NCBI RefSeq assembly: GCF_011745365.1
Contig: NW_024468910.1
Location: forward strand, 2,384,068-2,448,067
DNA: 64,000 bases
Direction of reading: 5' to 3'
Origin: Cryphonectria parasitica EP155
Lineage: Eukaryota; Ascomycota; Sordariomycetes; Diaporthales; Cryphonectriaceae
Both the position numbers and the translations under genes were made by a program. The notes below the pieces were generated by a model. It saw only the letters and a program-made list of their open reading frames with translations. It had not been told where the DNA came from and did not search any database. Below are positions 1 through 64,000 of the stretch, in pieces (position 1 is the first letter of the stretch; every line of letters begins with the position of its first letter).

Positions 1-1237
1 AGCCACTCAGCCTCTCACTGAGACACAGACGCCCCCCCCCCCTCCTTCGCTTCCTATAGCAAGCGCTTGTTGTGTAATTCGTTAACGGCCGTTATCGGGC
101 TCAACTGTCGCAATTGTGCATTTTCTTTTTCTCAAAAAGCTACGTACAGTTTGATTCTGAACTTTGGTAATTACCAAGCAACATCAGCAGTAATGGCATC
201 TCGAAGCATCTTTACCAATATTCTCAACGTTATGGCCAGAATCATGAGTTGATTACGTACGAATCTCTGATGAGTTGATTCACATGCCACATGCACCACA
301 GCTTCCGGGGTCATCTGCGATATCGCTTTCTCTAAACTACTTCTCGGCGACCATCGTAATCATGTCCTCGATATGGTCAGACCTGGATCTACATTTGCTT
401 TTGAGTCTCACAAGTATCTATGGCAGTATTTGTCGCTGTGTGAACGGCTTGTGGCTTGTTTGAGATCATAGCTTGACCTATGATGACCGAAACAGCACAA
501 GTTCACTCTAACACCACGCCACAAAGACGCAGCGTCTCTTACATCCTATAGCTAGTAAGCTGCGATGTATGAAAATTTTGTCATCACATACTCATTGTTT
601 TGAAAATATTCAGTGAGACTATTTGAGCACTTGAAAGGGCTTCTTGGCTCTTCCGGTCGTTTGGTTTCGGTCTATTGTTCTTTCGTTGCCATCGTTTTGG
701 GATCAGATTTGGCCATCTATACTACAGTTGGATCTATCCATCCTATACAACACTAACTCAAGTAAATGGATCCCTGCGTGTTCATACCATACAATAGAAC
801 GAAGAGGCCGCTTTGGTTCTTTGTAGGCACAGCTTTTGGACTTTGTATGGGTTTTTGGTCACTCCCACTGTGCATGTGTCCCGTACTTCTGCGTATCCTC
901 TTCTTTGTCCAAACAAACATTACGACCGTTGCTACAAAGCATCTGGTCATTTAACCAATGAAGCGACTATTCCTGCCTCCTCTAGATTGCGCCACTTCTG
1001 TGATTTGTATTTTGTTCAGGTGGTCCAGCATAGCTTCAAGGCTGAGTGCTCTGGGCCTGCGTTTTGCCTAACGCTTCAAAGTCTTTTTCTCCACGGCTGT
1101 CCGCAACAACTGCCACCTTTTACATGCGCTGATCGATTCTCCGTTGCCAAGTATGTCCGTTCAGGACCTGCATCAAACTTTATGTGAGGCATTTTACTTC
1201 TTCTTGAACGTGGCCCATCGGGGATGAATCGAATAAT
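1..1237. other. Gene-free left edge and GPCR upstream region
   Basis: No reading frame here has codon structure or a recognisable domain; the short frames overlap one another on both strands. It holds a C11 run at 32-42 and an AT-rich stretch at about 540-620. The right part is presumably the leader and promoter of the receptor gene that follows. Confidence 0.5.
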
Positions 1238-2853
1238 ATGGTGCTGTACGAACCAAGCGAGAGGCAGGACACGGTCTTCAGCACGATCGAACGTGTCTGC
1301 TCGGTATTCTCTCTCTTTGGATGCATTTTTATCATCTCAACATTTGCACTCTCCAAGCCATTCCGGAAGCCAATCACTCGGCTCTTTTTCTACGCATCAT
1401 TTGGCAACGTGATGAACAGTGTGGCGACACTTATGGCGACGTCATACGTGAACAATCCGAACTCAGCAGCCTGCCAATTCCAAGGGTTTTTAATCCAAAT
1501 GTAAGATGATGACCATCTTCCGCCCATCAAGTTGTTAATGTTAATACTGTGGCCAAGGTTTATTCCGGCCGATGCGTTCTGGTCACTCGCTATGGCGGTC
1601 AATGTCTATCTGACATTCTACCGGAAATACGACGCGCACGATCTGAGAAGAATGGAATTGACTTACCTGATCCTCTGCTACGGTGCACCATTTGTTGTGG
1701 CTTTTACCTTTATCTTTGTCTCCACTCCAAGCAAGGGCCGGATGTATGGTGATGCTTCCCTTTGGTGCTGGGTCAGTAGCCCATGGGATATCTGGCGCAT
1801 CGCTACATTTTATGGTCCAGTCTGGTAAGTCGTCGATTCCTGACCACTTTTGCCTGCCTGGTAGGTACTGATCCGTTACTTGACAGGGTAGCAATATTTA
1901 TCACGTTCTTTATTTACATCCGGACCGGTGGACAAATCTACCACAGGTACAAGGCTCTCAAATCCCTGAACTCATCTAATCGCCTGGCCGAACAGCGGTA
2001 TCTCACGGACCCGATCTCTACCACAACAAACGAAATCTATGTAACGTCTGAAATCGTCGCGAGTTTTGGTCCCGCCGAAGGGTCTAATGGGTTACCTGCC
2101 CCGCCACCAGACGCCTACTCTGTCACCATCACATCTGAAGCACGACAGCCGCGGGCTGTGAAAAGCGATCTTGAGCACGACTGCGAGAAAGGCGGAGTTG
2201 ATGGACCAGACAATAAGATTGAGCCGTCCAAAAATGAATGTGATGCAGCCCCGTTGTCACCCGTGTCTCAGCTATCGACCACATCGTTTACAAGGCACTC
2301 ATTACGTGTACCGCGCAGCAATTTCTCAAAGATGGCCATGAGAGCAAGATCAAGGAGGACACAATGGGGCCACCGCCGGGTAGCCGCTCTCGACGAGGCC
2401 AACAACGCCGCCTGGTCATACGCCAGGTGTGCTTTGCTCTTCTTCACAGCACTGCTCATCACATGGATCCCATCGACAGTGTTTCGTGTCTATACCGTCA
2501 TAAACAAGAACCAGCCCATCAGTCTCGGGCTCGAGTACACGTCTGCATTTGTCCTGCCACTGCAGGGCTTTTGGAACGGCTTCATTTATGCCTTCGCAAC
2601 CCGAAGAGCATGCAAGAGGCTCTTTGAGAAAGCGAAGAGGCGATTCCCTCTAAAGACCCCTCTAGCCATGTCGAGCGACAGCCGAGGAGACAGGGTGATC
2701 GAGGCTGGGGTGGCTGCGGATGGTATCATCAGCAGGTCATGCCCGAGCCCAGTCAGGCAGCCCTCAAAGCAACGAAATAGCTTCATGATGGGATTTGTAT
2801 CAGCGGGCAGGAGGTTGGATCTGGATCTTTTCAACGATGATGTTAATGGGTAG
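1238..2853 (+). CDS. cAMP-receptor-like G protein-coupled receptor
   Basis: Exons are 1238-1500, 1558-1824 and 1887-2853, giving 498 aa; both introns have GTAAG donors and restore the frame exactly. I see seven hydrophobic segments: four in about the first 140 residues, a fifth after the WCWV...DIWR loop, and two more (ALLFFTALLITWIPSTVF and the segment ending FIYAFATRRACKR) after a long hydrophilic third intracellular loop of about 200 residues rich in Ser, Pro and acidic residues. The FIPADAFWSLAMAVNVYLTF segment is typical of the Dictyostelium cAR-like fungal receptors (the Neurospora gpr-1 to gpr-3 group). Such receptors sit in the plasma membrane and are thought to feed nutrient or developmental signals to heterotrimeric G proteins; the ligand is unknown. 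The ATG at 1238 is the first in frame before TM1. An RGS gene lies at 38 kb, unlinked. Family call firm, ligand unknown. Confidence 0.88.
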
Positions 2854-3257
2854 ATTTAGTCTTGATGTATGGCGTATATGCACGCTCTTTTGTATGAAGC
2901 ATAATCACTTTCGTTTTGGGTCCTATAAGGTCCATACTCTGAATCATCATCATCAAAGCAAATCGTTGGAGAAAACAACAATGTGCCTCTTTCTGCAACA
3001 ACTAGCTCAAGCCAGCTCATGCACACTTCCAATGAGCCTCCCTAGGTGAGTGTTACTGGCATGGAATCTCAATTGTGGTCTCTGGGAGGTCCTGGAAGCC
3101 TGGGACCTTTCATCATTTAGTGAACATTTGGAAGCACACTTATATTTACATACTGTTGACTGTATCGTGGCTGCATAAATCATAATCTCTCCGACTCGCT
3201 GCCCACCACAGGCCCCAACGCCTTGGCCAGATTTCATCATAAAATTTGAATGTTGTT
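2854..3257. other. Convergent intergenic region
   Basis: 3' flanks of the GPCR (+) and the NmrA-like gene (-). I see no gene or notable repeat. Confidence 0.5.
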
Positions 3258-4262
3258 TCATCCACAAGAGACCTCTTGAGCAAGTATGCTGTCCATGCTT
3301 GCCTCTGAAAAAGAACAAGCCGAGCTGCCCAGCGAGTCCTCAAATGAGAGCGGCTTCTGGCCTGTCAACCTCGCAACCGTATCTGTACCCTGCAGCACCT
3401 GCCCATGGGAGATGAACCTCCCATACGACGCCAGATCTTCCAAGCCTTCATTGGAGTACCGTCCAAAGAAGTCTCCATGCATGCTCGCACCAGCAGACAA
3501 CCGCCGCTCTCTGTGGACAACCTCGGGCTTGTGGTCTGAGACAGGACTTACCGGACAGCTGTCACCACTAACACCACCAGCCCTTGCAGCCATCCACCGC
3601 AGGATCTCCTTGTTCGACACCGCTCTCGGGCCCGTAACCGTATATACTTTGTTCGCCTCTCCTTTTCCCATCAGCAGCGCTCCAAGCACCCGCCCACAGT
3701 CCTCCCTCGCCACGAAGGCTGCTCTGCACTCTTTTCCGCCGAGATCTATCCCTGCCGATGTCCGTCCCGGGGGCGCAAACACTTCGGCGACGGTGTCGAC
3801 GAACAGGCAGTTTCGTTGCACGTTCCACTCTAGTCCACTGGCGCGGACCAGGGCTTCTGTGTATGCATGGTCTCGCGCCAGCGGAGGGGCAGCGTCCTCA
3901 CCAAGCTCGGCACCCACGATGCTTGTGTAGACCAGGCGGCCCACGCCGGCCCTTCGCGCGGCCTCAACCACATTGCGATGCTGGGCGCGGCGGGCGGGAC
4001 CGGCGAGGTAGTTGGGGGAGGAGACAAAGGCGACAACGTCGGCGCCACGAAAGGCTCGTTCGAGGTTTGCTGGGTCGTTGTAGTCGACCATGAGCACACG
4101 AGCGCCGCGCGCAGTCCAGGACGCGAGGAGGGGCCTTGGAACAAAGCCGGGCTTTGGGGAGGTGAAGGTGAGGGTGTCGGTGGGCTTAGCGAGAGTTAAG
4201 GCATAGGAGGCGGCGACGGAGGACAAGTGCCCGTCCACACCGGTGAGTACGTAGGTAGGCAT
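3258..4262 (-). CDS. NmrA-like NAD(P)-binding Rossmann protein
   Basis: A single-exon gene of 334 aa when started at the ATG at 4262, giving an N-terminus (MPTYVLTGVDGHL) that begins right at the first beta strand; an in-frame ATG at 4319 would add 19 residues and is less likely. The order is Rossmann beta1 with a glycine motif, a second strand carrying the arginine-rich stretch before VLMVDYND, ADVVAFVSSPN, then NVVEAARRAGVGRLVYTSIVGAE and a C-terminal substrate lobe. This is the pattern of NmrA/atypical short-chain dehydrogenase proteins, which act as NAD(P) sensors or reductases. The usual TGxTGxxG motif is changed here to TGVDGHLSS, so nucleotide binding may be altered. Substrate and pathway cannot be inferred; the neighbours are unrelated. 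Confidence 0.8.
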   Translation of the reverse strand: MPTYVLTGVDGHLSSVAASYALTLAKPTDTLTFTSPKPGFVPRPLLASWTARGARVLMVDYNDPANLERAFRGADVVAFVSSPNYLAGPARRAQHRNVVEAARRAGVGRLVYTSIVGAELGEDAAPPLARDHAYTEALVRASGLEWNVQRNCLFVDTVAEVFAPPGRTSAGIDLGGKECRAAFVAREDCGRVLGALLMGKGEANKVYTVTGPRAVSNKEILRWMAARAGGVSGDSCPVSPVSDHKPEVVHRERRLSAGASMHGDFFGRYSNEGLEDLASYGRFISHGQVLQGTDTVARLTGQKPLSFEDSLGSSACSFSEASMDSILAQEVSCG

Positions 4263-5582
4263 TTTGAACTTTTTTTGACTTGTTGGGGAGTGTAAGATTG
4301 TGAGTGAGTATTGTTCCAAAGTGCAAGGTGTGATGTGATACGAGATGAATAGACTCTTGTTTCCTCCTTCTGGATGGCCAAAATAGGGACACCAGGTTCT
4401 TTTCGAATTGTTATATTGCTAGGGATCAATTATGAAAATTGGACTGTGATGTTGGGTGTTGAAGGGTGGAAAAGGAGGGTGTATAGGGTAGGCACACAGA
4501 CACTAGAGGAGAGGACTAGATATATACTTTTGCAGGCACTGAGAAGGGTGGGGAGGGGGGGGAGGAGCGACTCATTCTTCCCTCCATCATGGCCCATTGA
4601 AAACAAAGGAAGGAGGACGAAAGAGGGAGAGAAAAGAGAGAGAAGGCACGAGACCTATCTTCCCCATGGAGACCCCGTAGGTAGCGGGCATCTCCTGAGA
4701 AGCGTCGGTCCGGGGTTGCGGAGAATTGCCGGGAAGTGTGATTATCATGCCACTTGGGCGGTCTCATGAGTCCAACCAAAGTAAAAATGGCGCGCTCAAG
4801 GGCGACACTTACCCATACCCATAAGAATAATACAGAATTGGATGCGCACCAATGAATAGATCGAAATGGCTACCCCTCCATCCTTTTTTGGTCATGAAGC
4901 ACGGAGTGCAGCGGAAGTCAGTCACCTGCAATCAGTCTAAGGTTAACTAATTGTACAGAGGTAGGCGAACTCTTGGCCGCCCCCCCCCCCCTCTCCGTCT
5001 TTCCCACCAAGGAGCCATCTAGCCAGGTGATGTTTCCAGTTTTTCTTTTGCCATCTTCTCTCAGCTACTGGCTGAACCCACTTGGTATCCTGGCTGTGGA
5101 AGTTCACATGTGATGGTGTAATTATGTCTCATGGATATCCTTATTTCCATACGATCTTCCTCGTCAAATCAGCTTAAGTCAAACCAGTCGCTATACATAA
5201 GTGTCTCCAGACAAGGCATCTAGTCGACCCATTTAATCTTTAGAGAGATGCTTACCTGTGATTGATCAAGTCACTTTGGAATCGTAACTTGCCTCAATCA
5301 ATTTGGAGGTGTCATACGAAACCCTTGCTGAAACATGCTTGAATGTGAATTTTTTTCCTTCCTAGTTTTTCTCATGTAAGAAATATACCTTCTAGACAGA
5401 CCAATACACACGCGACAAAGCCGTTCGGAGCTATGGAGAAAATCACCGAACCGTCGCTTGCCATTGCTCTCTTTCCTTCGCCCCAACCTGGTAGCAGCAT
5501 CTGCGCGGCCACTACTGGGCTGCCGTCTCCATCTATCTCGTGCACACCCATGCCTCTCGGCCTCCTCGGCCTCCTTTCACCT
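4263..5582. other. Gene-free region with C-run
   Basis: Holds the upstream region of the NmrA-like gene and the 3' flank of the complex I gene. A frame at 4374-4769 has no domain and an Arg/Gly-rich low-complexity look. There is a C12 run at 4980-4991. Confidence 0.5.
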
Positions 5583-6491
5583 TCAGCCCAGCTTCGCGGC
5601 CTCATCCTGCCCCTTGTGCTGCCCTTCCGCCTCGAGCTCCCTCTCGGCCTGCCGGTAGTACTTGGCGGTATCGACACCATGCTGGTTGTGGTTGACAAAG
5701 TTGAACCAAGGGACCACGTCTGAGAAGAGGGAGGAGAAGCGTGACTGCCGAGCTGCGACGCCCTGCATGTGCGCGGAGAGCTTGCTCACGCCGTAGAGAG
5801 GCTCGCCGCGCTTGACCTTGTCCACCATTTCGCGCATGTCCATCTCAACCTCGCGGGCGTTCTCGGTGAATCCGTAAAATCGCACTGTGGGGGGAGCAGC
5901 CGGATGATTATTCGTCAGCCAGCTTTGTCAAGACTGTTATGACATATTGTCGTAGTTGCTTCCTATAATGGTCCTCCTTTCCGCCCTTGGAATATATGGA
6001 CCGGGGTTTTCACGTACGGATGGATCGGTTGTAGAATGCCAGAAAGCCACCGCAGATACCAATAGCACCGGCCAATCTCATGACGCGGGCAAAGCCACCT
6101 CTACCGACGTAGGATGGGGCGAAACGCTCCATCGTCCACAACAAGCCGGGTCCTGCTGCGGCCGCGGTGGCACCAAAGGCGTAGTCTGAGGGGCGGGCAT
6201 ATCCGATAACTCGCTTGAAGTGCCTGTAGGGAGAGCACCTGTTAGATCGCCTCGCTCGACGCCCTCTCTTTATTGGACATGTTCGATGGGGGAGGAAATC
6301 AAACAGGGGGCTTGAGTTCGTACGGGTCATTGTCTATGAGCTATTGATTGCGAGTGATACGGTTAGCGATGGGAGAACGGGACACGCTCACAGGGCCAAT
6401 TGGCAGGCCAGAGCAGAAAGAAAAGACTCACAGGATAATCAGTCTTGATCTGCCTACTTGGTATGTAGGTCTGAGATGGTTGATTCGACAT
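5583..6491 (-). CDS. Complex I subunit, 20.9 kDa/NUXM type
   Basis: On the minus strand the exons are 6491-6432, 6340-6324, 6223-6018 and 5884-5583, giving 194 aa. The product contains DYPLIDNDPHFKRV, GYARPSDY and RFYGFTENAREVEMDM, which I recognise from the Neurospora 20.9 kDa (Yarrowia NUXM) accessory subunit of mitochondrial NADH:ubiquinone oxidoreductase. Two hydrophobic helices (GATAAAAGPGLLWTMERF and RLAGAIGICGGFLAFY) lie in the third exon, consistent with an inner-membrane arm subunit; the C-terminal half is charged and begins after the second helix. The second exon is only 17 nt (CTCATAGACAATGACCC), yet it is needed to complete the conserved LIDNDPH motif, and all four junctions keep phase. 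It is divergent with the Csm3 gene across about 390 bp. Confidence 0.9.
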
Positions 6492-6877
6492 GGCTGCTGC
6501 GACAGGACCAGATCTTGCTGCCAGCGGGTGTGAGAACTGGAAAACAAGTTGGGTGCCGGTTTGGAGGGCTTGTCAATTGATGATCTGCTAGTGGACGTCA
6601 AGCTCGCTCTCCAGAGCAGAGATGCCTCAACGGTCAGGCCTCCAGAAAGCTGGAATTCGGGAGCAGCCGAAAGGTAGTACAAGGGGGCTTGGGAGGGGTG
6701 AGGGGCACTAGGTGCACGGGCCCCAGTCCATTAAAGTCGTAACGCGTTGCAAACCAGACGCGGGGAATTTACTGTTTATTCCACAAACACACACACACAC
6801 ACACACACATATACACGCAGCTTTGGGCCGCACCTTCTTGGACCCACCATCTTGTCTCTTTTCTCAAAGCGCACAAG
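6492..6877. other. Divergent promoter region, complex I gene / CSM3
   Basis: A short shared upstream region between the two genes, containing an (AC)11 microsatellite close to the CSM3 start. No ORF of note. Confidence 0.5.
6787..6808. repeat. (AC)11 microsatellite
   Basis: A dinucleotide run immediately upstream of the CSM3/SWI3 start codon; it could vary in length between strains. Confidence 0.95.
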
Positions 6878-8307
6878 ATGCCCTCCAAAAAGGGTTCGGG
6901 GAAACCAGATAGCCTCCCGCCTCCACCTCCAGATGATCTTGACAACTACTTCCTGGAGGGAGATTTAGACGAGGATGACCCGTTTGCTTCTCCCAAGGGA
7001 GACAAAACTGGCTCCAACATCAAGCGCAAAAAGCCTGGTGATGAACTGGGTCTTGATGAGGAGGTATCAGCGGCCAAGAAGCCCAAAGCACCCAGAGTCA
7101 AGTTGGATGCAGAAAAGTCAGCCTTGTTACCCTGCGCACATGGAATTTTGCTGCATGGGGCTCTTAATACTGACCTGACGCACATAGGCTACTCTCAGAC
7201 AAGGGCCTAGCAGAACTACGCAGAATGGCCAGAGATCTGGAACTGAAGGGCAAGGGCCACGAGGTGAGATTAGGAGAATCTCGAATGTTACTTCTGCAAC
7301 AACTTGGAGGCTTACCGGCTACTCTATAGTGGGGTGACGCAGCGCGTCTCCTGTCCTTGTACCAGGGTTGGCTGGATGGCCTCTTTCCCCGTGGCAAGTT
7401 CCTTGATGCACTTGCTATGGTGGAGAAGACAGGACACAATCAAGTCGTCAAAAAAGTACGCGAGGCAATGATCAACGAGGACAGACCCAAGACGAACGTT
7501 GCCGACGAGGACGAAGACGTGGACGGCGCTGCCGCCCCCGCCAGAAACGAGCAGGTGAACGGACAGGCAGACCGACAGGCGAATGGTCACGCGAGCGAGC
7601 AGGCGAACAGGCATTTCGTACCGAGGCCGCCTGAAAGTGAACGGGCACCTAGGTTCACTGCCCATCCCCAACCCCACCCCATGTTTCCCTTCACACCTAT
7701 TGGCGGCAGGCCATTGCGACGGCAAGACGAGGTGGTCTGGGGCGATTTCCTAGATCCGACCCCTCCTCCACCTCACATACCGAATCATGCGGCCGCACAG
7801 ACTGGAACTGCCCCCGCTGTTGGCGCGGGTACGACGCAGCCTCGCCACTCAACCCGGGACGGCGACGATATCTACGGTGCGACACCTCCTCCTCCCGATA
7901 GGAGGAATGATGAAGCCGCAGAGGCTGGAGGAGAGCCGGATGGTGATGAGCTGGATGCGCTGATGGCAGCGGATGAGGCCAGTGGATCCCCTCTTGCTAT
8001 GAGACTGGCTGGTGAACAGGCCACGAGCATATCCAGCGGCGGCAACCACAGGTCTGCACCAGCTCAGCCTGAGAATAATGATGATGACAATGATGATGAT
8101 GACCTGGATGCTCTCATCGCGGAGGCGGAAGCCGAGCAGGCTACCCGACAGAACGCATCAACAACTGCGGCAGCCAACATGAGGGGTTCTGCTACAGCGG
8201 ATGCGGCAGCCGCGGATGATATAGATGAACTGGATGATTTGGATGCACTCATGGCAGACGCGGAAGCACAGAATGCTTCCTTGAAACCCGCTATGCCTGG
8301 TGCATAA
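6878..8307 (+). CDS. csm3: Csm3/Swi3 (TIPIN) fork-protection protein
   Basis: Exons 6878-7116, 7188-7263 and 7330-8307 give 430 aa. The joined exons read LLSDKGLAELRRMARDLELK then KGKGHE, WGDAARLLSLYQGWLD and LFPRGKFLDALAMVEK, which is the Swi3 domain (about residues 80-145) of Csm3/Swi3/TIPIN. The partner in the conserved complex is Tof1/Swi1 (Timeless), which stabilises stalled replication forks and supports checkpoint signalling and cohesion in the nucleus. The N-terminus is acidic and Pro/Lys rich. The long C-terminal half is disordered, with two near-repeats of the DELDALMADA/DDLDALIAEAEAEQ type; the last of these sit close to the C-terminus. Splice sites are standard GT-AG. Confidence 0.9.
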
Positions 8308-8815
8308 AGCAGCTTTCGAAATCGGTGTTCTCAGACCTCAGTGATGAGGAGGGATCGGAGGTGGGGGAGGTAACCGCAAAGATGGACGGTTCGCGGTTCA
8401 TTCTGGAAAGTCCTGATGACCTTATGATATCCCTCAATTAATTATGATTCCATTATTCCTGTAGAATTTATTTATCAGCAGTATACTGTACAATATGAGG
8501 GGTTTTTTCTTCTTCTTTCTTTTCTTTCTGATTCCTTTATTTTTCTCTCTCTTTGTATTTGCTAGGTACTTGATGCAAGAGGGTGCTGTTGAACATGTAA
8601 ATGCTAAGCATGGTATGGCGTCAGTGAAAGCTTAACCCCAGATCTTTTGGTGGGGCTTGCTTGCAACCCTCCATCCCACTTGCATCCCCCATCCCACTTC
8701 TCAACGAGCCTTGCTTCTACACAACACAACACACAAGCTCCCTAGACATACCAGAACCCTTGGGGCTTATTCTTTTCTTCCTCTCTTTTCCTCCCTTTCC
8801 CCTTCTCTTTGTGAG
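8308..8815. other. CSM3 3' flank and SKI2 promoter
   Basis: Contains T-rich sequence at 8506-8550 and a strong pyrimidine tract at about 8765-8812 just before the SKI2 start, typical of filamentous-fungal core promoters and leaders. No gene seen. Confidence 0.6.
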
Positions 8816-8845
8816 ATGAGCCACTCTGGAAACTTAGCAGCATGA
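8816..8845 (+). promoter_or_regulatory. Nine-codon uORF overlapping SKI2 start (ATGA)
   Basis: An ATG at 8816 opens a 9-codon frame (MSHSGNLAA) whose TGA at 8843-8845 overlaps the main SKI2 ATG at 8842 as ATGA. It is directly visible; whether it lies in the mRNA depends on the transcription start. If so, it would force leaky scanning or a stop-restart on the SKI2 message. Confidence 0.55.
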
Positions 8846-11800
8846 CAGATTCCATAGCTGAAGCCCTTGAACGGCTTCAGCTCGTTGAAGAGTCCATTCC
8901 AGATGACCCTATCGACGACATTCTCTCGAGAACAGCTCCCAACCAAAGCCAAATACGAGATCCTCAGAAGCTCAAGGCGCATCTTGAGGAGAAATACCTC
9001 ACACCATCCCCAAAATTTTCTACAGAGTGGCTAAACAAACTACAGCAGTCAGTCATTGCTTTCTCTTCCTGACCATAACAGCACCATCTTGCGCCGGACC
9101 GGGCACTGACGACACACACCGTTCTAGGCGATGGGATATCGAGACCGACTATACTGACCTATTTACGATTGCACCTACCCAAACCCGCACCGTCACACGT
9201 TTCCTACGACAAGGCCTCGAAGGCCGTGTCGTTGGCTATAAGAATGTCACCGTCGCGGCAAACAGTGCCACCGCAAAGAACTCGACTTCCCTGCTGCGAA
9301 AGCCTGGTGCGAGGACAGACTTTGTGCGCGGCGCAGCTGGCTTCTTCCCCTTTGCTCCTGGTGGCCTGGAGGGAGTAGAGGCTACAGCTGCGCTTGAGGA
9401 CCAGGCGCTAAGAGGAGATGGCTACCTTGACGGCGAGTCTGGCCCTACAAACAAGTTGGAGAGGATCATCACCCTCGGCGAGAAGGACAGCCTCCTAGAG
9501 GTTGCGCCTGGCATGCCGCGCGGCCTTGACTTCACCAGAAAGAAGAGTGGAACCGAAGAGACGGATGCCCAAGAAGTTGAGAAAGAGCTCGATCAGGAGC
9601 CGGATCAATTGCTCAATGGCGAGGATGTAAACAAGGACGTCGCTACCAATGGCCAGAGCAGTACACCGGAGGAGGATCTAGAGGCCAGCGAGGAGGATGG
9701 CGAGGATATAGACGCCTTGCTGCCGGTTGAGTTCCCAGCGCTGGAGCCTCGTGGCCAGCTCTCAGCGTCAAACACTAGAAGGGCAGGGCGCGAGTGGGCA
9801 CACATGGTGGACATCAATCGGGAGATACCCAACTTCCGCGAGCTGGTGCCCGACATGGCGAGGGAGTGGCCCTTCGAACTCGACACATTCCAAAAGGAGG
9901 CTATTTACCACATCGAGAACGGTGACTCGGTCTTCGTTGCAGCACACACCTCAGCGGGCAAAACGGTTGTGGCTGAATACGCAATTGCCTTGGCTACAAG
10001 ACACATGACAAAGGCCATCTACACATCCCCCATCAAGGCACTCAGCAACCAGAAATTCCGCGACTTTCGGCAAACTTTTGACGAGGTGGGCATCCTCACA
10101 GGAGACGTGCAGATCAACCCTGAGGCTAGCTGCTTGATCATGACCACGGAAATCCTGCGGAGCATGCTCTACAGGGGTGCTGATCTTATACGCGACGTCG
10201 AGTTTGTCATATTCGATGAGGTGCACTACGTCAATGACGCAGAGCGAGGTGTGGTCTGGGAAGAGGTCATCATCATGTTACCTGAGCACGTCTCGCTCAT
10301 CCTCCTCTCCGCGACAGTGCCCAACACGCACGAATTCGCTTCGTGGGTCGGCCGCACTAAGAAGAAGGACATCTATGTCATTTCTACCCCCAAGCGGCCA
10401 GTACCGCTGGAACACTATCTCTGGGCCAACAAGAACATCCACAAGATTGTGGACTCAGATAGGAAATTTAGCGAAAAGGGATGGAAGGATGCCAATGCGG
10501 CTGCACAGCGTCGAGATCAGGCCCCGGCTTCCGGACCCGTCGCCCCCACCCGAGGCGGCTTGAACACGAGGGGGGCTCGTGGTGGCAACAATGCCAATTC
10601 GAGAGGCGGCCAGAACCAACGCGGAGGTCGTGGAGGCAACAGTCAAAGAGGCAGGGGAGGACCACCTCGGGCGAGTCACAATCCTGGCCACATGGGTCGC
10701 GGCGGTCGTCCTGGATTCTCTTCGGCTGCCCAGGACAAGAATCTCTGGGTTCATCTGGTGCAGTTCCTGAAGAAGTCAAACCTGCTTCCCGGATGTATCT
10801 TTGTCTTCTCAAAGAAGCGATGTGAGGAGAATGCCAACGCACTGACGAACCAGGATTTCACGACGGCCCAGGAAAAGAGTCATATCCACATGATCGTCGA
10901 GAAGTCACTTGCGCGGCTGAAACCAGACGATCGGACACTGCCCCAGATCATCCGGATGAGAGAGCTTCTGTCACGCGGTATAGCGGTACACCATGGCGGC
11001 TTGCTGCCCATCGTGAAGGAACTCGTCGAGATCCTCTTTGCCCAGACTCTTGTCAAGGTCCTTTTTGCCACAGAGACGTTTGCCATGGGTCTCAACCTCC
11101 CAACGAGAACGGTTGTGTTCTCTGGCTACAGGAAGCATGATGGTCACTCGTTCAGAGACCTTTATCCTGGCGAATACACGCAGATGGCTGGACGGGCAGG
11201 ACGGCGTGGTCTTGACTCAGTTGGGTCTGTCATCATTGTCCCACCTGGCGGTGGCGAGGCGCCACCGGTTGTCGATCTGCAGAAGATGATCCTTGGCGAA
11301 CCGCAGAAGCTTCGATCACAGTTTCGTCTCACCTACAACATGATACTCAACCTGCTCCGAGTGGAGGCTCTCAAGATTGAAGAAATGATTAAGCGTAGTT
11401 TTTCTGAGCACGCCACACAGCAGTTGCTGCCGGAGCACGAAAAGGCCGTCAAACTCTCCGAGGCGGATCTGGCGCGGGTCAAGCGGGATTCTTGCGATAT
11501 CTGTGACGTTCACATGGACGAGTGTCATCAGGCCGCACAGGACTACAAGCGGCTGACGGGGGAGCTGTATAAGGGTATACTGAGCCTTCCGATCGGCAGG
11601 AGGATATTCACCCGAGGCACCCTCATCATCTTCCAGAAAGACGGAATCCGGACACCGGGGATCTTGCTCGCAGACGGGATTAGTATTCAGGTCACTGCGA
11701 GCGTTGGGCCTACGCTGCACGTTCTGGAGATCAAGCCCAACAGGGAGACACGCGACTCTACGGACTTGCTGCCTTACATGGAAGCCCTCCGTGGCTATTT

Positions 11801-12848
11801 CAAGGAGCTCCCCAAGTCGAGACGGCTCATCCACAACAAGGTCATACACGTGCCTCTGTCGGACGTTGAGGTGCTGACTGGCTGCGTCACCAAGAACATC
11901 CTCCCTGAGATTTTCAACGGAGGCGAGGATCAGAGGAAGGCCAAGGAGCAGATTGCCAAATTGTTCCAGTCCTGGAGCAACCCTGCTTTCCAGGAAACAG
12001 ATCTCGGCAAGATTAAGAGCTTGGCTCTACAGGAGATCAAAGAGAAGCGAGTGCAGGCGGAAAGCACGGTCTTGGGCTCTGAGGCCTTGAAGTGTCCTCA
12101 GTTTCTCAAGCACGCAAGTCAACCCCTCCCTCGAAGACGAGAAGAAACGCGCTAACTCAAATTCCAGTTCGCCATGTGTCACGACCAGTGGCTGATCAAG
12201 GACCAGATTGAGGTGCTCAAGCAGGCCCTCTCTAATCAGAACCTCCAGCTGCTCCCCGACTACGAACAGCGCATCCAGGTCCTGAAAGATCTTGATTTCA
12301 TTGATGATGCCTCTCGTATTCAACTCAAGGGCAAAGTCGCGTGTGAGATCCATTCAGGCGATGAGTTAGTGCTCACCGAGCTGATCCTCGAGAATGTCCT
12401 GGCCGACTACGAGCCGGCTGAGATCGCCGCTCTTCTCTCTGCGTTCGTTTTCCAGGAAAAATCTGACAGCGAACCCAAGCTGAGCGGCAACCTCGAGAGG
12501 GCTCGTGACAAGATCATTGAGATCTCTGAGAAGGTCAACAACGTTCAGACGCTCCACCAAGTCATTCAGACATCTGACGAGAGCAACGACTTCGCCTGTA
12601 AGCCTCGCTTCGGCCTGATGGAGGTCGTGTATGAATGGGCGCGGGGCATGAGCTTCAAGAACATCACGGACTTAACAGACGTTCTCGAGGGAACGATCGT
12701 CAGGACCATCTCGAGATTGGACGAGACGTGCCGTGAGGTGAAGAATGCCGCAAGGCTCATCGGCGACCCGCAGCTGTATCAGAAGATGGAGACGGCGCAG
12801 GAGATGATCAAGAGGGATATCACCGCAGTGGCGAGTCTTTATGTGTAG
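8842..12848 (+). CDS. ski2: Ski2 RNA helicase of the Ski complex
   Basis: Exons 8842-9047, 9128-12113 and 12168-12848 give 1290 aa, normal for Ski2. Visible DExH helicase motifs are AHTSAGKT (motif I, about residue 341), DEVHYVND (motif II, about 432), LLSATVPN (motif III) and QMAGRAGRRGLD (motif VI), followed by the arch region and the C-terminal DSHCT domain beginning near KCPQFLKHFAMCHDQW. Ski2 unwinds RNA for the cytoplasmic exosome in 3'-to-5' mRNA decay together with Ski3 and Ski8. An RGG-rich insert of about 50 residues (residues ~544-597) separates the two RecA lobes. The second intron (12114-12167) starts with GC instead of GT (CAC/GCAAGT), has a GCTAAC branch site, and must be removed because it contains an in-frame stop; removal restores the conserved KHFAMCH junction. 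Confidence 0.95.
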
Positions 12849-14263
12849 ATGTCGTGCACCCACCTCACCGAGACATACACATATGCAAGCAGCCCCTCAG
12901 CTAAGAGTTGTGCCAGCATGCCTTCGCCAGGAAGGGTGATTATCAATCGATGTCCCTGGCAGCTGAGAGTGTCACTCTATATCTTCTCTCTGATGTTTGA
13001 GACTACAAGCATGGCATATGGCGTCAGACATGTATTATGGGATCACTGCTAGGAAAAAGGACAAGGCATGGTGGCGTTTGATAGATCAGAATTCACAAAT
13101 GGATTTCTTGTCTACCCTGCCCCTTGCTCTTTCTCTTGCTCATACGGTGCTGTTGCCGTTCAGCTAACTCTTACCTTAGGTGGTTGTACGATCAGCGATG
13201 AGCAATCTCCACATGTGTGCTCCGAAGAATCTTTCTCAAGCATCACCGTACGTTCTCGCTTCTCAACCAAAGAAAGCTAGGTAACAAATACTAGAACAGC
13301 CTTCCACAACCTATTCGCAGGCACCTATCCATGTTCATCAGGAGCAAGTCATCTCACACTACCCCTCACCTCGCTACAGCGCCCCTACCATCCTAAAGCC
13401 TCCGCGCCCAAGCTCCCCTAGCTAACAACAGGAGTCCGTCCATTTCCAGCACGTCCCACCAGCCCACGGACCTACAGGCATGCACTTACTTCTCCCGTCC
13501 CCCTCTAGACCCCCCTAAAGCTTACAAGCTCGGACTCGCTTCACCCTCTATTGGCCGAGCCGCCCCTCCCACCTCCCTCCTCTTCTCTGGTCTTTATAGT
13601 CTTTTAGTTTTGACAGCTTCTTTGGGGACGCGTAGGATCTGGCCAAATGCCGCTGTGGTTAGGAGCCATGTTGTGGCACGGATCCTGGTGATGTCCCCCT
13701 TTTGTTCAAGTGCAGAGGTTGCGTGTTCGAGCGACGGTTTTCTACTTTTTTTTTTTTTTTTCACACCTCAAACCATAGATTTCTAATCCTAATCAGGGTC
13801 AAAATTTAGGTGTAATCATCATTCTTTTTTCGCTTCCCCCTGGACTAGCTTGCACATTTCTCCGGTATTTCTGCTTGACTGAATTCTGGCGTGTCATATC
13901 AGCTTTACAAACCCCCCGCGTTGCTGCCCCGGAACTGACATCCTCGGCACGTATACGAAGCATGTCACTCTTCAAGCATTCGCTGCCCTTCTCATTTTAT
14001 GGAAACTGTGTTTTGTGGGAAAGGAGATGAATAATCATGGAATCGTTTAATGATGGTTGTTAACGGAGTCCCTTGCGCCCGCCAACGCCGAAATGCGACT
14101 GATAAGTTAAGAAGAATAAAGAAAAATAAAGAATGCCCTGCATCGCCAGGTGTCTCTCACGTCTTTCGCACTTCTGCCGCCCTTTCATCAACTTTTATGG
14201 ACGCCGGCCAGCCTCCCCCTCCCCCTCTGCTACTCCTACTCCCAGGCCCGCTCCACCGGCTTC
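12849..14263. other. Gene-free region between SKI2 and ESCRT-III gene
   Basis: Convergent region. No protein gene is apparent. It contains a structured, T-tract-ended segment at 13624-13761 described separately, and C-rich sequence at 13380-13580. Confidence 0.5.
13624..13761 (+). ncRNA. Candidate Pol III-type structured RNA
   Basis: Bases 13624-13698 fold on paper into a long interrupted hairpin: GGGGAC 13624-13629 with GTCCCC 13693-13698, AGGATC 13634-13639 with GATCCT 13681-13686, and TGCCGC 13648-13653 with GTGGCA 13673-13678. Inside it TGGCC at 13640 resembles an A box. Downstream, GTGTTCGAGCG at about 13723 resembles a B box with one mismatch, and a run of 16 T at 13746-13761 would stop Pol III. 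It is not a normal tRNA, because the T loop and acceptor do not fit. It could be a SINE-like remnant, an unknown ncRNA or chance. Confidence 0.25.
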
Positions 14264-15263
14264 CTAGGCCCGTAGTGCCCTCAGCCTCTGCTGCAGCGCG
14301 TCCTCCTGCTCGGGAGTGGGCTCGGCAGCCGCAGATTCCTGGACAGGTTCCTCCTTGGAGGTGGACGCGGAGGCTAGCTCCTGCGACAGCTCGACGCCGG
14401 CGTCGTCGGCCAGCTTGCCGAGGAGCTCGCGAACGGCGTCATCGGACACTGAGGCGGAGGTGGACTGCATCATGGCATCTTGGTAGATAGAGTTGGACAT
14501 GGCGTATTCCTCATTCTGGTTCTTGAACTGCTCCATCGCGACCATCGTCTGGATAAAAAGAAAGAAGGCAAATACATGTCAGCCTGAGGGAGAAAAAGGT
14601 CTGCAGGTGGATTTGTTTGGGGAAAAAGGGGGGGGGGGGGTTCTGGTGACGACGTACCCTCTCCGGATTCATCTGCTTCTGTGCCCTGTTCATGGTCTTG
14701 CTGCTCTGCATCATCATGGCCGTCATGCGATTCATGGCATTGTTGGCCTGGATCTGGGCGACGTTCAGGTCGGCCATGTCGGCCATCTGCTCCATCTGCT
14801 GGGCGACGGCCTGCTTTCCCAGAAGCAGCTTGGCCTTTTGTTCTGCCTGCGCGAGAGAGGTCTTGTCCCCCTTCTTGATGAGCTGTTGGATTTCTCGAAC
14901 TTCCCTGGTCAGCCTTTTCTGCTCTATGTTTCTTGACGATCTGAGAAGTGTCTGTTTCTTGATCTGCATCCAAGGGCCGGGGGAAGCGGAGGAGACAGGA
15001 GGACAAGATAGTCGCCGCGGTCAAGGAGTCTATGAGAGAGGGTACGCACGTTCGTAATCTGCTTCTTCATATCATTGTCGGCCTTCTGGGCCTTCTGGGC
15101 CTCGCGGCGGGCTTGTTTGGCGGAGAACTGTGGTGTCGCAACGTCAGTCTGATTAATCCGCCCCGTATGCATCCATTTCTTCTCTTTATTGCATGATGAG
15201 GTCAAACCATACCCTCGCCTGGAACTCGGTCTGCATATCTCGTGCAAGTTGTCTTTGCGACAT
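14264..15263 (-). CDS. ESCRT-III (Snf7-domain) subunit, CHMP2/CHMP1-like
   Basis: Minus-strand exons are 15263-15213, 15127-15050, 14963-14658 and 14548-14264, giving 239 aa. The product is basic in its first half (FSAKQARREAQKAQKADNDM) and acidic in its second half, as in all ESCRT-III proteins. It carries a Snf7-type core with a Met-rich helix (NNAMNRMTAMMMQSSKTMNR) and ends in a MIT-interacting motif, EDALQQRLRALRA, which binds Vps4. Such subunits polymerise on endosomal and nuclear membranes for vesicle budding and abscission. The helix pattern around KTMNRAQKQMNPER looks CHMP2B-like, while the C-terminus (LADDAGVELSQEL plus MIM1) also resembles CHMP1/Did2, so I leave the class open. The intron at 14549-14657 contains a long homopolymer run (G13 on the plus strand). 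Confidence 0.85.
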
Positions 15264-15800
15264 GGTGGCGGCGGTAAGAAAGGCTTGGTCGCTTATCGGA
15301 ACAGGATGGACGAGTCTGGAGGCGGTGGCGGGGAGGGGTTGGAGAGGGGGAGTGTTTATGCTGTATGCGGTGGAGACGTTCGATAATGCGTCTGGCCTCT
15401 TGATCAAGGCCAAGTCGTTGTAGTCGTCTTGGTCGTCGTCGTTGTTATCGATGAAAGTCGCAGTTGGATGATCTCGGTTGGGCGCCCATCACTAGCGATT
15501 CGACACTGAGTGACACGCCTAGAGAGTGGGGCAGGCATGGCCGCCTGTGACTGAGCCACTTTTAATGACGTTGGTCTTCTCTCGGTTCAAGCCACACACA
15601 AGCCAAAGACCGTATCAGCCACATCTTTCAAAGTCAAAGGTGCATCAACATGCAAGTACTGTACTATAAGTCCATGACGAGGAGGGGGAGGGAAATGCAA
15701 GTATGGCAATGCTTTCTCACTCTCTCAATATCAAGTATTACATTTTCATGCAGTCTATTTTTCTTCTTCTCTGCGTCATCTTCCCATGAGTATTTTTAGG
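15264..15800. other. Divergent upstream region
   Basis: Shared upstream region of the ESCRT-III gene (-) and the DUF427 gene (+). No gene seen. An in-frame ATG at 15786 could extend the DUF427 protein by five residues. Confidence 0.5.
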
Positions 15801-16414
15801 ATGGCATCTAGGGCAAATAAACTCAACGTCCAGAACTTTCCGCGTCCGCCGCTGCTGGAGAAGACGCCTCGTCACCTGCAAATCAAGTGGAAGGGCGAGA
15901 CCATCGCCGACACCAAGGAGGCATACTGGGTGCTTGAGACTCATCATCCACCGAGTGCGTAATTTTTACACCTCAATATACTTATATATACATGTTTACT
16001 CTGCTCGTTATTCTTGAGTTTTTTTTTGTTCTTATAAAAACAATTATGGACTATGTACTCACTTTCATACTTGACACAGCATACTATCTTCCCCCGGCCT
16101 CTCTCAACATTCCTCTGGTCAGGACCTCCCGCAAGACGTACTGTGAGTGGAAAGGAGCGGCGACGTACTGGTCTGTGACCAGCCCGGCCGACCGTTCCGA
16201 GACGGTTGCCAACCGCATCTGGTCCTACGGACAACCGACGACGGGCTTCGAGGCCATCAGGGACTACCTCTCGTTCTACGCCGGGCCGTGGGATTGTTTT
16301 GTAGACGGTGAGAGAGTCGAGCCGCAGCCTGGAGATTTTTACGGTGGTTGGGTGACGAGCGATGTCGACGGGATTGTTAAGGGGAAAGATGGCAATCGGG
16401 ATCCTATTGTTTGA
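15801..16414 (+). CDS. DUF427-domain small protein
   Basis: Exons 15801-15954 and 16080-16414 give 162 aa. The ATG at 15801 has the better context (A at -3, G at +4); one at 15786 is also in frame. The joined reading includes LLEKTPRHLQIKWKGETIADT, THHPPTYYLPPASLN, CEWKGAATYWSV and YPG-like FYAGPWDCFVDGERVEPQPGDFYGGWVT, which is the DUF427 (nucleotidyltransferase-fold-like) domain filling the whole protein. The catalytic activity of this family is not established. The phase-1 junction creates the conserved PPTYYLPP motif, which supports the 125-bp intron. Confidence 0.85.
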
Positions 16415-17469
16415 GAGTAGTAGTGAATTGTCTTCAATAATGCATACATGCGTACTATGTTTGCTACGTGGTACACTTGTTCCTCGTCTAAGCCACGTGC
16501 TTGACATGCCAGGTCCGGACCGCGCAAGCAGTGTCGCCATGGTCCACGTACGAACATGTCCCCGAGTGGGTACACTATTTCGGGTCTTTACAAACTACCG
16601 CTTCGGAAATTGGCTGGGGTGTGTGGTTGTCTACTGCTATTGTTTCCTTTGCAGACCAGCTGGATGAAATAATTTGATGGAAATGATGAGATAGTAGTAC
16701 AAAAATGTGTGGGTGATGAGGTGGATAGTGCCATGAGCCCAGAACTATTGATACAGATTGCGGGAGTATTGCTGCAAACCCCCCAAATGTCATATACCAT
16801 ACAAAGTGTATTGGGATTGCGGGTACCCAAGATCGGCTTGGGGGTGGCTGTCTGTGGGTGGGTGTGTGATTCGATGTTCCTCTTATTTATACGCTCGAAA
16901 AGACGTTGGCGTTTAACTCTGCCCTGAACATGGCCAGTAGTTTCTGTTGCTCTCTTGATCAAAGCATATATGGTCCAGCCTGCAATGCCGCCGTAGTTAT
17001 AAAATATTTTTTTCCGGCGTATGCTGATTAATTCCACGTATGCGTTTCAATTCTTCGGCGAATTTTAATGGCAGTTTTTGGCGGTTCCTATGATAACCAA
17101 CATCGGATAAAGCGCAGGAAGGACTGCGCGGAAACTTTACCGTTCTTACACGAAGGCCCTGATGCGCATCTCCTACATTCCGCGAATATTGACCTGAGCA
17201 CTTTTCTCGATAAGGCAAACTTGATCCAAAAGCGGACCTTATCCGTTCGCATTCAGGCTAGTCTCATATGGTGTGCACACTCTGTTCATTGGTGCTACAG
17301 ACGAGCACGATAACATGCTCAACCATCTCGTAAACCTAATATTGAATATCCTTTGAACCCGTTCCTTATACACACGTCTTGCACTGTCCTTCTTTCTGAA
17401 CCGACACAAGGCTTCGCCAATATCTGCGCCGAATCTGAACTGGCGTCTTGGCTCGAGGGCGCAGACTAG
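16415..17469. other. Gene-free region
   Basis: Only low-quality overlapping frames (for example 16588-17037 on the minus strand, which lacks a domain). Nothing recognisable. Confidence 0.5.
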
Positions 17470-18490
17470 CTAGACCATCCGCCGCTTCTTAGCTGGCCTG
17501 CAGCTCTCGCTCCTAAGCGACGAGCCCCCTTCGTCCCCAATAGAGCCGGTGGAACGACTTTTCTTCCATAGCTGGGTGATCGGATGCAGTGCTCTCAGTG
17601 CGTCTCTGACAATGGGTTGTTGAATCTGTAAAAGCCGTTCAGCGACGTTTTTGACATAGTTGTGACAGCCTTGAATGTCCTTGGCAAAGTAGAATTGGTC
17701 AATATAGGACATGTAGAATGTCTCGTTCTCGGGATTGTAATAGTGCACATGCGCGATGACCTCCCTCTGGCAAATGGCAGCCGAGAAGACAATGGCGTCG
17801 CAGCTCGAACGAGTCCTCTCCGGGTCAATCTGATCTAGCACCCATATCAGCGAGCGGACACGGTGGAAGCCGGCAGTGGCCAGCTGCGCTTCAGCTCCGT
17901 ACAGAGTGCCGCCGGTGGCTTCTGACTTTACCTCGAGGAGAAAAGACGGGAATATGTTCTCTCGTGTAGGTTGCGAGTACGGCCGGACATTTGGATCATC
18001 TGCTGCAACGAGCTCGTCTCGAGTCCATTCCGACCTCAGGGTAGGCTGAAAGCCGACGTGGTGGTCAGTTTTGGGTGTGATAAGCGGGTAGTCGGGGTTT
18101 CGAGGCAGCGGCTTAGATGACCAGAGAACATCGCGTCCGACGGCAAGGGCAGGTTCAGCCAAGTCAAAGAGGGGCGCCGTGATGATGTCCGAGACTGACG
18201 GCTCACAGGTGTCCCAGACCTCCTGGATCTTTCGTCTGACACTGGCCTCTCTATCTCGTTATAAAAAAGGATTTCAATCAGTGAAACCGAAGGGGTATAG
18301 ACACCGCCATCTGAGAGCTTTACCAATCGCCGATATAACTCAGACAGCCCGGCACCAATTCGCTGTGGCCCGTGTGATTATCAAATCAAAATGGGATTGG
18401 GAAATGGGGAGTGGAACTGCATTTGATTGTGGCCACATGCTTCCGTTAGAGTTATGAGATAGTAATTAATCATACTGGCGGCCGCTTCAT
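17470..18490 (-). CDS. PD-(D/E)XK nuclease-like accessory protein
   Basis: The main minus-strand exon (18246-17470) encodes 259 codons with KIQEVWDTCEPSVSD, GRDVLWSSKPLPRNPDYPL, then FPSFLLEVKSEATGGTLYGAEAQLATAGFHRVRSL. The LEVKSEA...AEAQLA block is the E-x-K core of a fungal-specific PD-(D/E)XK-like family (the group annotated as DUF7924 or similar, named from memory). The C-terminus is basic (RPAKKRRMV), like a nuclear localisation signal. Upstream exons 18490-18476 and 18362-18324 can be joined in phase to give 276 aa starting MKRPP, but that N-terminus is tentative. These proteins are patchily distributed in fungi and their biological role is unknown. The gene sits at the edge of a 4-kb gene-poor tract. 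A second, different member of the superfamily is at 58.9 kb. Confidence 0.6.
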
Positions 18491-19439
18491 GGCACTTGCG
18501 CTTCGATGTTGGCGCTCTAATGCGCGGCCGCCTGGTGTCACACAGCCAAAACTCCGCCATCATCCCCCCAATCCCGAGGAGGCGGCGTCGCTTACGCAGC
18601 GCCAGGGATCATGCAGTCCACAGTCCATTAAGAATGCCATGTCTGACTGTGCGCCCCCTCATATGCAGACTCGCATAGGAATCATCTGGTCTTACTTATT
18701 TCTGACACCGTCGGCTAAATAAAACCTGATCTAATGCACGCTGAGCACCAACTCCCTTTTTTCCCTTTCAAAAAGTTCGACTTTTTTTTGGGGGGGGGGG
18801 GGGGGGAACACGGCGCGGACGCTATGGAATGCAATGAGAAAAAGGTGCATTGGTCGTGCGGCACATTACACACCCTCCCTTGTTGGATGTTACATGTTAC
18901 TGCTACTGCCACCCCCCTCCTCTTCCCCACCACCTCTCTCTTCCTTTCTCGGGACCCTTTGCCTCCCTAGACATATTTAACCGTATGAGGCACTGAATAA
19001 TCGTTGTCGATGAGGTGGCCACGGAAGGGATGCCAATAGGCTGCACGGGAACTTCTGAGCGGGCTTCCGCTTTCGAGGATATGCTGCCTTGATTGTCAGG
19101 CCGAAGGGGGGGAGCTGATCGGCTTGGAGATTCAAGTGCACGCACACACAGCAGGGGTTGTTGTACAAAAATGTAGACAGGCCGCGTATCAGGTTGCGAC
19201 ATACCACCGTAGTCAGGGTAGTAGTACTACAACAACGCGTGAAGAGTGGCTATAGTGGGCGTCGTCCCATGGTGGGTTGCAGATTTTGTCCGTCGGGCTC
19301 CCGTGCCGATGTTGTCAGTTGGGTGATGTGCTTCAAGATCATCATCAAAGGGTCCTGCGAGACGTCCAGGAACAGCCTGCCTGGTCGGGTATTCGGCATG
19401 CACTCAGCGCCCACGGATAGATCGGGCAGACTATACCGA

Positions 19440-20045
19440 GTGTCCCAGTGAGGCGCTTCGTTTCACAGAAAGAGGGTAGGTCTTTTGGTGAGGACTACCT
19501 GGCTCTATAGAGAGAAAGATCAAGTCAGGGCCAAGGTATCTGGCTCTTTGGTATGGTTGCTTGGTTTCCTGTAGTGAGTGCATTTGGGTGTCTGTTCAGG
19601 GTGCTAGAGTTCCTACGAAAGACGTGCCTCAGCCGGGCACCGGATCTGACTGGCTTCCTGACATTTGTTCCTTGTTGCTTGTGTCTTGTCTACTGTTCAG
19701 TAAGAGGGTTTGGTCCTTCACAAGAGAACGCTTGGGCTTTGGTATGGACGGTTAGACTCCTAGAGTAGAGCTTGATCTGCTGGTATGCGCACTCAGTATA
19801 GTGGCGAAAAGGCACCAGGCCGTTTAGGATAGGCGCTTGGGCATCTAAGAAGGCGCTCGGACAATTAGAAGGGGGCTTGGGGTCCTACCAAGAGGGTTTG
19901 GGTGTGTTTGGTATAGGTGCTAGGCCTTCTGGTCAGGGTGCCATGTCTCCTAGAAGGAGATCATAAGGCCGTTTGGGTCCCCCGGCGCAGGCGCTTGGTC
20001 TTTTCGGAGGCCGCTAGGTCTTTGGGGAAGAGGGAGAGAGCCTGT
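19440..20045. repeat. Degenerate ~20-22 bp minisatellite
   Basis: A series of imperfect units, each starting AGG or GGG followed by GCTTGG/GCTAGG and ending in TCTAGAA-like sequence. The best-preserved run is at about 19826-19960, with six consecutive units of 20-22 bp such as AGGCGCTTGGGCATCTAAGA and AGGCGCTCGGACAATTAGAA. Flanking units are increasingly decayed, so the outer limits are approximate. No protein-coding explanation fits, since unit lengths are not a multiple of three. Confidence 0.6.
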
Positions 20046-22280
20046 TCAGTTTGACATGGGGTGCTCAGTCTGGGCGGCGGTGGGTTTTCACAACATGATC
20101 CGACCACAAAAGTCTCAAATATTTGTTTTCTTGTCAAAAGGCAAGGCAGGGTGATCCTCTTTCCCCAAGCACCGTTCGCAAAAGACCGCACGTCCCAGAG
20201 CACGACAAGTGCAATACACGGACGATAGCAGGGGTGAAGAGCTAATGGCCCGCACTGACGGGCAGCTTGTACAACTATCTAACTATGGTATCTGGTGTAG
20301 GACCCGCCCCCTTTTCGAGGTGGCAGTTCTGGAGCCGTCGACGTACTCGCAGGGCTCCTGTATGACCCACAAAGGAGGGGGGAACAGGGCCGTGTTGGCG
20401 GCCTTCTCGAAACACAGCCTGTGGGGTCCCAGCGAAGTTTCTCGTGGGGCTAACTCGACCTTGTTCCTGTGTTTGTGGTTCGCCGGGCTCCTGCTTCCGG
20501 ACAGGCGGTGGGCCATAGCTCTTCTTTTATTGTGGAGGAGAGCAGGGCTGCAGGGCCACCGGGCTGGACGGCATCTGGGGCTGCGCGAAGCTGGGGCCCG
20601 CAATGGCGGCGCGCCGGGACTGGTTCCTCCGGACCGTGGTCGCCACGACATCTGGACCGGGCTGCTCATCACCGCCTTTTGTACGTTGTCTTCCTTTGTT
20701 TTTTTTTTGCTTGTGCTATGCACTTCAAGGGCTGGGTATCTTCATGATGTGTTGTCCCGGGAGGGGCCCCATCACCGTCACCGCTGAGTCGGCCCCGCCG
20801 AGTCCTACATTGTAATCGCTGCCGGTTGTGCGTTGACACACCGTTCACGTTGTCAGAGTCGTTTGTTGTCGCTGCAGATGTTTATTTACTTTTTCCTGTC
20901 TTTCCCTTCCCCTCCGTTTCTGTCGGCGACATGGCCAAGAATGGAGATCATCGCGCGTTGTCCCTGTGGATCGCGGGGGCAGATGTGTTGGCATCTTTAT
21001 CCGCCATCAAGACTACAGAGATGGAGATAGAGAGGAAATGGCGGTCGGTGTTTCAAAGTGTTGTTTGTGGTGATTGTTTTGTTGAGGAGCATGTCACGAC
21101 AACGCACTGCCGGCCCAGAGGAAAGACTAGAGTCGGCTGTCCTTCGGCGTTGGAATTCGAACCATCGAGGATTCCCACAATCTATCTATCGATTCTCGAT
21201 AATCGAGGAATGATCTACAGGAGTATCGAATCTGGCCTCTCTATTCCAAACGATGATGCATGATACTATAGTGGTACTATTCAGGAGTAGATCGGCTGCT
21301 CGGCGAAGAGGCTATATTTAATGTCCTACTTCATGCATAGTACTATGAGCATTAAATGGAAGGAGGACTTTCCATCCGGGGAACATGAGTTTCAGGGTCC
21401 AAGCAGTCAATGATTTCCATGTTGGCAGGTTGGTCCAAGAGGCCCCCACGAAATGTCGTGCTGCTAGCCATGCCTAGATGGTGATCTTTTTTTGTGGGCT
21501 CCAAAGGATGGCGTGGATGGGGAGTGAGCAACACTACACGAATGGTGGATTACGCCCCATTGTAATGTACACGTACTCTGGTGCAGTTCTAGGCTGTGTG
21601 CCATGTACCCCGGATTGCTAAAGCCGACTTCCAATTATGGAACGGAGGACCCACCATATTCCTCACCATAAGTGTACCCCCTGTTTTATCAGATGCCAGT
21701 CCAATCTCGCCCGGGTCCTGTTAAGAGCCACTGGAATGGTCGTTCGGGATACGAAGAGTGCTCAGTTAGTTCTGAGATGGTGCCATGGTAAGTTTCACAC
21801 CCCGAATGTTTATTGCACTCACACCCCCAATCCCCTTTCCTACCTTCGATCTCATTCTAGAGCCTTCGGAAGAGAACTCATTTTTAGATTTGATGCGAGC
21901 CCTCACAAGGGAAAGCAGTAGATATATTCAGCATGGCCACTTGAAATGATCAGAGAAGAGAAGATCAGTACTAATCAAGAACACTTTTTGGAACTCCTAG
22001 ACATCAACTTGTGTACAGACTCCCACCGGTGTACCTTTGTACATGATGTACTACGGTAGACGGTAGACGTCCACGACGACCTGCTTCAGGGGGTGACTAC
22101 CTAGCAAACTAACGCCCGTTACGAGTCACACACCCCCCCTGTCGCCAGGAACCCACTAAGCCAAGTCTCAGCTTCCACCCGAGGGATGAGTTAGGGGGGG
22201 GGGCTTGGGGCGAGCCAAACAGGGAGGGTACGAGGGTACAAGTAGTTGCCTCAGGACATTCAGGGGGTATCTCTCAGCAC

Positions 22281-22478
22281 ATGTTCTCGAATAAGGGATG
22301 CCTACAAAAGAGGCCACGTTACCCTTCAGCCCCGATCGCAATGACCCTGACTCTCTACGCCCAAGCCCATCCACCAATCCCCCCTTCTTTTCTCTCCTCC
22401 GCTCCCTTTCCACTTCTTCACCACTCTTTTTTAGTCTACTTTGAAACGTTGAACGTCCTCACAATCATTCTGGATTAA
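22281..22478 (+). promoter_or_regulatory. Candidate uORF in hacA leader
   Basis: A 65-codon frame starting with ATG, 370 bp upstream of the hacA start. Long hacA leaders with an inhibitory uORF are known in Aspergillus; whether this ATG is in the mRNA here is not visible. Confidence 0.3.
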
Positions 22479-22647
22479 CTCGGCTTGTCACATTCACAAG
22501 GGTAATATCCACACATACGACCTGAAAAGAAAGAAGAAAAAAGACCCCAAACACCCAACAAGCAACAAAAAAGGTCTGGACAAGTCGAGCGACCGGCCCA
22601 CTCTGTAACCAGGTCGGAGGACCCATCTCATACAAACAGTCACAATC

Positions 22648-23972
22648 ATGATGGACCACCGATCCAACCTCATGACGCCGTCGCCGCAGGTCAAGTCCGA
22701 GGACTACCTGGGTGAGGACGACATGATGCCCCTGTTTGATGACGGTGCGGACGACCACGCATCGGTGGACCCGTCGAATCTATTGTCCACCCCGGGTGAA
22801 CATTTCCGGGCCATGTCGCCCTCCGATGCGGGGACTCCGGCACCCGAGGGTACACCAGAGACATCCGACAAGAAGCCCACCAAGAAGAGAAAGTCATGGG
22901 GCCAGGTCCTCCCAGAGCCTAAGACAAACCTGCCTCCCAGGTACGTCAAACCCGCCCGCTTTTCAATGACAACTCTCAATCTTACTGACATGTATTTACA
23001 CAGAAAACGGGCCAAGACAGAAGATGAAAAGGAACAACGCCGAGTAGAGCGTGTTCTTCGAAACCGCCGGGCAGCCCAGTCATCCCGTGAGAGGAAGAGG
23101 CTGGAGACGGAAGCCCTGGCCACCCGGAACAAACAACTCGAGGACGCCTTGCTCGCCCTCACCCAACAGTATCAGGTGCTGGAGAAGGAGCTCAAGAAGG
23201 TTAAGCCTGAGCTGGGCGGCATCTCGACGTCCAGTGACTCCCACGTCACCCTCTCCCAGCCGCTCTTCTCGTACCCGGCGCCGGCACCCAAGGTGGCCGA
23301 GGTCGAGCAGCCGGCGCAGCAGGACATCTCCACGATGTCACAGCCGACCCTTGACCTGATCAACAGCCTCGTCAGGCAAGCCCAACAAGAGGCGGACGGA
23401 AACACCCCCAAGACCGTTAACCCGGCCACTATCTCACCCGCCCTCGCACCAATCGCCGAGGAGCCAGAGTCTGAACAGCCCGACGCTGTCACCCCCCTCG
23501 ACTCGGCCGTGCCCCTTCCTCCTCCTTCTCAAGCCGCCAACGTCACGGAGGCTGTTGTCGCCGACTCCACCACCCGTTCGACACAATACTCTGCAGCAGT
23601 ATTGTGTGACCTGCAGTGTCAACGGCTGGTGGAAACGACGACGACACTTTCTTTGACGGCGGTCTCGGAGCTGCAGAGCCTGGCTCTGCATTTTTCGACA
23701 ACCTTCTTCACATTCCTGACTTTGGCGATATCCCTTCGCCAGAGGCAAGCTCTATTGATTTCGATTATCAAGCTGGTGACCAACCATCCGACCTCGACTT
23801 CACCACCACGTGGGACGAGTACATGTCCAACCCTGCCGACAATGACGACAGCTACGGGTTCCTGCAAGCCCCTGCGTCTCCGGCTCCTGCGGAAGCTTCT
23901 AACCAGCAACCGACAGCTGGCGCGTCCTCTTCTGGATGCGACGCTCGAGGTATTGCGGTCGAGGCAAAGTAG
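22648..23972 (+). CDS. hacA: HacA/Hac1 unfolded-protein-response bZIP factor
   Basis: Active form: exons 22648-22940, 23004-23593 and 23614-23972, giving 413 aa. The first gap is an ordinary GT-AG intron; the second is a 20-nt unconventional intron cut by Ire1. The DNA-binding region, from KKRKSWGQVLPEPKTNLPP through KRAKTEDEKEQRR to RNRRAAQSSRERKR (about residues 75-130), followed by a leucine zipper, is diagnostic of HacA. After Ire1 splicing the frame shifts into an acidic tail (STAGGNDDDTFFDGGLGAAEP...) ending at 23972. The unspliced message instead stays open to 24201 and would give 496 aa with a basic, Arg-rich tail. HacA switches on ER chaperone and secretion genes in the nucleus. The start is MM, with an A at -3. 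Confidence 0.95.
23581..23621 (+). promoter_or_regulatory. Ire1 twin stem-loops for hacA splicing
   Basis: Stem 1 pairs 23581-23590 with 23598-23607 (10 bp) around the 7-nt loop CTGCAGC; stem 2 pairs 23607-23610 with 23618-23621 around CTGCAGT. Both loops fit the Ire1 consensus, with cuts after CTG, so bases 23594-23613 (20 nt) are excised and rejoined by tRNA ligase. The excision puts the acidic C-terminal frame in register. Confidence 0.93.
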
Positions 23973-24728
23973 GAGACAAGACGGGGTCGGCGCGCAGGCA
24001 TTCGGGTGTCAGTCAACGATCGCGGGAGACTTACCGTCTGACGAGCGTCTGATGTCACTGGCTGCCGCTATTCGACTTCTGGAGCGGAGGATTGAGATGA
24101 GGATTAGCAAGAGCGGCTCCCTCACGTCGGGGAGTTTAGGAGGTATTTCCAAGGCACGAAAAGGTGTTCGATGGCGTCAACAGGCTCAGAGTGAAAATTA
24201 AAAATGAAACTTTGAAATGTTATATGATTCCAAACAATATCTTTCTCTGGTCCCATTCGTTGTTTTATGTGCTATCTATCCATGTGTTATACACGTGTCC
24301 TAGGAGTATAGCGACAATAAGTGATCGCATGTGACTTGCCCCCTGCCAAGCCCCCTGAAGAGGCACGAGCATTTCGAGTAATACTTTCTTGCCACTGAGG
24401 ATACCTTTCTCAGTATGTGTAAGGGCCTATTTATTTCTGAGGCCAATTTGGGTATGAAGAAGGTAGTAATTGTACACACATAGGTATATAGATACGTCCA
24501 CTCATACTGCACCATCCATCAATATCTCGTAACAACCACCTGTATCCCTAGTATTCACGTCTTGCTTGTGTTGTCCTTGCTTCTGCTGCAGAGCTTTGTC
24601 GGGAGGAGGTGTAAATCATTACACATACTGCCTCCTACTCTGAATTGGCAACGAGCCCCCCTTCCGGCCCCTCACCTTCTCGACCGTTGTTGCGCCTTGT
24701 GTCCAGAGGGACCCAGCCATCTCCTTCA
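23973..24728. other. hacA 3' region, convergent with PEX16
   Basis: Holds the alternative reading frame of unspliced hacA to 24201, then 3' flanks of hacA and PEX16. No further gene. Confidence 0.6.
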
Positions 24729-26187
24729 TCATAAGTCACTGGTACTGAAATAATAATTCTCCCACAGATACTCATAATCCTCAAGTATCGTACCCACGAA
24801 GCCCGGCACGCGCCTCCTGACACCGCCCACCACGCCCTTGACGAGGTGCTCGTACGCGGCGCCGCGCATCAACCACCACCACATGGTCCGGCCGCGTCTG
24901 GCCCACTCCTCCTTCTCGAGGGCGGGCATGTTTCGGGGACTTCCGTCGCGGGCGCGGAGAGCGAGCTGGCGCGCAGCGAGCTGCACGGACAGGCCAACGA
25001 GCCAAGGGGTCCACGAGGCGCGCCGTCTGGACGGGTCGGTGCGGGCGAGGGCGAGGGCGTAGACGAGCGGGGCCAGGATGTAGAGGACCTCGGCGGTGGA
25101 CGCAGACCCGCGGAGGGTGTGCAGGAGCTTGGTGGCCGGCTTGATGTCGTCGGCCGTGAGGACGCGGGCCAGGAGGTACGAGGAGATGTCGCCGCGCGCA
25201 GGTAGGGACGGGAGCGTGAGGCCCGTCCTGGGCATGGACCATTCCTTTCGAGGGTTATGGGGTTGTCGGGCATCATCCACCACAGAATGGGGAGGCGGCG
25301 CATGACCGTTGGGCTGGGCCTGTATACCGTTGGCATTTCCATTCGCCTTGGCATTTCCATTCGCCTTGCCGTTCTCTGCGGCGTGCTCCTCCTCCTTGTC
25401 CTTCTCGTCGTCCTCCTCTCCCATCAGCTCCGCCAGCGCCTTGCCGTCGTCTTCTTCTGCCTCTTCCTCCATGTCGGGCACTCTCTCCCTCTCGGGTAGT
25501 GCAGGCGTCACCAGCGGGCGGGACCGTGTAATCTTCAGCAGGAGCAGCCTGCACAAGGCCTTGATGGCCTCGACCAACACGACGACACGCCAGCGGATGG
25601 CTTGCCCGCGGCGCTTGGCCCACATCTCCAGGAGGAGCTCTGTGTACTGCACGACCTGCAAGACGATGGCGACGCGGCGGTAGAGATCCGACTTGGCGGC
25701 CCAGAAGCGCGTGTATCGGGCATGGAGCGACCTCGCTAGATTGGACGAGGCGCTGGGCGTGACTGACGCGGACGGCGAAGGGGAGGAGGATGTTGTGGCA
25801 CGGAAGAGGAGGAGGTCGTGGTAGAGGGAGAGAAGCTGCACGCCCGAGTGGATGCCTTCTGTAGCGAGCTCGGCATCGCGAAAACGACCTAAGAGAGGGA
25901 GCGAGAAGGTGGTCAGGTCAAGTCAAGAGTATAATGTTGGATGGTCCATTTGAGAAGACCACAGCAGAGACCTGGAATGAATGCCACTCACCTGGTATGA
26001 TGTACGTAAGGGAGCGCAGCGCAGACTCCATCTGCGCAACCTGACTTGCATTCTTGGTGACAAAGTCATCGTACCTCGCCAGCCATTTTGGGGGCAGGGA
26101 GATGACGCTGCGTAGGTTTGGTGTTGTCAACACTGGTGACCGTCCCGTCTTGTTCTTGTTGTCCGTAGAATCTGCTGGCGACGCCAT
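24729..26187 (-). CDS. pex16: Peroxin-16 (peroxisomal membrane biogenesis)
   Basis: Minus-strand exons 26187-25992 and 25888-24729 give 451 aa. The junction produces SLTYIIPGRFRDAELATEGIHSGVQLLSLYHD in several pieces, the hallmark N-terminal region of Pex16. Further along are VLQVVQYTELLLEMWAKRR and a long acidic, low-complexity insert (residues ~200-275, EEEAEEDDGKALAELMGEEDDEKDKEEE region) typical of the larger fungal proteins. The C-terminal half (LLHTLRGSASTAEVLYILAPLVYALAL) is hydrophobic. Pex16 is a peroxisomal/ER membrane protein needed for membrane-protein import and, in filamentous fungi, for Woronin body formation. Convergent with hacA. Call firm. Confidence 0.93.
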
Positions 26188-27795
26188 GTTGGAAGCAGCA
26201 GGTTCAGGTCTTTTCAGACATTGGGCGTGAGGTTGAAAGCTGAGCTGCTGGCTAGGTGGTGAGGTGGTTGATTGAACCACCCAGTGCTGGTTTGGTTGGA
26301 GAGAACGGAGTGTGTAGCTTAGTTTCTGTTACTTGTCATTCGATTTAGCTTGTGAGAGAGAGTGTACACACTGATCAGCGGCGTCATGGCTCAGCTGAAC
26401 CTCGGTTGCGGGGGCTTCTCGAGTGTGTTGCATACAGTAACAATCCTATGTGGGGTCTACGCTTACTGTTGTTAGTCCCTCACTACTGGGTCCAGCACAA
26501 GGCTTCTCAGCGATTCCAGTGGCTGGCTGGCTACCGCTATTAGAAACTGCATACAGGTGTCGAGGCGCCTTTGTCAAATTGCCATCATCGTCACTGACTT
26601 TTCAGTCATATTTTGCATTCTTCATGAGGGAGTGTTGTGCACATTTAATGCCTGAATTATTTGGTTCTACCTGATAAGCTGTTGCACTGACAAGGAGAGT
26701 GGTCAGAGGAGTGTGGTTGTCATGAAAAGGACAAATGCTTGGCCTGGGTTCTTTTTCTTACACTGCACACTTCTTTCAGAAAATATATATATATATATTG
26801 TTATATTCACATCAATATTCAAATGCACCAGTCTGGTATCTCAGTTATAGTTGTAATGGGCGATATGACCTTTCAAGTTGCAAGAAAACCACAACCTGTA
26901 TGTGACACCTCGACAATGACAACGACAGAGCTCATAACGACCACCTGGGTAGATCCCTTGTGTTCCCAGGCCCACTCATCCGCCCGAATACTCATATGTC
27001 TGTTATAGCTCCAACAACTTTTGGCAGGGTAGCCGATTTCCTTCTCTAACCTGGGACACAACACCGGAAGCTGCATTATCCATGATCTCGACTTGTCTGC
27101 TGTACTACTGAGGAAGCGCTTGGAGGCCAGCCCGGACACACCACTCTGATCAAAGCGGCGTCAGTGGTCTTAATGTTGATATCTTAGACTTTGCCTATAA
27201 ATAGGGCTGCTGAGTTGGTGGTCATGGTGGTATGCCCAGAGGCGAACTCATGTGTGATGTAGATTGACTCGCCTTGCCAATGCACTGCTGTATCCAAGCT
27301 GGGATCATCAGGTGGTCGAGCAACTGTCTGAATTACTCATCGCAGCAGCAATCACTGTTTGAGTTGAGATCCTCGACACTATCATCTGCCCATCATCCTC
27401 TCTTGTCACCACGATGTTCACACTTTATGGGCCAACATTGCGAGGGAAGCACATTGGGAAAGAATAGAATGATCAGGGTATAAAATTGCACAAACTCGCT
27501 CTCCCTTTGAGTGATTGCTAACCAATGGCTACATCATGCATCGTGTAATTCAAGGTTCTTTTTGGGGTATTGCCGCTGTATCTTATATCTTGAAAATCAA
27601 CTGTTGTCCCCCTTCATGTCCGGAATCAGAAGAGCGAAGGAACTGAAAAAAAGGCCGGAGGAAAAAGGGGTGGGGGTATTCAAAAAGTACTACCTCACTC
27701 CTTGCACTCATCATGTTCATCTCATCCTTCTCATATCTTCTCCCCCACTTCATGAGATCATATCATCTCATTTTCGTCCTCCTCCTTCTTTATTT
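26188..27795. other. Gene-free, fairly AT-rich region
   Basis: Only short frames without domains. A small (AT)n run is at about 26782-26799. The minus-strand promoter of PEX16 must be at the left end. Confidence 0.5.
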
Positions 27796-29199
27796 TCATT
27801 GAGAAGGCTCCGTGGTGTAAGTCGCCACGCCAGGTTTGAACTCGTCACTGACTTCCAGCTGCTCATCTGTTATCAGGGGTTCGTTCGCAACAGAGCCCTC
27901 TACCGAGGTAGACGCGGTGCTCGCATGCGGGCCATGGCTTACAACTCGGTGGTGTTCAGTAGATGTGGCTTGGTCGCCCTCTCCACTGACTGCTGCCGGA
28001 GTGGCGGTATCCTCGCTGTCGTCGAGACGACGAGGGACAATCGGGGCTTCGGCTGCAGCGCTGTGCTCTTCAGTCAAAAGAGCCTCAGTCTCGTCCTCCT
28101 CCTCCTCCTCCTCCTCCTCCTCGGCGGGTTCCTTTGCTCCTTCCCCCTCAATCCCACCTGTCGAGAATGCATGGGAGGAGTCGTGGTCGGCTTCTTGGCT
28201 CTGCGCCGACTCCTCGTGGCTATCGACCACCTCATCTCCTGTCTCTTGGTGTTCTTCGCTGATGGTCGGCAGGGATGGGTCCTCCACTGGAACTGGCGGG
28301 GGCTCAGTCGGTAGTGTCTGCTGGGCACCTGCTGGAGGTTCCTCGCTGATGGTCGCAAGCGGCTCCACTGGCGACTCCCTCACCGGTGGGAGGACCCCTT
28401 CTGCTACAGCTTCACTGGGTGGGGGCGCCGAGACGACGGCCTGCTCAGCTGGCTCCGAGCTTTCCTCCTCTGCCTGCACGGGAACCGGCTGGGACTCATG
28501 TCCAGCCGGCTCAGTCCTCTCCTCCTCGACCTGCTCGCCAAAGCCAGTCCCAACCTGCTTGGGGGGTTCATTCTGTACTGTCTCCTGGCTGTCATGGTGG
28601 GCGGGATCGTCGACCACTGCCGAATCTGATGTGAGGGCCGGATAACTCGACACTGAGGGTTGTGCTGCTAAAGTCTCCTGAGCTTCAGGCGCTGGCGTGT
28701 CCCTGAGACTAGTCTCGCCAATGTGAGCCTCTTCTGCTGGCTCAGGTGTGGGCTCTTGTGCGTCTTCCGCGACGACACTGGCACTGGCAGGCTCTACTTC
28801 ATTCGTCACGCCCACATCTTCCCTGCTGGGGGGTTCGCCTGTGACGCCCACGGTCTCAGCCAGGGGAGCACTGGTCTCAGCAGCGACCTTTTCAGTCTTG
28901 GGCAACCCCCCGGCAGCATCATCAACCACCACCTTCGCAGGCACCTCTTCATTTACTTTTGCTTCGTTCTCCTCGTGGTGAGCAGGAGGAATGGCCAGCA
29001 GCTCCTCGTCCGGCTTGGAATAGACGCCGTTGAAGACGGGCAATGTAACGGTGGTCTGCTGTGAAGGAAGGCCCAATAGCGACACATGCGCGCCGACGCC
29101 TCCGTCGGTGCCGAGGTCCGGGTTCAGCTTCGGATTTAGGCTCCATGGCCTTGGGTGTTTCTTCGTGGGCCTCACGCTGCCCCTAAAGAACGGGCTCAT
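27796..29199 (-). CDS. Acidic, intrinsically disordered hypothetical protein
   Basis: A single-exon frame of 467 aa, starting at the ATG at 29199 and ending at 27796. The first ~60 residues look folded or at least conserved-like (PRPWSLNPKLNPDLG, VGAHVSLLGLPSQQTTVTLPVF); the rest is Glu/Pro/Ala/Ser rich with short SEEP-, EPxxE- and EEEEE-type runs and no membrane segment. I do not recognise a domain or function. The long open frame with a strong coding bias, and an N-terminus distinct from the repetitive body, support it as real. The antisense frame at 27836-28645 is a Ser-rich mirror of this sequence and not a gene. Confidence 0.7.
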   Translation of the reverse strand: MSPFFRGSVRPTKKHPRPWSLNPKLNPDLGTDGGVGAHVSLLGLPSQQTTVTLPVFNGVYSKPDEELLAIPPAHHEENEAKVNEEVPAKVVVDDAAGGLPKTEKVAAETSAPLAETVGVTGEPPSREDVGVTNEVEPASASVVAEDAQEPTPEPAEEAHIGETSLRDTPAPEAQETLAAQPSVSSYPALTSDSAVVDDPAHHDSQETVQNEPPKQVGTGFGEQVEEERTEPAGHESQPVPVQAEEESSEPAEQAVVSAPPPSEAVAEGVLPPVRESPVEPLATISEEPPAGAQQTLPTEPPPVPVEDPSLPTISEEHQETGDEVVDSHEESAQSQEADHDSSHAFSTGGIEGEGAKEPAEEEEEEEEEDETEALLTEEHSAAAEAPIVPRRLDDSEDTATPAAVSGEGDQATSTEHHRVVSHGPHASTASTSVEGSVANEPLITDEQLEVSDEFKPGVATYTTEPSQ

Positions 29200-30601
29200 G
29201 ATTGTTGCTGTTGGTCTCTCTTTCTTGTTTGAATGTTCTCTTTATTTCTTTTTCCCTCATATGAAGGCCGAGGTTTGGTTTACGCCTGTGTCTTCAATAA
29301 GGGTGGCAATAGTGCGTGTACACAGATTTTGTGTGTGAGAAGGAAAAATCAAGTGAGAATTGCTGCCGGATCCGGGGAGGAAGAAGAGTGGATGGGATGG
29401 ATGGTGGGGGGCTGGGGACATCGATGATATGCGCTTGAGAGACGAGACGGCGACCATCGAAGTGACATGTCTCTCCCTGCTTCTTGTTTGGGGGGGGGGG
29501 GGAGCTTTGGGTCTAAGTATGTCAACGTTAGTCGCCGTTACCTGTGCCTTGCTTTTGCTGTTCCCTGCGGGGTTCCGGGACGGATGGATCCGACACAACC
29601 AGAGAGAAGAAGAGGTGGACGGAATCTTGTGGCAAAGGCGTCAAGGGCGCCAAAGGCAGGCGTTCATCGGTGTGTGTATAAGCCACTGCAGTAGTACGAC
29701 GTAGCATTGTAAGTAGCACCGATTGGGGCTCCCTGGCAGGCCTAACTTAATGCAGGTCAAGGCCAGGTTTTTGGTTGATAGGGACGATGGGGTCCGCCAG
29801 CCATGGACATTGGAAATTTGGTTGGCGATCCCTCCAAAGATCATGCCATGTTCCTCTCTGCCTATAATGTGCAAAAGATTGGTGCTGCTTTTACTACACA
29901 ACAGTTGATGACACCCCTGTATTTGTTTATCGACAGCGGCAACTTGATCAATTGGCATGATTCATGACAATGAGCCTGGAGGGGTACTTACTTATACTCA
30001 TAATTATCTCTCCGACAGACAGACTCGCTGATCAGCTGGTCACGGCTCACTGATGACAGCTTGTTGCTAGCAACAACCTTCTCCTTGATATTCCTTTGCA
30101 TAAGAGATGATGGCTGTGAGGGTAGTATTTTCAGCAGTCTGCAATGCAATGATACACTGCAGCATAAAAGACAGACCAGGGGCGGACCAGGGCCAGGGCT
30201 GTATGGGCGTGTGGGTAGGTATTTTTGAAAAAAGCGCTGCTGTGTCTGTATTACTCCATAATGATTACACCCTTAACCTATCAAAGAATGAGCCAGTGAC
30301 GCCACAAGATGATGTTCTGGTACAGCGCTCAGCTGGTAGTATCTTGAGTGTGAGCATATTGCTTCGAAAGGAGTCCAAGTAAGCCGATTTTTCTTTTTGT
30401 CATGCCTTTACCCTTCCCAAACCTGCCGCCCACCAACAAGAAAAGGGGCCAATGTTCATACCGCTCAGGTTCGTTCACTCGCTGAGAAAGTACAGATATC
30501 CGCTGTAATATCCGTCGGCGGTTCCTCGTGGCCGTTGTTCAGCTCGATAATCGACTATCCAGCACCATTTCAAGACCCCAGCCTGTTCAACTGCTGGCTA
30601 C
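29200..30601. other. Gene-free region with G-run
   Basis: Upstream region of the acidic protein gene, with a G13 run at 29490-29502. No gene recognised. Confidence 0.5.
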
Positions 30602-31684
30602 TCACTTGGCAATAGTCGCACAAGGACCCGGTCCGCCAACGTGGCTTGCGTTATCGCCCTGTTGGCTGAACTGCACGCCCGTGTACCCCAAAGGACAGGC
30701 CGTATCATTCCTCGTGCCAGCCCAGCCGTCGATCACAGCACAGGCTGCCACAGTCGACCCCGAGGCTCCAGGTATAAACGACCAGCCATCGCAGCCTTTC
30801 CGTGTGTTCTCGTAACAAGCCAGACAGCAGCTCGCCGCATCAGTTGCCCCGGGATACTGGACATCCCAGTTGCCCATAACGCCGGCGATCCCCATCCAGC
30901 TCACCTTTGTGACGAAATTAGAGGCTACGCAGCCACTAGGTGTCGCTGTCTGTAAGGCTAGGTTAGTATCATGTTGTTGCTATACAAAGAAAGGGGAGGG
31001 GGGAGAGGGGGGCATAGAAAGGAACAGCACCTGCGCAGAAGAAGAGATGAGGGAAGCAGAGGACACAACGGAGGTGGTAAAAGTCCTTGTGTCAGCCAGA
31101 GGAGGGGGCGCTGCGATACTCACCGGAGAACTATCGGCCGACGTCGTCGTGCTGCCCAAGGTCGAGGTGACCCGTGTGGACGGGGCTGGGGTGGACGTGG
31201 AGCTTTTACTAGGAGAGAAACGCACAGTCAATCACCAGCCTCCGAGGAAACAGAGGTTATTCGTGGGCCAGACAAACACTCACTTCGGGCTGCCTCCACC
31301 TGAGCCTTTCTGGCGGTTCATCATTACCACGCCGACGGTGACTCCCGTGAGGACGATGACAACCAGGACCAGACTTGCTATCACCCAGCTCTTATGTCTT
31401 GCGATCCAGGATCGATCAGGCTCAGCGTACACAACGGTCGCGCTGCGTCGATCGCCCATATCGGGTTGTATAACCGGACGAACAGACCGGGAGGATGTGT
31501 CGTCCGTGCAGTCGACCTGCTCGAGGTTCACAGGCTCTGGTGCGCAGTCATGGTCGACTGCGACCTCGGGCATGGGGTTGATCTGATTCTCGACATACTG
31601 CGACCATCGGGCCTCTCGAGGGCCCTGCTGCTGCTGCTCGTGGTCGCCATTGGCTTGCTGCTGGCTGTTTGGGTCGCTGGCCAT
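30602..31684 (-). CDS. Single-pass membrane protein with Cys-rich exterior
   Basis: Minus-strand exons 31684-31284, 31208-31124 and 30949-30602 give 277 aa. The N-terminal ~100 residues are polar (Gln/Glu rich, MASDPNSQQQ...), followed by one transmembrane helix, SWVIASLVLVVIVLTGVTVGVVMM (in two parts around residues 108-131), then a Ser/Thr/Pro linker (STSTPAPSTRVTSTL) and a C-terminal domain with six cysteines (GCVASNF, ASCCLACYENTRKGCDGW, VAACAVIDG, DTACPLGYTG). The arrangement suggests a type II-like surface or secretory-pathway protein with a disulfide-bonded extracellular domain. Function unknown. A possible extra intron starting at 30904 (GTGAGC) cannot be excluded, because that stretch also reads open in frame. 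Confidence 0.65.
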
Positions 31685-32743
31685 CTTGGCGATGGGAAAC
31701 GGAAAAAAGTCGACAACGATGGGTAGTTCGCAGAGGCTTTTTGGAGGGGTAGGCGTGTTTTTCGTCAATGCTGAAGTCGCCGCAGTGACAGCTTCAACAA
31801 TGTTGACTAACAGTGCGACATCAAGACTATGACAGGTGCAACAGAACGAAAGGGGGATCTGTGTAGGCTCAAAAGCGAGATATGTGAGTACCACCCCTTC
31901 CCAGCAAGTACAGTATGAATGCGCGCGGTCTGTGCTGTGAACGACCTACCGTGGCTGTAACAGGCTCGGGCGTATCTTGTACCGCGTCTGCTGTGGCCCT
32001 TGCAAGTTTTTTTTCTGGTTACCTCGGTGCTTCGTCAATGAAACGAGTGAAAGGAAGGCAGAGAGACGATGTCTGTGTTATCAATGTTCCGTGGCTTGTG
32101 CGAGGGCAAGCAAACAATCGAAACCCTTAATGCGTGTGCGGCCACATGGACAGCCAGTCAAAACGCAAGTATGCAGGCACCCTCAGGCTGACTCACAAAT
32201 TTTGGCAATGGCTGTCTGTTCTTTTTCCTTTCATGGAAACTCCTTCAAGAAAATCGCGACTTCCACGATTCGCAAAGGACCCTAACAGGGCAGGCATAGA
32301 CAGTTGCCAGCCGTTCCTGCGCTGCCTCAGTGGAAGGGCGCCAGACCTAAGAGCTCTGGAGGGTTGAGGTAGAGTGCACAGTCAAATGAAGCTTTTCTAC
32401 GCTGTTTTCAAATGCACTATGGTTCCCAGAATTATCACATGCAGTGACCGCCTGCACTGGGAAGATCCAATTCAGACTCAGGCCCTGGTGAACACCACTG
32501 TGGAGAATCACTTCAAGTAACATGACAACAATCATGACCAATCCTCCCCAGAGTAAACCAACCTGGAATGTATTCACAATCAAAGTAAATGAGAAGGACA
32601 AGGTTCTCGTAAACAATGTATAGACTGGACTCTGCAGTGATGTTTTTAGCTCATTTCATCATGTGTTTATTTCAGATACTCATGATTCTAATCCCTGTTT
32701 GGGTAATTAAGATTGATTGTGTACTGTGGGATTAACCGCCGAA
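31685..32743. other. Gene-free region
   Basis: Left part is the upstream region of the membrane-protein gene; the right part becomes AT-rich. No gene seen. Confidence 0.5.
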
Positions 32744-33325
32744 TCATGTACGCTCACCAATAAATATGTAGAGGTTATAAAGTCCTGGTGGGCTATTCTG
32801 CGCATGTGAAAGTACAGGAGGGGTCTCTTCGATTAGGAATGAGATGACCCGCCTTCCCCTAAGTTCAGCATACTCTCTCAACATCTTCTTAGCACCTTGG
32901 CCGAAAGGAGTCTTTCTGAGAAGGTCATTGAATGCTCGGCGTCGGGAAGAACTTGATTCAGTTGCTGTTATAGAGACAGGGAGTCCATCCACAGAATAGT
33001 TATCGAAGATCCGCTCCAGTATAGGCAATGTTGCATACTCCATTACTGTATCATACTTGATGACTTTTAGATTGTTAATGCTCTGTCCAGCCTTGTACCT
33101 CCAAAAGCTCATGATCATGTCTCGTAGCTTCAAGGCTCTCCCCTGGTCTCGATGGTTCAGTGCTTCATGAACTGTCACTGTGCCACTGTCAATGTCAGCG
33201 CCTAGAATGGCAATCAAGGTGCTGAAGGAGAGACCAGGTATGCTTATGTGGCCTCTGGGATTTTCAGAGTTAGTCGGTCGGTACTCGTAACCGAGGTCCT
33301 CTACTGGTCGAATGGTCTTGGGCAT
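32744..33325 (-). CDS. Orphan hypothetical protein, 193 aa
   Basis: A clean ATG-to-stop frame from 33325 to 32744 with no intron. The product has mixed alpha/beta composition (PGLSFSTLIAILGADIDSG, KLRDMIMSFWRYKAGQS, TPFGQGAKKMLREYAELRGR), no signal peptide, no transmembrane helix and no domain I recognise. It lies alone in an AT-rich, gene-poor stretch, where a 580-bp frame is unlikely by chance. It might be a lineage-specific gene or the remains of a longer one. Confidence 0.5.
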   Translation of the reverse strand: MPKTIRPVEDLGYEYRPTNSENPRGHISIPGLSFSTLIAILGADIDSGTVTVHEALNHRDQGRALKLRDMIMSFWRYKAGQSINNLKVIKYDTVMEYATLPILERIFDNYSVDGLPVSITATESSSSRRRAFNDLLRKTPFGQGAKKMLREYAELRGRRVISFLIEETPPVLSHAQNSPPGLYNLYIFIGERT

Positions 33326-36300
33326 TTTGGGTTCTCGTGTTGGTGGGATGAGGATGATGAGAGCTGAATGCAGTTATTGTTTGCATTATGTGAAGGTTCT
33401 GGAGGAGAGGTTTTATATTCTTCAAGGGCAGAATTACATATATGGCTTCTAAAGTTGACTACTTACTAAATACTCTGGTTGATTCATATTCTCTACCTTC
33501 TCAGATGCGCTTATGAAATCACAAGAATTGGATTCCAAATGATATCAAGGAGTCATCGCTCTGCATAGACCTGAATGCACAAGTGCTACTAATCAGAGGA
33601 AATTCTTGATGTTGTAATCAGGTCCATGTGTTGCCTTGAGCAGAATGCAGCCTACATGTAGAAGATGCTCGAATAATTTGGTTGTCTAGTGGAGGTTACA
33701 TGTTCACTTTAAGCTGCAAGTCCTACGCATCCATTCCAAAAGCAGTGCAGCCGAATAGAAGGTAAATCTCGATTTCAGTTTTGGTCTGAATGGAAAGTCA
33801 GGAAGAACACAATTAGACTTTGGACAAGTTTCATTACGATATTGGACCTGTCGAAGAAAAGATGTTCTTCAAGAAGATCAATGAACACATGCAGAGAGAT
33901 TGCACAATATAGCTGGGAATTCAGGTAAAAGCAACAGTATCGAGATTGTTATTTGTTCATTATATTAGCTCGGCTTCTGAAGCATGCTCACATTTCAATG
34001 TGACTGGCTGGCAATGCTGCCCAGAGGTTCAAAGTAATGTGACTCCTTTGAGGCTGGTGCCAATCCTGGCTCGATTTACGATCAGATCGAATTATCTAAA
34101 GAGAACACGATTGAAATCATAGCTGTATGATAACTAGGCCTGCCTTGCTACTTAATTGAGCATATGGTGTAATTAGGTTCTACTTGAGAGCCACGCAACG
34201 TTACAACGACAAGGTCCTGGACACATTCGTAATTAGCTCTTTACAAGATTGCTGCTAGACTACTTGCAGCTTCCACTACGGATGATCAGCAATCCTTGAG
34301 TGCATATATAAATGAGCATCAAATGGAAAAGCTGTGTGCAGCAATTCTACGCTGAGAGATCTTGATCATTCATACCTAGATATTGATGCTGAATTTCCAT
34401 GTTAATGCTGAGTATGCCGTTTTCTGATCCCTCTATTCGCTCTATGTAACTAGCTCGCCCTACTCTCCAAATCAGAAGCTATTTTTCTGGGTCTATCTTA
34501 TTCCTCATCCCAGAGCTTTGGGTATCAGTTGCTTTGACCTCGAGGGCACCTTTTCTTAATGAGTAAATAAAGTACTTTATGCCTCGGTCCCCCCAATCCT
34601 CCTTCATCCTCTTCACCCTTTTCTTTTCCTTTCCTTCTGGTCCCATCATCTGTATCCCAGCTGATAATGAAATTGCTGCACACCAGGGCCAGACATGTAA
34701 CGCCGCGCGTGTGCACTGCCCCTCTGTCACTGGAGCAATCTCGTCAACTCGGCTTAAGAAGCCCCTGACAGTTGGAAATGCAAACAGAATACGCAGTGAA
34801 GGAGATGTGACGAGTGCTTCTAATTCATACCAGCCTTAGCGTGGTGCATATTGGAAGGTAGAGTGAGGCAGCTTCAGCAGAATGCCACTGTAGGGTTTTC
34901 TCCGGTTGCAGTCGTCTAGGCTTTCTCTTTCAGACTTCGTTGGTACTAATTATGCTCAAACCAAGCCGGTTCTCAGCGGCGTGTCCTTGAACTTGTGTAA
35001 TATATATATGGTCTTGCCGTACAGTACATGTAGTCATAGTCGTCAGAGAATTCATTCAATCAGTCATTTTAAAACAACATTGTTTGCAAACACGGCATAT
35101 TCCTATTGACGTGTCTACTTATCATTATGCCTCTAGATCCCCCCTTTCCTCTCTTTCGAACTCGCAGGCCAGGTGGAGTTCCCATTCAAGTCAAGACTGA
35201 GACTATGATTGTGGAAAAGGGACTGGATAAATGAATTGCTATAGCATGAAAGGAAAAGAAAGAAAGAAATGACAAAGAGCTAGATAGCTGGGGCTATTTG
35301 ACTTGCTGGGAGCTGGCTGGCTAACGGACTGCACCTTGGCTCAGGGCTGGTGACTAACCGGCCCTCGCACATGATATATCATATTCCATGGGTCTCTGCT
35401 TGGATCAATTCTTTTTGCTTAGGTTGTGATGTTTATACAAGTTTGATCAGCTTTGATACTTGGAGAGCCCCCCTTCCAAGCATCAGTACGCATCTGTCCA
35501 ACTGCCACACGCTCCGCGAGGCCAGTTTCCCACCGCACCAGCATCACATTAAGGGCCCTGGGAAGAAATAAACAAGATGGATTCGCCCTCATCGCGAAAC
35601 TGGCTGAAAGATTCATGTAGCAAAATGTCGCGAAGTCGAGCGAAGTGGGGATTTGTGCCACGTTGTTAATGCCAGTGATAATGCAATAGCAGCGCTTCTG
35701 CGATGAAGGGCGAAAAGAATACACTTCAATTGACCCATAGGATATAAATAAGGATAGAAAGCGATATAGCAGCGTGAATGCTCTGAAAATATTTTTCCTC
35801 ATCATGTCCTGCTTTCCGGCTCCTGCTCTCTCGCCCGGCTGCGGGATCCTGGCTCTTCACCAACTCTGCTGGGAGCTGCGCTGCCTGCTGTGACTCGCGC
35901 TGGGAAGGATATATACACCTTGGTTTAAAATACCCTCGTCGAGAGTGTTTTGAGGTTCTTGAGATGGTGGGTCTGGGCTGCCATTCTCAGCAGGCCAAAC
36001 CTCGACATAGGAGCTTCTGGTGTATAATCAAGGTCACAGCGCCCAAAGGGTCCGTGTCGTCAACGTGTGTTGCAGTCCAATCAGGTGATTATGGCCACTC
36101 TGCTTATTTCCCCGAGCCCGAGGCGTGATTGAAATGTCGACATAGTTGGGATGAATTTGTGAGACACTTGACCATGGTAGACGTCTTTGGACGTGCAATC
36201 ACGCAAGTTTTATCATCGTATAGCAACGTTGACGAAATGGATGAGTCTCTTATGTGGATTGTTACGGCAATCATAGCACAAAGTGGTCGGTGTAATTTAC

Positions 36301-38221
36301 TGCTATGCCCATTTCACCGCCGTTCTCTGGGCGGGGTCTTTCCCTTCGTACCAGCCCCTCGCCAACGGAACCGGGTCATCAATGTCGTGAGTGCAGTCCA
36401 GGCCGACAAGACGGAGGCTACACAGCGTGTCAAGCCTCTACCGGCCGGTGCACATGCGGCAGGTCTGTGTTAGTCCTCCGCTCGGCAGCCGAAAGGCGAG
36501 TTCAGCTGCACAGCTTCCAAGACTAGGATGGCACGCGCGGTTTGCTGACGGCCACGTGGCGTCCTTTGGCATGGTCGGTTCTCGAAGGAGAGAAGAAAAA
36601 CTTGACGAGGAGGATGAGCAGTGACAGGCGAGAGCTGAAGCTGGTCCGGTCCGAGACAGAAGGCCCGAAAGAGATGCAGGGTCAAGAGTGGAAGAGGGAA
36701 AAAGGAAAAAAGTACTATCACATATAGGGCGTAATCAATGATGACGCTTACGTGACCCGTCAATAGATCTGGCGTAGGCGCATAGGGCGCTGCTCAGGCG
36801 CATAGGGCGCTGCTCAGATGGGTTCTTCCGGGAGGCTGAATAGTAACTGGCCACAGGTTGTTGGGAGGGAAAGGGAAGGGAAAAAAAAAAGAAAAAAAAA
36901 AGTACAGGCGAAGGAAGCGCTGCTGGGTCCTGGACTCTGTACTATTGACCTGGGGGCTGTATTTTGCAATAAAGCGGGGCGCTTGTCATGAAAATAGAGT
37001 TGGCTTTTGGGACCGAGCAGGGACATCAGCGTAGGTGGGTCTTGCCTGTCCAACTGCGCAGGGTATAGAATAGCATGTTCGCGGGTCGAGCAGCGCTGGC
37101 ACGTGGCTGACATCGAATAATGTCGCAGGAGAGATTGACAGTGGGACTCCCCACACACACCTGCGAGGCCCGTGACAGTGAAGCGGTGCGAAGAACGGAA
37201 GATCGCCGTTCGGCTCTGCGAGTAATTGACCAACGGACACAAAGCAGAGGCCCTGTTGCCAGGGCCTGGAGGGATCTAGATGGTGTGGTGACTGAAGGAA
37301 ATAGAATGTGGACCGTGTACACCGAGGGTCTGACCACCGAAACGCACGCAATCTGTAAGCGAGGCACGGTCTTTTTTCTTACTCCTCCTGCTCCTCTCCA
37401 CCCTCTCCAACCATTCTCGCGATCCGTTTCGAATCCGCAGAAAGAGGGAAAGAGAGAGAGGGGAGAGGAGGGGAGAGGAGGGGGAGGAGGAACGTGCGGG
37501 ATTGGCGCGCGGCGCAACTTTCCCAGATGGGTCAATTCGGACCCGGGTGCTACTCTCCAGATGCATAGAGTTGGGCACATATGGGCACTCCCATGTGTTC
37601 CTGGCCCGAACCGTACTCTGAATTATTCCCTGTGCTGTATGGGCATCGATTGCCTCCCTCGTCGTGACCCCGGGCAAGAAACCCGATTGCCAGGTCTGAC
37701 TCGTTTTGGGTTCTCCATGGATCTGTGCGGCGGGGTCCTCGATGACCATATCAGGCAGGAAGCCGTTCTCCGCAAGTACCCTTAATAATGATGATGATGG
37801 GCGAAGCGAGACATTCAAGTAAGAGAGGGCGAGAGTTGTTTTCTTTCCTTCGTCGTGTTATGGCCGTGCTCGCTCCCAGCTTACTCCATCACATGCACGC
37901 TGCCAAACATAGAAAAGGTAGGCCAATCTGCGCCGCAGGGCGGATTCAAATCCTTGTCTCAAAGAGGATTTAGCAGGATCTCGATGCAAACAGGTATTGA
38001 AGAGAAGTCAAGGACCGCCACCCGATGCGATAATACTCTGGCAGTGTCCTCTTCCGACTGCTCAAGCCCTGTTACTATTTGAACGCTGGACAGAGAGGAG
38101 AAGAAGAAAAAAAAAAAGAAAAGACTGCCAGGTTCCGCGAGTGACCGAACAGACGACGACGCAGGCGCACACGACGACGGCGGGACGACGGCGAGAAGGA
38201 CTAGGACGGCACTGTGACACC
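33326..38221. other. Long gene-poor region, AT-rich on its left
   Basis: From 33.3 to about 36.2 kb the DNA is AT-rich with only small frames, and no transposon protein is readable. From 36.3 to 38.2 kb the composition is higher in GC, but frames on the two strands overlap (for example around 37120-37820) with no domain, so I annotate none. A perfect 20-bp tandem duplication is at 36777-36816. The right end contains the RGS gene promoter. Confidence 0.45.
36777..36816. repeat. 20-bp perfect tandem duplication
   Basis: Two adjacent copies of GGCGCATAGGGCGCTGCTCA, at 36777-36796 and 36797-36816. Confidence 0.95.
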
Positions 38222-39775
38222 ATGTCAGTCCCAGGCTGGCTGAAGGTGTGGTACAAGAAGCCGGAATGGCGCGACATCAACGATTACACCCGCATGGTGA
38301 ATGACGAGAGCCTGATACCGAGACATAGGCCCAGGAGCCCGACACCAGCTTTTGCCTCGATCCCGAGCCGATTATCATTAGACAGAGTGTTGGAGAACAA
38401 GACGTGCAGCCCCATGTCGCTGCATGACTTTTATCTGTATCTCAAGCACATTGAGCACTCGTCCGAGAACCTCGAATTTTACCTGTGGTGAGTGAGGTTC
38501 TCTCCAAGCACCAGCCCTGCGCGCGAAACATCTTGGGGGCGGGGTGACGGCCGGCCAAAAGAAGACCTGCAGCTGACCGCATGTATCTGCAGGTACAAGA
38601 GTTATGATGCAAATTATCCAGGCGTGTTGAGGGATAGAATATCGACCGATGTGAAACGACCCCCAAGGGCTCACTCGGCCGAGACCGACCTCTCGAGTGT
38701 TGTCTCCATCTACAGAAGTGAGTAGCGGTCCATCCTCGTATAAACCTTTCCTGCGTCGCGAAGTTGAATACTGACGTCGTTTCTTTCTTTTCTCTCTTTC
38801 TCCCCTTCTGTAGGCAAGGAAGCGTCAAGATCAAGAATAGATCTAGAGAGGAGAATAGCACACCTCGAGTCGCCCTGCATCCAGGCAGCCAAGGACAGGT
38901 CGATATGGAGCATGTTCGTGCCGTACTGGCTCCGGAGACAGAACCACGCAGACTGTGCAGATGGATTCTGTCGCCTAGAGGCCATCAACGAGAGCGGAGA
39001 TATAGAGCGGAACGCTCCGTCGCCAGACCCGTCGCCGGTGTTTGGTAGGCCCTCCAGCAGCAAGTCGTCGATCAAAGAGAACCGCGCCGAGCTCGACTCG
39101 GCCATCGCCACGTTTCTGGTCCCGGGGGGCGAGAAGGAGCTCAACATCTCGCACGTCCTGCGCCAGCGCGTGCTGCAGCAGCTCGAGCAGTCGTCGGACC
39201 CGCGCCACCTCAGACCGGTGGCAGACCACATTTACGAGGTGATGAAGAACTGCTCGCACCGGAACTTTGTGAACGTGGGCGTGTCGACAGGGACGTACGA
39301 GACCATCTGCGTGGGCAATCTGATCGGGATCCTCTTCATCATCGCAGGGCTGCTGGTGGTCCTGCTCCAGGCCTTCCACCCGTACCGCGGCGCGCACACG
39401 CGGTGGACCTGTTTTTATGTATTTCCGCTGTGGCAGATGGGCGTGACCTTGTTGCTGGTCGGGACGCAGGGTATGTGCATGGTGATGTTGTCCATGTCCA
39501 AGAGGCAGGCCCTTCCCTGGGAAAGGTTTGACGACGGCGCGTCGGTCGTGGCGGACTCGTCAGGGCCCCAGGGCTGGCTGGGCAAGTATAGGAAGTTTAT
39601 GGACAAGACGGTAGCGCACGACCGCAAGTTCAAGGTGGAGGACAAGCACTTGAGGAGGCTGCAGAGGATGATCCTGTTCCAGTGTGGAACTGCCGGTGTG
39701 ATCGCCGGCCTGCTGGGAGTCCTGCTCTTTATCTTCTTGCCCATCTGGAAGGAGACGTACCATCATCATCATTGA
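38222..39775 (+). CDS. RGS-domain membrane protein, Rax1/RgsC-like
   Basis: Exons 38222-38487, 38593-38717 and 38814-39775 give 450 aa. An RGS-like fold starts at about residue 55 (LDRVLENKTCSPMSLHDF, YLYLKHIEHSSENLEFYLW-YKSYD); the helix bundle resumes at about residue 210 (ELDSAIATFLVPGGEKELN, VLRQRVLQQLE, ADHIYEVMKNCSHRNFVNVG). Three transmembrane segments follow in the C-terminal third (NLIGILFIIAGLLVVLL, FPLWQMGVTLLLVGTQGMCM, CGTAGVIAGLLGVLLFIFLP). This split RGS plus three-TM architecture is that of yeast Rax1 and Aspergillus RgsC, linked to polarity and G-protein control. The protein ends in a natural His4. All three exons join in phase. Confidence 0.88.
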
Positions 39776-40580
39776 GCTGGATGAAACTGGATGACCAAGA
39801 CAAGAACCAAAGAGTCTTGTGTGTGCTTGTGTGTACGATGAGATGAGTGACGTCTCAAACGGTGGTTCTGGCCGGGTTCTATTCTGTTTTCTTAATCTTT
39901 TCTTTTCTCTTTTTTGTTTCCTTCTGGGATTGGGATCTTGTCAGCTATATATACCCTTGCATAAGTATCTTAGTATTGTAAAACAATGGAAATACTCCAT
40001 GAACGTTGTACATATATATATTGGTTCGAATACATATCAAGTAAGCTCAGACTCTGTGCTTGGACTTGTATCTCTGCGGAGAATGTTTGGGGGGGGGGGG
40101 CATCTTTCTTTGTAGATGACTAGGTTTCTGCCTGTGATGCTGCATCGATATAGAGGCAGAAAGGAAAGGTACTTCTTGTGAAACCCTGAAACTTTTGAAC
40201 AGAGAGAGAGAATCCTCACCAGCCTCAAGCATTGCAGAGAACTTACTGACTGACTTCATGCTTGGATTGAAAGTTGCTTTTGGGTTTGAAACACCGTAAA
40301 AGGAAGAACGTCAAATGAAGAAAAAGGACCTAGATAAGTACTTGGTTGTACTGTAAATGCTGGGCGGCCAATCATAATGAGGCACGATGTTAGTGTGGAG
40401 AAAGCAAGGATAGGATGGCCCTGCCACTAGGAGAAAGGATTAAAAAAAAAAAAGTTTCCACGCCCTGCGGCCAGCCTCAATACCAGAGCTCCCCTCTCCT
40501 CCACGTCGTCTCAACACCCGTTCACCCGTTCGTACGATCGTCAAATAACTTGTTGTTATTGTCGGCCCACACAAGACAAT
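39776..40580. other. RGS 3' flank and zuotin promoter
   Basis: Contains a G12 run at 40089-40100 and an A-run just after 40440. No gene. Confidence 0.5.
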
Positions 40581-42002
40581 ATGACGACCGCAACAGTGGT
40601 CCCCCGTTCCTTGCCCGCCCTCCCCGAGGGCTGGTCCGCTGACAAGGACTTTAAGATCGTCGGCAAGGTCAGCGCCTCTACTGAGCGCACCATCGAGCCT
40701 GTCGGCCCTCACTTCCTCGCCCACGCCCGTCGTGCCCGTCACAAGCGCACCTTCTCCGAGGATGACCGCATACAGGCACAGGAGAAGGCTAAGAAGGTCG
40801 AGGATGAGGATGACGGCGAGATCAGCGAGCCTGAGGACCCCATGATGCTGCAGCGCGAAGCCAAGGATTGGAAGGTATTTGATTATTTTTACCCTCTCGT
40901 TTTCCTTGTGTCCCCAATACTTGATGGCTGAGAACCAACCCCATTGAAATAGGAGCAAGATCATTACGCCGTGCTCGGCCTTTCCAAGTATCGCTTCAAG
41001 GCCACCGAGGATCAGATCAAGCGCGCCCACCGCAAGAAGGTTCTCAAGCACCACCCGGATAAGAAGGCAGCGACGGGCCGCGCCGAGGACGATAACTTCT
41101 TCAAGTGCATCCAGAAGGCCACCGAGGTCCTGCTTGACCCTGTCAAGCGCCGTCAGTTCGACAGTGTCGACGAAGCCGCCGACGTCGAGCCGCCCACCAA
41201 GAAGCAGCTGCAGAACCCCAAGGCCGACTTCTACAAGCTGTGGGGCAAGGTCTTCAAGGCCGAGGGCCGCTTCTCCAAGAACCACCCCGTGCCCGCCTTT
41301 GGCGATGCCAATGCCACGTACGAGGATGTGGACACCTTCTACAACTTCTGGTACAACTTCGACAGCTGGCGCACCTTTGAGTACCTGGACGAGGACGTTC
41401 CCGACGACAACGAGAACCGCGACCAGAAGCGCCACATGGAGCGCAAGAACGCCAACGCCCGCAAGAAGAAGAAGGCCGAGGACAACGCCCGCCTCCGCAA
41501 ACTCGTCGACGACTGCATGGCTGGCGACGAGCGCATCCGCCGGTTCAAGAAGGAGCAGAACGCCGCCAAGAACAAGAAGAAGATCGAGAGGGAAGCCGCT
41601 GAGAAGGCTGCCGCCGAGGAGGCGCGCCTGAAGAAGGAGGCCGAAGAGAAGGCTGCCAAGGAGGCCGAGGACAAGGCCAAGCTCGACCGTGAGGCCAACA
41701 AGAAGGCCAAGGAGGCGGCCAAGAACGCCGTCAAGAAGAACAAGCGCGTGCTGAAGGGCAGCGTCAAGGACGCCAACTACTTCGCGTCCGGGGATGCCAG
41801 TGCCGCGCAGATCGATGCTGTGCTAGGCGATGTCGAGCTCGTCCAGGGCAAGATCGACCCTGACGAGATCGCTGCGCTCGCTGGCAAGCTCAACGGCCTC
41901 AAGGTCGCGGATGAGATCAAGGGTGTCTGGAAGGACGAGGTCGCCCGCCTGGTCGGTGCTGGCAAGCTCAAGGAGGGTGATGCCAAGACTCTTTCCGCTT
42001 AG
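40581..42002 (+). CDS. zuo1: Zuotin, ribosome-associated J-protein
   Basis: Exons 40581-40874 and 40953-42002 give 447 aa, the usual size. The J-domain begins right after the junction (EQDHYAVLGLSKYRFKATE, with the HPD motif in VLKHHPDKKA, about residues 100-170). It is followed by the Zuo1 homology domain (DFYKLWGKVFKAEGRFSK, FYNFWYNFDSWRTFEYLDED) and a long Lys/Ala/Glu charged helix that contacts ribosomal RNA, then a C-terminal helical bundle. Zuo1 pairs with Ssz1 as the ribosome-associated complex and stimulates Ssb on nascent chains. Start ATG at 40581. Confidence 0.96.
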
Positions 42003-42726
42003 ATATCAGGACTGATCGAAGGCGTTCTGCATATACATACAGGGGGCCAACCATTCGGCAGGAGTTTCACTAGACGTAGAAAAGAGTCATAGAGAATTGA
42101 TGTTGTCTATCTTCATTATTTAGACCCTTGGAGATGACTGTTGGAACCAATTGACTATCCTCATTTGTTTAGGGATTTTGACTACCATTTCGTAAGAGCA
42201 AGTGTTAAGTAGCTACTTGAGGTGTTTTTGCTGAGCTTCTCTGCCTGAACGACAGGTTTCCTATATCTACAGTGTATTTCACAAGAGTATAGGGGCAAGT
42301 GAAACTTCTGAGAAAAAGTGTGATATCCGCATTTCTCGAGCAGCATATTCTTCCCACAGAACACGCACGTTCTATTCTCTATGCAGACCGTCCCGCACGT
42401 TCTAAAGGAGAGGTATGGGGCAGTGACTGAATGCACCAACACAAGGGTTTATTAAAAGTACAATTGATTTTTCCTATTCAGTCACTTCCTGAAGTCTATG
42501 CCAACTAACCAATGACAAGGAGGAGGGCCGCCGATCCGTTATTTCACGACTGACATCACACCTTTTTTTTTTGAAGTAGGTCTGGATATCAATCAACTTT
42601 GCCCTCCGCTCGGGTTATCCTGCTCCGTTCGCAACGGTATGCTGTGCAGTCGGCACGACTGGCCAACAAACCGCCTCAAATCCGTCGTCCTTCTGTTGTC
42701 GACCCCGGCCGATCGATGCTCATCCC
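42003..42726. other. Convergent intergenic region, zuotin / PDB1
   Basis: 3' flanks only; I see no gene. Confidence 0.55.
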
Positions 42727-44105
42727 TTACAGGAGCTTCAGCAGCTTGGCAGCGTGCTGCTCGATGAGAGGCTCAGTAGGGAAGCTCATCTCCTCCAGCT
42801 TCTGAGCATAGGGCGTGGGGACCTCAGCGCCTGTGACACGCTGGGCAGGGGCATCAAGGTAGTCAAAGGCATACTCCATGGCGAGGGCCAGGATCTCCGC
42901 AGACACGCCGAAGGCGGGGTAGCCGCTCTCGACGACCATGAGACGGTGTGTCTTCTTGACAGACTTGATGATGGCCTCGAGGTCGAGGGGCTTGATGGAG
43001 CGCAGGTTGATGACCTCAGCCTCGACGCCGTACTTCTTCTTCAGGCCCTCGGCGGCGACGAGAGACTGGCCAACGCACCGCGACACAGTGACGATGGTCA
43101 GGTCCTTGCCGGCGCGCTCGATCTTGGCCTTGCCGATTGGCAGCACAAAGTCGTCCTTCTGCGCGGCCTCAGACATGGGGAAAGACTGTCCGTACATGAG
43201 CTCGTTCTCCAGCACAACGACCGGGTTGGGGTCGCGGATGGCGGCCTTCAGCAGGCCCTTGGCATCCTCGGCTGACCATGGCGAGACGACCTTGAGACCC
43301 GGAATGCTGCCGTACCAGGCGCTGAAGTCCTGCGAGTGCTGGGCGGCCACGCCGGAGGCGAAACCGTTGGGACCACGAAAGGTGATGTTGCAGGGCTGGA
43401 TGCCGCCGGACATGTAAAGAGTCTTGGCTGCTGAGTTGATGATCTGGTCGATGGCCTGCATGGCGAAGTTGAAGGTCATGAACTCGCACTAGATTTGGGA
43501 GAGAAGATCGCGGCGGGTCAGCAAGTTTGCTCTCATCTTGAATTCTTGGAGGTTTAAAAAAAAAAAAAAAAGAGAGGAAAAAGGCCACCAAAATTCAAAG
43601 GAACGAAAGTCCCTCCGAGTTTCTGTTCCTCTCCTTGCCTCTCCTTGTCCCCCTTCTCCTCTCTTGAACTGAGATTCCCCCGGGAGGGCTGTCTGCTACT
43701 CACCACAGGATGCAGGCCACTCAGCGCGGCACCAACGGCCAAACCACAAAAGCCCGACTCGGTGATGGGGGTGTCAATGACTCTGCGGTCGCCGAAGCGG
43801 TCCAGGAGGCCCTTGGTCACCTTGTAGGCACCATTGTACTGAGCAACCTCCTCACCAAGGATAAAGATCTTCTCGTTGGCCTCGAGCTCCTCGGCCAGCG
43901 CCTCGTTCAGCGCATCGCGGACGGTGTACTCCTTGGTGCCGGAGGAGGCGTACGTCCGAGTCTGAAGCAGGGTGGAGGTGGCGGGGCGGAGGGATTTTGG
44001 TGATATCGAGGATGCGGTAGACAGGAACGAAGAGCAGGAGGTACGGGGGCTTGCGACGCGGGCGTTGACAGCCAAGCGGCTGGCGGATCGGAGGAATCGG
44101 GACAT
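42727..44105 (-). CDS. pdb1: Pyruvate dehydrogenase E1 beta subunit
   Basis: Minus-strand exons 44105-43704 and 43488-42727 give 387 aa. The first ~50 residues are Arg/Ser rich without acidic residues, a mitochondrial targeting peptide, ending near RTYAS. The mature part starts with [23 protein letters not shown] and contains [37 protein letters not shown] joined to [22 protein letters not shown], and [13 protein letters not shown], all classic for E1 beta. The enzyme forms the alpha2-beta2 decarboxylase of the pyruvate dehydrogenase complex in the mitochondrial matrix, with thiamine diphosphate at the alpha/beta interface. The 215-bp intron (43489-43703) holds poly-A and purine-rich sequence. 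Confidence 0.97.
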
Positions 44106-44787
44106 TGCTGTAGAGAGGAACTGGTTGTGATGGAGATGATGAATGCAGAAGAAGAGGCGGAACCAAGACAGGCCGGCAGCACCACTGAAGAAGATCCGTC
44201 ACCCAAGGAGACTAATTGGGGACGGCTGTGTTGTGGTGGCGGTGATGATGATGGTGTTGGGGTAGTCTTGGTCGAGGTGGAAAGGATGCGATATCGCCAA
44301 CTCCTGCGCAAGGGCAAACGATATCGCCGGAGGGAATTTTTTCGCTGATGGCCTTCAGGGCCGCCCCAAAGCTCCGAACCAATCTGCGGTAGTGCGTGGG
44401 ACCCCTGCAAGCTCAGCATCAGCATGCTGCCAGCAGGCTAAATTTCTGTTGGGCTGCGGCGGGATCCACTGGAGCTACGGTCACCGAACGGCTAACAACC
44501 AACAATAACTGTTAAATGCCTCCAGCCAAAGAAAAAAGCCACGCAGCCCCGCTGTCCACCACCAAAAGTCATATGCGATACATAATCGACATCTCAAGGA
44601 ATTATTGGTCTGTGCATAAACGACGACTTCTCTTGACTTCTGCCTGTCTGCTTCCCTTGTCTTTTTGTCTTTTCAGCCAGCGATCTCGTATGTCTATATA
44701 TTATTATTAGTACATGTACAATGCATCTTTGAACACTTTTGGTCATGGCCCCAGATCCTTTTCTCCCCAGCTCCATGTTCGATTCAC
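44106..44787. other. PDB1 upstream region and ERG6 3' flank
   Basis: No gene recognised; moderately repetitive GATGATGGTG-type sequence at about 44240-44270. Confidence 0.5.
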
Positions 44788-46204
44788 CTAATTGGCTGGC
44801 TTGCGCCCAACCATAAGGTACATGGGTGTGAACAGGTTCAACCGCGCACCGGCAACGAGCCCATCAGCACCCTCGCTCAGCGCATTCGCCGTCTTCTGCG
44901 TGCCCTTGGGCGCGATGTGCAGTCTCTCCATCACGCCGGCGAACCCGTGCGTGAAGAATTGTCCCAGCTTGGTCATCCGGAAGATGGTGAACAGGTCGCC
45001 CATGGACTGCAGGTACTTCATCTCGCCAGACAGAGGCCAGTACCAGGGCATAGGGTCGGGCCGCTGCGCCAGGTCCTCGTGCTTGAGCAGCTCGAAGCCG
45101 GCAGCCCTCATGGCATCCAGTCCCTCCTGGATGGGAACCATGTTGGAGATACCGTTGCCAAGCTCGATGGCAAGGCGGATCTTGCGGTGCTCGGCGTTGC
45201 TGTTGTCGTAGTTATCCGTCATGAGCCACTCATACACGCCGAAGACGCCACCGGGCTTGAGCACACGGAAGATCTCGCTGTAGACACCCTCCAGCTTGGG
45301 AGCATGGACGGTAGCCTCAATGGCGTAGACGGCATCGAAGGTGTTGTCGGGGAAGGACATTTGCTGCAGGTAGTCAGCAGAGCCGGCCAGGGAGGCAGAA
45401 GAGGAAACAAAGAAGAGAAAAAAAAAGGGAAAGAAAAAAAATAAAAGAACTGGGGAAGAAGGGGTATTCTACCATGAAGTCGCCCTTGACATAGGTCAGC
45501 TGGCTGGAGAGCTTCTCCTTCGCCGCATAGGCTGTCGCACGGTCAATCTGGTAGTCGTTGTTGTTCAAACCGACAATGTTTGCGCCGGTGAACTTGGCGA
45601 TCTCGCGCGCAGGTCCGCCCACACCACAGCCAACATCCAGGACGTTCATGCCCTCTTGAATGCCAATCTGGTGTGCCAGGTAGTGCTCATGACGGGCAAT
45701 GGCCTGGTAGAATGGCTCGCCGAGGGAGAAGCGGCAGAAATGGAAGGACTGGCCCCATCCGTACTCGTAGATGTCGGTAGCAAGGTTATAGTAGCTGCGA
45801 GCAGAGAAGAGAGAAGGAATAGTCAGCTCCGTGTACTGGGAAATTCTTTTAAGAGTGTGGAAATACGTACTGTCTCGTCAGAGTAGCATACTCGTCAGTC
45901 CGCGCCTATACCAAAAGACGGTCAGTTCGATTCCACATTGGCTGCCCCCCGGTTCTGCGCGTGTGGGCGCGGCAGGATGGCAATGTATACAACCTACCTT
46001 GCGGTCGGCATCAGTCTCGTTCTCGGCTTTTTTGCCATCAAAGTGCTTGAAGTACTCGTCAAGGGCCGCCTGCTTGGCCTCAGGGTCCTTGAAGAGGATC
46101 GTCGCGATGCCATTGGCCTGGGCGGCAGTCTTGCCGTGCATGGCCTTGTTGAACGCGGCATCGCGCTCCTTGTTTTCTTGCTCCAGCTGAATCTTGCTGC
46201 CCAT
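44788..46204 (-). CDS. erg6: Sterol 24-C-methyltransferase
   Basis: Minus-strand exons 46204-45998, 45905-45871 (only 35 nt), 45794-45473 and 45363-44788 give 379 aa. The product has [26 protein letters not shown], the SAM-binding motif [27 protein letters not shown] and [23 protein letters not shown], then the sterol methyltransferase C-terminal domain ([27 protein letters not shown]). It methylates zymosterol or lanosterol at C-24 with S-adenosylmethionine in the ER and lipid droplets, the step that makes ergosterol fungal. The short second exon is fixed by the conserved sterol-methyltransferase block around RHYYNL. The upstream region is shared with SLT11. Confidence 0.97.
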
Positions 46205-47168
46205 TTTTACGTGTTGAACGATGGAAACTTTGTAGAACGGAGTGGGCGGGAATCAATTGATTGGGAACGAAGACGGAGGAGGAAAGAACAAGACGACGAG
46301 GATGTAGTGCTGGCAAGACCACAAGTGGGTATGGTGACAATCTTAAACTTTTTAGCATATGAGCTGGCGCAACAGGGGGCGATCACAGGGGTAGCCAAAT
46401 CTAAGTGTGGGGCAAAAAAATGGGCATGCGTACTAAGTAGTCGTACCCATGGGGCATTATCGGATGTGCACAACTTATCAGGCCCTGAACCCCTGAGATG
46501 GGACCCAACCATGCTACTAGTGGACATTTGTAGATGCTGTCTGTGTACCATGGCTTTCCAGAGACATTCCATACCTGTTTCCTGTAGAAAGAAGTCTGGC
46601 TTCAAGATCGCAGCAGGACGATCTGGACTCATCTTGAGATCAAGTTGCACACAGTACTTCATCAGAATTGTCATGGTGGTATTCCTCTGCTACTGATGAT
46701 ACTGCTGCTGCTGTTGGCAGTGTCAATCCCTCTGAATTAGAGAAACTATGATGTGCCTTCCCAATGGAAAGTCTGAGCCAGTATGGAATAGCTTGCTCAT
46801 AACAGGATTGCCCCCCAGTCGGCCATCTACAAATGACTGGGAGAAGCAAAGCAGTACAAGGTTCGTTCGGAGACCCTGGATGGCTGAGGTAATCATTCGG
46901 CCTCCCTTGTGTGATAAGATAAGCCCGCTGCCTTCCGGGCTCTTTGCGCCACCACCCGAAAAAGTGCCCAGTCAACACTGCGAACCTTGGATGTCATTAT
47001 CCTTCGAACATCAATCATCTACACCTGCAAAGCTCGCCCCACCCACGACAGCAAGCCCATCAACATCCATCTTTGATCCCATCCTCTCTGTCTCTCCTGA
47101 GTTGTGATATCAACTCACGCCCGCACCTGAAACCGAACAGATCGTACCGCCTCGACCCGACCGCCAAT
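46205..47168. other. Divergent promoter region, ERG6 / SLT11
   Basis: About 960 bp between the two starts; small frames on both strands lack domains. No gene seen. Confidence 0.55.
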
Positions 47169-48314
47169 ATGCCACCACAGATTAAACAGGACCTGAACCG
47201 CTCTGGTTGGGAGTCCACCGATTTTCCTTCCGTCTGCGAATCATGCCTACCCGAGAACCCCTATGTTAAAATGCTCAAGGAGGATTACGGCGCCGAGTGC
47301 AAGCTGTGCTCCCGTCCCTTCACCATTTTTAGCTGGTCCGCCGACCGCGCCCACGGCCGCAAGAAGCGCACGAGCATCTGTCTCACCTGCGCCCGCCTCA
47401 AGAACTGCTGCCAGAGCTGTATGCTGGACCTGTCATTCGGCCTCCCCATCGTCGTGCGCGACGCTGCGCTGAAGATGGTCGCGCCTGGCCCCCAGAGCGA
47501 GATCAACCGCGAGTTCTTTGCGCAGAACAACGAGAGGGCCATCGAGGAGGGGCGAGGGGGCGTCGAAGAGTACGAGAAAACAGACGAGAAGGCGAGGGAG
47601 CTGCTGAGGAAGCTGGCACAAAGCAAGCCGTACTTTCGTAAGGGCAGGACCATCGATGGGGATGGGCATCCAACAGGCGAGAGCTCCAGGAGCGCTACCG
47701 GGGGCAACGCTGCTGTCGGCGCAGGCATGGGAGGTGCGGGGCCGATCAGGACCAGAGACTCGAGGGCAGCTGGTGCGATGGGTGCGAGGTCTGGGGGCGG
47801 GGGAAGACCGGGTGGTTCGAGGAAAGGCGCGTTTCCTTCTACAGCACAACTTCCTCCTGGTCCCAAGGATTGGCAGCCCCCGTCGGACAAGAACATCATG
47901 TCGCTGTTTGTCACGGGCATCGAGGACGACCTGCCAGAGTACAAGATCCGGGACTTCTTCAAGGCGTTTGGCAAGTTGAAATCACTGGTTTGCTCCCACA
48001 TGTCACACTGCGCTTTCATCAACTACGAGACAAGAGAGGCTGCCGAGAAGGCCTCCGAGGAGTGCAAGGGGAGGGCGGTTATCGCCGGCTGCCCCCTGCG
48101 CGTGCGATGGAGCCAGCCTAAGGTTGTGGGCACGATGAACCGGGAGGAGAGGCTAGAGATGCTGAGGGATGGTCGCTCAGCGTTCCCCCAACCTAGGAGA
48201 CAACACGGTGGGCAGAGAGCAACAACCGAGGACGGCAGTGCGCAGCAGGAGGAGCCGGTGGCCGCCCCTCCCGGTGCTGTGGATATCAACTACGCCAGTC
48301 TGGCAGGCAATTGA
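47169..48314 (+). CDS. slt11: Pre-mRNA splicing factor SLT11/Ecm2 (RBM22-like)
   Basis: A single-exon gene, 381 aa. The ATG at 47169 gives MPPQIKQDLNRSGWESTDFP, the conserved family start. The N-terminal zinc-binding region is Cys rich (CESCLPENPYVKM, CKLCSRPFTIFSW, CLTCARLKNCCQSCMLD), and an RRM lies at about residues 237-316 (NIMSLFVTGIEDDLPEYKI, HCAFINYETREAAEKA, LRVRWSQP). The Gly/Arg-rich linker between them is longer than in yeast. Slt11/Ecm2 (human RBM22, S. pombe Cwf5) contacts U6 snRNA and stabilises the active spliceosome. The open frame continues upstream to 46944, but no earlier start is conserved. Confidence 0.95.
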   Translation: MPPQIKQDLNRSGWESTDFPSVCESCLPENPYVKMLKEDYGAECKLCSRPFTIFSWSADRAHGRKKRTSICLTCARLKNCCQSCMLDLSFGLPIVVRDAALKMVAPGPQSEINREFFAQNNERAIEEGRGGVEEYEKTDEKARELLRKLAQSKPYFRKGRTIDGDGHPTGESSRSATGGNAAVGAGMGGAGPIRTRDSRAAGAMGARSGGGGRPGGSRKGAFPSTAQLPPGPKDWQPPSDKNIMSLFVTGIEDDLPEYKIRDFFKAFGKLKSLVCSHMSHCAFINYETREAAEKASEECKGRAVIAGCPLRVRWSQPKVVGTMNREERLEMLRDGRSAFPQPRRQHGGQRATTEDGSAQQEEPVAAPPGAVDINYASLAGN

Positions 48315-48790
48315 GAGGTGTTGTTTCGTAAGACGCAAATTCTCTTCACATCGGCGTTTTGGGCGTTTGGAAAGGGGGCTGGCGACAGACCGATACCATA
48401 CCATGCACAGCGAGAAGGTTCGGAGCATTTCAGGAAACATTCGGTGTCTCATTCAAGTCTTCAGAAGTCTTAAGCAGAGGGGTATCATTTCGTTGGGGGG
48501 GCAATTCTTCTCTAGCCATTGTAATCTTACAGTTAACCCGCCACGCCTTGTCGTGTCTCTTCCTATCCGTGAGTCCGTGTTGGAACCAGTGCATTTGCAA
48601 ACGTTCACCAAGACATCATAAAACACCGATTCTCCAGGCAGCGGTCCTCCTTAGGCTGCTGGTCTTTCTTCGGCTTCCCTGGGACAAAGACATCCTTAGG
48701 TGTAGGTGATTCCTTGACCTCCATACCTCGCGGGAAAGGAGATCCTGCCTTCCAGCAGTTGTTGCGATCATGCGATACAATGCTTGTGTC
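48315..48790. other. Convergent intergenic region, SLT11 / MZM1
   Basis: 3' flanks; no gene seen. Confidence 0.5.
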
Positions 48791-49228
48791 TCAGCTCGAG
48801 CAACATCCGTCTCCGCTCGCAGCCTTCTTCATGCCCGCCAGAGTGATCGTGTCATTGTCACCGCGCTCGGTGTACTCGTGTATTCTCAGTTCTACGCACC
48901 ACTTGTTGTTAGAATCTTGCCCTCCAATACCACACGAGATTTTTGACCATCGCCCTGTGTTCGGATCAAAGTCGTTCCATCTCTTGTACTCACTGTAGGT
49001 ACTCCCATCACCCTGCTGGCTTCCCTGTACAACATTCGCCCTCAGAGCTTCCGCAACAGCCTCCGCATGCTGAATCGCAGGGGCGACAGCCGGGTCTGCC
49101 GGCTGCAGACTTGCCTTCTCCCGGAACATGGTGCGAGCCTGCAGCCGCGCGGCGGAGAGCACGCGCTCGTCGCCCTGGAAGGCTATGCGGGTTGCGCGCA
49201 GGATATTGCGGTAGGCGGCGAGGGCCAT
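48791..49228 (-). CDS. mzm1: MZM1, mitochondrial LYR-type complex III assembly factor
   Basis: Minus-strand exons 49228-48994 and 48891-48791 give 111 aa. The start is the ATG at 49228, MALAAYRNILRATRIAF, matching the family; an ATG at 49243 is upstream in frame but not needed. The AYR of the LYR motif is at residues 5-7, followed by DERVLSAARLQARTMFREKASL and, after the intron, KLRIHEYTERGDNDTI. The intron (48892-48993) has GTGAGT, a CTAAC branch site and TAG; read through it stays open, so an unspliced model would wrongly insert 34 residues. Mzm1 sits in the mitochondrial matrix and helps insert the Rieske protein into complex III, and affects zinc levels. Confidence 0.9.
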   Translation of the reverse strand: MALAAYRNILRATRIAFQGDERVLSAARLQARTMFREKASLQPADPAVAPAIQHAEAVAEALRANVVQGSQQGDGSTYSEYKRWNDFDPNTGRWSKISCGIGGQDSNNKWCVELRIHEYTERGDNDTITLAGMKKAASGDGCCSS

Positions 49229-50938
49229 TGTGTGGAGGGACATGGAGGAGCTCTGCAGGAGTCTCGACGTACGTAGGCAGGAAGGAGGAAATAGCAGTCG
49301 TTCTAGGAGGGGAGAGAGATTTGTAGACTGCGGTCAAGGTTGATGTAGCGGCGAAGGAATCTTGTTATTTGGGTGTGTCCTGGTTGGATAAGAAGAAATA
49401 TTTGAAATACGTAAGTATTCTAGCCTTCTAGAACATCACTGGATGGCGATCTTCGTGGCTTGGCGGCAGCTACTGATATCGTTCCCATTGGCCAGGCAAG
49501 CTGACTAAGACAGCCGCTCAAGTATATGAAGCAATCGAAGGCGACCACTGACGGAACACTCCACACCACCCCTGGAACTTGTTAGGCCAACTTCAGACTT
49601 TTGGTCGCTTGTTGACAACTTTGGACTATTTCTCGCAGTTGCGTACTGCCTGAATAAGTACAAATCGATTCTAAATTATTATAAAGGATTATGATGAACG
49701 AATTCTGCCCTACATGTCTGGATGGTTGGATATGGACGAGCCAGCACCAGTGAAAATATCTCTTGAAAGCAGAGAGACTGCATTTTCAATGGGACTAGAT
49801 ATGAGCATGGAGAGGTCTCCTCTGCAGAGGTTCAACTAGAGGCATCACACCAGCGGCGAACCTAGTGCCTCGTGGACATTTGCTTCCGAAGCCGAATTCG
49901 CATGTAGATTAGATTGTATCGATAAAATCTGATTTTGCGCACCACGGCGTCTTTCGTCGTGGATTGTCATGACTGCTTTCTCTCAGTCTCGAGTTCCCGT
50001 TGCACGTCCTGCCTTTCAAGGGCCGGCCTCATCTGTCCATTCCTGACCATGAAATCCTCCATCCGCGTGTTGACTCCAAGTACCAGACAAATGCTCACGA
50101 TCGATTAATTGCAGCGACACTAGAAGGATCCGGATGCTCGGCAAGTCTCCTTATGCAGAGAGGTATACAGCGAACAGGCACGAATGCCGGGCTAATACTC
50201 ATCTCCTGCTTGGCTCGATGCTTGGCGCTGCCAAATCAACCATGTTTTTGTCATGTCTTTATCCAAATTGCCTGCACACCAGTAAGTCCTTGAAACCTCC
50301 GTGTTCACGGTACCATAAACCTGTCTTGGATATTGATGGGCCCAGTCATCCAGGCCCAGTCCTATCCAGGCGTTGTATCTCGGACGAAGGGCACCGAAGG
50401 CATTCGTCACCCCTCAGACATCCGTCAGCCTCGTGACCCTCTACAGTCATGTTTACCGAAGAATTGTTGACAAAGCTCAAAGACTTCGGTGTCATGATAA
50501 GGATGAACCATGGCTTAAATCTGCTCGGGGACAGATGTCTGCTGATCGAATACTCTAGATAAAATCATGATGCCGGACCACTAATGCATATAGATGGCAT
50601 GTGCTGACAGTGCTGTCTAGAGTGAAAAGTATTAGCCGCTGTATCATCCATACGGAAGCATTTCAACTTAAATTAATTTAGATGAGGTCCAACAAACCTA
50701 CGGTCTTGTGCTTACTGTCCATGCTTAGGAGAGACAAACAGCAGCCTGGGGATTCAAGAATACTTAGCGCTCCTTCCGGATATGTATAAATCATTTCCTC
50801 CTAAGATTGTGCTTCTCGGCAAACCACTCTTCATGATTGCCAAGGCCTTTTGATTTGGAAGTCCTGTCCCTTCTGGGTTCCTTATAGATCTTCACATTTG
50901 ATATCCTCTTGAGTATATCGCTCGCCAATCCATCCACT
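49229..50938. other. Gene-free region
   Basis: MZM1 upstream region on the left and the AA9 gene promoter on the right. AT-rich in the middle (49650-49720, 50560-50700). No gene recognised. Confidence 0.5.
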
Positions 50939-51898
50939 ATGCGGCTGGACATCTTGGCTTCCATCCTCTCGGCGGCCTCCCTCGTCGTTGCTCATGGCGC
51001 AGTCACATCTTACGAGATCGGTGGCACGTAAGGAATTTTTTCCCCGCCGCAAGAACCACACGACTTACAATTCTACAGCACCTATCCAGGCTATACAGGT
51101 TACTCGCCATCAACCTCCCCGCCGACTATCGAGAGACAATGGCCCGACTATAACCCAATCCTGTCCGTCAGCGATCCAATGATGACCTGCAATGGCGGAA
51201 CGTCAGCCGCTCTAAATGCCACCGTCGCTCCCGGCGAAAATGTTACCGCCATCTGGGCCCAGTGGACCCATCAGCAGGGCCCTGTCATGGTGTGGATGTA
51301 CGACTGCGGCAGCGACTTCTCATCCTGCGACGGCAAGTCACAGAAGTGGTTCAAAATTGATCAGATGGGCATGACGGCGCCCCCCCTGACTGGCACGAGC
51401 TGGGGAACGGCCATTGTTGCAGCGGTGAGACTCAGTCCTCCCTACTCCTCCTCCTCCTCACATTCTCTCATACACTGCCGGATGTTCAAACCATGCCTTG
51501 TTGCTGCTAACGCGAGGGGGAAAATATGTCAGACCCTCAAGTGGACAAGCACCATCCCCACGAACCTGGCTCCGGGCAACTATCTCATCCGCCACGAGCT
51601 GCTGGCTATTCACCAAGCCAACACGCCCCAATTTTACCCCGAGTGCGCACAACTTGTCGTCACTGGAAGCGGAACAGCAGCCGCGCCCTCCAGCTTTCTA
51701 TATTCGATTCCGGCTTATGCTTCGGCGACCGACCCAGGTATTGACGTGAGTCTCTCCTCGAATGATATTGCCGAGATGGTTCCAAGCTGACTTTTGTATT
51801 GCCTCCTCTTTTCCCGGTTCTAGATTGACATTTACACTAGCACTGCCACAACATACACAATTCCCGCTGGCGATGTGTACTCTGGATTTGAATTCTAG
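50939..51898 (+). CDS. AA9 lytic polysaccharide monooxygenase
   Basis: Exons 50939-51027, 51079-51424, 51533-51745 and 51824-51898 give 240 aa. A signal peptide (MRLDILASILSAASLVVA) is followed directly by HGAVTSYEIGG, so cleavage leaves the N-terminal His of the copper histidine brace. The second brace His is in AQWTHQQGPVMVWMYDC and the axial Tyr in QFYPECAQL. The internal motif HELLAIHQAN is also typical. These secreted enzymes oxidatively cut cellulose or xyloglucan with a copper centre. No carbohydrate-binding module or GPI signal follows; the protein stops shortly after the catalytic domain (GDVYSGFEF). The intron at 51425-51532 is 108 bp and open in frame. Isolated from other plant-wall genes here. 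Confidence 0.95.
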
Positions 51899-54800
51899 AT
51901 AAGCAGACTCTCTGAGATCAGCTGTCTGACAGGACAGGAACAGAGTTTTTTGATGTGAAGATCACTGGGGAGCGACAGACAATCTTGAGACAATGCCGTA
52001 TTACTTGCGTCTTTAATCCGCCCTCGCTGTCATATCTTAGCTGTATCGACGACTTTTTCATATGCTTAGTACTTTCCTTTTCTTATTATACATATGAGTG
52101 ATGTGCACAATTTAGTATATCATCAAATCATGTGAATCCAGACAGTGGATTGTATTTTTTGAAATTCCGTGTCATACACCGTAATTATCACGAAGTATCT
52201 CCAGTCTTCAAGGTGCGGAACTCCTCGAGCGAAAAACCCATGTGTCAAATCGATGCTCCTTTGCCTGACCCTCAACCGCATGGTCAAATTGTCCGTTGTT
52301 CGTCCCCCAGTCGTTTTTGAGCCATCCAAGCCAGTAGACATAATTCTCCGCAACGATAGGCGTTTACAAATCCTTGTGACTTCCCTTATAGGTGGGGGAA
52401 TCCAGCAAACTGCCGCTGCAAATCAGTAGAATGGTATTCGTAATAGTAGTCAGTTCCCTTCGTCAGATATTAGTCCGGGGTGTTAGTGCCAAGAGATCAC
52501 CGGCAGTAGTGGAACGGCGCCTAGAAGGTTTGCGAGGATGTAGGTTGTTGACCTCGAGTCCTGCATGATATAGAGATGCTGGCCATTCAGAACGGTCACC
52601 GTTGCCTTATAGGTGATGGCGTCGGTTGTGACATTATGACATGATGATTCGAGGCCGAGGCTATATGATATATGAGTCTGTAGCGGGGGCTTGTAATCTT
52701 ATGCTCAACTCTTGAGTGGGGCTCGCTGAGGGGAGGCTGTGAAATCAAAGGACTAGCTCGAAATAAGAGTATAGGGAAGATGAAGACTGATGGGGCCCGA
52801 TACGCGCACTCATGAAGAACAGACAGACTCCTAAGCCTATGTCAGCTATCTGAGGGCTACTACGTCTGAGGAGAAGACCAGGCCAGACTCGAAAGTCAGC
52901 TATTGGCAATTGAATTCTGAATATTGCCGCTGAGTTCTCACATTTAGTTCTTGTGGTCTTCTTGGTGGTCGGCCCCATCGCTCACTACCTGGAACTATCC
53001 CAGCGCCTCGAGCCCGGGCAATGTTCTTCTTCAGCGGTCTTCTGGTAGCATTTCATGGACTTGAGACGTATGAATTGCATAAAATGCATGTGGGAGGTAC
53101 GCTGACTGGGAACAACCCCGCCCCCCCCCCCCCCTACTGCGCGGGACAGAACACGTCTGAGCAGGAGCTGCCCAGTGATTAACTCCAATTAAAAGCACTG
53201 GATATCAGAGACGTTGTAGATTCTGATACATGGCGTACTCACTCTTACAGATCAAGCCCGACCCTGCACTCCTGCACCACCCTCCATTTCCTTCAAATAG
53301 ACGTATTTATCCCATTCACTTTGGTCATGTGTTTTTCTACCCTGCATGCATTCTGTACATTTACTTTTACAAGTATTGGGTACAGGAAGGAATGGGGGAG
53401 AGGGGCTGGCCGAAGCGTGTAAGATGATTGGCCAGGGGTTTAAGGTCCGTACCGATAACCCCCTCCATGGTCTTTGGGGGCGTCCTCCGAAACGGACCCA
53501 CAAGTGCCTCGGCACGATGTACATCTGATGAGTATGGCGATGGCGATGGACACGGATTGAAAGGGAATCGACGTTGGATATGCAGACGATCTACGTAAGT
53601 TGTGGCTGGTTGAGACTCCAGACGCATTTGCGTACTGTACCGAGTTTTGGCAGGTCCAAATTGGAGTTGGCCGAATTGCCGGGAACCAACCCCCCTTGGT
53701 GGTCGACCAGCAGCGCATGACACCGTCTTGGTGTAATGTTGGCCAGATGTCTCATGAAAATATCCGAGCAAGGCATCGTGATGTTCAGTCAAGTGAGAGT
53801 GTGAGCAGCCGTTTTAGGGAAGGGGCAGTTTTGAGGACAACAAGTCTCAAATGGCCACGAGCGTCGCCGGAGTCCACGGGACACGAACCCGTGACAGCTT
53901 CCCAGGGCAATCTAGGGCCTGCAGCATAAGCGGACACGGCATAATACTACAACATGCAGATGCACTCCACTGAAGGTTCACCGTACAATAAACCAGCACA
54001 TTCTTCAGTTCTCTCTGGTTTGGGCAGGGTATGTTGTCAGGGAGGCAGACAGGGCAGCTCGTCTAAAGTAAGGTTTCTTCCTTCTTTCTATTCTTTTATA
54101 AAAGTTAGAAACTGGGCAGTCCCGACCGCTTGGAATGGACAAGGGGCAAATGCAGTCAATTTCGCGATCATTGCGACTCTGGCTGCCAGGGAGATTGCCC
54201 TCTAGTGGATTCGACATTGACTAGACCCCACCGTAATTGGGCCTGGAGCCACCTGGGAGCGGCTGACTGATGGAAACCGACAGCGGCTCATTTTAAGTCA
54301 GGGTCTCTGTCCAATAACTTGGCAGTTGGCACGCCTGAGTGCTTTCGATCCGTGTCCACGCCACCCTTGGCACCTGTCGCCTGCATGGGGGGCGGACCTG
54401 TCGCAGGTACACTGCCAGGGTTCTATTGTACAGTGGGTCACCCTGCACTACTGTATGCACTATGGTAGTTGGTCCAGTGGTACTATGTACTGTAGTACTG
54501 TACTACAGTAGTAGGTAGTACTGCGTACATATGTCTACAGGCTGCTGGGAATCCTGCTGCATCGTGCATCTCCCGCCTTCCGAGCTCCTCACCAGGAACT
54601 CTAGATGCTTTTTAGTACATAGTACATACTACGTATGTACAGTAGTATGATAAAGTGCTAATTAGCACATGTGCTAACCAGCCTCGCTTGCCCGGCCCTC
54701 CTCCTGCTCATCGCTTTTCCATCTTCTCTGATTCCCAACTCCACCTTCTCTCTTTGCGCTGCTCCAGGGCGTCTCTTTTCCTCAGTTACCATCGTCCAGG

Positions 54801-55586
54801 TCAGAGCCCTGACCTCGCCTCTCCTTTTCCCTCCACATTAATCTCACCAGCCTTTCAACTTTCTCGCCTGTCCCCCTCAAGCCTCGAAGCCGCGCAGGTT
54901 ACACACCCCTAACAATACAGAGACTTGCTGCACCCTGGACGGCGATCGACCTGGTCTGCTTGCACGCAACCTTGCAACAGCCCATTGCACCCAATTCGAC
55001 CTGAAACTCGCTCATTCCGTCAAGAAGCCACATAGATTGTCATCATCTACGAATACCGACATCCATTGCCGTCGAACTACCACTGACAAGACGAGGAGAA
55101 CATATCTGGTTCCACTCCTCTGCGCGCGCCCCCTTCTTCACATTGTACAGCAGTGTGCAAACCTATAGCTGCAGTTCTCCCTACTCCGCCCCCGCGCACT
55201 ACGAATCTTCCGATACGAAACACTTCCGGTTGTCGCTCACGTTGCCTTGGTCTTACACCTTTTTAAACACCCTACGTGTCTCTGTCATCGCCCTACTGCT
55301 GTTCCGGCCCGAGCCTGAGACACGGTCATTTTACACACGCGAGTAACACACCCGAGCCCTACACTGCAGCTAATTTGCCGGCCCACGCTATCATTCCTCT
55401 GCTTCGCGGTCGCCGCCACAACCCCCTTCACCCCGACACCGCGCGCATCAATTGCCCTCGCCTCGGCTCACGATAGAGTCGACATCCCTCCGGAGCCGCA
55501 TCTCCGTATCCTTTACCGAACGCACCCGTCGCTTCCGAGAACGATCGCATTCTCGATCCCGGATACGCCGGCGCTCGCCCGACATC
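51899..55586. other. 3.7-kb gene-free region
   Basis: No convincing gene. It includes a C14 run at 53121-53134, a tRNA-like T-arm that fails as a tRNA (about 53870-53895), a cluster of TAC-rich inverted repeats (54488-54640), and a pyrimidine-rich 54700-55586 that is probably promoter and long leader of RHO3. Confidence 0.5.
54488..54640. repeat. TAC-rich inverted repeats
   Basis: TACTGTAGTA at 54488-54497 pairs with TACTACAGTA at 54501-54510 (10-bp perfect arms, 3-nt spacer). GTACATAC at 54622-54629 pairs with GTATGTAC at 54633-54640 (8-bp arms, 3-nt spacer). Further GTAC/TAGTAC words lie between. Confidence 0.85.
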
Positions 55587-56580
55587 ATGCCTTGTGGACT
55601 TGGTGGAAGCAAGACCGTCCAACGCAAGCTCGTCTTGCTGTAAGTCGATGATAAGCCTTAGGGGTGACTGAAGAGGAGGATGATGCAGCAGGGCGGCAGG
55701 ATTGACGAGGACAATTGGCTGACAACGTCGTCGAATAATTAGGGGCGATGGTGCCTGTGGCAAGACTTCGTTGCTAAATGTCTTTACGAGAGGGTGTGTA
55801 TCTTCCTGGGCGCTCCCTAGCCGTCGCCTTTAACGAACCTCCCTCGTACAAGAGGACAACCAAGACGTGCGGCTTACATTGTTCTCGCGCAGCTATTTCC
55901 CAACGGTCTACGAGCCAACCGTCTTCGAGAATTACGTGCATGGTGCGTGCTACCACCGCGGACTACCGTCCACGTATCGAATCATTGTCATAGCAGGCTA
56001 TCAGAACTGACTGAAGTGATCCAGACATCTTCGTCGACAATGTCCACATAGAACTGTCCCTGTGGGACACTGCGGGTCAAGAAGAGTTCGATAGATTGCG
56101 CAGCTTATCTTATGGTTCGTTACTATCTTGCGATATGGATATGGGAGCCTCTTGTGGCACGGGGCTTTGCTTACTAACACTTGCCTGGTAGACGATACGG
56201 ACTTGATCATGCTCTGTTATAGCGTCGACAGCAAAGACAGCCTGGAAAACGTTGAGAGCAAGTGGGTGGGCGAGATTGCCGACAACTGCCCCGGGGTTAA
56301 GCTCGTACTGGTGGCGCTGAAGTGCGACCTGCGCGAGGGATCGGAGGACGAGGAAGAGGCGCCCGCCGCCACCACCGACGGCGCAGACGGACAGAGGGAA
56401 AAGAAGCCCATGATCGGGTATGAGCAAGGCCTGGAGGTGGCCAGGAGGATTAATGCCCTGCGGTACCTCGAGTGCTCGGCCATGCGCAATCGCGGCGTCA
56501 ACGAGGCCTTTACGGAAGCCGCTCGTGTTGCGCTCAGCGTCAAAAAGGACAAGGAGGATAACAAGTGTGTCGTGATGTGA
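55587..56580 (+). CDS. rho3: Rho GTPase RHO3
   Basis: Five exons, 55587-55639, 55743-55793, 55893-55942, 56025-56114 and 56192-56580, give 210 aa; every junction keeps phase. The product has the P-loop GDGACGKTS, effector loop [12 protein letters not shown], switch [18 protein letters not shown], the Rho3-specific [21 protein letters not shown] in two parts, LKCDLR near the base-binding loop, and a CAAX box CVVM, which predicts farnesylation. Rho3 acts at the plasma membrane in polarised growth and exocytosis. An acidic, Ala/Thr-rich stretch ([17 protein letters not shown]) in the Rho insert region is longer than I expect. The signature [16 protein letters not shown] supports Rho3 over Rho4 or Rac. 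Confidence 0.95.
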
Positions 56581-57474
56581 GCGGACGGCCTTATCGCGCC
56601 ATCTCGCCGGCCTGCACCTGACGAGGGCGGACTCTGCAAACTCGGACGCCCGCGACGAATCACACCCTATCTCCGCGGACCCATCGCGCGGCGTCGGTGT
56701 CGGCGTCTTCACCTCTGCACCGTCTAACTCTCTCTCTCTTCCCCTTACACGACTGCATCTCACGACCGCATCCGATGGAGCCCTTTTTTTCTACTGTACA
56801 AATTAATATAATGTCCAAGCATACACGAGGCGCTTCACGGCCGACCTGCCGAAGGCGGCATCTCAGTGGAGGGCAGGGGAGACTTGGGAGGCGACGTCCA
56901 AAGACTACCTGTTTGGCCTCAGTGGCCGTCACGACTCTCAAACTACTGCGCCCTTTCTATTCTTTCAGGTGCATACTGTTTCAAATCCCTGGTCTTCTAC
57001 TTTGGTTTCTTGTTGTTTTTGTTTTTGATCGTTATGGCGGGCGAGATGGGCGGGGACCGGACGGGCGGATGGAATTTCGCTTGCAGTTTCTTTTTCTGTT
57101 ATTTTTTTTTTTTTTTTGTCTCGGTTCTGTTTTTGTGTAGACAACTCGGAGAAGCGTGGCGAAGCCTGGTCACATGGCCTCACAGGAGGTTCTTGAACAT
57201 CATCTTTCATACAATCACCCTAAAATGAGGTCTCTGTCCTTACATGGAACCCAAGCCTTAAAAAGATGCACAAATCTTTGACTTGAAAAGAATCGAAATG
57301 ATTTTGTGTGCAACGAAAAGAGAAGGAAGGAGGAGGGGAGAGAAGGAAAGAAAAGGAAACGATCTGGTGTTGACTTGGTCCCATCCATGGTAAGTGACTA
57401 CTGCCGCCAGAAGCCAGGCTGCAGGTGATAACCAGAGAGATGGGTTAATAAGGCTGCAGCATGTCACTTTTAGT
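56581..57474. other. RHO3 3' flank
   Basis: T-rich around 57100-57120; short frames overlap on both strands. No gene seen before the 5S segment. Confidence 0.5.
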
Positions 57475-57542
57475 ACATACGACCATAGGTAGTGGAGAAC
57501 TTGGGATCCCGTCTGCTCTCCCCTAAATAAGCCACTAACCGC
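57475..57542 (+). pseudogene. 5S rRNA, 5' part (positions 1-68)
   Basis: Begins ACATACGACCATA and continues through GGGATCCCGTCTGCTCTCCC and AATAAGCCAC, aligning without gaps to the recalled Neurospora-type 5S rRNA positions 1-68. GGTAGTGG (positions 13-20) can still pair with CCACTA-A-CC, including the expected bulge, so the helix is kept by compensating changes. The match stops after TAACCGC at 57542. Position 69 onward resumes 3.6 kb away at 61130, so the gene is interrupted and cannot make a normal 5S RNA. Confidence 0.85.
57536..57542. repeat. Left copy of 7-bp target-site duplication TAACCGC
   Basis: The last seven bases of the 5S 5' part; an identical copy is at 61123-61129, just before the 5S 3' part. 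Confidence 0.8.
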
Positions 57543-57611
57543 TCTCTTAGATCTCGTCTCTCCTCGGATTGTAAAATTGCTGTTCGTCGGCCGATTCTTG
57601 TGGCTCCGTAG

Positions 57612-58587
57612 ACGGTCAGAATCCGTTGCGGTTACGTATGCGGCCGAACTTGTTGGCCATACAGACTTGGCGGGCCGGCCCATGCTAAGTGTCAGCCGCC
57701 TACATATGCAGAACCGATACCGCCTCCCAATCATATTTTGGAGCATGCCTCAAACTACATCATCAATAAATCAAGCCGGGCCTTGCGGGCACAGGAATCC
57801 TTCCGCATCTACGCCAACGAATCTATTGACGATTTTGACAAGAGGTACTGTCGCACCGAGGATATGTCGATGGTAAACGCGTGGGACGCGTGGGAGCAGT
57901 ATGTCTACCTATCTACCACGGGTATAGAGCATGTTCCAAATACTGATGGGGCAGCTTTGCGTGACTAGCTTTTTTTTTTTATCAACGTGCTGCCTATAGC
58001 CGATCCGGCTGGTATCTGGTATGGCATGTGTCACAGTGACGCCAATGCGAAACGGCTGTGCCAGACGTTCCTTCGGGATTTTGTCGAAAGCTCTGTCACA
58101 TACCGGCCGACACTTACATCGGAGTGTTGGGAGCCGGTCCGGACGCTCACGACAGCTAAGACTGTGCAGGGTACAGCGGGGACGAGAGTATTTGACCTTG
58201 GCAGCGTGAATCCAGAGAACACGGTACAGTTCCTCGCAAACCTGCAGCGCAAGGCGGGTCTGATTACCATGCCGCTGCATGAGCAGTTTGACTTGATCAT
58301 CGCCTCCGATGTTGGTACGCGCCAAACCTCTTACTCGGGGCCAGTCCTTCGAGCTGACAGCAGCAAGCATCTTTTTTGTAATCGCAATATTCCTAGAGGG
58401 ATGGCCCCACGAGGACTGGCCGGTACCATGCTCAACGATTGAAGGGCCCGAAATTCGGGAGGAAAGGAAATATCAGCTTCGGCAACAGATTAACGTGGAA
58501 CTTGAACGACGTCAAGTACATGAACGGAGTGCCAGCTGTCATTCGTGCTGGCCATCGACTATACTCCAACTTTCTCGCAAAAGCTGA
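57612..58587 (+). CDS. Unrecognised element-borne gene, start unresolved
   Basis: Three exons join in phase: 57612-57960, 58000-58314 and 58397-58587, giving 284 open codons and a stop. The first intron would be only 39 nt (GTGACT...CTATAG, with ATCAAC as a branch candidate); the second (82 nt) starts GTACGC and ends CCTAG. The joined text includes RALRAQESFRIYANESIDDFDKRY, AWDAWEQYVYLSTTGIEH, then PDPAGIWYGMCHSDANAKRLCQTFLRDF and GWPHEDWPVPC...IREERKYQLRQQINVELERRQ (a likely helix). I recognise no domain. There is no ATG near the start of the open frame; the first in-frame ATG is at 57864 (200 aa). Either the gene is 5'-truncated, its first exon is missed, or it starts at 57864. Confidence 0.4.
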
Positions 58588-58887
58588 TAGGGATCAAGCA
58601 TAAATCCTGCACCTGCAGACGACCAGGAGGCCTTGCTAATGTGCCATGCAGCCGCCAGCAGAAGTAGCGTGATTTCAGAGCCCGTAATTGAATACTGAAC
58701 ACTAGCCTCCCGAAGTCGGCGCTTAAAAGTAGCCGCTGCTAGTGTGCTTGGCACACGTTGCCCTGATGCGATGCCGCACTCCACCATCAGCGATGACCAA
58801 CGTTTGAACTCCGCTTTGCTTTCCAAGGTCGAAGTTGTATACATACCCACGCGTATCGCCTCGACCACAGCTACATTGAAGCCCACC

Positions 58888-60367
58888 ATGGCTAAGAGAC
58901 CACGCGTGAGCCAAACGCAGGACAGCCCGCCCACGAAGAAGGCCCGGACTTCCTGCAATTCCTCCTTGACGCGTCGCGCTCTTCGAAAGCTTCAACGACC
59001 GAACGTACGGCAGCCCGTATGCCAAGCACCTCAGCAGACCCGTGGATTTGAGGTATCGGACCTGCGTCGCTACGCAAGGAACGGAGGGCCAGATCTAACA
59101 TCTCTTCGAGGAGTACGGATCCTACAGCCCTGCATGTGGAATGTCACCATCTAACGCGAAAGCATAGTTTCCCCCACCGAACACTCGCAAGATGGCAGCC
59201 TCGGGCTCGTCATTCTCGAAGCAGCAGTCCAAGCGCACGTTGACCGATGACACGAGCGTATATAGCAAGAGGTTCTCTGCTACTGATTCCACATTCGAGC
59301 GAATACTGGTGAGACACAATATCTTCTCCGACGGTCATGGCTATCATGAGCATGTTCCCATCGTACAGCATGCCAACTCAGCCGAAATCCGGCAAAGACT
59401 ATTAGCATCCAGAGCAAGTCTTTCGCCGTCCCGGCGCGATGAGTCTGAGTACAAACGCTTCAAAGAAGCCAATACAATTGCGCTGTCGGAGTCCAAGGTG
59501 ATGAGCTGCGTCGTGCCTTTTTTTACTGGCCAAGGTTCTGGAACTCCAATCGCAAGCCAGGAGAATCTTGTCTTCAACAACCTTACTTCCCTTACCAACA
59601 GGGCTACTGTCGATCCAAAACCTGATATGTACGATGGGGCTACCTTCACACAAGTCCACGCCCAAGTACAAGATGATCTTGATTCGTTGATCGTTCCAAC
59701 CAAGCATGTATACGCACCTATTGCCCCAAACTATTTCTTTGAAGCCAAATCATCACTTGGGCTACCGCACGAAGGCAAGCAGCAAATCACATACGATATA
59801 GCGGCAGGGACCCGGGCAATGAATGCGCTCCAGAACTACAGAGAGGTATCAACAGCACCGTATGATGGAAATGCTTATACTCTTGGAGCAACTTACCATG
59901 GGTCGGGGATGCTCAAAATCTATGCAGGACATATGCACCCTGGGCAAATGGGACCAGAGACACACGTCACCCAGGTCAAAGGATTCGACATAACCGATGA
60001 TGCTGACGCCTATTTCAAAGGTGTGGCAGCTTTCCGAAATGCGCGCGAACTTGCACACGAGTTTCGCAACGATTTGGTCGAGTCTGCAAATTCGAGGGCG
60101 CAAGCTGCGGAATACCAACCGCAAGTTTTGCAAGATGTGGTGGAGGGCGAAGACGAGGACGAGGACGAGGATGTAAATGGTGATGGAGATGAACCCACTA
60201 CAATGACATGGCCGTCGGTAGTCTCGAGCCCAGCAGCGAGAGCTCCGTCTTCGAGGACGCGGACGAGCACGATCCGATCAACAAAACCTAACACCCGTTC
60301 TAAGCGTGGACGTTCATCATCACCCCCAAAGCGGAGGACAAGGTCGCATGCAGGGAAACGACCATAA
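58888..60367 (+). CDS. PD-(D/E)XK nuclease-like protein of the 5S-inserted element
   Basis: Exons 58888-59112 and 59168-60367 give 474 aa. The ATG at 58888 has an excellent context (CCACCATGG). The 55-bp intron has GTACGG, CTAAC and TAG and joins PDLTSLRG to FPPPNTRK. After a basic N-terminus (MAKRPRV, PPTKKAR) come RASLSPSRRDESEYKRFKEAN, DMYDGATFTQVHAQVQDDL, then the core IAPNYFFEAKSS (E-x-K at about residues 265-267), KQQITYDIAAGTRAMNALQNY and YDGNAYTLGATYHGSGMLKIY, which I recognise from a large fungal-specific PD-(D/E)XK-like family. The tail is acidic then strongly basic (RSKRGRSSSPPKRRTRSH). Family members are often in repeats or accessory regions; their role is unknown. The reading frame is intact. 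Confidence 0.8.
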
Positions 60368-61122
60368 GTGCTTTGTACTCGGTCTGTGAGCTTGTCTGTG
60401 AAGTAACGAGTGACTGTTCCTGTGCATGACACGAGAATTGGGTTCCATTGCCGATATCGCTTTAAGGCGAATGGATTCGGTAGTAGCAAATGTAGCACTA
60501 GATAAGAATTACTTTACCATGCCCAAAGATGTCGGCCAGGGCCAGGCATATAACAGTACGGCGAGCTGACGTGCCGGATGTGGGCTGGCCTGGAAGCAGA
60601 AGCTTCACAGCAGGGTTACCGGCAACCAGTGCCGTCAAATGTTCTCACTTGACAGTAAGACTTTCTAGTGTTCAACTTACTTGACAGTAATACTTTGATC
60701 CACAGCACAACTTACTGGACACAAATACAATTATCATGCTAGTAAGCATAAAGCTGTATCAAAGAGTGACCAGTTACAGATTTTGTAATGCTATTATATT
60801 GATAGTAAGTTGGGCGAGGCTTACGGCAGGCTGTTAGCAACACCGTAAATCACCAGGCAGTTTAGTTATTCTTGCTCAATAATAAGTATTAACAGGTTCA
60901 AAATAACATAGCAGTCACCGAAATTTGGGAGAGGGGGGGGGGGGTATCTCTAGTAGGGTGATTGAAGGTAACGGGGGCTAGAGGCGGACGGTGGGCGGAC
61001 GGTGTTCGGCTGTCAGACCGTTCCGTAGGCCGGGGCGTCAGTATCTAGGTTCCTCAACACCACGCCGCAGGGCTCCAAGATCGTCAGAAAACCAGGGCAA
61101 GAAATCAAAAGCGAAAACGCCA
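60368..61122. other. Non-coding 3' tail of the insertion
   Basis: AT-rich at 60640-60930. An 18-bp direct repeat with one mismatch lies at 60647-60664 (ACTTGACAGTAAGACTTT) and 60679-60696. There is a G12 run at 60933-60944, then a GGCGGACGGT-type doublet near 60982-61002. No gene. Confidence 0.6.
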
Positions 61123-61129
61123 TAACCGC
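61123..61129. repeat. Right copy of 7-bp target-site duplication TAACCGC
   Basis: Identical to 57536-57542 and immediately followed by the rest of the 5S gene. Confidence 0.8.
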
Positions 61130-61178
61130 CGGATTAGTAGTTAAGTGATGACCATTAGCGAATACCCGGTGTTATATG
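61130..61178 (+). pseudogene. 5S rRNA, 3' part (position 69 to end)
   Basis: CGGATTAGTAGTTAAGTG, then GACCATTAGCGAAT and CCCGGTGTTATATG, align with 5S positions 69 to ~118. Against the recalled Neurospora-type sequence most differences are GG to AA, CC to TT or G to A transitions, with one base missing; TTATATG in place of TTGTATG breaks a pair of the terminal helix. Together with 57475-57542 it would make 117 bases, normal 5S length. The transitions look like repeat-induced point mutation or plain decay. Confidence 0.85.
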
Positions 61179-61189
61179 TTTTTGTTTTT
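61179..61189 (+). terminator. 5S Pol III terminator
   Basis: TTTTTGTTTTT directly after the 5S 3' end, as expected for an RNA polymerase III terminator. Confidence 0.75.
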
Positions 61190-62077
61190 GCTTTTGGTTC
61201 TTTTGTTCTCTGTGAGTCTGTCTACCTCACTCTCCCCTGTAATAGAAACAATTATTCCGTTTACTTTTTCTGAAGGCAGTGATTCTTCCTGCAAAGTGTC
61301 AACAATACGCCGTCAAGCATCAACAACGCTGGGTTTCTCCAAACCTGGTGCAACATTACGCCAAGAAAGTAACCGCTGCTGTCTTTGATTTTCTTATTTA
61401 TCTTTTGTCCAAGTTCTAGACCTGGGTCATCCTCTTTTTTCTTTCTTTTTTTCTTTTCACACTCTTTCCGCCAGCATACGATTCCTGACAGAGATCTACG
61501 TTCCCCCATCGCCCTCCGACTTTCGCAGGGCCCAGCTACTAATCTAGACGACAATTCCTGACTAAAGGCCGTCTGCCATTCGCCGGCTAAGCCTGAAGTG
61601 ACCGGGCCGCACGCGGCTGTCGGGATGGCGTCAGCGGCCTAAGGAAAACTCTATGGAGGACTGCCTGACTGACTAATAACAACCAATGCATTCACAGGGT
61701 GCATCTCTCTGCCTCCCTCCCTCTACAGCATATGGTCATACTGGGTGAGAAAAAAGGACAAGAAGGCATTCATTTTATACGGGGGTGCTGGTGGGAATGT
61801 CATTTTCATTCTTAATTTTTTTTCCCCCCCCTCTCTCTCTCCCTTGTCTTGTTCATGAACTTTTGCCTGCCCTCTATTTATTTTCTCGTGATACCCTCAC
61901 TTTCTCTCCGTTGTTCGTCCCCAAAGCTGGACGTCTACGATGCCAGTGGCGTCGTGTACTACTATCTCTTTTACTACTACGACAACTACATCTTCCTGAA
62001 TTATACCCCATATATAGAAGCAGTAGGAAGGAAGGAGGGCAGTCTCCTCCTCCTCCATCTCATCTCGTTCCCAGCAC
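61190..62077. other. MET1 upstream region
   Basis: T-rich, with pyrimidine tracts at 61400-61460 and 61800-61850. Small frames only. Probably promoter and leader of MET1. Confidence 0.5.
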
Positions 62078-64000
62078 ATGATGGCCACACCTTCATATCA
62101 TACTTCCCTCCTTACAGCGACAGACTGCCGCTCCCATGTGCACCTCATCATCGGCAGCAACTCTTTAGCCGGCAAACGTTGCGAGCAGTCTCTCGCCACA
62201 GGTGCGAGGCCTATCCTCGTTGCCCCTGATCCCGAGTCCTCCTCAGCGCAGCCCATTCACTATGGCCTCACCAAGGCCATCGAGTCGTCTCAGGTGACCT
62301 GGCTCCGCCAGCCCTTCACGCCTGAGTTGCTCTTCTCCCTCGGCCGCGAGGAGGTCGGTCGTGTGGTCGACGCCGTGTTCATCACGTCCACCAACACCAC
62401 CACCAGTAATGCCGGCGTGCCCAGCAGCGACTCAACAGGTGGACACGAGAAAGAGGCAGCAGGTTTATCTGCACAAGAGATTTCGACCCTCTGCAGGCGC
62501 AATCGCATCCCCGTCAATGTTGTTGATTCCTCCCGGCTGAGCAGCTTCTCCATCCTTTCCACCCACACCGACGGCCCGCTGCAGATCGGCATCACGACCA
62601 ACGGACGGGGCTGTCACCTCGCCAGCAGGATCCGGCGTGAGGTTGCCGCCTCTCTCCCGGCTGGCCTGGGTGCGGGCTGCGCCAGGCTGGGCGAGGTGAG
62701 GCGGCGGGTGCAGGAGGAGGACCATCTCCTCCACGAGGCCCTGGCGAACGGCGGGGGTGTTGGCGGCCTCGGCGCAGGGGACGAGGAGGAAGGGCTGGAC
62801 CAGTCTGCGAGCTTCAACCACCTCATCACCGAGGAGGACCTCGACGCCGCCAAGGGCAGGCGCATGAGGTGGCTGGCCCAGGTGTGCGAGTATTGGCCGC
62901 TGCGGAGGCTCGCGTCCATCAGCGACGAGGACGTCGACGTGGTATTGCAGTCGTACCCGGGCACCGCGGGCTCATCTGCCATCGCGAGCATTGGCCGTGG
63001 TGACGAACAATATGGCGGTGGCGCAGGGCGAAGTAGCCATAGGGGCGGCAGGATTATCCTCGCCGGCTCGGGACCTGGGCATCCTGACCTACTCACCCGT
63101 GCGACGCACAAGGCGATCCAGTCGGCGGATCTGATCCTCGCCGACAAGCTGGTCCCCGCCGGCGTGCTGGATCTGATCCCTCGGCGAACACCTGTGTCTA
63201 TCGCGAGAAAGTTCCCTGGCAACGCGGACCAGGCGCAGGAGGAGCTCCTCGAGCAGGCATTGGCTGGTCTCAAGGCGGGCAAGACAGTCCTACGGCTCAA
63301 GCAGGGTGATCCTTTTATTTATGGCCGTGGCGGTGAAGAGGTCGATTACTTCAGACGAAAAGGGTGGGGGGACAAGGTCATCGTGTTGCCGGGGATCACG
63401 AGCGCACTGAGTGCACCGCTGTTCGCTGCCGTCCCGCCGACGCAGAGGGACGTCGCAGACCAGGTACTCATCTGCACCGGCACTGGCAAGAAGGGAAAGC
63501 CGCCCGCTCCGCCCGAGTACGTGTCGAGTCGTACGTGTGTGTTTTTGATGGCGCTGCACCGCATCACGGGCCTTGTGGCAGAGCTGACGACACACTTGCC
63601 CACGGAGCTTGGCCAGGAGCGCACCAGCAGCGGCAGAGACGCATCATCATCGTCAGAAGGAGCAGAACAGCCAGGGGCACCGCCCCCGCCAGAGCAGGCT
63701 GAGGCAGACACGCAGTCCAGAACAGCAAATCGCACCCTCTGGCCCCTCGACACCCCCTGTGCCGTCATCGAGCGCGCCTCGTGCCCAGACCAGCGCGTCA
63801 TTCGTACAACGCTGCAGTTCGTCGCCGAGGCGATCGAGCAGGAAGGGAGCAGGCCGCCAGGCTTGTTGGTCGTTGGCAGGGCGTGCGAGGTGCTGTACAC
63901 GCCTGAGAAGGGGCGGGCCTGGACCGTCGAGGAAGGGTTTGGGGGGCTGGAGGTCGAGGACGGGGGGGCTGTGAGCGCTGCCCTGGGCAGCCTGGCAGCT
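62078..64000 (+). CDS. met1: Uroporphyrinogen-III C-methyltransferase (MET1), 3' end cut by window
   Basis: Open from the ATG at 62078 (a second ATG follows at once) through the right edge, 641 codons without a stop, so the C-terminus is missing. The N-terminal part (HLIIGSNSLAGKRCEQSLATGARPILVAPD; RIPVNVVD; GITTNGRGCHLASRIRREV) resembles the precorrin-2 dehydrogenase/ferrochelatase fold of CysG and Met8. The SUMT domain starts at about residue 328 with IILAGSGPGHPDLLT, then SADLILADKLV, VLRLKQGDPFIYGRGGEE (about 408) and VLPGITSALSAP (about 436). Ser/Pro-rich insertions near residue 520-550 are not in bacterial enzymes. It makes precorrin-2 from uroporphyrinogen III for siroheme, the cofactor of sulfite and nitrite reductases. 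No intron seen. Confidence 0.93.
   Translation, partial: MMATPSYHTSLLTATDCRSHVHLIIGSNSLAGKRCEQSLATGARPILVAPDPESSSAQPIHYGLTKAIESSQVTWLRQPFTPELLFSLGREEVGRVVDAVFITSTNTTTSNAGVPSSDSTGGHEKEAAGLSAQEISTLCRRNRIPVNVVDSSRLSSFSILSTHTDGPLQIGITTNGRGCHLASRIRREVAASLPAGLGAGCARLGEVRRRVQEEDHLLHEALANGGGVGGLGAGDEEEGLDQSASFNHLITEEDLDAAKGRRMRWLAQVCEYWPLRRLASISDEDVDVVLQSYPGTAGSSAIASIGRGDEQYGGGAGRSSHRGGRIILAGSGPGHPDLLTRATHKAIQSADLILADKLVPAGVLDLIPRRTPVSIARKFPGNADQAQEELLEQALAGLKAGKTVLRLKQGDPFIYGRGGEEVDYFRRKGWGDKVIVLPGITSALSAPLFAAVPPTQRDVADQVLICTGTGKKGKPPAPPEYVSSRTCVFLMALHRITGLVAELTTHLPTELGQERTSSGRDASSSSEGAEQPGAPPPPEQAEADTQSRTANRTLWPLDTPCAVIERASCPDQRVIRTTLQFVAEAIEQEGSRPPGLLVVGRACEVLYTPEKGRAWTVEEGFGGLEVEDGGAVSAALGSLAA

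Follow-up and report, generated by a model that had tools for sequence, protein, structure and literature searches.

What kind of DNA interrupts a 5S rRNA gene of the chestnut blight fungus Cryphonectria parasitica EP155, and how did it come to lie there? In the window, the whole stretch of 64,000 nucleotides that was analysed, a single 5S gene is split by 3,580 bp that lie between two copies of TAACCGC. The 5′ half of this gene (5S positions 1-68; 57475..57542, + strand) is identical at 68 of 68 nt to seven other 5S copies of the same genome, and its last seven nucleotides, positions 62-68, form the left copy of the direct repeat (57536..57542, +). The right copy (61123..61129, +) leads into the 3′ half, from position 69 to the end (61130..61178, +), with a T-run behind it. 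In an ungapped comparison, 61123-61178 is the 5S gene resumed at position 62, while BLAST with one gap allowed moves the start of this match to position 57. When one repeat copy is taken out, a 117-nt 5S is restored, just as an earlier note on this DNA had proposed from the heptamer on both flanks. The joined sequence, probably the empty site, has three changes compared with an intact copy (a 1-nt deletion and two G-to-A), all within the 3′ half. The split gene was not reported by Rfam at the gathering threshold; a genome search with the 5S model found it at 33.4 bits, under the cut-off of 38. TAACCGC by itself is not rare, with seven occurrences on both strands of the window versus 7.8 expected. 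What lies above chance is that both copies stand in register at the breaks and that other 5S genes are broken at a nearly identical place.

Across the genome, the end of the 5S 5′ half has 22 exact copies. A listing of splits after position 68, which the earlier note had suggested, gave interruptions in 3 of the 22, the window's at 68 and the others at 73 (L031) and at 73 or 74 (L030); one further 3′ half stands alone (L032). There are thus four broken 5S loci, representing three or four genes, versus 20 intact and two diverged copies (C8:1049215 and C8:716895). Both free 3′ halves, that of the window and the orphan L032, start at position 62. Insertion within the 5S coding sequence apparently recurs, as seen from the 5′ halves of the window, L030 and L031, the last with a weaker link, and from the 3′ half L032. 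The size of the target repeat varies, being 7 bp in the window and up to 12 bp as implied by the other broken loci. L031 and L032 could be the two ends of one element parted by an inversion on C1, an arrangement with which their strands agree and which would imply the 12-bp repeat TAAGGGCCGGAT; just as well, a translocation could have separated L032 from L030. As three 5′ halves are interrupted and two 3′ halves are detached in one genome, the suspicion that 5S genes are the regular home of a family of such elements gains support. The chance that two unrelated 5S pseudogene halves simply came to lie 3.6 kb apart is negligible: diverged 5S copies do exist on C8, but the two halves share a strand and an exact register, the heptamer is duplicated, and related DNA sits at nearly the same breaks elsewhere. 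Register and parallel loci thus effectively refute the two independent pseudogenes with unrelated breaks that the earlier note had held up as a counter-case.

The broken 5′ halves have captain-family gene pieces downstream of them, on the 5S strand. In the window these lie at 57.68-58.18 kb on the + strand, begin less than 150 bp from the 5′ junction and read inward; they are a fragment only, assigned via L030. An exon-like ORF for the captain N-terminus (57612..57965, +) matches, through residues 25-66 (about 57684-57809), a fragment at the corresponding place in L031. The two are mutual best matches among the loci compared (E 1.4e-4 and 2.6e-4), with only E 0.08 genome-wide. It is followed by the N-terminal region of a DUF3435-type tyrosine recombinase captain, which is then cut off (58002..58178, +) and matches the gene in L030 at E 2e-10 (genome-wide E 1.3e-4).

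Besides themselves and the window, the L030 pieces have matches at five genomic places. Three of these lie at most 0.6 kb upstream of DUF3435 matches on the same strand (C6:541897-542519, C2:964691 and C2:2202957; best E 4.5e-17, 1.8e-7 and 1.6e-5, respectively). A DUF3435 match is absent at the other two, C4:1540822 (L057) and C2:478253. A profile built from L057 and L054, the latter adjoining DUF3435, picks out L030 (E 6e-19 and 9e-16) together with L055 and L056, both of which adjoin DUF3435 too. Since this profile, made without L030, gives the window fragment only E 0.13, the captain assignment depends on L030 as the connecting sequence. Once L030 is added, the three-sequence profile finds 58002-58178 at E 1e-6 as its sole window match at E up to 1, with a best E of 2.2 for the reversed window as control. 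The captain identification came from the fungus's own genome and not from a database search, in which a model of this first gene yielded 398 candidates, none at E ≤ 0.001. Beside other captains (L050-L057, 2.2-3.8 kb searched at each), no Rfam match to 5S was obtained, and only chance matches of 10-11 nt were seen. The captain catalytic domain (DUF3435) was not found in the element, which is missing from the PF11917 genome search and whose fragments gave nothing in Pfam; we therefore class the element as a remnant and not as a working Starship.

A fragment of a second gene (58170..58603, +), belonging to the RING-finger gene family of P0121 and L049, directly abuts the cut captain. P0121, the one database homologue found, matches 58170-58331 at E 5e-13 with 57% identity; for L049 the E values are 2e-10 and 3e-10. 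With a RING and then a patatin-like start, the piece bears no more than a resemblance to patatin-like proteins. Its naming as a patatin-like phosphatase was rejected, as Pfam assigns patatin to none of L049, P0121, L058 and the window piece, and the eight patatin matches listed for the genome all lie elsewhere. In L030 the captain runs directly into a ferric reductase-like ORF (27.4 bits, cut-off 28), an arrangement that shows a deletion parallel to the window's. Candidate cargo comprises this ORF in L030 and, in the window, the RING/patatin-like piece and a DUF7924-like ORF.

At the other end, the window element and the orphan 3′ half L032 have a terminal segment in common (61023..61086, +), at equal distance from the junction. 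The two 3′ ends align collinearly with a score of 39 that none of 1000 randomised sequences attained, and on this alignment they are homologous. The 5′ ends are not significantly alike in DNA: of 1000 randomised sequences, 69, 193 and 681 reach the respective scores. When the two 300-bp ends were aligned locally, no terminal inverted repeat emerged (648 of 1000 randomised sequences were as good), a comparison that short repeats could escape. An RNA structure in the 3′ end was considered and dismissed (z +1.56; 196 of 200 shuffles fold equally well). The indices of RIP are TpA/ApT and (CA+TG)/(AC+GT). Over the whole element they are 0.79 and 1.19, within the range of the flanks (0.64-0.88 and 1.10-1.28). 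In the non-coding 3′ part (60368-61122) the values of 1.23 and 1.04 would be a mild sign of RIP, which the explanation of the element does not need.

The only intact gene of the element is an ORF of 391 aa (59192..60367, +), DUF7924-like and with a predicted PD-(D/E)XK nuclease fold. D145, D148, E184, K186 and Q198, each present in at least 90% of 120 sequences, are all kept. With a predicted fold matching PD-(D/E)XK and with the conserved acidic, ExK and Q residues, the protein is a putative nuclease. Many proteins for which a PF25545 (DUF7924) domain is precomputed are homologues of the ORF, which shares their conserved residues but itself has no Pfam DUF7924 match at the gathering score and is absent from the 25 genome matches listed; its relative P0004 reaches 26.5 bits versus a cut-off of 27. 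Pfam, run on 5 of the 24 listed ORFs of the element region, found no family over cut-off (best E 0.039). A stretch including most of the ORF (58717..60171, +) is 79% identical to a copy with a broken reading frame at C11:612488-613914 (L029), a locus in which no 5S match was found. Among DUF7924 copies dN/dS is 0.15-0.19 at dS 0.65-0.85, and the ORF is, by this estimate, under purifying selection. Given the captain fragments and this intact predicted-nuclease ORF, the earlier note was wrong to see no recognisable enzyme in the element.

The motif, the fitting predicted fold and the selection on the ORF would suit an origin independent of a captain, in which the nuclease would have cleaved the 5S gene, repair or homing would have brought in the DNA, and the captain pieces would be incidental passengers. 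We regard this as very improbable: the 9-kb loci L030 and L031 have no DUF7924-like match, no 5S match falls at any of the 23 merged DUF7924 loci, and the content common to the broken 5′ halves is captain pieces, not DUF7924. DUF7924 genes do lie near captains, with 5 of the 23 loci within 10 kb versus 0.59 expected, and this association suggests a context for that large unstudied fungal family.

The best reading, which we hold to be quite likely, is an internally deleted Starship remaining in its 5S target. A Starship-type element whose captain, a tyrosine recombinase, belonged to a 5S-targeting lineage would have integrated at 5S positions 62-68 in a fixed orientation and left the 7-bp direct repeat behind. 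A later internal deletion would have removed most of it, fusing the N-terminal part of the captain to part of a cargo gene; left over would be the 5′ end and its captain stub, the 3′ end and, between them, a single intact cargo gene (DUF7924-like, a predicted nuclease). To the two junctions, the nearly common break in other 5S genes and the homology of captain pieces and of 3′ ends, all of them observed, this history adds integration by the captain, a larger ancestor and deletion after insertion, which we infer. The locus indeed looks like the mobile element or remnant in a 5S coding region that the earlier note had proposed, and the Starship connection it had drawn fits.

Alternatively, the 3.58-kb unit may have moved as such, as a non-autonomous mini-Starship that an intact captain elsewhere mobilised in trans and whose one complete gene is that for the nuclease. 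Its repeat is perfect (7 of 7), both ends are there and the cargo ORF is intact. Because the repeat is perfect and the 5S halves are barely changed (68 of 68 nt in the 5′ half, three changes in 117 nt), the insertion also looks young against the dS of the DUF7924 copies. We nevertheless consider such movement unlikely, since no second unit was found in the genome, the only other long match, the C11 copy, is without both ends, and no Starship movement at such a size was found, elements below 15 kb being treated as captain-gene indels in the part of PMC12153272 available. Slightly more doubtful still is the broader proposal that such small units move in trans into 5S genes with the conserved PD-(D/E)XK nuclease as their one working gene, DUF7924 travelling with, and perhaps helping or policing, fungal Starships.

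Under the preferred reading of a deleted Starship, 5S-targeting Starships are indicated in C. parasitica, a species in which our literature search found none reported; PMC12134995, in its available text, mentions it only in a reference. Split 5S genes are suggested as fossils for counting lost Starships, and the common break at 62-74, the single orientation and the common 3′ end offer a defined site for studying captain target choice. 5S-targeting Starships are already known; new are the 3.6-kb remnant with both junctions, its host and the DUF7924-captain association.

Among known systems, PD-(D/E)XK nucleases such as the DrdV nuclease domain, EcoRI and NucC are among the closest to the window ORF. 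R2-like and other retroelements also target ribosomal genes; the element resembles them in the repeated use of a ribosomal RNA gene as target and differs in that no reverse transcriptase domain occurs among the 5 ORFs scanned out of the 24 listed. As described in the available sections of PMC12153272, Starships range from roughly 16 to 700 kb, carry the captain at the 5′ end and have terminal inverted repeats in 18 of 20 elements, and their direct repeats measure 2-12 bp, with over 6 bp where the target is 5S. The pipeline given there sets aside elements below 15 kb, taking them for captain-gene indels, and would therefore miss the window element. The latter has a 5′ captain gene reading inward, as a fragment, and short direct repeats at both ends; it departs from Starships in that no DUF3435 catalytic domain was found and in its size of 3.58 kb, far below the published range. 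The closest counterparts are the Osiris navis Starships of the Enterprise family in Aspergillus fumigatus, which target 5S rDNA and fragment it upon insertion (PMC12153272). Unlike their four type elements of 37,633-138,260 bp, the element described here is 3,580 bp long with a captain stub only, and like them it has inserted into and fragmented 5S rDNA, between direct repeats of more than 6 bp and with the captain at its 5′ end.

As the earlier note proposed, a 5S rRNA gene in the window (G000:C2:2384068-2448067) is split with a duplicated TAACCGC: sequence comparison placed 5S positions 1-68 at window 57475-57542 and the 5S sequence from position 62 on at 61123-61178, and TAACCGC is present twice, once at each 5S break. 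The 5′ half is identical to seven intact copies, and the 3′ half has lost one nucleotide and carries two G-to-A substitutions. Within the element, the 391-aa DUF7924-like open reading frame matches P0002, a partial Cryphonectria parasitica EP155 protein, at 100% identity across 74% of its own length.

When one intact 5S copy was used as the query for a genome-wide BLAST, 26 matches were obtained. Of these, 20 are intact copies and two are the window halves; the others are a diverged copy (C8:716893) and three further partial copies. The partial copies are two orphan 5′ halves, L030 (C4:4194102-4194175, minus strand) and L031 (C1:4631399-4631471, minus strand), and one orphan 3′ half, L032 (C1:5419739-5419799, plus strand). 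The only addition from the covariance model was a second diverged copy (C8:1049215). In pattern searches, the exact end of the 5′ half was found at 22 genome places, of which three are interrupted, and with two mismatches at one more place, and the start of the 3′ half at 21 places, one being the orphan L032; the window 3′ half is absent from the latter list because of its deletion. The last 5S position in the 5′ halves is 68 (window), 73 (L031) and 73 or 74 (L030, where the next base also fits), while both free 3′ halves begin at position 62 in an ungapped reading. Since the orphan 3′ half could pair with either orphan 5′ half, the four broken loci represent three or four genes.

Pieces read as captain, the DUF3435-type tyrosine recombinase of Starships, follow the 5S 5′ halves, always on the strand of the adjoining 5S gene. 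Six-frame comparison matched window 57969-58439 to L030:4016-3621 (minus strand; 37% over 65 aa, E 2e-10) and window 57612-57965 to L031:3631-3311 (minus strand; 36% over 33 aa, E 7e-5). The latter two are mutual best hits (E 1.4e-4 in a search of 7,415 ORFs from 57 loci, 2.6e-4 reciprocally), and their match is weak across the whole genome (E 0.08). Besides L030 itself and the window, five genome places are matched by the L030 pieces. Three of the five have a DUF3435 hit on the same strand no more than 0.6 kb downstream: C6:541897-542519 (L054; hit at C6:542710), C2:964691-964948 (C2:965137) and C2:2202957-2203193 (C2:2203754). No such hit was present at the other two, C4:1540822-1541422 (L057) and C2:478253. 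A profile of L054 and L057 recovered L030 (E 6e-19 and 9e-16) and both C2 genes, L055 (3e-11) and L056 (7e-6). Against this profile the window piece gave E 0.13; once L030 was added it gave E 1e-6, as the sole window match with E up to 1, and the best of 1,740 ORFs in the reversed-window control gave E 2.2. Thus, the captain assignment of the window fragment goes through L030 as a bridge.

The C6 captain (L054) carries an in-frame stop. About 0.7 kb upstream of its match lies a tRNA match (L054:1555-1654, plus strand; C6:541054-541153; 49 bits), not reported by ARAGORN as run; a tRNA gene could be the target of this captain.

The captain homology in the window ends at about 58178, directly joined to a piece of another gene that matches P0121 (over 58170-58331, E 5e-13) and L049 (E 2e-10 and 3e-10). 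A RING-like finger is present in this gene family (for L049, zf-C3HC4 in Pfam at E 0.047, below the cut-off); the family also looks patatin-like, which no Pfam search bore out. A similar joint is seen in L030, where captain homology stops near 3356 and a stretch resembling ferric reductase starts near 3360 in a different frame; its Pfam Ferric_reduct score is 27.4 bits (E 3.8e-6), below the cut-off of 28. Both joints are taken as signs of deletion. Ferric reductase and patatin-like genes are among those prevalent in Starships, according to PMC12134995. The DNA after the C1 5′ half holds an HNH_2 nuclease-like ORF (L031:1509-2939, plus strand, E 7.7e-9), antisense to the captain piece.

On C2, the RING-type gene of L049 adjoins a DDE_1 transposase with a Tc5-type DNA-binding domain (L049:521-2269, plus strand), a 582-codon open frame. 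Two more members of the P0121 family (28-31% identity) lie at C6:1940265-1940771 and C6:1986449-1986772, both some 8-9 kb away from captain hits (C6:1949504 and C6:1978353, respectively).

Merged loci were counted, giving 23 for DUF7924 and 18 for captains (PF11917 genome hits plus three from the L030-piece matches). Five of the 23 DUF7924 loci have a captain no more than 10 kb away, where 0.59 would be expected if loci were placed at random on the same contig (p 6e-4). By coordinates and strands, four of these are on the captain's cargo side and one (C2:961326) is upstream. A genome compartment common to both gene types may by itself cause this proximity. The main text of the one paper in which DUF7924 was found does not mention Starships.

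A decayed DUF7924-like copy outside any 5S gene (L029:3989-5415; C11:612488-613914) shows 79% DNA identity, a broken frame and N at the equivalent of D145. Elsewhere in the window are a second DUF7924 match (17599-18243, minus strand, 53.8 bits), about 39 kb from the element, and the Rfam bZIP Hac1/Xbp1 non-canonical intron (23566-23633, plus strand, 55 bits), presumably marking a HAC1 gene with an unconventional intron.

Element ends were compared with 1000 first-order Markov randomised sequences each. In the final 300 bases ahead of the right repeat, the window and L032 3′ ends align over 68 columns at equal distance from the junction, with a score of 39 that none of the 1000 reached. The 5′ ends gave no significant alignment (69, 193 and 681 of 1000 scored as high), the two mixed end controls were equalled by 142 and 488, and a terminal inverted repeat was looked for in the element without success (648 of 1000 as good). 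Among the loci compared, the 3′-end profile found no third copy, 5S itself aside. The 3′ part of the element also contains three imperfect 28-nt direct repeats (window 60641-60735; spacing 32-35 bases; reference copy CAACTTACTTGACAGTAATACTTTGATC). Beside the orphan 5′ and 3′ halves of C1, L031:1342-1432 and L032:968-1058 are 84.6% identical over 91 bp and have the same orientation relative to the element.

The most likely mechanism is recombination by a tyrosine recombinase captain, linking element and 5S gene across a short core that both share and that starts at position 62. Insertion would have had a single orientation: in three cases (one weak) the captain end adjoins the 5S 5′ half, and in two the opposite end adjoins the 3′ half. 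On this view the direct repeat would represent the crossover core rather than a filled-in staggered cut, and the remainder of the element would have been lost by later deletions. The insertion site is inside the transcribed region and within the internal promoter, so the split copy is expected to be non-functional; the genome still has 20 intact 5S genes.

We conclude that the remnant is real and well preserved, and that it belongs to a kind of element already known. We call it a remnant rather than a working Starship because it lacks the captain catalytic domain and falls short of the expected size. As to its present size, it may either have shrunk in place or have moved at this size. In PMC12153272, elements under 15 kb were discarded as indels of captain genes, and 5S targets go with repeats over 6 bp. 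The 5S gene as a Starship target is also mentioned in PMC12134995 and PMC10128009. The Osiris Starships of Aspergillus fumigatus are described in PMC12153272 as inserting into and fragmenting 5S rDNA, and the window element, likewise in a 5S gene, may or may not use the same position within it.
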